Assembly (NCBI GenBank): GCA_002899765.1
Contig: PPDH01000033.1
Coordinates: forward strand, 1-32,284
DNA from: Sulfurimonas sp.
GTDB lineage: Bacteria; Campylobacterota; Campylobacteria; Campylobacterales; Sulfurimonadaceae
DNA length: 32,284 nt
Direction of reading: 5' to 3'
Each line of letters begins with the position of its first letter. Position 1 is the stretch's first letter. A model generated the notes under the pieces. It ran no database searches, was not told the origin of the DNA, and saw only the letters and a list, made by a program, of their open reading frames with translations. The position numbers and the translations under genes are program-made. Positions 1 through 32,284 of this stretch are shown here, piece by piece.

Positions 1-1
1 C

Positions 2-1168
2 ATAATTGATATTTTTAGAAGATTTGGATTTCGTGACAACAGAAACAAAAATCGTCTTTTCTTTTTAGTCGAAGCGGTTGGCATGGAGGAGATTAGGAGA
101 GCGATTTGCCAAAATGCGGGAATTGATTTTGCGCGCGGAGGCGAGACTATGACAAAGCTTGATTTTAACGACCCAGACCACGGACGTGTGCAGCTTAGAG
201 ATGGTACTCTCGGCGTTCACATGGTTGTTCCTGCAGGTATCTTTAGCGGAAGCGATTTGTTAAGTGTGGCAGACGTAAGTGAAAAATATGGAGACGGCGA
301 GATAAGATTTGATATAGAGCAGAGCATTTACGTTCTGGGTGTAAAAGAAGTGAACTTACTATTGTCTGAGCCGCTCTTTAAAAAATACAAAAGCGTCGAT
401 TCACCATACAAAAATCATTTAATAGCATGTGCAGGCTCACAACACTGTGCATTTGGAGTGATTGAGAACAAAAGTGATTCTATAAAAATGGCGGAGTATC
501 TGGAGCAAAAAGTACCTCTTCATGAAGGACGAGTACGCATGTATTGGTCAGGATGTGTTAAAGGGTGCGGTCTGCATGGTCTGGGTGACATCGGTTTTGA
601 GGGCTGCAAAGTCAAAGTAAACGGGGAAATGGAGGGTGGTGTAAATATCTCTCTTGGCGGAAAAATCACAAGTGAGGGTTTAGAAGGATATGCAGTCGTT
701 AAATCGGCTCCGCTGCGGTATGCACATTTTTATGTAGAGACTTTGATGCTTGAGTACAAAAGAGTTAAAAATCCATATGAGAGTTTTGAGCTGTTTCATG
801 AGCGTATTTTAAAGCTTTATACTCCGGCTTTTATCGGTTTTGTAATGAAACTCGGGGCGTACATGAGAGATAAAAATATAAACATTGAGATAGGTTTTAG
901 TGAGAAAGTAAACACGGGAAAAAATGAGGAATTTGAGGTTTTTGAACTTGGACGTAAACTCTATTATAAGTTAAGCGGCAGCGAGGCATATTCGGCGTAT
1001 GAGAGATTTACAAATACTCTAAAGAACGAAAAACTTCAAGATATCCGTATGTTTACACCACATGTAGATGAAAATCTCTCCATTTTATGTGAGAGAATTT
1101 TAGATACAAAAGAGCAAAATAGGGCAGTGGTTTTTTCAGAGCTTGAAGAGTTGATTTTGCTCTCTTAA
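2..1168 (+). CDS. Nitrite/sulfite reductase, siroheme and 4Fe-4S hemoprotein, 5' end outside window
   Basis: Open reading continues to the left edge without a stop, so the ATG at 83 is internal and the true start lies upstream; codons from base 2 read IIDIFRRFGFRDNRNKNR, a typical segment of the family. The protein carries the siroheme/4Fe-4S ligand pattern CX5C (Cys codons at 428 and 446) followed by CX3C (554 and 566, in SGCVKGCG). Family knowledge: six-electron reduction of nitrite to ammonia or sulfite to sulfide, cytoplasmic, ferredoxin- or NAD(P)H-linked. Which substrate applies cannot be settled from the visible part. It converges on the molybdate block with only 10 bases between stop codons. 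The visible 388 codons are roughly two thirds of a usual ~520-600 residue protein. Confidence 0.85.
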   Translation: MIDIFRRFGFRDNRNKNRLFFLVEAVGMEEIRRAICQNAGIDFARGGETMTKLDFNDPDHGRVQLRDGTLGVHMVVPAGIFSGSDLLSVADVSEKYGDGEIRFDIEQSIYVLGVKEVNLLLSEPLFKKYKSVDSPYKNHLIACAGSQHCAFGVIENKSDSIKMAEYLEQKVPLHEGRVRMYWSGCVKGCGLHGLGDIGFEGCKVKVNGEMEGGVNISLGGKITSEGLEGYAVVKSAPLRYAHFYVETLMLEYKRVKNPYESFELFHERILKLYTPAFIGFVMKLGAYMRDKNINIEIGFSEKVNTGKNEEFEVFELGRKLYYKLSGSEAYSAYERFTNTLKNEKLQDIRMFTPHVDENLSILCERILDTKEQNRAVVFSELEELILLS

Positions 1169-1178
1169 GTCAAAAAAA

Positions 1179-1574
1179 TTACAATATCTGCAGTGTTATT
1201 TCACTTGCCTTTACAACCCATCTAAACTCATCGCCTATTTTGCATTTTAGTCCATGAAGTGCGCCTTTGGTGATGAGCGCGTTGATGTCATATCCTAAAA
1301 AATCAAGTGTAATATTTGCAAGAAGTTTTCCATTTTCTATGTGGGTGATTTTTGAGATAAATGAATTTCTCTCACTCACAATAGAGTCCGTAGTTGCAAG
1401 AGTAACCTCTGTCTCTTTAAATATAAGATGTACATCCATCCCGACTTCCAGCCGATTTTCATCCCCGTTTTCAAGCAGCATAGAGTTTAAAAGCTGCCCC
1501 TTGACATCCATAAAAACAAGCATCAAGCTATCACTTTGTTTGATGGAGACAATATTTCCCTTTAAGATATTCAT
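1179..1574 (-). CDS. Stand-alone TOBE (Mop-like) molybdate/tungstate-binding protein
   Basis: 131 residues made of two consecutive TOBE/Mop-like units: residues 1-65 (begins MNILKGNIVSIKQSDS) and 66-131 (begins VSERNSFISKITHIENGK), each with the K-G-x-I/V beta-strand opening usual for this fold. Such di-Mop proteins bind molybdate or tungstate oxyanions in the cytoplasm and are thought to store or hand over the metal. Its ATG overlaps the TGA of the modD gene (ATGA at 1571-1574), so the two are translationally coupled, and it is the last gene of the mod operon. It has no DNA-binding domain, so it is not a second ModE. A molbindin-like role is inferred from fold and context. Confidence 0.75.
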   Translation of the reverse strand: MNILKGNIVSIKQSDSLMLVFMDVKGQLLNSMLLENGDENRLEVGMDVHLIFKETEVTLATTDSIVSERNSFISKITHIENGKLLANITLDFLGYDINALITKGALHGLKCKIGDEFRWVVKASEITLQIL

Positions 1575-2404
1575 CTGTCGGCTCCTTTGAGTGCAGCACG
1601 CATCTGCACTTTTATATCAAGCGGTTTTGCATGGTAGGGTGAGGATGTAACTATGAGATCAACTCCTGTTTTTGCAAACTCTGAAATATTTTTAACATTT
1701 ATGCCGCCTGTTGCAGAGACGGTAATATTTTTAAACTCTTTTTTAAGAGCAACACACTCTTTAAGCATCTCAAAATCCATCTTTTCGCACTGTAGTATAT
1801 CCGCACCCAAAGAGGCAAAATAACGGGCATCTTCAAGGTTTTTTACCTCTACTGTTATTTTTTTTTCTATAAACTTTTTCTTGATAGTCTTAAAGCTTCT
1901 CTCTAGTTCTTGCTTGTCGCTAAGAAATGCCAAATGTTGCTCAAAGATTAAAATCGAATCATAGAGTCCAAGCCGATGAGGTGTCCCGCCTCCATCCATG
2001 ACCGCTTTTAACATGAGCTCTTTTGAACCAGTGAAATTTTTTCTTGTTGTAGTTATGGCAATGTCTGGATTGATGGCTTTTGCAAGTTGGAGCATTTTGT
2101 CTGTATAGGTAGCGATACCGCTCATATACTCAAAGATATTTTGAGATATTTTCCAAGCATGATGAAGCGATTTTGCATTTCCGCTACACTCCAAAATAGC
2201 CTCATCTTTAGCTACCGTATCGCCGTTTTTTTTCAAAAATCTATATTTTAAGCTACACTTTTTTACAATCTTTTGTACTTCATCACAGCCACTGAGAATT
2301 ATCTCACTCTTTGGAGCAAAACTCATAAAACCCTCTTTGCCACCGATTTCTAATCCAGAAGTTGTCAAGTCAAAATAGCCGCCGTCTTCAAATAATAAAT
2401 CCAT
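1571..2404 (-). CDS. modD: ModD-type quinolinate phosphoribosyltransferase-like protein
   Basis: 277 residues with the nicotinate-nucleotide pyrophosphorylase (NadC) fold signature: an N-terminal half-barrel followed by TTTRKNFTGSKELMLKAV (about residues 119-136), AVMDGGGTPHRLGLYDSILI, and a C-terminal barrel with LGADILQCEKM and SATGGINVKNI. NadC makes nicotinate mononucleotide from quinolinate and PRPP, but genes of this subgroup embedded in molybdate operons are called ModD and their substrate is unsettled. Here it lies 14 bases after modC and overlaps the TOBE gene, which supports the ModD assignment rather than NAD synthesis. No nadA or nadB neighbour is present. Confidence 0.8.
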   Translation of the reverse strand: MDLLFEDGGYFDLTTSGLEIGGKEGFMSFAPKSEIILSGCDEVQKIVKKCSLKYRFLKKNGDTVAKDEAILECSGNAKSLHHAWKISQNIFEYMSGIATYTDKMLQLAKAINPDIAITTTRKNFTGSKELMLKAVMDGGGTPHRLGLYDSILIFEQHLAFLSDKQELERSFKTIKKKFIEKKITVEVKNLEDARYFASLGADILQCEKMDFEMLKECVALKKEFKNITVSATGGINVKNISEFAKTGVDLIVTSSPYHAKPLDIKVQMRAALKGADR

Positions 2405-2418
2405 TTTTATACCTTTGT

Positions 2419-3291
2419 CTAAATCTTTGTCAAAATCGGGTTAAATGCTTTGCTTGAGAGCAGTATCTTATCGCCGATATTTAGATTTTGTATGTCTCGC
2501 TTTACGGCGGTCACTTTGACTATCTCATTGTGTGCTAGAACTTCTACAACATATAAAATATCGCTTTTTTTGATGCTTAGAACCTCTCCCACTATTTTAA
2601 ATTTACCGCTTAGATTTTGATTTGCAAAGACTTCGCTTGGAGTTCCTTCATCTGTAATATTTCCTAAAGCTATTTTAAATACGCGGTTACAGAGACGAAA
2701 AACTTCGCTTATATCATGACTAACCAAAATAGAGGTGATGTCAAACTTTTTGTGAATCACATGTAGTTCGTCTTGAAGTTTGAGTCTCATAGCACTGTCT
2801 AACGCCGAGAGCGGTTCGTCAAGCAGAAGCATTTTTGGGTTTGTCATAAGTGTCCTAGCAACCGCAACCCGCTGTTTTTGTCCGCCGCTTAGGTGTTCGG
2901 GTTTCATAGATGAGAGGTTTTCTATCTCCATCATCTGTAAAATCTCATCTACTTTTTTGCTCTTTTTTGTATCACTTAGAGCAAACTCAAGATTTTGTCT
3001 AACCGTCATATTAGGAAATAGCGCATAGTCTTGAAATACAAAGCCCACGTTTCTTTTTTGCGGCGGGAGATTTATTTTTTTGGAGCTGTCAAACCAGACT
3101 ACATCGTCGACGATTATCGTTCCGCTTTGAGGCATCTCAAGCCCCGCAATGATTCTTAAAAGCGTAGTTTTTCCGCTTCCGCTTTTTCCAAAGAGAGTCA
3201 AAAAATCGCCGCTCTTTATCTCTTTGTCAACTCTTAAATCTATCGTTCCGTCTGCCGTATTCAAGGGTTTTGTTATGTTTATGCGTATCAT
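2419..3291 (-). CDS. modC: Molybdate ABC transporter ATP-binding protein
   Basis: 290-residue ATPase that powers molybdate or tungstate import. Visible motifs are Walker A GKSGSGKTT (residues 35-43), Q-loop FQDYALFP (86-93), ABC signature LSGGQKQR (134-141), Walker B MLLLDEP (154-160) and the switch histidine in LVSHD. Residues from about 230 to 290 form a single TOBE unit (GEVLSIKKSDILYVVEVLA). It is shorter than the ~350-residue enterobacterial ModC, which has a longer C-terminal regulatory region; the separate TOBE protein downstream may compensate (inference). Its ATG overlaps the modB TGA as ATGA (3288-3291), the usual permease-ATPase coupling. Confidence 0.93.
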   Translation of the reverse strand: MIRINITKPLNTADGTIDLRVDKEIKSGDFLTLFGKSGSGKTTLLRIIAGLEMPQSGTIIVDDVVWFDSSKKINLPPQKRNVGFVFQDYALFPNMTVRQNLEFALSDTKKSKKVDEILQMMEIENLSSMKPEHLSGGQKQRVAVARTLMTNPKMLLLDEPLSALDSAMRLKLQDELHVIHKKFDITSILVSHDISEVFRLCNRVFKIALGNITDEGTPSEVFANQNLSGKFKIVGEVLSIKKSDILYVVEVLAHNEIVKVTAVKRDIQNLNIGDKILLSSKAFNPILTKI

Positions 3292-3968
3292 CTAAATTCA
3301 CTTTTTATCATAGATTTATTGATAGCATAGACAAAGAGTAAAATAACAAAAGAGATAATAAAGAGCGTCAATGCGTATTGATTTGCAAGTCCGTAGTTAA
3401 GCGCTTCGACTTCGTCATATATGGCGATACTCGCTACTTTTGTCTCTCCTGCTATATTTCCGCCTATCATCAAAACAACTCCAAACTCCCCCACTGTGTG
3501 CGCAAAAGTGATAACCGCACCAGTCAGAAGTGATGTTTTGATATTTGGTAAAAGTACAAACCAAAGAGTTTGAAATTTGCTTTTTCCTAAGATATACGAA
3601 GCCTCTTGAAGTGACTTACTCAAAGCACTAAATCCGCTTTGAATAGGATGCACCATAAAAGGCAAACTAAAAATAATAGACGCCACAATAAGCCCCTCAA
3701 AGCTAAATACAAGTCTCAGACCAAAACTCTCATCCAGCCAAGCGCCAAAAGAGTTTTTTGGACTAAATGCCAAAAGCAGATAAAATCCAAGCACGGAGGG
3801 AGGCAGTACCAATGGCATAGATACTATCGCTTCAAGTGCTGGTTTGAATTTTGACTTTGTTTGAGAGAGGTAATATCCTAATGGAATACTGATACATAAA
3901 AGTATTAGTGTAGTAATTGCCGCAAGCTCAAAAGTCAGCTTCATTGTTTGGAAAAATGATTCATCCAT
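3288..3968 (-). CDS. modB: Molybdate ABC transporter permease
   Basis: 226-residue inner-membrane permease with about five or six hydrophobic spans (for example ELAAITTLILLCISIPLGYY near the N-terminus and YALTLFIISFVILLFVYAI near the C-terminus). The cytoplasmic coupling loop EASYILGKSKFQTLWFVLLP matches the EAA motif that contacts the ATPase. It carries the family signature SMPLVLPPSVLGFYLL. It forms the membrane channel for molybdate or tungstate delivered by ModA. The gene is 37 bases downstream of modA and overlaps modC by four bases. Length is normal for ModB. Confidence 0.93.
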   Translation of the reverse strand: MDESFFQTMKLTFELAAITTLILLCISIPLGYYLSQTKSKFKPALEAIVSMPLVLPPSVLGFYLLLAFSPKNSFGAWLDESFGLRLVFSFEGLIVASIIFSLPFMVHPIQSGFSALSKSLQEASYILGKSKFQTLWFVLLPNIKTSLLTGAVITFAHTVGEFGVVLMIGGNIAGETKVASIAIYDEVEALNYGLANQYALTLFIISFVILLFVYAINKSMIKSEFR

Positions 3969-4005
3969 GTTTGTACTCTTTTATACTAAATTTATGCAAA
4001 ATTAA

Positions 4006-4743
4006 TCATTTTACTTTTGTAAACCCATACTTCTCAAAACTGTTTTGCGCGGTCTCTGATAGCAGAAAGTCACCGAACTTTTGAGCCAAAGGCTTCTTTT
4101 TTGCATGTTTTGTCAAAACAAATGCTTGTCTCATGGGGGAGTATTTACTTTGGTCTATGAGTTGATATTCACTCTCTTTTTTTGTTGTTTTGATAAGGGA
4201 AAATGCTACAAGACCGATGTCTGCGGCTCCGCTGTCTACAAACTGAACACTTTGGGCGATATTGTCTCCAAGGACAAGTTTCTCTTTTGCCGCATCCTCT
4301 AAAGCGTAGTTTTTAAGGATCTCCATTGCAGCGGCTCCGTAAGGGGCGAGCCTGGGGTTTGCTATAGAGAGATGTTTTACTTTTTTATCTTTTATAGCTT
4401 CAAGTCCTTTTTTTACTATCTCTTCATCATGACTAAAGAGTGCGACCGCTCCCATCGCATAGACTAACGGCTCTGTTATCGCATTGCCGTCGCTGGCTAT
4501 TTTTTGAGGATATTTGCTATCGGCAGCTATAAAAACATCATACTCAAACCCGTTTGTAAACTGTGCATAGGCTTTTCCAGTAGCAGAATAAATCACGACA
4601 ATCTCATCTTTTGGGTTGTGCTTTTTAAACTCCTCGGTTATCTCTTGCATAGCGAGTTTTGTACTGCTTGCCGCAAAAACTTTGATAGTGTCGGCAGACA
4701 AACTCATACTTAAAATCATTAAACCTAAGATTATTTTTTTCAT
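4006..4743 (-). CDS. modA: Molybdate/tungstate periplasmic binding protein
   Basis: 245 residues starting with a signal peptide (MKKIILGLMILSMSLSADT; cleavage likely after the Ala near residue 17). The mature part shows ModA hallmarks: FAASSTKLAMQEI with the Ser pair that binds the oxyanion, YSATGKAYAQ, FDVFIAADSKYPQK, and SGAADIGLVAFSL. It captures molybdate or tungstate in the periplasm and passes it to ModB. The start follows the porin gene by 9 bases, so the two are almost certainly on one transcript. Selectivity between molybdate and tungstate cannot be read from these motifs. Confidence 0.93.
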   Translation of the reverse strand: MKKIILGLMILSMSLSADTIKVFAASSTKLAMQEITEEFKKHNPKDEIVVIYSATGKAYAQFTNGFEYDVFIAADSKYPQKIASDGNAITEPLVYAMGAVALFSHDEEIVKKGLEAIKDKKVKHLSIANPRLAPYGAAAMEILKNYALEDAAKEKLVLGDNIAQSVQFVDSGAADIGLVAFSLIKTTKKESEYQLIDQSKYSPMRQAFVLTKHAKKKPLAQKFGDFLLSETAQNSFEKYGFTKVK

Positions 4744-4752
4744 CTTTAATCC

Positions 4753-6204
4753 TTAAAATAGATAGTTCAACTCAAAACGAGCATCCAACGAATCCGTATC
4801 AATCTTTTTGGTATCTGCATATCCTAGTCTTAAACGCCATTGCAGGTCAATAAAAGAGGGTATGTTTTGAATAAATCCCACGTAATAGAAGTTTTCATCA
4901 AATTGTCCTTTTGATTCATCGGCATCCGTATGAAGTATGGAAAGCTGAGTAACTATATCTTTATACGCTCCCGCTTGATTGGAGTTAATCATAAGCTCTG
5001 CGCGGTAACTTTTGGTGTTTGCTATCCAGTTGTATCTTGCCATAGAACGCGTATAGCCTGCGGTAGGAAATCCTCTCCATGGAGTTACTAAATCAGCTTC
5101 ATCAAGTACTTGTGAATAGCCCAAATTTAATTTTAAATTTTTATAAACTCCTACCAAACGAGCCGCTATCATCTGAGAATCAAGTGAAGCAGGGTCTTTA
5201 TATCCAGTAGTAGTACCGTCGTAAGCTGCTCCGCCGACGCTTCCTGCTCCGTTATCAAACTGTTTTATGTATCTGACTCCGGGAGAGAGCATAAAGCCGT
5301 CAAATTTCATTTTGTAATTAAGCTCTCCCATTGCTTGGCTTAAAAGTTCCGGCACATTATAAAAAGAGGCATTTATAGTGAGGTTTTCTACGGATTTGTT
5401 TTGAATATCTCCTGTTATTAGAGGTGCATCGGTATCTTTACCTGCAGCCTTTAGAGCCGTATATGACAAGCCTTTGTGCATAGCCGAATCATCGTTAGCG
5501 TTCCATGTAGATTTGTTAGCCGTATCTGAGTTGTCATACATCAAAACGGAGTGTGAAGAGGTATGGTCTCTTAGCTTCTGTTTTGTCAAGTACGCGATTT
5601 TTACGCTTGTTTGAGGAAGAGATTTATTCTCAATTAAAGCGCCGTCAAAAGTGTTGGGAATCATCTTAGTATCGTTTGACTTTGTATAAAAAGTCTCTAC
5701 AAGCTGACGACCTAAGCGAATTTCTGTTTTTGGCAGACCTTTATAACTGATATAAGCCTGACCTAAGACCGCCATGGATTTATCGCCGCCCGTCGCAAAA
5801 TCGTAGCGGCTTAGCACGTCTTTACCTGATTTTAAACTAGTTACAGGATCATCATCCTCATCAAAAAAGGCTTTTGAGTAGTAAAGACCTGCAGTAAAAT
5901 CCACATCGCCCAGAGTCGCTGTTTTGTAGACAAGAGAGCCGCCTATAGCGGTTATAATATTAGAATTTTGAGAAGCTGTCTCTTTTTCCCAGTCGTAAAG
6001 AAAAGTGTTTGAGCGGAGTCTGCCGTAAAATATCCCTTCTTGAAACATGTCCGCTAAATTATCTACGGATTTTGGTTTTGTATTGTAACTCTCTTGATAG
6101 TTAGCTTTGAGAGTATGCTTTGAGAGACTCTCGTCTGCGTTTAATGCACATGCAGCGAGCAATACAACAACTGCAGCAGTGCTAAGTTTTGTGTTAATTT
6201 TCAT
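4753..6204 (-). CDS. Campylobacterota-type outer-membrane porin located in the mod operon
   Basis: 483 residues with an N-terminal signal peptide (MKINTKLSTAAVVVLLAACALNADE), a conserved-looking segment LADMFQEGIFYGRLRSNTFLYDW near residues 50-70, alternating beta-strand character throughout, and a C-terminal strand ending in FELNYLF, whose terminal Phe is the usual outer-membrane insertion signal. This matches the OprD-like porin family common in Sulfurimonas and relatives. It sits between modE and modA on the same strand, 9 bases from modA, which suggests a channel for molybdate or tungstate across the outer membrane; that substrate is inferred from context only. The Cys in ACALN resembles a weak lipobox, but the beta-barrel features favour a soluble-type signal peptide. 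Confidence 0.82.
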   Translation of the reverse strand: MKINTKLSTAAVVVLLAACALNADESLSKHTLKANYQESYNTKPKSVDNLADMFQEGIFYGRLRSNTFLYDWEKETASQNSNIITAIGGSLVYKTATLGDVDFTAGLYYSKAFFDEDDDPVTSLKSGKDVLSRYDFATGGDKSMAVLGQAYISYKGLPKTEIRLGRQLVETFYTKSNDTKMIPNTFDGALIENKSLPQTSVKIAYLTKQKLRDHTSSHSVLMYDNSDTANKSTWNANDDSAMHKGLSYTALKAAGKDTDAPLITGDIQNKSVENLTINASFYNVPELLSQAMGELNYKMKFDGFMLSPGVRYIKQFDNGAGSVGGAAYDGTTTGYKDPASLDSQMIAARLVGVYKNLKLNLGYSQVLDEADLVTPWRGFPTAGYTRSMARYNWIANTKSYRAELMINSNQAGAYKDIVTQLSILHTDADESKGQFDENFYYVGFIQNIPSFIDLQWRLRLGYADTKKIDTDSLDARFELNYLF

Positions 6205-6290
6205 AAATTTTCCTTTAATGTAATTTTAATTTGTTATACTTTTATCGCTTCTTCCAAAGCACTTGTCTTGCAGTTACCGCTGCAAGGCTT

Positions 6291-6308
6291 TTAGTTTTTA
6301 TCTCTCAT
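6291..6308 (-). CDS. Putative five-codon leader ORF (MRDKN)
   Basis: ATG-AGA-GAT-AAA-AAC-TAA lies four bases after a full GGAGG ribosome site and 5 bases before a 7-bp hairpin in the porin-mod leader. Perfect GGAGG sequences are uncommon here, so the placement is notable. It could be a true leader peptide, a ribosome standby site, or chance. No family can be assigned to five residues. Confidence 0.3.
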   Translation of the reverse strand: MRDKN

Positions 6309-6329
6309 CTGACCTCCGACTTTTAATTT

Positions 6330-6352
6330 TCGTAATAAAAAATTCATAACGA
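6330..6352. promoter_or_regulatory. Candidate ModE operator upstream of porin-modABCD
   Basis: Imperfect inverted repeat: on the minus strand TCGTTAT, nine bases, ATTACGA, with one mismatch in seven base pairs. It resembles the CGTTAT/ATAACG half-sites of enterobacterial ModE operators as I remember them, although the spacing here is shorter. It begins just past the modE stop codon and about 130 bases before the porin start, a reasonable place for molybdate-dependent control of the transport genes. Confidence 0.35.
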
Positions 6353-6359
6353 TAATTTT

Positions 6360-7151
6360 TTACCATCTGCCTAAGATAATGCTTTTTGGTTTACAAAAAG
6401 CGCTCACCTGCATCCCGCTTTTTAGATTTAATCTCTTAAGCATCTCTATAGGCAGAGTCGAACATACCGTGTTACCGCCTTTTAGCTCAATGATAACCTC
6501 TGCATTTAAACTATCTTGTTCTATTCGGATAATTTTCCCTATGAAACGGTTCATATCGTTTTTATCAGGTGAAAATTCATCATTTAAAAGCAGAGCATTT
6601 GCTTTAAAGAGTGCATACAGCTCCATGCCTACATCAACTTCAAGAGTAGTTAACGAATCGTTTGTGATTACGGCTGTTATACTCTCTTTGTTGCCCAGTT
6701 CAAGGAAGACTCTGCTCTCAACAACGCCTCTTTGAATACTTAAAACTTTTGTCTTTAGCTGATTTCTTGCACTTATACGAATATCCATACTCTTTAAAAG
6801 ATGGATATGCCCGTTTTTTTCACTTATGCGTTTTGATAGGTTGTCTAAAAATTGTTGATGCTCTTCTTGAAGGATTTTGTAGGTGTTTATAAGCTCTTTT
6901 GCGTATTCACTCAGATGTGTTCCGCCGCCGCCTTTGCCGCCTTTAGAACTTGTAACAAGCGGAAACTCTGAGAGGTTGTTCATGGCATCTACGGCATCCC
7001 ATGCAGCTTTGTAGCTCATCTTCATAGATTTTGCCGCTTTTGTTATGGAACCATCTTTTTGGATGTGCATTAAAAGCTCCATTCGGCCTTGTCCAAGGAA
7101 GTTATGCTCTGACTTATTTATCCATAATCGCCCGTTAATACTATTTGTCAT
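6360..7151 (-). CDS. modE: ModE molybdate-responsive transcriptional regulator
   Basis: 263 residues, the usual full length. Residues ~20-110 form a LysR-like winged helix-turn-helix (MELLMHIQKDGSITKAAKSM, MSYKAAWDAVDAMNN, and the glycine-rich wing SSKGGKGGGGTHLSEYAKEL). Residues ~125-263 are two TOBE domains that bind molybdate or tungstate (starting RISARNQLKTKVLSIQRG, and MNRFIGKIIRIEQDSLNAEV). With ligand bound, ModE usually represses transport genes. It is transcribed toward the porin and mod genes. An inverted repeat in its own upstream region (7196-7219) suggests autoregulation. A possible -10, TATTAT, lies at 7185-7190 on this strand. Confidence 0.92.
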   Translation of the reverse strand: MTNSINGRLWINKSEHNFLGQGRMELLMHIQKDGSITKAAKSMKMSYKAAWDAVDAMNNLSEFPLVTSSKGGKGGGGTHLSEYAKELINTYKILQEEHQQFLDNLSKRISEKNGHIHLLKSMDIRISARNQLKTKVLSIQRGVVESRVFLELGNKESITAVITNDSLTTLEVDVGMELYALFKANALLLNDEFSPDKNDMNRFIGKIIRIEQDSLNAEVIIELKGGNTVCSTLPIEMLKRLNLKSGMQVSAFCKPKSIILGRW

Positions 7152-7195
7152 AACAACTCCTAAACTTATGCTTGAAACCGAAGTATAATAAAATA

Positions 7196-7219
7196 TATAA
7201 CGATTGTCAATCGGCTATA
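7196..7219. promoter_or_regulatory. Candidate operator between modE and pyrH
   Basis: Inverted repeat with arms TATAACGATT (7196-7205) and AATCGGCTATA (7209-7219) around GTC; the AATCG/CGATT core pairs perfectly and the outer parts pair with mismatches. It overlaps the expected -35 zone of modE and lies ~45 bases upstream of the pyrH -10. The TATAACG element is ModE-like, so ModE self-control is a reasonable guess. Confidence 0.35.
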
Positions 7220-7261
7220 ATTTTGTTATTTTCTCAAAGCAAAACAAAAGCCAATTTTAAG

Positions 7262-8007
<746 letters not shown>

Positions 8008-8035
8008 TCTTAAATTAAATGAAAAAGGATAGAAA

Positions 8036-8254
8036 ATGAGAATAGAAGAAGTAACAGCAAAGATTTTAGACAACAATCCAAGTATGGATCGTTACCAGTT
8101 GGCAATAGCTGTTTCAAAAAGAACAGATGAGCTTTTAAACGGAGCACCAAGCAGACTGAATGTTTCAAAAAACGTAAAAGTTGCAGATTTGGCTTTGATG
8201 GAGATAGCTGAGGGCCTCATAACAATTAAAGGCTTTGCAGATAATAAAAAATAA
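8036..8254 (+). CDS. rpoZ: RNA polymerase omega subunit
   Basis: 72 residues starting MRIEEVTAKILDNNPSMDRY, with the omega-family motif RYQLAIAVSKRTDELLNGA. Omega binds the beta' subunit, helps RNA polymerase assembly and forms part of one ppGpp site. A good AAGGA ribosome site precedes the ATG. It is placed between pyrH (28 bases) and spoT (19 bases), so the polymerase subunit and the ppGpp enzyme are made from one message. Length is normal for the epsilon class. Confidence 0.93.
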   Translation: MRIEEVTAKILDNNPSMDRYQLAIAVSKRTDELLNGAPSRLNVSKNVKVADLALMEIAEGLITIKGFADNKK

Positions 8255-8273
8255 TCAATTGAGTCAGGGTCAA

Positions 8274-10412
8274 ATGGATATCGAAAAAATAAAACAGATA
8301 GATAACGTTGACTCGGCAACAGAGTATCTTTTTAAACAGATACCTCATAGTAACGCTCTTGAGAAAGCTTTAGAGTACTCCAAAATTGCGCATGAAGAGC
8401 AGTTTAGAAAAAGCGGTCAGCCTTATGTAGTTCATCCTATTTTAGTAGCCGCGATAGTCTCATCTATAACTAATGATGAGGCAATGGCGATAGCCGCACT
8501 TTTGCATGACATCGTAGAAGATACGCATGTAAACATTGATGAGATAAAAAATCTTTTTGGTGAAGATGTTGCACACCTTGTCGAAGGACTTACAAAAATA
8601 GACAGTATCAGAGACTCCGAACTTATTCCCTCTAACTCCAATGAACGCCTTGTCGTATCAGCTCTTTCTTTTAGAAAAATGCTCTTAGCAAGCATAAAAG
8701 ATGTCAGGGTGCTGGTTGTAAAACTTTGTGACAGATTCCACAACATGCTCACGCTTGATGCACTCTCCAGCCATAAACAAGAGAGAATAGCAGAAGAGAC
8801 TTTAGTGGTTTACTCGCCGATTGCACACCGTCTAGTCATCTCTTTTTTAAAAAACTTATTAGAAGATTTAAGCTTCTCATACCTTTTTAAAGAAGAGAAA
8901 CATCAAATAGACAGCTATCTTGAGACAAACTATCATGCAATAGAGATGAAGCTCGATGAATTCAAACAATCTATAAATAAAGTTTTAGTTCAAAACGGTT
9001 TTTGCGAAGATGATTTTGAGATACTCTCGCGTGTAAAACATAAATACTCTATCTACCTTAAAATGCAGAGAAAAGGGGTGGGTATAGATGAGGTTTTGGA
9101 TCTTTTAGCCGTAAGAATATTGAGTGATGATGCCGTTAAATGTTATCAGATTTTAGGGCTTATTCATCTGAATTTTCAACCGCTCTCTTCAAGATTTAAA
9201 GACTATATAGCTGTTCCTAAAGATAACGGATACAGAACGATTCATACGACTGTTTTTTATAATACTGCTATATTTGAGGTTCAAATCAGAACTTATGACA
9301 TGCACAAAACCGCAGAACTCGGTGTCGCTGCGCACTGGAAGTATAAAAGCGGCGGAAACAACAGCATAAAACTTGACTGGCTGCATAATCTTGGTTATCA
9401 AAATGAGTCTGTTGAAGATTTCTATGATTTGATAAAAAATGACCTTTACAGTGAAGATATATCCGTATTTTCTCCTATAGGTGAGCCTTTTACATTGCCT
9501 CGCGGCGCAGTTGTTCTTGATTTTGCTTATGCTGTTCACACACATGTAGGCAATCATGCCAAATCGGCACTTGTGAACAAAACAAAAACCTCGCTTATAA
9601 ATGAGCTGCATAACGGGGATATCGTAAAGATAGAGGTCGGCGAGAGCAGTATTACAAGATGCAGCTGGATAGATGCGGTCAAGACCTCAAAAGCAAAAAC
9701 AAACATGAAGTATAAGTGTAATGCCAGAATAAAGGATATAAATGCCAAATCAAGCATTAATATCGTAGCAACTGCCATGAATCTCAATCATTCAAGAGTT
9801 GAAGAGTGGATTGAGAAAAACAACTGTGAAAAGGTAGCTGCAATCTCGACGGATATAGAGCACTTTCGTGACGTAATTCATAAATACATCATAGAAATAA
9901 ATCAAAATAATCGTTTTAAAAGATTTCTCTCAAGACATAGATTTAAGATAAAACATTACTCTTTTGGAGATTTGGAAATATATGGCACCTCATATGTAAG
10001 CGATGTTGTATTCGACTACTGCTGTCACCCGAAAAACGGTGATGAGATAATGGCATTTTTAGAGAAGGGAAAGGCACATGTACACCACAAAATGTGTTCA
10101 AGCGCTTCAAAAAAACTTGAGAATCATGAAGCGATGGTATTTATAAGATGGCAAAAGTTAAATACGTTTAATTACAACATGATTGTTTCGCTTCATAGCG
10201 GTGTGGGGACTTTGGCAGAGTTTTTAAACTATTTGGCAAAATTAAAGATTGATATAACGCAGATAGAGTTAGGCAAAAACAATAGTGAGACTACTAAGTA
10301 TTGTGAGATTGGCTTTGAGTCAAAAGAAGCTGATATTAACTTGCTTCGTGGTAAAATCGAGCAAAAAATAAAAGTTATACATCTTATTCGTACCGATGAT
10401 GCTTATAAATAG
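8274..10412 (+). CDS. spoT: Bifunctional (p)ppGpp synthetase/hydrolase
   Basis: 712 residues from the ATG at 8274 (MDIEKIKQIDNVDSATEYLF); the frame is open back to a TTG at 8235 inside rpoZ, but that start would add an unlikely 13-residue extension. Domains in order: HD hydrolase (LLHDIVEDTH, KLCDRFHNM), RelA/SpoT synthetase (VKHKYSIYLKMQ, KDYIAVPKDNGYRTIHTT, FEVQIRTYDMHKTAELGVAA), TGS (ISVFSPIGEPFTLPRGAVVLD), and a C-terminal region with an ACT-like tail (NMIVSLHSGVGTLAEFLNYL). It makes and degrades the stringent alarmone in the cytoplasm. Both HD metal-binding residues are present, so both activities are expected. In this group a single enzyme usually does both jobs. Confidence 0.93.
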   Translation: MDIEKIKQIDNVDSATEYLFKQIPHSNALEKALEYSKIAHEEQFRKSGQPYVVHPILVAAIVSSITNDEAMAIAALLHDIVEDTHVNIDEIKNLFGEDVAHLVEGLTKIDSIRDSELIPSNSNERLVVSALSFRKMLLASIKDVRVLVVKLCDRFHNMLTLDALSSHKQERIAEETLVVYSPIAHRLVISFLKNLLEDLSFSYLFKEEKHQIDSYLETNYHAIEMKLDEFKQSINKVLVQNGFCEDDFEILSRVKHKYSIYLKMQRKGVGIDEVLDLLAVRILSDDAVKCYQILGLIHLNFQPLSSRFKDYIAVPKDNGYRTIHTTVFYNTAIFEVQIRTYDMHKTAELGVAAHWKYKSGGNNSIKLDWLHNLGYQNESVEDFYDLIKNDLYSEDISVFSPIGEPFTLPRGAVVLDFAYAVHTHVGNHAKSALVNKTKTSLINELHNGDIVKIEVGESSITRCSWIDAVKTSKAKTNMKYKCNARIKDINAKSSINIVATAMNLNHSRVEEWIEKNNCEKVAAISTDIEHFRDVIHKYIIEINQNNRFKRFLSRHRFKIKHYSFGDLEIYGTSYVSDVVFDYCCHPKNGDEIMAFLEKGKAHVHHKMCSSASKKLENHEAMVFIRWQKLNTFNYNMIVSLHSGVGTLAEFLNYLAKLKIDITQIELGKNNSETTKYCEIGFESKEADINLLRGKIEQKIKVIHLIRTDDAYK

Positions 10413-10439
10413 AATTTAAATTAGGAAAGATATAGAATT

Positions 10440-11639
10440 ATGTTACAGGAAGCTTTAAGAGAGATACAAAGAGGCAGCGCCGAGATAATAGACAATGAGA
10501 GAATCGAAAAACTGTTAAAAGCGTATTTTGAAGAGGGTAAAACATATACAGTAAAAGCAGGATTTGACCCGACTGCACCGGATTTGCATCTTGGGCATAC
10601 GGTACTTTTGCAAAAACTCTCCACTTTTCAAAAATATGGTGCGAAAGTTCAGTTTCTTATCGGTGACTTTACCGCGCAAATAGGTGACCCTTCAGGAAAA
10701 AGCGCTACTAGAAAGACACTTAGCGCTTTAGAGATTATAGAGAATGCAAAAAGTTACAAAGAACAGGTTTTTAAAATTTTAGACCCCTTAAAAACTGAAG
10801 TTGTCTTTAACTCTGAGTGGATAAACCCGCTTGGAGCATCCGGTATGTTGACGCTTACGACAACATTTAACGTTGCAAGAATGCTTGAGCGTGATGATTT
10901 TGACAAAAGACACAAAAGCGGCATATCTATCTCAATAAGTGAATTTATATATCCTCTTCTTCAGGGCTATGACAGTGTGCATTTAAAGAGCGATATTGAG
11001 ATAGGCGGTACGGATCAGAAGTTTAATCTTTTAATGGGTCGTCATCTTCAGCGTGCATATGAAATAGGAAAAGAGCAGTCCGTTTTAATGATGCCTATTT
11101 TAGAGGGTCTTGACGGTGTACAAAAGATGAGTAAATCTTTAAACAACTACATAGGCGTAGCAGATGAACCAAATGACATGTTTGCAAAAGTGTTAAGTAT
11201 ATCTGATGAGTTAATGTGGAGATATTACGAGCTTTTAAGTGCAAAAACATTGGATGAGATTGAAGTTTTAAAAAACGGTGTAGCCGATGGTTCTCTTCAT
11301 CCAAAAAGAGTCAAAGAAGCGTTGGCGCTTGAGATAACTGAGAGATTTCACTCCGAGGAATCTGCGAAAGCTGCAAAAGATGAATTTGATAAAGTGCATT
11401 CAAACAATCAGGTTCCTACAGAGATTGATGAGTACGGTTGTGATGAAGAGATTTGGATTGCGAAAGCTCTTGTAGATTGCAATCTAGCGCCTTCAACCTC
11501 TCAGGCAAGAAGAGATATTAAGCAAGGTGCTGTTAAAATAAACCAAAAAAAAGTTGATGATGAGCAGCTGCAGTTAGGAAGCGGGGAGTATATTCTTCAA
11601 GTCGGAAAAAGAAAATTTGCAAAGTTAAAGGTGAACTAA
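10440..11639 (+). CDS. tyrS: Tyrosyl-tRNA synthetase
   Basis: 399 residues, class I synthetase that charges tRNA-Tyr. HIGH motif variant HLGHT at residues 50-54, KMSKS at 229-233, and a C-terminal S4 RNA-binding domain ([29 protein letters not shown]). [20 protein letters not shown] identifies the bacterial type with the epsilon-like length. The start follows a TAGGAAAG ribosome site, 27 bases after spoT. The TAA overlaps the next gene's ATG by one base (TAATG). Confidence 0.95.
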
Positions 11640-12730
11640 TGAGCAAAAAACCATTAAAAATCGGTAAATATATTATAAACAAGCCTATAGTTCAAGGCGG
11701 GATGGGTGTCGGTATAAGCTGGGATCAGCTTGCTGGAAATGTTTCAAAAGAGGGAGGTTTAGGTGTTATAAGTGCTGTTGGAACAGGTTACTATGAAGAT
11801 AAAAAATATGCCTCAAAGTTAGTAGCAGGAAGACCTCTTGATGCTCTTGGTTTCTACTCAAAAGAGGGATTTGACGCAATTATAAAAAATGCAAGAAAAA
11901 TATGCGGCGATAAACCTCTAGCAGCAAATATTTTATATGCTATTAATGATTATGGACGAGTGGTACGAGACGCCTGTGAGAGCGGCATAGATATTATTAT
12001 TACGGGAGCGGGTTTACCTACAAATATGCCGGAGTTTACGGAAGGTTACCCTGATGTCGCACTTGTCCCTATCGTCTCATCCGCAAAAGCTTTAAAAATT
12101 ATCTGCAAAAGATGGCAAAAAAGATATAACAGAATTCCCGATGCGGTTGTGCTTGAGGGTCCAAAAAGCGGCGGGCATCAAGGCTTTACGTATGAACAGT
12201 GCGCAATGGATGAGAATCAGCTTGAAAATCTAGTTAAACCGGTTGTTGAAGAGGCTGCGCTTTGGGGGGATATCCCCGTGATTGCAGCCGGCGGTATCTG
12301 GGATAAAAACGATATAGAAGAGATGCTCTCTCTTGGTGCAAGCGGCGTTCAGATGGGAACGCGTTTTATAGGAACGCATGAATGCGATGCACATGAAAAC
12401 TTTAAAAAAGTGCTGTTAAATGCAAAAAAAGAGGATATCCAACTCTTCTCTTCGCCCGTAGGTTATCCAGCTCAAGGTGTTAGAACGAACCTTACTGAGC
12501 TTGTAGAGAAGAGAGAAGGACCTGCTATCAAATGTATCTCGAACTGTGTTGCTCCATGTAACCGTGGTGAAGAGGCAAAAGAGGTCGGCTACTGCATTGC
12601 GGACAGACTTAGTGACGCTTACAATGGAAACCTTGAAACGGGACTCTTCTTCTCCGGCACCAACGGATATAAGTTAGATAAGATAATCTCTGTAAAAGAG
12701 TTGATGGACAAATTAGTAAACGGTGAATAA
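11639..12730 (+). CDS. Nitronate monooxygenase-family flavoprotein (FabK/NMO-like)
   Basis: 363-residue FMN-dependent TIM-barrel enzyme. The N-terminal NKPIVQGGMGVGISWDQLAG, the phosphate-binding IPVIAAGGIWDKNDIEEML and GASGVQMGTRFIGTHECDAH match the 2-nitropropane dioxygenase/nitronate monooxygenase family. EGPKSGGHQG contains the His used as catalytic base in nitronate monooxygenases. The family also contains enoyl-ACP reductase FabK, so the reaction is not certain. A Cys-containing tail segment (KCISNCVAPCNRG) with three cysteines could bind a metal or cluster and is not typical of FabK. Its start is coupled to tyrS and its end overlaps the amidase gene by eight bases. Confidence 0.82.
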   Translation: MSKKPLKIGKYIINKPIVQGGMGVGISWDQLAGNVSKEGGLGVISAVGTGYYEDKKYASKLVAGRPLDALGFYSKEGFDAIIKNARKICGDKPLAANILYAINDYGRVVRDACESGIDIIITGAGLPTNMPEFTEGYPDVALVPIVSSAKALKIICKRWQKRYNRIPDAVVLEGPKSGGHQGFTYEQCAMDENQLENLVKPVVEEAALWGDIPVIAAGGIWDKNDIEEMLSLGASGVQMGTRFIGTHECDAHENFKKVLLNAKKEDIQLFSSPVGYPAQGVRTNLTELVEKREGPAIKCISNCVAPCNRGEEAKEVGYCIADRLSDAYNGNLETGLFFSGTNGYKLDKIISVKELMDKLVNGE

Positions 12731-14126
12731 AAGGGCAATGCTTAAATTTTTTTTACTCTGCACATTTTTGCCCCTTTTTTTGTTCGCTTCAAGCAGTGCT
12801 GAACTTTTAAAAAGAGCAGATAAATATATGCAGAGCAACACCCAGAGTGATACTTTTCGTGCATATGACAGCTATAAAAGTTTATACCTTCTCTCAGTAG
12901 TAGAGAATGATAGTTTTTTGAAATATGAATCACTCAAGGGGATAGTAAAAAGCGGAGGCAGACTCAACATAGACGTATCCAAATACGCAAACGAACTACA
13001 GGCACTTCCTCCAAAAAGCAACTATCACAAACCTGAACCAAAAGAGATAAAAAAGACTAAACATATAGAAGATGTTCATGTCGACCCGCTGCATAAACTA
13101 ATATCCGTAAATTGGAGAGAAGATGTTCTGCTCTTGGAGTTTAGCAAGACGCTTAGTTCCTCTCAGATTAAGTATTTTACACTTCATGATACAAAAAAAA
13201 GCAGATATAGATATGTCTTTGATATTAAAACATCTATGCTTACCAGCTCTGAGAATATTAAAAACAATGATATAGATAGAATTAAAATAGCTCAGTTTGA
13301 TCCTCAAACTCTGAGATTGGTTGTCACTCATAGCCAAAAGGTAGAGGTGGACCATACGGTTGATGACAAAACATTAGAAATTAAGCTCAAAACTGCATCT
13401 AGCAAGGTTGTACCGGCTCTTGAAAAAGTTGTGCCGATAAAAAGAGACAAAGGCAAAGTCATTGTTATAGATCCAGGGCACGGAGGCAAAGACCCCGGTG
13501 CCGTAGGGTACAGAAAATATAGAGAAAAGGTAGTTGTTTTAGATGTTGCAAAGGAGCTTGAAAAAATTTTAAAATCTCGCGGTTATAAAGTATACATGAC
13601 AAGAGACAGGGATAAGTTTGTCAAATTAAGCGAGAGAACAAAATATGCCAATAAAAAAGATGCAAATATTTTTATAAGTATTCATGCTAATGCAATTGAT
13701 GGCAAAAATGCAAAAGAGGTTCATGGAGTAGAGTGCTATTTTCTCTCTCCTTCGCGCTCTGATAGAGCTAAGAGAGTTGCTGCGAAAGAGAACTCAGCTG
13801 ACATGAGCGATATGAATATATATGGAAAAGATAGTTACTTAAACTTTTTAAATCATCATAATACCGTAGCATCAAATAAGTTAGCAATTGACCTGCAAAG
13901 AGGAATGCTGGCAGAACTCAATAAAAAATACAGCGGTGTAAAGGACGGCGGAGTCAGGGAGGGTCCTTTTTGGGTTTTAGTGGGCGCTCAAATGCCCTCT
14001 GTTTTAGTTGAGATTGGATTTATTTCTCATCCAAGGGAAGCTAGGCGCCTTGTTGATAAGAATTATTTAAAAACCATGGCTATGGGTTTAGCCGATGGAG
14101 TTGAGAGATACTTTGCAAACAATTGA
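12723..14126 (+). CDS. amiC: N-acetylmuramoyl-L-alanine amidase (AmiC-like) with AMIN domain
   Basis: 467 residues from a GTG (12723) that keeps a basic n-region (MNKRAMLKF); an ATG at 12738 is also possible and has AAAAGGG in front. A signal peptide runs to about residue 24 (FLLCTFLPLFLFASSS). Residues ~115-225 form an AMIN-type beta domain that binds the wall or septum. Residues ~245-467 form Amidase_3: IDPGHGGKDPGA with zinc-ligand His 253, then the Glu in YREKVV, SIHANA, and the catalytic Glu in VLVEIGFISHP. It cleaves the peptide from muramic acid during daughter-cell separation. Last gene of the plus-strand run; it converges on the DHH gene, 9 bases away, with no clear hairpin. Confidence 0.9.
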   Translation: MNKRAMLKFFLLCTFLPLFLFASSSAELLKRADKYMQSNTQSDTFRAYDSYKSLYLLSVVENDSFLKYESLKGIVKSGGRLNIDVSKYANELQALPPKSNYHKPEPKEIKKTKHIEDVHVDPLHKLISVNWREDVLLLEFSKTLSSSQIKYFTLHDTKKSRYRYVFDIKTSMLTSSENIKNNDIDRIKIAQFDPQTLRLVVTHSQKVEVDHTVDDKTLEIKLKTASSKVVPALEKVVPIKRDKGKVIVIDPGHGGKDPGAVGYRKYREKVVVLDVAKELEKILKSRGYKVYMTRDRDKFVKLSERTKYANKKDANIFISIHANAIDGKNAKEVHGVECYFLSPSRSDRAKRVAAKENSADMSDMNIYGKDSYLNFLNHHNTVASNKLAIDLQRGMLAELNKKYSGVKDGGVREGPFWVLVGAQMPSVLVEIGFISHPREARRLVDKNYLKTMAMGLADGVERYFANN

Positions 14127-14135
14127 ATTTTTCGA

Positions 14136-15215
14136 TTAACCGACCTTTTTATACTCTAACTCTCCGGCAACAGACTCTTTTTCGTTTATTATTTTTTCAA
14201 TTTGAGCTTTTACTTTGTCATATCTGTACTGCTCTTTAAATCCTAAAATACGCCCACCTGCTGCATTTGGATGTCCACCGCCGCCTGTCCACTCTTTTGA
14301 TATGAGAGCGACATTTACGCCGTTATTTGCTCTTATGCTAAGTGTTCCTCTATAGCTTACGTCAACTATAAAATCATACTCCGGATATGTCAGTAAAAAG
14401 CCGTTTCCTGTGATAGACGTGTTGCCGACTCCGTAGCTTAAATATCCTCTGTAGCCTTTATAGTAGATGGTTTTTTCATCTCTGGCTTTTCCTAGAAGCT
14501 CGACTATATATTCTGTTGCAAGATTGTCAAAAGTGTTGTCATGGTCTTTTTTGAAAAAGTTTTTCTTCATTTTATGGATATTTTCATCTAAAATAATCGG
14601 GGCATTCTCTTCATCAATATATTTTACCGCTTCATGCAGAAGTGAGAGTTTATAACTGTTGTCCGCATCTGCAAACATGACTTTATTAAGCTCTCGCATC
14701 TCTGAGACAAGACGCATACAGACCTTTCCATATTCAAAGTTCTCTTTTTCCTCCATCTTCCACAAATCGACTGCATTGACAATATTTACAAACTTCTCCA
14801 TCCATGCAGGCTCATTGAGCTCAAAATGTTCTTTTGCGTAATCATATGTAATTTTTGTAGCACATCTTGAAGTATCTAAAAAGTACCACTCATACTTGTT
14901 TGCGCTCTCTTCGCCACTTCCATGGTGGTCAAGAAGAGTAAGCGTTACATTTTTTTTATTTTCATTTAGTTTAGTGACTTCGTTGTGCAGCCATTTTGCT
15001 TCATCTGCATTTAAATTAAGATCAGTTATTAAAATAGTGGCACTTTTATCATCTTTTTTAATATTTTGCAGAACCAGTTCCAGTGTCTGTTTTACCTCTG
15101 CTCCGTAGTTTGCATTGTAATTAAAGAGCGTGTAGGGCGTCTGTTTCATTATAAGCTGGCAGCTATAGCCATCTAAGTCTGTGTGCGATAGGTGGTGGAG
15201 TGTTTTATTATTCAT
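14136..15215 (-). CDS. DHH-family phosphoesterase (DHH/DHHA1)
   Basis: 359 residues. N-terminal DHH domain with HTDLDGYSC (residues 11-19), ITDLNLN (63-69) and DHHG (96-99) supplying metal ligands; C-terminal DHHA1 substrate domain with GGGGHPNAAGGRILGF. Members are RecJ-, NrnA/NrnB- or c-di-AMP phosphodiesterase-like nucleases that break short oligonucleotides or cyclic dinucleotides. The sequence does not single out one substrate; NrnB-like oligoribonuclease activity is a reasonable guess. It follows flhA on the same strand: once the detached flhA tail is counted, only 19 bases separate them, so co-transcription is likely. The ribosome site is weak (GAAAGAG). Confidence 0.8.
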   Translation of the reverse strand: MNNKTLHHLSHTDLDGYSCQLIMKQTPYTLFNYNANYGAEVKQTLELVLQNIKKDDKSATILITDLNLNADEAKWLHNEVTKLNENKKNVTLTLLDHHGSGEESANKYEWYFLDTSRCATKITYDYAKEHFELNEPAWMEKFVNIVNAVDLWKMEEKENFEYGKVCMRLVSEMRELNKVMFADADNSYKLSLLHEAVKYIDEENAPIILDENIHKMKKNFFKKDHDNTFDNLATEYIVELLGKARDEKTIYYKGYRGYLSYGVGNTSITGNGFLLTYPEYDFIVDVSYRGTLSIRANNGVNVALISKEWTGGGGHPNAAGGRILGFKEQYRYDKVKAQIEKIINEKESVAGELEYKKVG

Positions 15216-15234
15216 TTTTCTCTTTCTTTTTTTG

Positions 15235-15294
15235 TTATTTTATCGAAATAGAGCCCATTACTTCAAATGTTGCATTTGAGTCGATCTCTGCATG
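15235..15294 (-). other. flhA: Detached 3' tail of flhA beyond an in-frame TAA
   Basis: Directly after the flhA TAA (15295-15297) the same frame reads HAEIDSNATFEVMGSISIK and stops at TAA (15235-15237). FlhA proteins usually end with a VLS-x-x-EI type strand and a short hydrophobic tail, so VVTL-stop-HAEID is best read as VVTLSHAEID with TCA changed to TAA. The full frame would be 720 codons, within the range for Campylobacterota FlhA. Confidence 0.7.
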
Positions 15295-17397
15295 TTAGAG
15301 TGTTACAACGTCAAGTGAAAACCTCTCAAATATCTCCGCAACGCCGCGGCGGAGCTGCGGATCGACGATAACAACGACAGGAGATATGCCTTTTTGAAGC
15401 AGTTCTGCAGCTTTTGCGCTTGTAGCTTGAATGAGAGCGTTTATCTCTCCTACGTTTAACAAAAGGTTTCTTGTGCCGTCTCGCTCTTGAGATTTCTCAA
15501 GAAGGAGCTGTTCAGATGCCGTGTCAAATGTAAGAAGCCTTATTATTCCATCTTCACCGGAATACATTTTTGTAATAATTCTAGAGAGCTTTGCACGAAC
15601 TTGTTCGGTAATAATGTCGACATTTTTTGTAAATTCGGCTACATCTGCAACAGTCTCAAGTATTGTAAGCATATCTTTGAGAGGAATTTTTTCATGTAAA
15701 AGAGCTTTGAGAACTCTTTGTATAAGCCCAATAGAAGCAACTTTTAAAGTATCATCTACAATAATAGGGAAATCATTCTTGATTTTATTGATTAGTGTTT
15801 GAACCTCTTGACGAGTTAAGAGATCCTCGGCATTTTGTTTTATAAGCTCACTCATGTGGGTAGAGATAACCGTAGCAGGGTCTACGACGGTATAGCCGTT
15901 GATAATTGCATCCTCTTTTAACTCAGGCGCAATCCAAAGAGCTTCAAGTCCAAATGCAGGTTCTTTGGTAGGCTCTCCTTTTATCTCTCCCGTTGCCATA
16001 CCGCTGTCCATTGCCAAAAATTTGTCGGGCATAATTTTACCCTCGCCGATGGGTATTCCTTTGAGCAGTATTTGGTACTGTTGCGGCTGCAGGTGAAGAT
16101 TGTCTCTTATACGAACTTGAGGCATCAAAAAGCCGAAGTCTGATGCAATCTTTCTTCTCATAGAGCGGATTCTCTCTAAGAGATCTCCGCTTTGAGCGCT
16201 GTCTGCTAAACGAATTAGTTGATAGCCCAAAGTAAGTTCGAGCATTTCAACTTTTAGTATATCTTCCAGAGCAGTCTCCTCCTCTTTAGCTATCTCTTCA
16301 TGGGATTTTGCAGGACGCTGAGCCTTCTCTTTTGCTTCTTGCTCTTTTGTTTTTGATAATATACTGTTTACATCAAGTATAGTTAGTTCGCCTCTTTCGT
16401 ATTTATAGATGGACCAGCCAAGAAGTGCAAACAAAATTCCTACAAATCCCATAGATGCTGTTGGCAGACCGGGAACAAGAGCAAATAAAATCATGATAAA
16501 ACCTACAATCATCATGATTTTAGCATTGCCCATTATTTGGTTAATCGCTCCGTCTGCGAAGTTATCTCCCTCTCCTGAAGAACGTGTTATCATGATACCC
16601 GTAGCAGTAGAGATAATAAGTGCCGGAATCTGCCCGACTAAACCGTCTCCGATAGTTAAAAGAGTAAAAACAGAGGCGCTGTCGCCGACACTCATTCCAT
16701 GTTGAAAAACCCCTATAAGAAATCCGCCGATAATGTTAATGAGCGTGATGATAATACCGGCAACCGCATCGCCTTTTACAAATTTACTAGAACCGTCCAT
16801 TGCTCCGTAAAAGTTTGCATCCTGAAGGATATCGGCTCTTCTTCTTTTTGCCTCTACGTCATCTATAAGTCCGGCATTTAGGTCGGCATCAACCGCCATC
16901 TGCTTACCCGGCATAGAGTCAAGCGTAAAACGAGCAGCAACTTCCGCAACTCTTGTTGAACCTTTTGTAATAACCATAAAATTTATAAGAACAAGGATTG
17001 AAAAAACAACTATACCGATGACATAATTGCAGCCTACAACGAAATTTCCAAAGCTGTTGATGATACTGCTTACCGCCTCAGTACCCTCATGCCCATGACT
17101 TAAAATCATTCTTGTCGTGGCTATATTTAGAGCAAGCCTAAAAAGAGTGAGGATAAGGATAAGTGTCGGAAAAGTTGTTAAATCGGTAGGTTTTGGAACA
17201 TAGAGCGATATTAGTAAAATCAGTACGGCAAGCGCCATAGATATAGTAAGTAAAACATCAAGTAAACCAGAAGGCAGAGGAACAATAATAATGGCTAAAA
17301 TCGCCATTACAAAAACAACTACGCTTAAATCTTTTTGACCAAGTAGAAAATTTAACGTAGTACCGATTTGCTGCCTAGTGGTTAGTTTTTTTGCCAA
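15295..17397 (-). CDS. flhA: Flagellar type III export gate protein, probably 3'-truncated
   Basis: 700 residues. N-terminal ~330 residues carry about eight membrane spans with the FHIPEP-family core ([20 protein letters not shown], and [32 protein letters not shown] in the large cytoplasmic loop). The C-terminal half is the cytoplasmic ring that docks export chaperones. FlhA forms the export gate nonamer of the flagellar basal body. The gene lies 5 bases after the Rrf2 regulator and before the DHH gene. The reading stops at TAA just after SLDVVTL while 19 more family-like codons follow in frame (15235-15294); only the extreme C-terminus would be lost if real. No flagellar promoter is seen directly in front of it. 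Confidence 0.93.
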
Positions 17398-17401
17398 GTT
17401 T

Positions 17402-17803
17402 TTACTCTAATACGTCTGCTAAAGTTAAATCTGCTAAAAAAGAGTCTATCTTACCTTGTAATTTATTTAAAAATGGCCATATTGAGCATAAAGAGCCTTT
17501 ATCCAACGGGCAGTTCTCAAGAGACGGTGCGCAATCAAAAACTGTAGGTGCTTTTCCCTCAACCGAGGACATTATCTGCAACATACTTATATCTTTAGGA
17601 TCAAGAGAAAGAGCAAAACCGCCGTTTACACCTTTATACGACTTTAAAATTCCCTGTTTTGCCAGTGACTGTAAAATTTTTGCTAAAAAACTTTTTGGAA
17701 TAGAGAGTTGACTTGAGAGTGTTTCGCTGTCCACAGGAGTAGAGGATTTTGACAAAACTATAAGGGAGAGTATCGCATACTCGCTAGCTCGGGTTATTAA
17801 CAT
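17402..17803 (-). CDS. Rrf2-family transcriptional regulator with three cysteines
   Basis: 133 residues. N-terminal winged helix ([51 protein letters not shown]) and a cluster-binding loop with Cys 91, 98 and 106 (CX6CX7C), close to but not the same as the CX5CX5C of IscR. Such proteins sense Fe-S status, nitric oxide or redox state through a 2Fe-2S or 4Fe-4S cluster. It is the first gene of a run into flhA, so it may tie flagellar export gate synthesis to redox or nitric oxide, although simple neighbour placement is as likely. A TATAAT at 17831-17836 on this strand gives a short 5' leader. Confidence 0.85.
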
Positions 17804-17830
17804 AGTATTACTTTAATTAAATTTTTGTAA

Positions 17831-17836
17831 ATTATA
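17831..17836 (-). promoter_or_regulatory. -10 element for the Rrf2-flhA transcript
   Basis: Read on the minus strand this is TATAAT in the context TTGATATAATTTAC, 27 bases before the Rrf2 ATG. There is no evident -35. Confidence 0.5.
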
Positions 17837-17936
17837 TCAAAAGAAGTTGAAATAAAAGAATAAATTGGATATTATTTCACTTCAACTTTCACTGATATTT
17901 GTGACTGTTAGATTAATATACCTTTTGGAGGCTATC

Positions 17937-18212
17937 ATGGCTTTAAATTCGGCTAAAAAACAAGAAATTGTTGCAAAATACGGTCGCAAAGAGAATGACA
18001 CAGGTTCAAGTGAAGTTCAAATTGCACTATTAACAGAGAGAATCAGTGAACTGACTGAGCACTTAAAAGTGTTCAAAAAAGATCACGCATCAAGACTAGG
18101 TCTTTTAAAATTGGTAGGACAACGTAGTCGTCTTATGAAGTACTTTAAAAGAAAAGACAAAGATGCTTATCTTAAACTTGTAGCAGATCTAGGTATTCGC
18201 GATAATATCTAG
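17937..18212 (+). CDS. rpsO: 30S ribosomal protein S15
   Basis: 91 residues from ATG 17937 ([20 protein letters not shown]); the frame is open upstream but a GGAG ribosome site at 17927-17930 fixes the start. Motifs [32 protein letters not shown] and [15 protein letters not shown] are typical of S15, which binds the central domain of 16S rRNA early in 30S assembly. It is a single-gene unit closed by a hairpin terminator. The ~130-base upstream gap holds a possible -10 (TATTAT, 17870-17875) and an 8-bp inverted repeat AAGTTGAA/TTCAACTT (17844-17851, 17881-17888). S15 often regulates its own translation in other bacteria. Confidence 0.97.
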
Positions 18213-18220
18213 TTACCTAA

Positions 18221-18251
18221 AAACGAAGCTTTTTTGCTTCGTTTCTTCTTT
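18221..18251 (+). terminator. Rho-independent terminator of rpsO
   Basis: Nine-base-pair stem AAACGAAGC / GCTTCGTTT with a T6 loop (18230-18235), followed by CTTCTTT. It sits 9 bases past the rpsO stop and between two convergent genes, so it may also stop kdsB transcripts coming from the right. Confidence 0.8.
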
Positions 18252-18259
18252 ATAATTCT

Positions 18260-18976
18260 TTATAGAAAAATCTCAACCGCTCTTTTTAAATCTTCTTCTG
18301 TATCAATACCAAAACCGGTACTTGCAACTTTAATCATACTTATCTTTTTTTGATGGTAGATTGCGCGAAGCTGCTCTAGTTTTTCAATGTCTTCTATAGG
18401 TGCATCATTTAGGTTGCAGAAATCATGCAGGCTCTTTTTTGTAAATCCATATATTCCTATATGACCAAAGTATTGAGCCTCTCCGCTTCTGTTATAAGGT
18501 ATCGGTGAACGAGAGAAGTAAATCGCATTGTCTTTATCGTCTAGTACTACTTTAACTAAATTGGAATCTTGTGCCGATTCGCTGTTTATGGAGTTGTAGC
18601 AGCTTGCCATGACAAATTCTTCACCGTTTTGTTTTAGTGTATTTAGTCTTTTAATAAGCATTTCGACAACTTCCGCCTCGATAAAAGGCTCATCCGCCTG
18701 TACATTTATAATAAGTTCATCTTCTTTTAGATTTAGTATATTTGCACACTCATTTATGCGGTCTGTTCCGCTTTTGTGCGTTGTAGACGTCAGCATGGCT
18801 TCAATACCGTACTCTTTACATGTAGAGAGTATAAGCTCATCGTCGGCTGCAACGACGACTCTATCTAAGTGCGCAACTCTTTGCGCAGTTCTAACTACCA
18901 TAGGCAGCCCGCCGATATCAGCCAAAACTTTTTGCGGAAATCTGCTTGAAGCAAGTCTAGCCGGAATAATTATCAT
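18260..18976 (-). CDS. kdsB: CMP-Kdo synthetase (3-deoxy-manno-octulosonate cytidylyltransferase)
   Basis: 238 residues. Nucleotidyltransferase start IIPARLASSRFPQKVLADIGG (residues 2-22), then VVVAADDELI, and the metal and sugar site INVQADEPFIEAEVV, all characteristic of KdsB. It activates Kdo with CTP for the lipopolysaccharide inner core, in the cytoplasm. Normal length. It is divergent from the methyltransferase gene, with the promoters overlapping in an almost perfect palindrome at 18990-19011. The gene is otherwise alone on its strand and ends near the rpsO terminator. Confidence 0.95.
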   Translation of the reverse strand: MIIIPARLASSRFPQKVLADIGGLPMVVRTAQRVAHLDRVVVAADDELILSTCKEYGIEAMLTSTTHKSGTDRINECANILNLKEDELIINVQADEPFIEAEVVEMLIKRLNTLKQNGEEFVMASCYNSINSESAQDSNLVKVVLDDKDNAIYFSRSPIPYNRSGEAQYFGHIGIYGFTKKSLHDFCNLNDAPIEDIEKLEQLRAIYHQKKISMIKVASTGFGIDTEEDLKRAVEIFL

Positions 18977-18989
18977 TTAAAGCCTTTAA

Positions 18990-19011
18990 GATATAATTAC
19001 GAAATTATATC
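18990..19011. promoter_or_regulatory. Symmetric divergent promoter for kdsB and the methyltransferase gene
   Basis: Perfect inverted repeat GATATAATT - ACGA - AATTATATC. Each arm contains TATAAT, one on each strand (18992-18997 plus; 19004-19009 minus), so the two -10 elements are back to back with 6 bases between them. Starts lie at 18976 (kdsB) and 19040 (methyltransferase). An operator for a dimeric repressor is an alternative reading. Confidence 0.55.
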
Positions 19012-19039
19012 CAAAAATGAATTTTTAGGAATTGTATAT

Positions 19040-19735
19040 ATGCTTCTTTATCAGCCCCAAGACGGCTACTGTTACAATAGTGACTCCATCTTTTTATATG
19101 ACTTTATAAATCATTTTAAACCAAGCGGAAAAATTTTAGATGTTGGAGCAGGGTGCGGTGTTGTCGGGCTTTTAGTGGCTCGTGATAACAAAAAAGTTAC
19201 GCTTGAAGCAGTCGAGAAGCAGGATGTTTTTGTAGAGTATGCATCAATTAACGCCAGAGTAAACAAGATAGAGTACAAAATCCATAAGAGTGATTTTTTA
19301 GAACTTGAAGAAGATTTGAAGTACGACTATATTATTTCCAATCCTCCTTTTTATCATGAGGGCGTGACAAAGAGTGAGAATGAGATGTTATTTAATGCAC
19401 GCTATAATGTCAACTTGCCATTGAGCGAGTTTTTTAAAAAAGTATCAAAACTCTTAAAACCGAGATCCCATTTTATATTTTGCTATGATGCATCACAGTT
19501 TGGGCTTATCTGTTGGGAGCTTCAAAAGGTAAAGATGAGAGTCGTGGATGTGCGTTTTATTCATCCAAAAAAAGACAGAGTTGCATCTTTAGTGATGATA
19601 CATGCAAGAAACGGCTCAAAGTCACTTATGAAAGTTTGGGCGCCGTTTATCAGCTTTGACGGAGATGAATTTTCAAAAGAGGCTCAAAATATATATAAAA
19701 AAGCACGGACACAAAGTATAAAATGTCAAATATAA
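19040..19735 (+). CDS. TrmN6-like N6-adenine methyltransferase (tRNA or small-molecule MTase)
   Basis: 231 residues with class I SAM motifs: glycine motif ILDVGAGCGVVGLLVA (about residues 33-48) and catalytic ISNPPFYHEG (about 96-105), the NPPF/Y type used for adenine N6 methylation. The opening YQPQDGYCYNSDSIFLYDF matches the TrmN6/YfiC group, which modifies A37 of tRNA1(Val). Target assignment is by family resemblance. Its 3' end overlaps the next gene by 13 bases, and the start follows TTTTTAGGA. Confidence 0.82.
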   Translation: MLLYQPQDGYCYNSDSIFLYDFINHFKPSGKILDVGAGCGVVGLLVARDNKKVTLEAVEKQDVFVEYASINARVNKIEYKIHKSDFLELEEDLKYDYIISNPPFYHEGVTKSENEMLFNARYNVNLPLSEFFKKVSKLLKPRSHFIFCYDASQFGLICWELQKVKMRVVDVRFIHPKKDRVASLVMIHARNGSKSLMKVWAPFISFDGDEFSKEAQNIYKKARTQSIKCQI

Positions 19736-20103
19736 TTAAAAAAGACGGATACGATTTCATTTTTGATGCTTCTGCATGCAGCACATGTAAGGCTAGGTGT
19801 TGCACCGGAGAGAGCGGTTATATACATGTAAATGCTTCTGAGATAGAAGATATTGCCGGATTTTTAGATTTGGATAGTGTAGAATTTAGTAAAAATTATC
19901 TTTTTAAACATGGGTATAAATATTCTATAAAAGAGAGAAAATTTGGAGATAGCTACGAGTGCGCTTTTTATGATAGAGAATCAAACGGATGTACAATTTA
20001 CGAAGTACGACCGCAACAGTGCAGAACTTTCCCGTTTTGGGACTATTTTAAAACCAGAGTCGATGAGTTGAAGCTGGAATGTCCCGGAGTTGTTGATGTA
20101 TAA
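19723..20103 (+). CDS. YkgJ-family cysteine-cluster protein
   Basis: 126 residues with eight cysteines: CSTCKARCC (Cys 19, 22, 26, 27), Cys 80, Cys 90, Cys 100 in RPQQCRTFPF, and Cys 120 in LECPG. This is the YkgJ / UPF0153 pattern, thought to bind zinc or an iron-sulfur cluster; no reaction is established. It overlaps the methyltransferase by 13 bases and the TPR lipoprotein by 8, so all three are translationally coupled. Being beside an RNA-modifying enzyme hints at a link but does not prove one. Confidence 0.82.
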   Translation: MSNIIKKDGYDFIFDASACSTCKARCCTGESGYIHVNASEIEDIAGFLDLDSVEFSKNYLFKHGYKYSIKERKFGDSYECAFYDRESNGCTIYEVRPQQCRTFPFWDYFKTRVDELKLECPGVVDV

Positions 20104-21391
20104 TTTTTTGAAATTCTCTTTTTTTATTGTAGTGATGATACTCATAAGCGGCTGTTCTTTGATGAATCAGCCAGAGACCAAAGGGTATCAAAAGATTTTT
20201 GAAGATGAAGATATTTATATATTAAACGCTCTTCAATTAGAAGAGAGTGGGGATCACAATAGTTCATCAAACATATTTAATACACTTTATATAAAAACAG
20301 GGAAAAAAGAGTATCTCTACCGTTCTTTAAGAAACGATTTGGCGGCAAATCAAAATGAGCGTGTTATCAACAGAGTAGATGAAATCGCCGCAGATAAGAT
20401 AGAAGACTTCGAGCTAATACGTATTAAAATATTTGCACTTATAAGAGAAGAGAGATTAGTCGAGGCAAAAGAACTCTCTATCAGATTGGTTGCATTCTCA
20501 AACAATGTAGAGGATTATCTTTTAGTAAGCGAAATCTACGTAAAGCTCAAACAGTTCAATACGGCTCTAAAGTACCTTGAGAGCGCATATATAAAAAATT
20601 ATAATGAAAAGATATTAGAGAAGATAGCTGTTATTTTATATGTCAATTTAGAGAGAAAAAAAGATGCCATAGCGCAACTGGAGACTCACTCAAGAATACA
20701 TGGCTGTTCAAAATTTATCTGCTCTAAACTTATCGGGTTTTATAGTAACGACAATAATATCGAGGGTCTTTTATCAACTTATTTAAGACTTTATAAGATA
20801 GATTCCAGCAAAGATATCGGCGAAAAAATAGTGCAGATATACGGCTATAAAAAAGATTATCCAAAGATGATCCAGTTTTTAGAGCAGAGCAAAATCAACA
20901 ATGAGATACTTCTGCAACTTTATATTCAGACAAAAAGATATAAAAAGGCAGTAAATATCGCAAAAGAGCTTTATGAAGACAGCGGTGATACTGCATATCT
21001 AGGTCAAAGCGCAATTTTTGAGTATGAGAGTGCTACGAATAAGAATGACAAAGCTATGCATAAAAGTGTTATTGCAAAACTTCAAGAGGTCATAAAAACA
21101 AATAGAGACGGCATGTATCTAAACTATCTAGGTTATCTCCTTATTGACCATAACATAGATATAAAAAAGGGTATAGCATATATAAAAGAAGCTCTTAAGG
21201 GCGAACCAAACTCTATCTATTATCTTGATTCTCTTGCATGGGGATATTATAAACTTGGGGATTGCGAAAGGGCTGCAAAAATTATGAAAAAAGTGCAAAA
21301 TATGGACGGCAGCAGTAATGAAGAGGTAGCAAAACATATTGAGACAATAAAAGAGTGTATAAAAAACAAAAAAGGTAAAAATGTAGAATGA
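20096..21391 (+). CDS. TPR-repeat lipoprotein
   Basis: 431 residues from ATG 20096, chosen because GGAG at 20086-20089 is correctly spaced and the protein then starts [20 protein letters not shown], a type II signal peptide with lipobox ISGC (Cys about residue 20). The rest is alpha-helical TPR/Sel1-like: [37 protein letters not shown], and [20 protein letters not shown]. Such lipoproteins scaffold envelope complexes. No partner is visible. It overlaps trpC (ATG 21388, TGA 21389-21391), as ATGA. The function is not recognised. Confidence 0.8.
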
Positions 21392-22179
21392 TTTTAGATG
21401 AAATAATAAAAAAAACAAAAGAAGATGTTATACAAAGAGAGAAGGAGTTTTCACTTGATTGGCTGGGACGTTCGCTCGCTTTTAATGCAAGGGCTCCAAG
21501 AGATGTATTTCCATATTTGAAAGCTACAGAAGAAGATCCGTATAGAATAATTGCCGAGGTAAAAAAAGCCTCTCCTTCAAAGGGCGTGATTCGTTAAAAT
21601 TTTGATCCAATTGCAATTGCGCAGAGCTATGAGAGAGGAGGAGCCAGTGCAATTTCAGTTCTTACAGAGCCTCACTTCTTTCAAGGCAATTTGGATTATT
21701 TGGGACAGATAAGAAGATATGTGGGTATCCCGCTTCTTAGAAAAGATTTTATAGTTACAAAGTATCAGATACTTGAAGCTATGGTTCATGGTGCAGATTT
21801 TATCCTTCTTATTGCGGCAGCTCTTAGCAAGAGCGAGCTCAAAGAACTTTTGGGTTACACAAGACACCTCGGCATGGAGGCGCTTGTTGAGGTTCATGAC
21901 AAGAGTGATTTGGTAAAAGCTATCTACGCAGGAAGTGATATTATAGGGATTAACCACAGAAATCTTCAAACTTTCGAGATGAATATGCAGCTATCTTATG
22001 AGCTTATTCCGATGATACCAAACGGGAAAATAATCGTTGCAGAGAGCGGAATATACGAGCATGGACAGCTTGAAGATTTATCAAAAGCAGGAGTCGATGC
22101 GTTTTTGGTCGGAGAGTCGCTAATGAGAGAAGAAGATGAAGAAGTGGCGCTTAGAAATTTGAAATATGGAAAAAAATAA
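21388..22179 (+). pseudogene. trpC: Indole-3-glycerol-phosphate synthase gene interrupted by one in-frame TAA
   Basis: TrpC turns CdRP into indole-3-glycerol phosphate in tryptophan synthesis. Codons 1-69 read [18 protein letters not shown] through [16 protein letters not shown]; codon 70 (21595-21597) is TAA; the frame continues [47 protein letters not shown] and [12 protein letters not shown] to TAA at 22177. That is 263 codons, the normal length, with substrate and catalytic Lys/Glu/Asn motifs present on both sides. Family members have Glu after the Arg (IRE-D/N-F), so GAA to TAA is the simplest explanation. A fragment initiating at an internal ATG (21691) could not be active. The 3' end is partly duplicated downstream. 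Confidence 0.9.
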
Positions 22180-22229
22180 AAACGCCTAAAAAGAGGCGAA
22201 CGCCTCGCACGCGCTTAGAAATTTGAAAT
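22147..22229 (+). repeat. Direct repeat duplicating the trpC 3' end around a hairpin
   Basis: The 19-base sequence GCGCTTAGAAATTTGAAAT occurs at 22147-22165 (coding ALRNLK near the TrpC end) and again at 22211-22229. The second copy also reads ALRNLKFG then TAA. Between them is GAGGCG-AA-CGCCTC (22193-22206), a near-perfect palindrome. It looks like a small insertion that copied the gene end, or a local duplication. Confidence 0.75.
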
Positions 22230-22242
22230 TTGGTTAAACGAG

Positions 22243-22267
22243 ATAAGAGAAGATACTCTTCTCTTAT
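22243..22267. terminator. Hairpin between convergent trpC and yqeY
   Basis: Eleven-base-pair perfect stem ATAAGAGAAGA / TCTTCTCTTAT with a three-base loop TAC. It includes the yqeY stop codon. There is no long T run on either side, so as a terminator it is incomplete; protection of both mRNA ends is an alternative. Confidence 0.55.
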
Positions 22268-22707
22268 GTCAGTAATGCCTTTGCATACTCGTTGATTCTT
22301 TTTCCATCAGCTTTTCCTGAGAGCTCTTTGCTTGCACAACCCATAACTTTTCCGATATCTTTGATAGCCTCTGCGCCAACCTTTGCTATTATATTTTTGA
22401 GGGCAAGAGATAGTTCTTCATCGCTTAATTGCTTAGGCAGATACTCTTTGTAGTAGGCTATCTCATCTAGTTCTTTTTGCATTAAGTCTTCACGTCCGGC
22501 ATCTCTATACTGCGTGGCGGCATCATCTCTTCTTTTAACCTGAGATTGGATTATTTTTATAACATCTTCATCATTTAACTCTTTGCGTTCATCAACCTCT
22601 ATTTGTTTAAACGCGCTTGTTAAAAGTCTTAGAGCATCTCTTTTTTTATTCTCTTTTGCTTTCATGGCATCTTTTACGTCTTGGTTGATTTTCTCTCTTA
22701 AGTTCAT
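22264..22707 (-). CDS. GatB/YqeY domain protein
   Basis: 147 residues, the complete small YqeY family: NLREKINQDVKDAMKAKENK at the N-terminus, DALRLLTSAFKQIEVDER, YYKEYLPKQLSDEEL, and MGCASKELSGKADGKRINE near the end. The domain resembles the tRNA-binding tail of GatB amidotransferase, but stand-alone YqeY has no firmly known reaction. It is divergent from flgH, and a TATAAT lies at 22742-22747 on this strand, overlapping the flgH promoter region. Confidence 0.9.
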   Translation of the reverse strand: MNLREKINQDVKDAMKAKENKKRDALRLLTSAFKQIEVDERKELNDEDVIKIIQSQVKRRDDAATQYRDAGREDLMQKELDEIAYYKEYLPKQLSDEELSLALKNIIAKVGAEAIKDIGKVMGCASKELSGKADGKRINEYAKALLT

Positions 22708-22722
22708 GTTTTCCCTTTCATG

Positions 22723-22738
22723 TGGAACTATTATTGCT
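22723..22738 (+). promoter_or_regulatory. Sigma-54 (RpoN) -24/-12 promoter of flgH
   Basis: TGGAACTATTATTGCT matches the TGGCACG-N4-TTGCW consensus with two mismatches and the correct 12-base GG to GC distance (22724-22725 and 22736-22737). Transcription should start near 22749, 28 bases before the flgH start. Sigma-54 control of hook and basal-body genes is well known in Campylobacterota. Confidence 0.75.
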
Positions 22739-22741
22739 AGA

Positions 22742-22747
22742 ATTATA
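22742..22747 (-). promoter_or_regulatory. -10 element for yqeY
   Basis: TATAAT on the minus strand in the context AGTTATAATTCTAG, 35 bases before the yqeY ATG. It lies at the expected transcription start of flgH, so the two promoters may compete for polymerase. Confidence 0.45.
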
Positions 22748-22776
22748 ACTAATAAATCAAAATAAAAAGAGAAGAA

Positions 22777-23499
22777 TTGAAAAAAACTATTTTAATGCTA
22801 CTTATGTCAATTTATGTTATACTATTTTTTACAGGGTGTACGGCTAACTTGAGTGATCCTGAGATTGATTTTGAACCGCCAGCTTATGTAGAACAGATGC
22901 CTTCGCGTGAAGATAAAAAAGATTTTGCCTCCATAGGCAGCATCTTTGGTCAGGGTGAAAACCCGCTTTTTACAGACCATAAAGCTATGCATGTAAATGA
23001 TGTTGTAACAGTTATTATATCTGAAAATGCTCAAAGTTCGAGCACAGGGTCAAAACAGCTTAGTAAAGATGATACTATGGCTTTGGGCGGCGGTCTATTT
23101 AGTTCGGCAGGTTCAAATTCAGCAGTGAATTCAGCAGCAAACAAATTAAGCGGCTTGAGCAGCGTGAGTTTTGATGCAACTTCTTCGAGTGCCTACAGCG
23201 GGCAGGGAAGCGCATCTAGAGATGCTTCGTTTAGTACGACTATTTCTGCTAGAATCGTTAAAGTTTTAGAGAATGGAAACTATTTTATATCAGGCAAAAG
23301 AGAGATTTTGGTTGATGATCAAAAACAGATTATACAGATTGGCGGCGTTATACGTCCTTATGATATTGATCAATACAACAGGATTAACTCTTCACAGATA
23401 AGTGAAGCTAAGATTCTTTATAAGACACAGGGAGATGTTGATCGTGCGACAAAACAGGGTTGGGGTACAAAAGCTATTCAGGCGGTTTGGCCATTTTAG
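22777..23499 (+). CDS. flgH: Flagellar L-ring lipoprotein
   Basis: 240 residues from a TTG start with GAGAAG before it, giving MKKTILMLLMSIYVILFFTGC, a lipoprotein signal with lipobox FTGC. The mature part has the FlgH features LFTDHKAMHVNDVVTVIIS, a Ser/Ala/Gly-rich middle, VLENGNYFISGKREI, and QIIQIGGVIRPYDID. It forms the outer-membrane L ring around the flagellar rod. A sigma-54 promoter precedes it. The following gene's frame overlaps its 3' end. Confidence 0.93.
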   Translation: MKKTILMLLMSIYVILFFTGCTANLSDPEIDFEPPAYVEQMPSREDKKDFASIGSIFGQGENPLFTDHKAMHVNDVVTVIISENAQSSSTGSKQLSKDDTMALGGGLFSSAGSNSAVNSAANKLSGLSSVSFDATSSSAYSGQGSASRDASFSTTISARIVKVLENGNYFISGKREILVDDQKQIIQIGGVIRPYDIDQYNRINSSQISEAKILYKTQGDVDRATKQGWGTKAIQAVWPF

Positions 23500-24928
23500 T
23501 CTAATAGTTACGCTGAGTTTTTCAGTTCTTAGCGCCCAACAAAGTTTTAAAGATTTTAAAAAATCCCAAACAGAGACATTTAAAGCATATAAAGATGAGA
23601 GAGACAGCGCTTTTAGTAACTACTTAAAGCAAGAGTATAAAGAGTATATTCTTGAAGAATCCAAAGCTCTCTATGAGAAACAAAAACCCATAACTATCGA
23701 GCCTGCAAAACCCAAAGAAATTAAGCCTGTCGGACCAAAAATAAGCATAAAGATTAGAGCTGACGAAAAAAAAGAAGAAGAGGTTATTGCTGTGCCTCTA
23801 AAGCAAGCAGTTTTGACCCCATCTGAAAAAAAATCAAAAGATATTTCATTTGATTTTTACGGTTTAAATGTGGGCTTTGACCTTGCGGATGGAATCAAAA
23901 AAGCTAATTTTTACCCTACAAATCAGACCGGAATAACAAACTTTTTTGACAGTGCCGCTTCGAGTGACTATGAGCCTCTGCTTTTGGATATACAAAAACT
24001 ATCAAAAACTATGAATCTAAATGACTGGGGCATCTATCTTCTAGTTTCAAAAATTTCAGACAACACGTATGAAAACAGAGATAACGCTAAACTTCTTAGT
24101 TGGTTTTTGTTAAGTAAACTAGGTTATGACCTAAAAGTAGGACTAGATAAAAAACATATAGTCTTAATGCACCATTCGCTAAAGACAATCTATGCTGCAC
24201 CAAGTTGCAGTTTCGGTGAGAAGAAATATTATGTTTTATCAGACTATGCAAAAAACGATAACGGAAGAGTTTTTTCCTATAAGCAGGATTATCCCGGATC
24301 TACAAAGCCATTAAATCTCTCTTTAGATACGCTTCCTGTGCTAAAGGAGAACTTTGAGAGTAAAGTTTTAACTTTTTTTCATTTTGAGAAGAGGTATGAT
24401 ATTCCTGTCTCTTACAACAAAAATCTTATAGATTTTATGGCTTCTTACCCTCAGGCAGATTATGAGACCTTTTTTAATGCTCCCCTTGAGACTAAAACAT
24501 ATAAAGATTTGGCTGTAACTATCAAAAAATATATTGACGGTAAAAAAGCGAGCGAAGCTATGAATTTTGTGCTTAGTTTTGTCCAAAAATCTTTTAAATA
24601 TGAACAAGACAATAAGCAATTTGGAAAAGAAAAAGTTATGTTTTCTCAAGAGACTCTCTATTTTGAGAAGTCGGATTGCGAGGATAGAGCGGTTCTATTT
24701 TCTTATTTGATAAAAGAGCTTTTTGATGTGAGCGTAATAGGTGTTAAATATGAGGATCACATGGCAACGGCTCTCTACATTCCGCTTGATGGCGAGAAAG
24801 TAAAATCAGGTTCAAGAGAGTTTGTCATAGCAGACCCGACATATATAAATGCGATAATAGGCGAAACTATGCCAAAATACAGATCTATACAGCCACAGAG
24901 TTATATCATTGTAAAGGGTAGGATGTGA
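23444..24928 (+). CDS. Exported transglutaminase-like cysteine protein
   Basis: About 494 residues from GTG 23444, selected since GGAG (23431-23434) is well spaced from it; ATG 23435 or an upstream start is also possible. The beginning overlaps flgH. Residues ~15-30 (FSLIVTLSFSVLSAQ) look like a signal peptide, followed by a charged coil (KDFKKSQTETFKAYKDER). The last ~110 residues are a transglutaminase-like papain fold with Cys in SDCEDRAVLFSYL (codon 24677), His in YEDHMATALYI (24758) and Asp in IADPTYINAI (24833). It is likely a periplasmic protease or peptide ligase. A c-di-GMP-type protein is next, one base away. Real substrate unknown. Confidence 0.72.
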   Translation: MRQNRVGVQKLFRRFGHFSLIVTLSFSVLSAQQSFKDFKKSQTETFKAYKDERDSAFSNYLKQEYKEYILEESKALYEKQKPITIEPAKPKEIKPVGPKISIKIRADEKKEEEVIAVPLKQAVLTPSEKKSKDISFDFYGLNVGFDLADGIKKANFYPTNQTGITNFFDSAASSDYEPLLLDIQKLSKTMNLNDWGIYLLVSKISDNTYENRDNAKLLSWFLLSKLGYDLKVGLDKKHIVLMHHSLKTIYAAPSCSFGEKKYYVLSDYAKNDNGRVFSYKQDYPGSTKPLNLSLDTLPVLKENFESKVLTFFHFEKRYDIPVSYNKNLIDFMASYPQADYETFFNAPLETKTYKDLAVTIKKYIDGKKASEAMNFVLSFVQKSFKYEQDNKQFGKEKVMFSQETLYFEKSDCEDRAVLFSYLIKELFDVSVIGVKYEDHMATALYIPLDGEKVKSGSREFVIADPTYINAIIGETMPKYRSIQPQSYIIVKGRM

Positions 24929-24929
24929 T

Positions 24930-26147
24930 ATGCAAGATATATATAAAGATTCATTAACAAATCTGCCCAGCAGATTTGCTTTAATGGAGTATTTACAAGG
25001 CTTAGAACATGCTAATATATTTCTTATAGATATAGATAATTTTAGCAATATCAACAATGCTTACGGATTTAAAATCGGTGATTTGCTGCTTATTGAAATA
25101 GCAAAACTTTTAGCTATTGCAAAGCCGTACGGTTCAAAACTCTTTAGATTAAACTCAGATGAGTTTGTGCTTGTATCGACAAATATAATGAGTCTGAAAA
25201 TTCTCTCTGATGATGCAAGTTCCATGGTCTCTTTTTTTGACCAAACAGATATTTTAGTTTTAGATGATATAGATATGAGAGTATCTATAAGTATAGGTGT
25301 TGCAACAGGTAAAAGCAGTGAGACACTAAAAAATGCCAGAACAGCTATAAAAGAGCTGCGAGAACATAGAAGAGCTTCTTATAAAATCTACAATCCTGAT
25401 TCTAGTTTTATAAAAAAACAGCAAGAAAATATCTACTGGATTCATAAGATAAAAGAGGCATTTGAAAAAGAGCAGCTCATCACATATTATCAGCCTATAA
25501 TCAATAATATAACAAAAAAAATCCAAAAATATGAGTGTCTTGTAAGAATAAATGACAATGGAGTATTGGCTCCTCCAATCAGGTTTATTGAAGCCTCAAG
25601 ATTAACGGGAACTCTCTCCCTGCTTACAAAAACTGTTATAGAACAAAGTTTTAAAAAATTCAGCGGCACAGAATATGAGTTTTCAATAAATATTACAAGT
25701 ACGGATTTGCATTTGAATTATTTGAAAAAATTTTTATTAAAAATTGCTCAAAAGTATGAAATCAATCCATCTAAAGTTTCATTGGAAATGCTTGAGGATA
25801 TCAATACTCTTAATACACCTGAAATTCTTGAACAATTAAATATGCTTAGAAATCAAGGCTTTAAAATTTCTATCGATGATTTTGGTTCTGAGAGTTCAAA
25901 TTTCTCAAGACTTTTGGAGTTTTCCCCGGATTATCTTAAGATTGACGGCTCTTTTATAAAAAATATTTTGATTGATAAAAAGAGCTTAATTATTGTAGAG
26001 ACGATAGTTTTGTTATGTAAAAAAAGCAATATAAAAGTTATAGCGGAGTTTGTTCATAATGCTGAAGTTCAGGCAAAAGTAGAAGAGTTAGGGGTTGATT
26101 TTTCTCAAGGGTACTATTTTGGAGAGCCTAAAGCAGATCTGCTTTAA
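24930..26147 (+). CDS. GGDEF-EAL protein with degenerate GGDEF, likely c-di-GMP phosphodiesterase
   Basis: 405 residues, no membrane span or sensor domain. GGDEF domain at ~1-155 (DSLTNLPSRFALMEY, FLIDIDNFSNINNAYGF) but the signature is NSDEF (75-79), so cyclase activity is doubtful and GTP-binding or regulatory use is likelier. EAL domain at ~165-400: ECL (202-204) in place of EAL, with Asn 254, Glu 286, Asp 316-317 in IDDFG, Lys 337 and Glu 373 in place, so hydrolysis of c-di-GMP is plausible. The gene follows the transglutaminase-like gene by one base. Its end overlaps the convergent SulP gene by 20 bases. Confidence 0.85.
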   Translation: MQDIYKDSLTNLPSRFALMEYLQGLEHANIFLIDIDNFSNINNAYGFKIGDLLLIEIAKLLAIAKPYGSKLFRLNSDEFVLVSTNIMSLKILSDDASSMVSFFDQTDILVLDDIDMRVSISIGVATGKSSETLKNARTAIKELREHRRASYKIYNPDSSFIKKQQENIYWIHKIKEAFEKEQLITYYQPIINNITKKIQKYECLVRINDNGVLAPPIRFIEASRLTGTLSLLTKTVIEQSFKKFSGTEYEFSINITSTDLHLNYLKKFLLKIAQKYEINPSKVSLEMLEDINTLNTPEILEQLNMLRNQGFKISIDDFGSESSNFSRLLEFSPDYLKIDGSFIKNILIDKKSLIIVETIVLLCKKSNIKVIAEFVHNAEVQAKVEELGVDFSQGYYFGEPKADLL

Positions 26148-27798
26148 GCTTAGTGTACTCAATTTCATTAATAACCCGCTTTGCATATTTTACTGCCGCA
26201 TCAAATGAGTTAAGTATGTTTTCATTCCCGATTAAAGATGTTATCTCATGTCTTTTCAAATCTTCAAGTACAGAGTCTCCTACACCAGAGAGAAGTACTT
26301 TGACATCTGATTTTTGCAGTGTTTTTATCATTTCTGCAAAATTATGAAGGGCGGTTGAGTCTACAAAAGGAACATGTCGCATACGGATGATGAGTATTTT
26401 GCTCTTAAGACCTATCTCTTTTATCACTCCCGAGTACTGTTTTGCAGAGGCAAAAAAGAGCGGGCCGCTAATCTCGTATATGGAGACACCCTCAGGCAAG
26501 TCAGAGTAATCTTCAAGCAAGTCGCTGTCAACATGGCATGGAGTTTTTATGCCGATATCTGCCATTCTTTTCATAAACAGAAGTGATGATAAAACTACTC
26601 CTATTTGTATTGCTACGGTCAAATCAACAAACACCGTAAGCAAGAAGGTACTAAGCAGAACTATGATGTCAAAAGGAGAACCTTTTAGGATTGAGATAAA
26701 TGAGCGCCACTCGCTCATGTTATAAGCAACAACAATTAAAATACCCGCTAAACATGCCATCGGAATTAGCTTTGCATAACTTGCAAAGAAGAACATGATA
26801 AGCAGCAGAGTCAGGGCGTGAACAACTCCCGCTATCGGGGTTCTTCCGCCGTTTTTCACGTTTGTAGCGGTTCTTGCTATTGCTCCCGTTGCTGCGATAC
26901 CGCCAAATATCGGAGTAACTATATTTGCTATTCCCTGCGCGATAAGCTCTGTGTTTGAGCGGTGATTGCCGCTTATCATGCCATCAGCTACGACCGCCGA
27001 GAGGAGTGATTCTACTCCTCCAAGCAATGCTATAGTTAGTGCAGGAGCGATGTAGATATAGAGGTTTTGTAAATCTATATTCGGCAAAGAAATACTAAAA
27101 GTGTTTGGGATTTCACCAAAAAACGACTCAATTGTCGTTATCGGAATATCCGTAAGCTGGACGATAAGAGTGATAAAAATGATGGCAATAAAGGAACCAG
27201 GAACTTTAGTTGTTATCTTTTTTGAATATACTGTTATCAAAATCGTAGCAATGGTAATTACAACTGCATAGAGGTTGGCTTCTTGTACATGAGAAAAATA
27301 GAGTAACCATTTTTGAAAAAATTCAGATGGCATCTCTTCAATACCAAGTCCCAGCGCATCTTTAATCTGCGTTGAGAAGATAATGACGGCGATTCCGCTT
27401 GTAAAGCCTACAATTAGCGGGTGTGGGAAGTATTTTAAAAGATTGCCCAGACGTAAAAGTCCAAAGAGAATGAGAATAACTCCCGCCATCATAGTAGAGA
27501 TTATGAGTCCGTCAATTCCGTATTCTTGAACAATTGCGTATATTATTACGATAAATGCTCCAGTAGGACCACCGATCTGCACTCTGCTTCCGCCAAAAAA
27601 AGAGATAATAAAGCCTGCAACAATTGCCGTTATAAGACCTTTTTCAGGAGAGACGCCAGAAGCTACGGCAAATGCGATGGAGAGAGGAAGCGCAACAATG
27701 CCGACAACTATGCCTGCAAAAATATCGGAGACAAGCTGCTCTTTGCTTATCCCTGACTTTAGAAGTGTAAGAAGTTTAGGTTCAAAAACTTTGTTCAT
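26128..27798 (-). CDS. SulP-family anion transporter with STAS domain
   Basis: 556 residues. About 10-14 hydrophobic spans over residues 1-420 (DIFAGIVVGIVALPLSIAFA, VQIGGPTGAFIVIIYAI, IVGFTSGIAVIIFSTQIK) and a C-terminal STAS domain from ~440 (YEISGPLFFASAKQY, MRHVPFVDSTALHNFAEM). SulP proteins move sulfate, bicarbonate or other anions into the cell with Na+ or H+. In an autotrophic or sulfur-oxidising host bicarbonate is a fair guess, but the sequence does not choose. ATG follows the valS TAA with no gap (TAAATG), so it depends on valS transcription. Confidence 0.9.
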   Translation of the reverse strand: MNKVFEPKLLTLLKSGISKEQLVSDIFAGIVVGIVALPLSIAFAVASGVSPEKGLITAIVAGFIISFFGGSRVQIGGPTGAFIVIIYAIVQEYGIDGLIISTMMAGVILILFGLLRLGNLLKYFPHPLIVGFTSGIAVIIFSTQIKDALGLGIEEMPSEFFQKWLLYFSHVQEANLYAVVITIATILITVYSKKITTKVPGSFIAIIFITLIVQLTDIPITTIESFFGEIPNTFSISLPNIDLQNLYIYIAPALTIALLGGVESLLSAVVADGMISGNHRSNTELIAQGIANIVTPIFGGIAATGAIARTATNVKNGGRTPIAGVVHALTLLLIMFFFASYAKLIPMACLAGILIVVAYNMSEWRSFISILKGSPFDIIVLLSTFLLTVFVDLTVAIQIGVVLSSLLFMKRMADIGIKTPCHVDSDLLEDYSDLPEGVSIYEISGPLFFASAKQYSGVIKEIGLKSKILIIRMRHVPFVDSTALHNFAEMIKTLQKSDVKVLLSGVGDSVLEDLKRHEITSLIGNENILNSFDAAVKYAKRVINEIEYTKLKADLL

Positions 27799-30428
27799 TT
27801 AGTTTTTCAGCGAATTTAACTGTTCTATTACTTTTTTTTGTTTGCTTTGTGCATCTGCTAAAAGTTCTCTATTTTTTGCAAGAACATCTTCAGGTGCATT
27901 TGCCACAAAGCGTTCATTGTTCAACATACCGCTAAGTTTGTCAATCTCCTTTTGGAGCTTCTCGTCTTGTTTACTCAGACGATTGATAATGGGTGCTAGG
28001 TCAATTGATTCGGTTGGAATAAATGTCTCACATTTCTGTGAGATGTCACTTACCGAATTTTCTACTTTGGACGCTGTAAATTCTACAATATCTACTTTAG
28101 CAAGTTTGAGTATAAAAGGCTTCATAAGCTCTTGTTCCTCATGTGAAATGTTGTCTATTTTTACATACGCTTTTTCTATCTTTTGATTTGCCAAATCTAC
28201 CAAGACTTTGGCACGTCTGATTGAGATAATTACGTCCATGATTATCTCAAATCTCGCCTCATCTTTGAGACGTTTTTTCGTCTTGTAGGGATACTTCATA
28301 ATCATAACAGAGTCTGCATTCTCTAAGCTTGTTCCCGAGAGTTCATGGTAGAGATACTCTGTGATAAAAGGCATAAACGGGTGCAGAAGCTTCATAGACT
28401 CTTTGAAAATTGCTCCAAGTTCGACTATTGCGCCTTTATCGGCTTTGCTAAGTTCAATTCCCCAGTCACAAAATTCATTCCAGATAAAACGGTAAACTGC
28501 CGTAGCCGCATCGTTAAATCTGTACTCATCCATACATGAACGCACCTCTGCAGTTGCTACGTTTAGGCGTGATAACATGTAACGTCCAAGTGCGCTCTCA
28601 ACACAAAAACCTTTTAGATCATGAAAGGTATCTACATTCATCTGCAGAAATTTTGCCGCGTTATAGAGTTTGTTTGTAAAGTTGCGGTTCTGTTCCAACT
28701 TATCCGTACTCATTCTTATATCACGACCTTGTGCCGCCGAGATTGCAAGAGTGAAGCGCAAAATATCGGCACTGTACTTCTCTACCATGTCAAGCGGGTC
28801 GATAACATTGCCTTTTGATTTGCTCATCTTCTGCCCATTCTCGTCGCGGACAAGCGCATGCAGATAGATGTGGTTAAACGGAAGTTCTCCCATGAAACTC
28901 TCTCCCATCATCATCATTCTGGCAACACAGAAAAAGAGGATGTCAAAACCTGTAATAAGAAGCGAGTTTGGATAAAAATCTTTCATATCCTGTGAGGTAA
29001 AAAGTTTGTCCATCTCAACGTCGCCATTTCCCCAGCCAAGTGTTGAAAAAGGCCATAGAGCAGAGCTAAACCAAGTGTCTAGCACATCAGGGTCTTGATG
29101 AATATTTTTTGAAGCACACTTTGGACACTCATGCTCTGCGTCTTTGAGACTTGCCCACTCATGCTCACAGTCGTCGCAGTAAAATACAGGAATCTGATGT
29201 CCCCACCAAAGCTGACGGGAGATACACCAGTCTCTTAAATCCCCCATCCATGAATTGTATGAGTTTATCCAGTGAGGCGGGAAAAATTTTGCTTCGCCGC
29301 TGTTTGTTTTTTCTATCGACTTTTTTGCAACTTCGCTTCTGAAAAACCACTGTTTTGAGATATAAGGTTCAACGATATTTTTACATCTGTAGCAGTGTCC
29401 GACCTGATGTTTATGCTCTTCAATCTTTACGATAAAGCCCTCGGATTCCAGTTTTTTGACGATTATCTCTCTTGCTTCAAGACGCTCTAACCCTTGAAAT
29501 TCTCCTGCATATTCGTTTAAAATGCCTTTTCGTCAAATACCGTGATAAACTCCAAATCATGTCTTTTGCCTACTTCATAGTCGTTTTTGTCATGTGCGGG
29601 AGTTACCTTAACCACGCCTGTTCCAAACTCCATATCTACATGTTCATCGGCGATAATTGCGACTTCTCTCTCAGTCAGAGGGAGCCTTATCTTTTTACCG
29701 ATGATATCTTTGTATCTGGCATCGTCGGGATGCACCATGACCGCAGTGTCGCCGAAGTATGTTTCAGGTCTTGTAGTTGCAACTTCCACAAAACCGCTTC
29801 CATCAGCAAAAGGGTACTTTATGTGGTAAAACTTTCCGTCATGGTCTTCATGCTCGACTTCAATATCGCTAAGTGCGCCGTCATGCGTACACCAGTTTAC
29901 CATGTAGTTCCCGCGAACTATAAGCCCCTGATTGTAGAGATGAACAAAAGCCTCTTTTACGGATTTTTGAAGCCCCTCATCCATAGTGAAGCGTTCACGT
30001 TTCCATGCGGGAGAAACGCCCATTTTGCGAAGTTGAGAAGTCATTATTCCTGCAGATTCCTCTTTCCAAGCCCATGCACGTTTTAAAAACTCCTCTCTGC
30101 CAATCTCCTCTTTTGTCGTACCCTCCGCTAAGAGCTGTTTTTCTACTACATTTTGCGTTGCAATCCCTGCATGGTCGGTTCCGGGCTGCCAAAGAGTTTT
30201 ATATCCGTCCATTCTTTTGTAGCGGGTTATGATATCTTGAAGCGTAAAAGTAAGTGCATGACCTATATGAAGACGACCTGTGACATTTGGAGGAGGCATC
30301 ATGATAGAGAAGTTTTTTGCATCTTCTTGAATCTCTTTGTTACCCTCTACTTCAAAGTAGTCTCTCTCTTCCCAGATTTTGTAAAATGTATCTTCCGTAG
30401 TGCTTGGTTCATAGCTCTTTTGTGACAT
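27799..30428 (-). pseudogene. valS: Valyl-tRNA synthetase gene split by a one-base frameshift
   Basis: Valyl-tRNA synthetase charges tRNA-Val and is normally essential. The first part (30428 down to 29517, 303 codons) starts MSQKSYEPSTTEDTFYKIWE and holds NVTGRLHIGHALTF (HIGH motif); it ends FITVFDEKAF then TAA. Inserting one T in the run at 29527-29530 restores VFDEKGILNEYAGEFQGLER and a continuous frame through the zinc-type Cys clusters (HCYRCKNI, FYCDDCEHEW), the second catalytic motif QKMSKSKGNVIDP, and a C-terminal coiled coil to TAA at 27799. The corrected protein is 876 residues, a normal size. A homopolymer indel in the read is the simplest cause. The fragment with ATG 29247 lacks the HIGH motif and most of the editing domain. 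Confidence 0.92.
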
Positions 30429-30462
30429 GTAATTGACATTAAATCATATAAAAATTTTTGCG

Positions 30463-30468
30463 ATTATA
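30463..30468 (-). promoter_or_regulatory. -10 element for valS-SulP
   Basis: TATAAT on the minus strand within GGATATAATCGC, 35 bases before the valS ATG. The same GATATAAT setting is seen at the kdsB promoter. Confidence 0.55.
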
Positions 30469-30535
30469 TCCAAAAAGACGTGATGGTATCCTTAGGAGAA
30501 GTATTCTTTTCTTTTATAGGTTTTAACAAAAATTT

Positions 30536-30541
30536 TATAAT
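30536..30541 (+). promoter_or_regulatory. -10 element for the host-attachment/DksA-like/rubrerythrin run
   Basis: TATAAT in an AT-rich gap, 71 bases before the first ATG (30612). A later start cannot be excluded. It is followed by a palindrome at 30581-30597. Confidence 0.4.
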
Positions 30542-30580
30542 TTCTTGATAGAATGAACTCGTTGTATTTCTTAAAATAAA

Positions 30581-30597
30581 ATTCATTTAAAATGAAT
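30581..30597. promoter_or_regulatory. Palindrome in front of the host-attachment-family gene
   Basis: ATTCATT-TAA-AATGAAT is a perfect 7-bp inverted repeat with a 3-base centre, 14 bases before the start codon and just upstream of the CAGGAG ribosome site. It is about the size of Fur/PerR-type boxes, and a rubrerythrin gene lies downstream, but its binding protein is unknown. Confidence 0.4.
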
Positions 30598-30611
30598 AAA
30601 CAGGAGTCCTT

Positions 30612-31043
30612 ATGTTACCAAAACTCATAGTTGTTGCTGATTTACAGCATTTTAGATTGTTTGGAATAAAAAAAGATCCTCTTGATAGAGAGTCTTTAGA
30701 GCTTCTTGAGAGTGTTGATAGCGCAGAGACACATAAAAGAGTAAGTGAAAAAGTATCTGACCAACACGGTAATTTTAAAGGAGTCGGAGCAAGCGGATTT
30801 GGGGAAGACCACAATATTGAACTTGAATGGGAGCGTCGCAGAATTAAAGAGATAGCAGAACAGATTTCTCAGGTTTTGCAAAATCATACTCATGAACTTT
30901 GGTATTTTGCTGCACCAAAAGCAATCAACAATCAAATTGTAGAGTTGCTTAATGATGAGAGTAAAAAAAGTATGAAAATAAATCTTCATTCAGATTTAAC
31001 AAATATCCCTAACAATAAGCTCTTGGAACATTTTATAAAATAA
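30612..31043 (+). CDS. Host attachment protein family (eRF1-like fold) protein
   Basis: 143 residues: MLPKLIVVADLQHFRLFGIK at the start, then an acidic middle, ERRRIKEIAEQISQVL and LWYFAAPKAINNQIVELLND. This matches the small family first named for plant-host attachment and present in many free-living proteobacteria. No enzyme activity is known. It leads a three-gene unit with a DksA-like protein and rubrerythrin, with 9 bases between each gene, which fits a stress role better than adhesion (inference). It is cytoplasmic: no signal peptide. Confidence 0.7.
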   Translation: MLPKLIVVADLQHFRLFGIKKDPLDRESLELLESVDSAETHKRVSEKVSDQHGNFKGVGASGFGEDHNIELEWERRRIKEIAEQISQVLQNHTHELWYFAAPKAINNQIVELLNDESKKSMKINLHSDLTNIPNNKLLEHFIK

Positions 31044-31052
31044 AGGCTATAT

Positions 31053-31388
31053 ATGAGCGTACGCAAAGATTTAAATTTTGAGGATTTTGAAAAAATACTC
31101 AAAACAGAGAAGGAAAAAGTAGAGAAAAATATTGACGCTATAAAAGCAGAGATAGATGCTTTGGCTTTAGAAGATGAGATTGACGATACGGTTGACATGG
31201 CGGAGTTGCAGATTGACAACATGACCGACCAGACGCTTCTTCATAGGCTTGAGGCAGAGATTGCAGAGATTGATGCAGCACTTGAGCGTATTAGAAGCGG
31301 CAATTACGGCGTTTGTGAAAAGACGGGTGAACCGATTCCTCTTGAGAGGCTTAAAGCAAACCCATATGCTAGAACAATAAATATTTAG
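31053..31388 (+). CDS. DksA/TraR-family protein lacking most zinc ligands
   Basis: 111 residues: an N-terminal helical coiled coil (EDFEKILKTEKEKVEKNI, TLLHRLEAEIAEIDAALERI) followed by the DksA-type motif SGNYGVCEKTGEPIPLERLK. Of the usual four zinc cysteines only Cys 88 remains; Thr 91 stands at the second position and the protein ends NPYARTINI, so the last pair is absent. DksA proteins bind the polymerase secondary channel and work with ppGpp. The zinc-independent form seen in some bacteria is a parallel. Placed before rubrerythrin, a redox-tolerant regulator is an attractive idea, unproven. Confidence 0.82.
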   Translation: MSVRKDLNFEDFEKILKTEKEKVEKNIDAIKAEIDALALEDEIDDTVDMAELQIDNMTDQTLLHRLEAEIAEIDAALERIRSGNYGVCEKTGEPIPLERLKANPYARTINI

Positions 31389-31397
31389 GAGTTTAAC

Positions 31398-31895
31398 ATG
31401 TCAAGTACAAAAGAAAATTTACAGACCGCTTTTTGCGGTGAGAGCGAAGCGTACCAAAAGTACAGCGCATTTGCAAAACAGGCTCAAAAAGATGGTTTTA
31501 CAAATATAGCAAAACTATTCAGAACAACTGCAGAAGCTGAAAAGATTCATGCTGAGGGGCATCTAAAGGCTATGGAAAAAGTAGGCTCTACGCTTGAGAA
31601 TCTTGAAGCTGCTATCGGCGGGGAGACTTATGAGTATGAGAATATGTATCCGCCTATGTACGAGCAGGCGGTGGCAGAAGGGCATAAAGCAAAAAAGATG
31701 TTCGGATATGCGCTAGAAGCTGAAAAAGTTCATGCACAGCTTTATAAAAAAGCGCTTGAAGCTGTAAAAGAGGGCAAAGATATTGATGAAGTAGGGATTT
31801 ATCTCTGTCCTGTATGCGGTTATATCGAACTTGGAGAACCTAAAGAAAACTGTCCCGTATGCGGAGTGAAACCATCTGTTTTTGTTCAGATTTAA
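31398..31895 (+). CDS. Rubrerythrin
   Basis: 165 residues. N-terminal ferritin-like di-iron four-helix bundle with the Glu/His ligands in AFCGESEAYQKY, TTAEAEKIHAEGHLKAM and YALEAEKVHAQLYKKAL; C-terminal rubredoxin domain CPVCGYIELGEPKENCPVCG with the two CXXC pairs. It reduces hydrogen peroxide in the cytoplasm using electrons from rubredoxin-type carriers, typical of microaerophiles and anaerobes. A GGAG ribosome site precedes the ATG. Last of the three-gene run. Confidence 0.95.
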   Translation: MSSTKENLQTAFCGESEAYQKYSAFAKQAQKDGFTNIAKLFRTTAEAEKIHAEGHLKAMEKVGSTLENLEAAIGGETYEYENMYPPMYEQAVAEGHKAKKMFGYALEAEKVHAQLYKKALEAVKEGKDIDEVGIYLCPVCGYIELGEPKENCPVCGVKPSVFVQI

Positions 31896-31906
31896 ACTTA
31901 ACTTTA

Positions 31907-31992
31907 GTCATTGAGATTGCCACGGCTGAAGCCTCGCAATGACAAGCGCGGCAATCTCTGTGCTTCTAGATTGCTTCGTTCCTCGCAATGAC
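31907..31992. repeat. Dispersed GTCATTGCGAGG-type palindromic repeat
   Basis: Two linked units between rubrerythrin and the GGDEF fragment: GTCATTG (31907-31913) pairs with CAATGAC (31937-31943), and a second CCTCGCAATGAC ends at 31992. Read on the minus strand it has the familiar GTCATTGCGAGG...AAGCAATCT form, found in many unrelated bacterial genomes and often wrongly translated. A hairpin of this kind may end the rubrerythrin transcript. Confidence 0.75.
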
Positions 31993-32002
31993 AAATCCTC
32001 CT

Positions 32003-32284
32003 TCAATAAATGCAGTCGATTCTCTTTTTTATACGGATTTTATCTTCATACATGTCGCTATCTGCCATCTCTATTACATCAGACATAATGTTGTCTTTTT
32101 TAAACTCACAAATACCAAAAGAAAAACTTACTTTAAATGATGACTCTTTAGCTATGAGACTCTTTTTTATGATATTTTCTCTTATAGTATCTAACTGAGC
32201 TTTCGCACCTAATTTTAATCGATATGCTTTCTAAAACAACTGTAAGTAGGGCATAGTAATAAAATACTCCATGGTACTTGACAC
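32003..32284 (-). pseudogene. C-terminal part of a GGDEF-domain protein, in-frame TAG, truncated by the window edge
   Basis: From the stop at 32003-32005 the minus strand reads back through DSDMYEDKIRIKKRIDCIY, SFSFGICEFKKDN and AKAQLDTIRENIIKKSL, the end of a diguanylate cyclase domain (conserved SxG and AD-x-x-MY motifs). Further upstream in the same frame is TAG at 32231-32233, preceded by MEYFITMPYLQLF, which sits where the GGDEF turn is expected but is degenerate. The gene may be a remnant, or the TAG may be another single-base change (GAG to TAG). The rest lies outside the window. Confidence 0.6.

Follow-up and report, generated by a model that had tools for sequence, protein, structure and literature searches.

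Does a porin gene that lies inside a molybdate operon encode the outer-membrane entrance of the importer? Passage of trace oxyanions such as molybdate across the outer membrane is usually dismissed as diffusion through porins, and a passage in a review describes molybdate as thought to enter in this way (PMC8264917). We analysed a 32,284-nucleotide stretch of DNA from Sulfurimonas sp. (hereafter, the window), in which a porin gene is embedded in the following array:

6360..7151, minus strand: modE, molybdate-responsive repressor with a helix-turn-helix and two TOBE stretches (TIGR00637, 100.9 bits, cut-off 98.5; TIGR00638; Pfam TOBE)
4753..6204, minus strand: porin gene, ORF of 483 aa with a C-terminal Phe
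4006..4743, minus strand: modA, periplasmic molybdate-binding protein (TIGR01256, 172.5 bits, cut-off 62.5)
3288..3968, minus strand: modB, permease (TIGR02141, 230.8 bits, cut-off 182.6)
2419..3291, minus strand: modC-like ATPase, assigned by position (best NCBIfam match TIGR02142, 235.1 bits, below the cut-off of 285.05)
1571..2404, minus strand: modD, quinolinate-phosphoribosyltransferase-like (TIGR01334, 236.7 bits, cut-off 178.85)
1179..1574, minus strand: mop, Mop/TOBE molybdate-binding protein (TIGR00638, 55.6 bits, cut-off 55)

The genes on the minus strand follow the order modE-porin-modA-modB-modC-modD-mop. The preliminary description had placed the porin between modE and modA, 9 bases from the latter, and the ORF coordinates bear this out, with 9 bp between the porin stop and the modA start. 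Genes 3′ of modA are separated by gaps of 37 or 14 bp, or overlap by 4 bp. In the window modA, modB and modC are contiguous, which is the layout of a ModABC operon, although the modC match falls below its cut-off. Judging by spacing and common strand, the whole array would be expressed as one transcript.

The porin matched the Pfam OprD family (PF03573) with 35.0 bits against a gathering cut-off of 25, over residues 159-249 only, and had no NCBIfam match at E ≤ 0.001. OprD was matched by 68 of the 69 aligned family members (E ≤ 0.01). At the same threshold none of the 69 matched the MOMP family of Pfam; the only families found were OprD, OprB (3 members) and one stray family. An AlphaFold2 model of the porin, built from the alignment of 69 sequences, had a pLDDT of 90.1, and 18 barrel strands were counted. 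Its best structural matches were Occ channels (Foldseek E 2e-21). Superposition on OpdK (2y2x) gave Z 34.6 and an rmsd of 2.6 over 359 residues at ~14% identity (VIA-align), and the MOMP crystal structure was a distant structural match (Z 26.5). A model of a porin from the sox-linked clade described below (pLDDT 86.2) retrieved the same structure group with Foldseek. The models suggest that the porin has the Occ/OprD fold, that is, an 18-stranded outer-membrane β-barrel. A lipoprotein was also considered, as the signal peptide contains LAAC, and was rejected because the cysteine is absent in most of the relatives whose N-termini were compared and the terminal Phe is invariant; the L066 porin has the cysteine, without a lipobox.

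Within the mod clade, the best-conserved loops were 168-184 and 367-397, with mean commonest-residue frequencies of 0.95 and 0.88 vs 0.70 for the strands, which is in keeping with loops that fold into the pore. Sixteen basic positions were at least 90% conserved in both the mod and the sox clades. On the predicted strands, 9 of the 11 conserved Arg/Lys lay on the polar face, R166 and K398 being on the apolar side. In an alignment with the solved porin VanP, arginines also occupy the positions of R457, R459 and R476 of the last two strands, but the C-terminal stretch concerned did not reach a significant score by itself. The R-x-R plus R pattern of these three residues resembles the basic ladder of Occ channels, given for OccD1 as the central residues R389/R391/R410 in a passage of the source (PMC3260308). 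Overall the mature porin is slightly acidic (49 K+R vs 56 D+E). Fixed differences between the mod and sox clades were few at the thresholds used, namely V169F, Y173L, S387A and eight more.

Conservation of the arrangement was examined in the neighbourhoods of the best 80 of 237 related stretches from genome contigs, profiled by BLAST against the window and reference proteins. The neighbours were mod genes at 35 of these 80 loci, wtp genes at 6, cys at 1, sox at 21 (plus 1 probable), moeA at 4 and others at 12. Gene order and spacing in the 35 mod loci were counted by eye, with ORF starts set mechanically. The next gene was modA in 32 of the 35, at a distance of 3-14 bp in 30 of those 32, and a single short gene stood between porin and modA in the remaining three; modE was the preceding gene in 10 of the 35. 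In four of these ten (L098, L099, L100 and L105) modE and the porin share 4 bp. At L092, from Sulfurimonas indica NW8N, the genes run porin-modA-ORF-modB-modC.

Some porin match was present in 133 of 151 Sulfurimonadaceae genomes. Among the matches listed, from which short fragments of this identity may be missing, 54 porins in 51 of the 151 genomes were at least 51% identical to that of the window; second pieces of the split genes in G129 and G026 were left out of this count and two G014 rows were added. A ModB-family permease lay downstream on the same strand, 0.4-2.9 kb away, for 40 of the 54 (39 ModB, 1 CysT-like), as judged with ModB matches from 108 of 140 genomes, most of those omitted being ‘g14’. 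Seven of the other 14 still adjoin modE/modA or wtp genes (G020, G025, G043, G073, G099, G121 and G129), some of them at contig ends, and seven of the 54 are in unrelated surroundings (G009, G013, G046, G064, G085, G101 and G133). G020 and G133 were classed through their twin loci L075 and L080, recognised by contigs of equal length, some of the 80 L loci being the same contigs as G loci.

As a control, we took another OprD-like porin of the window genome (L003, 26% identical), which had 110 matches in 100 of the 151 genomes. None of these 110 was within 6 kb of any of the 150 ModB-family matches in the 151 genomes, in a count that used all 150 ModB rows and left out second pieces of the split control genes in G114 and G124; 33 of the 110 shared a contig with a ModB-family match, the closest at 27 kb. 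The porin-modA order of the modE-porin-modA arrangement recurs across Sulfurimonadaceae and, given this difference from the control (40/54 vs 0/110), is not due to chance. A lack of conservation, which would have spoken against the preliminary description, was not observed. The observation of a porin inside a molybdate operon is confirmed.

Over the wider order, 94 of 298 genomes had a porin match. Outside the family, porins of at least 57% identity occurred in four genomes (G234, G290, G325 and G347), all of them in mod or wtp operons. In the phylum sample 46 of 298 genomes matched, all from the same order, the number of the 298 that fall outside the order not being given. In 43 or more of the 140 genomes that match ModB, a porin adjoins the ModB gene. 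No listed porin stood beside several mod operons whose ModB is 77-85% identical to that of the window (e.g. G115, G095, G093 and G017), and the channel is therefore not required.

Partners other than mod genes were placed on a maximum-likelihood tree of 83 porins. One clade of 48 (support 97/99) comprised 36 mod, 5 wtp, 1 cys and 6 other loci, and its sister clade of 33, with weaker support (90/70), comprised 21 sox, 1 probable sox, 4 moeA, 1 wtp and 6 other loci. Porins of the mod clade accompany either of two divergent ModBs, 85-100% or 53-61% identical to that of the window; for example, porin and ModB are 60% and 85% identical to those of the window in G042, and 67% and 54% in G083. In wtp operons the porin was found in two orders, moeA-porin-wtpA-ATPase-wtpB and moeA-wtpA-ATPase-porin-wtpB. 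The nearest homologue, L109 of Sulfurimonas KA11 (86%), lies between the gene for a sulfate-binding protein (cysP) and cysT-cysW-cysA, and a mod operon (L073) of the same isolate contains another porin, at 63%. At 32-40% identity by BLAST, further porins occur in mod operons (L175, L176 and L182) and in a cys operon (L177). One fixed operon passed on by common descent would not account for pairings with two types of ModB, with wtp genes in two orders, and with cys and sox genes; these pairings are explained by a function shared with systems for molybdate, tungstate, sulfate and sulfur oxidation.

Several loci had features of their own. Sister-clade porins, ~45% identical, have soxB as a neighbour in sox clusters (L112-L115, L117, L118, L120, L122, L123, L126-L130, L132, L134, L136, L137, L139, L142 and L144). 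In many cases the genes that follow encode a protein of the metallo-beta-lactamase fold and one with DUF302, families that were checked in L118 only, and the sox-linked porin is a candidate thiosulfate or sulfur channel. At L125, L133, L135 and L138 a sister-clade porin is downstream of moeA. A 664-aa gene follows the porin in L133 and L138, and in L133 it encodes a methyl-accepting chemotaxis protein with a dCache domain. L141, on a contig assigned to a Desulfococcus bin, carries a 43% porin followed by genes for WtpA, WtpB and an ABC-ATPase; cross-phylum transfer or mis-binning of the contig may be the reason. Within wtp operons the porin was in two pieces, with a frame break, at G129:C1:187864-189344 (L174) and G290:C1:1458867-1460612 (L179). 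The window's own genome has relative pieces at contig ends (G000:C29:131222-131695 and G000:C6:11-223, i.e. L002 and L004, 43% and 48%), perhaps one split paralogue.

Regulation of the array was approached through the published E. coli ModE consensus, given in a passage of PMC545781 as ATCGNTATATA-N6-TATATANCGAT, which amounts to CGTTATAT-like half-sites with an 8-bp spacing. Three regulatory features were located in the window:

7182..7210, minus strand: sigma-70-type promoter TTGACA-17-TATACT, 11/12 matches
7179..7202, minus strand: ModE box upstream of modE, CGTTATATATTTTATTATACTTCG, 13/16 half-site bases at consensus spacing
6331..6351, minus strand: degenerate ModE-like box ahead of the porin, CGTTATGAATTTTTTATTACG, half-site spacing 5 instead of 8

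The box at 7202-7179 covers the spacer and the -10 element of the promoter ahead of modE. An operator of the form CGNTATATA-N6-TATATANCG is thus present at the promoter that would drive the array, and modE stands between it and the porin. The ModE-like box reported directly ahead of the porin does exist (6351-6331), but with a spacing of 5 rather than 8, and the better site is the one upstream of modE. The box at 6351-6331 looks like a weakened site with a 3-bp deletion, since L072 and L073 carry a 24-mer, CGCTATGGATTTTTTAATATTACG, at the same place (12/16). Beyond modE, a pyrH-like gene (7294-8007, plus strand; UMP kinase, by eye) contains an in-frame TAA (7657-7659), beyond which the reading frame stays open. 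pyrH is normally essential, and the TAA may be either a genuine stop or an error carried into the assembly from sequencing.

A scan of both strands of the window with a pattern shaped after the 7202-7179 site itself gave 8 matches with at most 3 mismatches vs 2.45 expected, a number reached by none of 100 shuffles. Sequences directly ahead of the porin were then scored wherever 300 upstream bases were available, which was so at 44 of the 47 loci of the mod clade and 31 of the 33 of the sox clade. The half-site was fixed after inspection of the boxes in the window and its relatives, and equals the published E. coli consensus. A box of at least 13/16 was found at 10 of the 44 mod-clade loci vs 0.23% of shuffles, and one of 15-16/16 at 8 of the 44 and in 0 of 4,400 shuffles. 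No box of at least 13 directly ahead of the porin was found at the other 34 mod-clade loci or, at 13/16 or better, at any of the 31 sox-clade loci, and the six wtp porins likewise had no ModE box directly ahead (scores of 9-11 of 16). Ahead of modE, boxes of 13-15/16 occur in the window and several relatives. Several other porin-linked modE genes had no box of at least 13 in the upstream stretch tested, among them L076, L107, L090, L176, L182 and the wtp loci L077 and L087; in L076 and L107 the box lies in the modE-porin gap instead and is perfect (16/16). Because of the boxes in the window and its relatives, we read the array as an operon under ModE autoregulation, with the porin as a member, in which ModE would repress the porin together with its neighbours.

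The gap between modE and the porin contains further conserved elements:

6267..6285, minus strand: conserved dyad TTGCAGCGGTAACTGCAAG, at ~-79 from the porin start
6260-6247, minus strand: element GCTTTGGnnnAAGC, at ~-56 from the porin start, after the dyad
6242-6233, minus strand: element AAAGTATAAY, at ~-38 from the porin start

The core of the dyad was at -74 to -81 in the relatives' loci compared. Its exact pattern gave 8 matches in the 151 genomes, all upstream of this porin, that in G047 at ~330 bp. A riboswitch ahead of the porin was considered and rejected, as no Rfam family reached its gathering score in the window, and the modE-porin gap gave weak Rfam matches only, the best (E 0.35) far below the gathering score of the family. 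Across the hairpins of six leaders, sequence was conserved more than pairing, so neither an RNA element nor a protein site is favoured. The dyad may be an RNA hairpin, a regulator site or a second promoter.

The observations made here concern the order of the genes and how widely it recurs, ModE boxes at the sequence level, a predicted fold and basic residues conserved in the family; from them we infer co-transcription, repression by ModE and molybdate transport. We consider it likely that the porin is a substrate-selective diffusion channel of the Occ/OprD fold that serves as the outer-membrane entrance of a ModE-controlled ModABC importer for molybdate/tungstate. When cellular molybdate is low, ModE would leave the operator over the modE promoter. 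The freed promoter would then allow transcription of modE-porin-modA-modB-modC-modD-mop, so that porin, ModA and ModBC would be made together. MoO4(2-) or WO4(2-) would pass through the porin, down a putative arginine ladder, into the periplasm, where ModA would bind the anion and ModBC would pump it in.

The channel is probably selective for small tetrahedral divalent oxyanions and tuned to its operon mainly by co-expression, a selectivity that we propose because other branches of the family are placed in wtp, cys and sox operons. These contexts point to a family of channels made for small anions. Strict molybdate specificity is unlikely and was rejected, since the nearest homologue is the porin of the sulfate operon, L109. 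An oxyanion channel fits better than a molybdate-only channel, because the clade also occurs in wtp and cys operons and its sister in sox operons. A broader and more tentative proposal, to which we give somewhat less than even weight, is that an Occ-fold family of Campylobacterota evolved from carboxylate to tetrahedral-oxyanion channels, each branch having been coupled, within its operon, to the corresponding importer of the inner membrane or set of enzymes, for molybdate (mod), tungstate (wtp), sulfate (cys) or thiosulfate (sox), with the mod branch as a ModE-controlled third layer of ModABC.

The same partners allow other readings. The sister clade in sox clusters (21 of the best 80 of 237 loci), the 86% homologue in a sulfate operon and the small number of fixed differences between the mod and sox clades could also describe a general channel of sulfur-oxidising Campylobacterota for anions or sulfur compounds (thiosulfate, sulfate, polysulfide), whose position among mod genes would reflect co-induction with molybdenum-dependent respiration and not the passage of molybdate. 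OprD-like porins of Sulfurovum and Sulfurimonas have been proposed for sulfur uptake from expression at the transcript level, in the part of the literature source concerned (PMC10045233). The mod branch is tied to molybdate status, however, by its repeated pairing with ModABC/WtpABC and by its ModE boxes, which the sox branch lacks (0/31), and we regard the general channel as unlikely. A reading in which tungstate is served first and molybdate second, ModA or WtpA then deciding which anion is kept, draws on the six wtp loci, in five of which the array includes moeA. L083 and L087 encode binding proteins that score above the WtpA cut-off (TIGR03730), and the binding proteins of the remaining four loci were classed through BLAST similarity to these two. 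Against this, the same sample holds 35 mod vs 6 wtp loci, one of the six (L141) lies outside the mod clade, and the wtp porins lack a ModE box directly ahead, so that this order of substrates seems very improbable.

The fold itself suggests yet another substrate, since it is common to the characterised Occ channels, which carry carboxylates. The porin would then carry another, probably organic, anion, its place in the operon being a historical accident kept by vertical descent. Vertical descent, however, leaves the two ModB types, the two wtp orders and the pairing with cys and sox unexplained, and no carboxylate gene was seen among the identified neighbours, few loci being annotated beyond the reference genes. 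We think this improbable, and keep to a channel for molybdate and related oxyanions as the preferred reading.

The proposed channel can be set beside several known systems. With the Occ/OprD family (OccK1/OpdK, OccD1/OprD, OccAB) the window porin is predicted to share the 18-stranded barrel, and its last strands carry an R-x-R plus R pattern that resembles the basic ladder; it differs in its ~14% identity to solved members and its partial Pfam match (159-249). Characterised Occ channels carry carboxylates, and a carboxyl group is needed in their small substrates, according to passages of the source (PMC3260308), whereas the window family is found in molybdate, tungstate, sulfate and sox operons. 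The genomic context thus suggests inorganic oxyanions rather than carboxylates. The array shares modE, modABC and a consensus-spaced ModE box over the promoter with the E. coli-type ModE-ModABC operon, and differs in including the gene for an outer-membrane channel. The preliminary description had considered that a dedicated channel for molybdate or tungstate would be new. For a porin this agrees with the open-licence literature, where none was described by name as a molybdate, tungstate, oxyanion, thiosulfate or sulfate porin, and where no operon-linked molybdate porin was described in the titles and abstract starts among the matches listed. Another dedicated outer-membrane route for molybdate is reported, the T6SS-ModA-IcmP system of P. 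aeruginosa (PMC8602904, PMC11734730), made of a secreted ModA and an outer-membrane metalloproteinase and not of an Occ-fold porin.

Other porins offer partial parallels. One is OprP of P. aeruginosa, which belongs to a different family and forms trimers of 16-stranded barrels. In Geobacter sulfurreducens a porin with a Fur box beside feoAB is likewise a predicted porin in a metal-uptake cluster and regulon, but of the OprB family, for iron, and by prediction only in the passage concerned (PMC545781). OprP, described in a passage as a phosphate channel (PMC3260308), resembles the proposed role in being an outer-membrane channel for an inorganic oxyanion. A table row for an OprD-family porin mutant of P. 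stutzeri, with strongly reduced fitness under chromate, is no more than suggestive (PMC5554334).

The outer-membrane step of oxyanion uptake becomes testable through a conserved porin gene that lies in the importer's array and has repressor boxes at its promoters. Oxyanion passage, if shown, would be a new substrate class for the Occ fold and would add a new component to the Mod system. If this is true, Occ channels, known as gates for carboxylates and antibiotics, would be recruitable for inorganic nutrients. Thiosulfate and sulfate entry in sulfur oxidisers would likewise become accessible from genomes, and genes labelled ‘OprD family’ could be annotated according to their operon.
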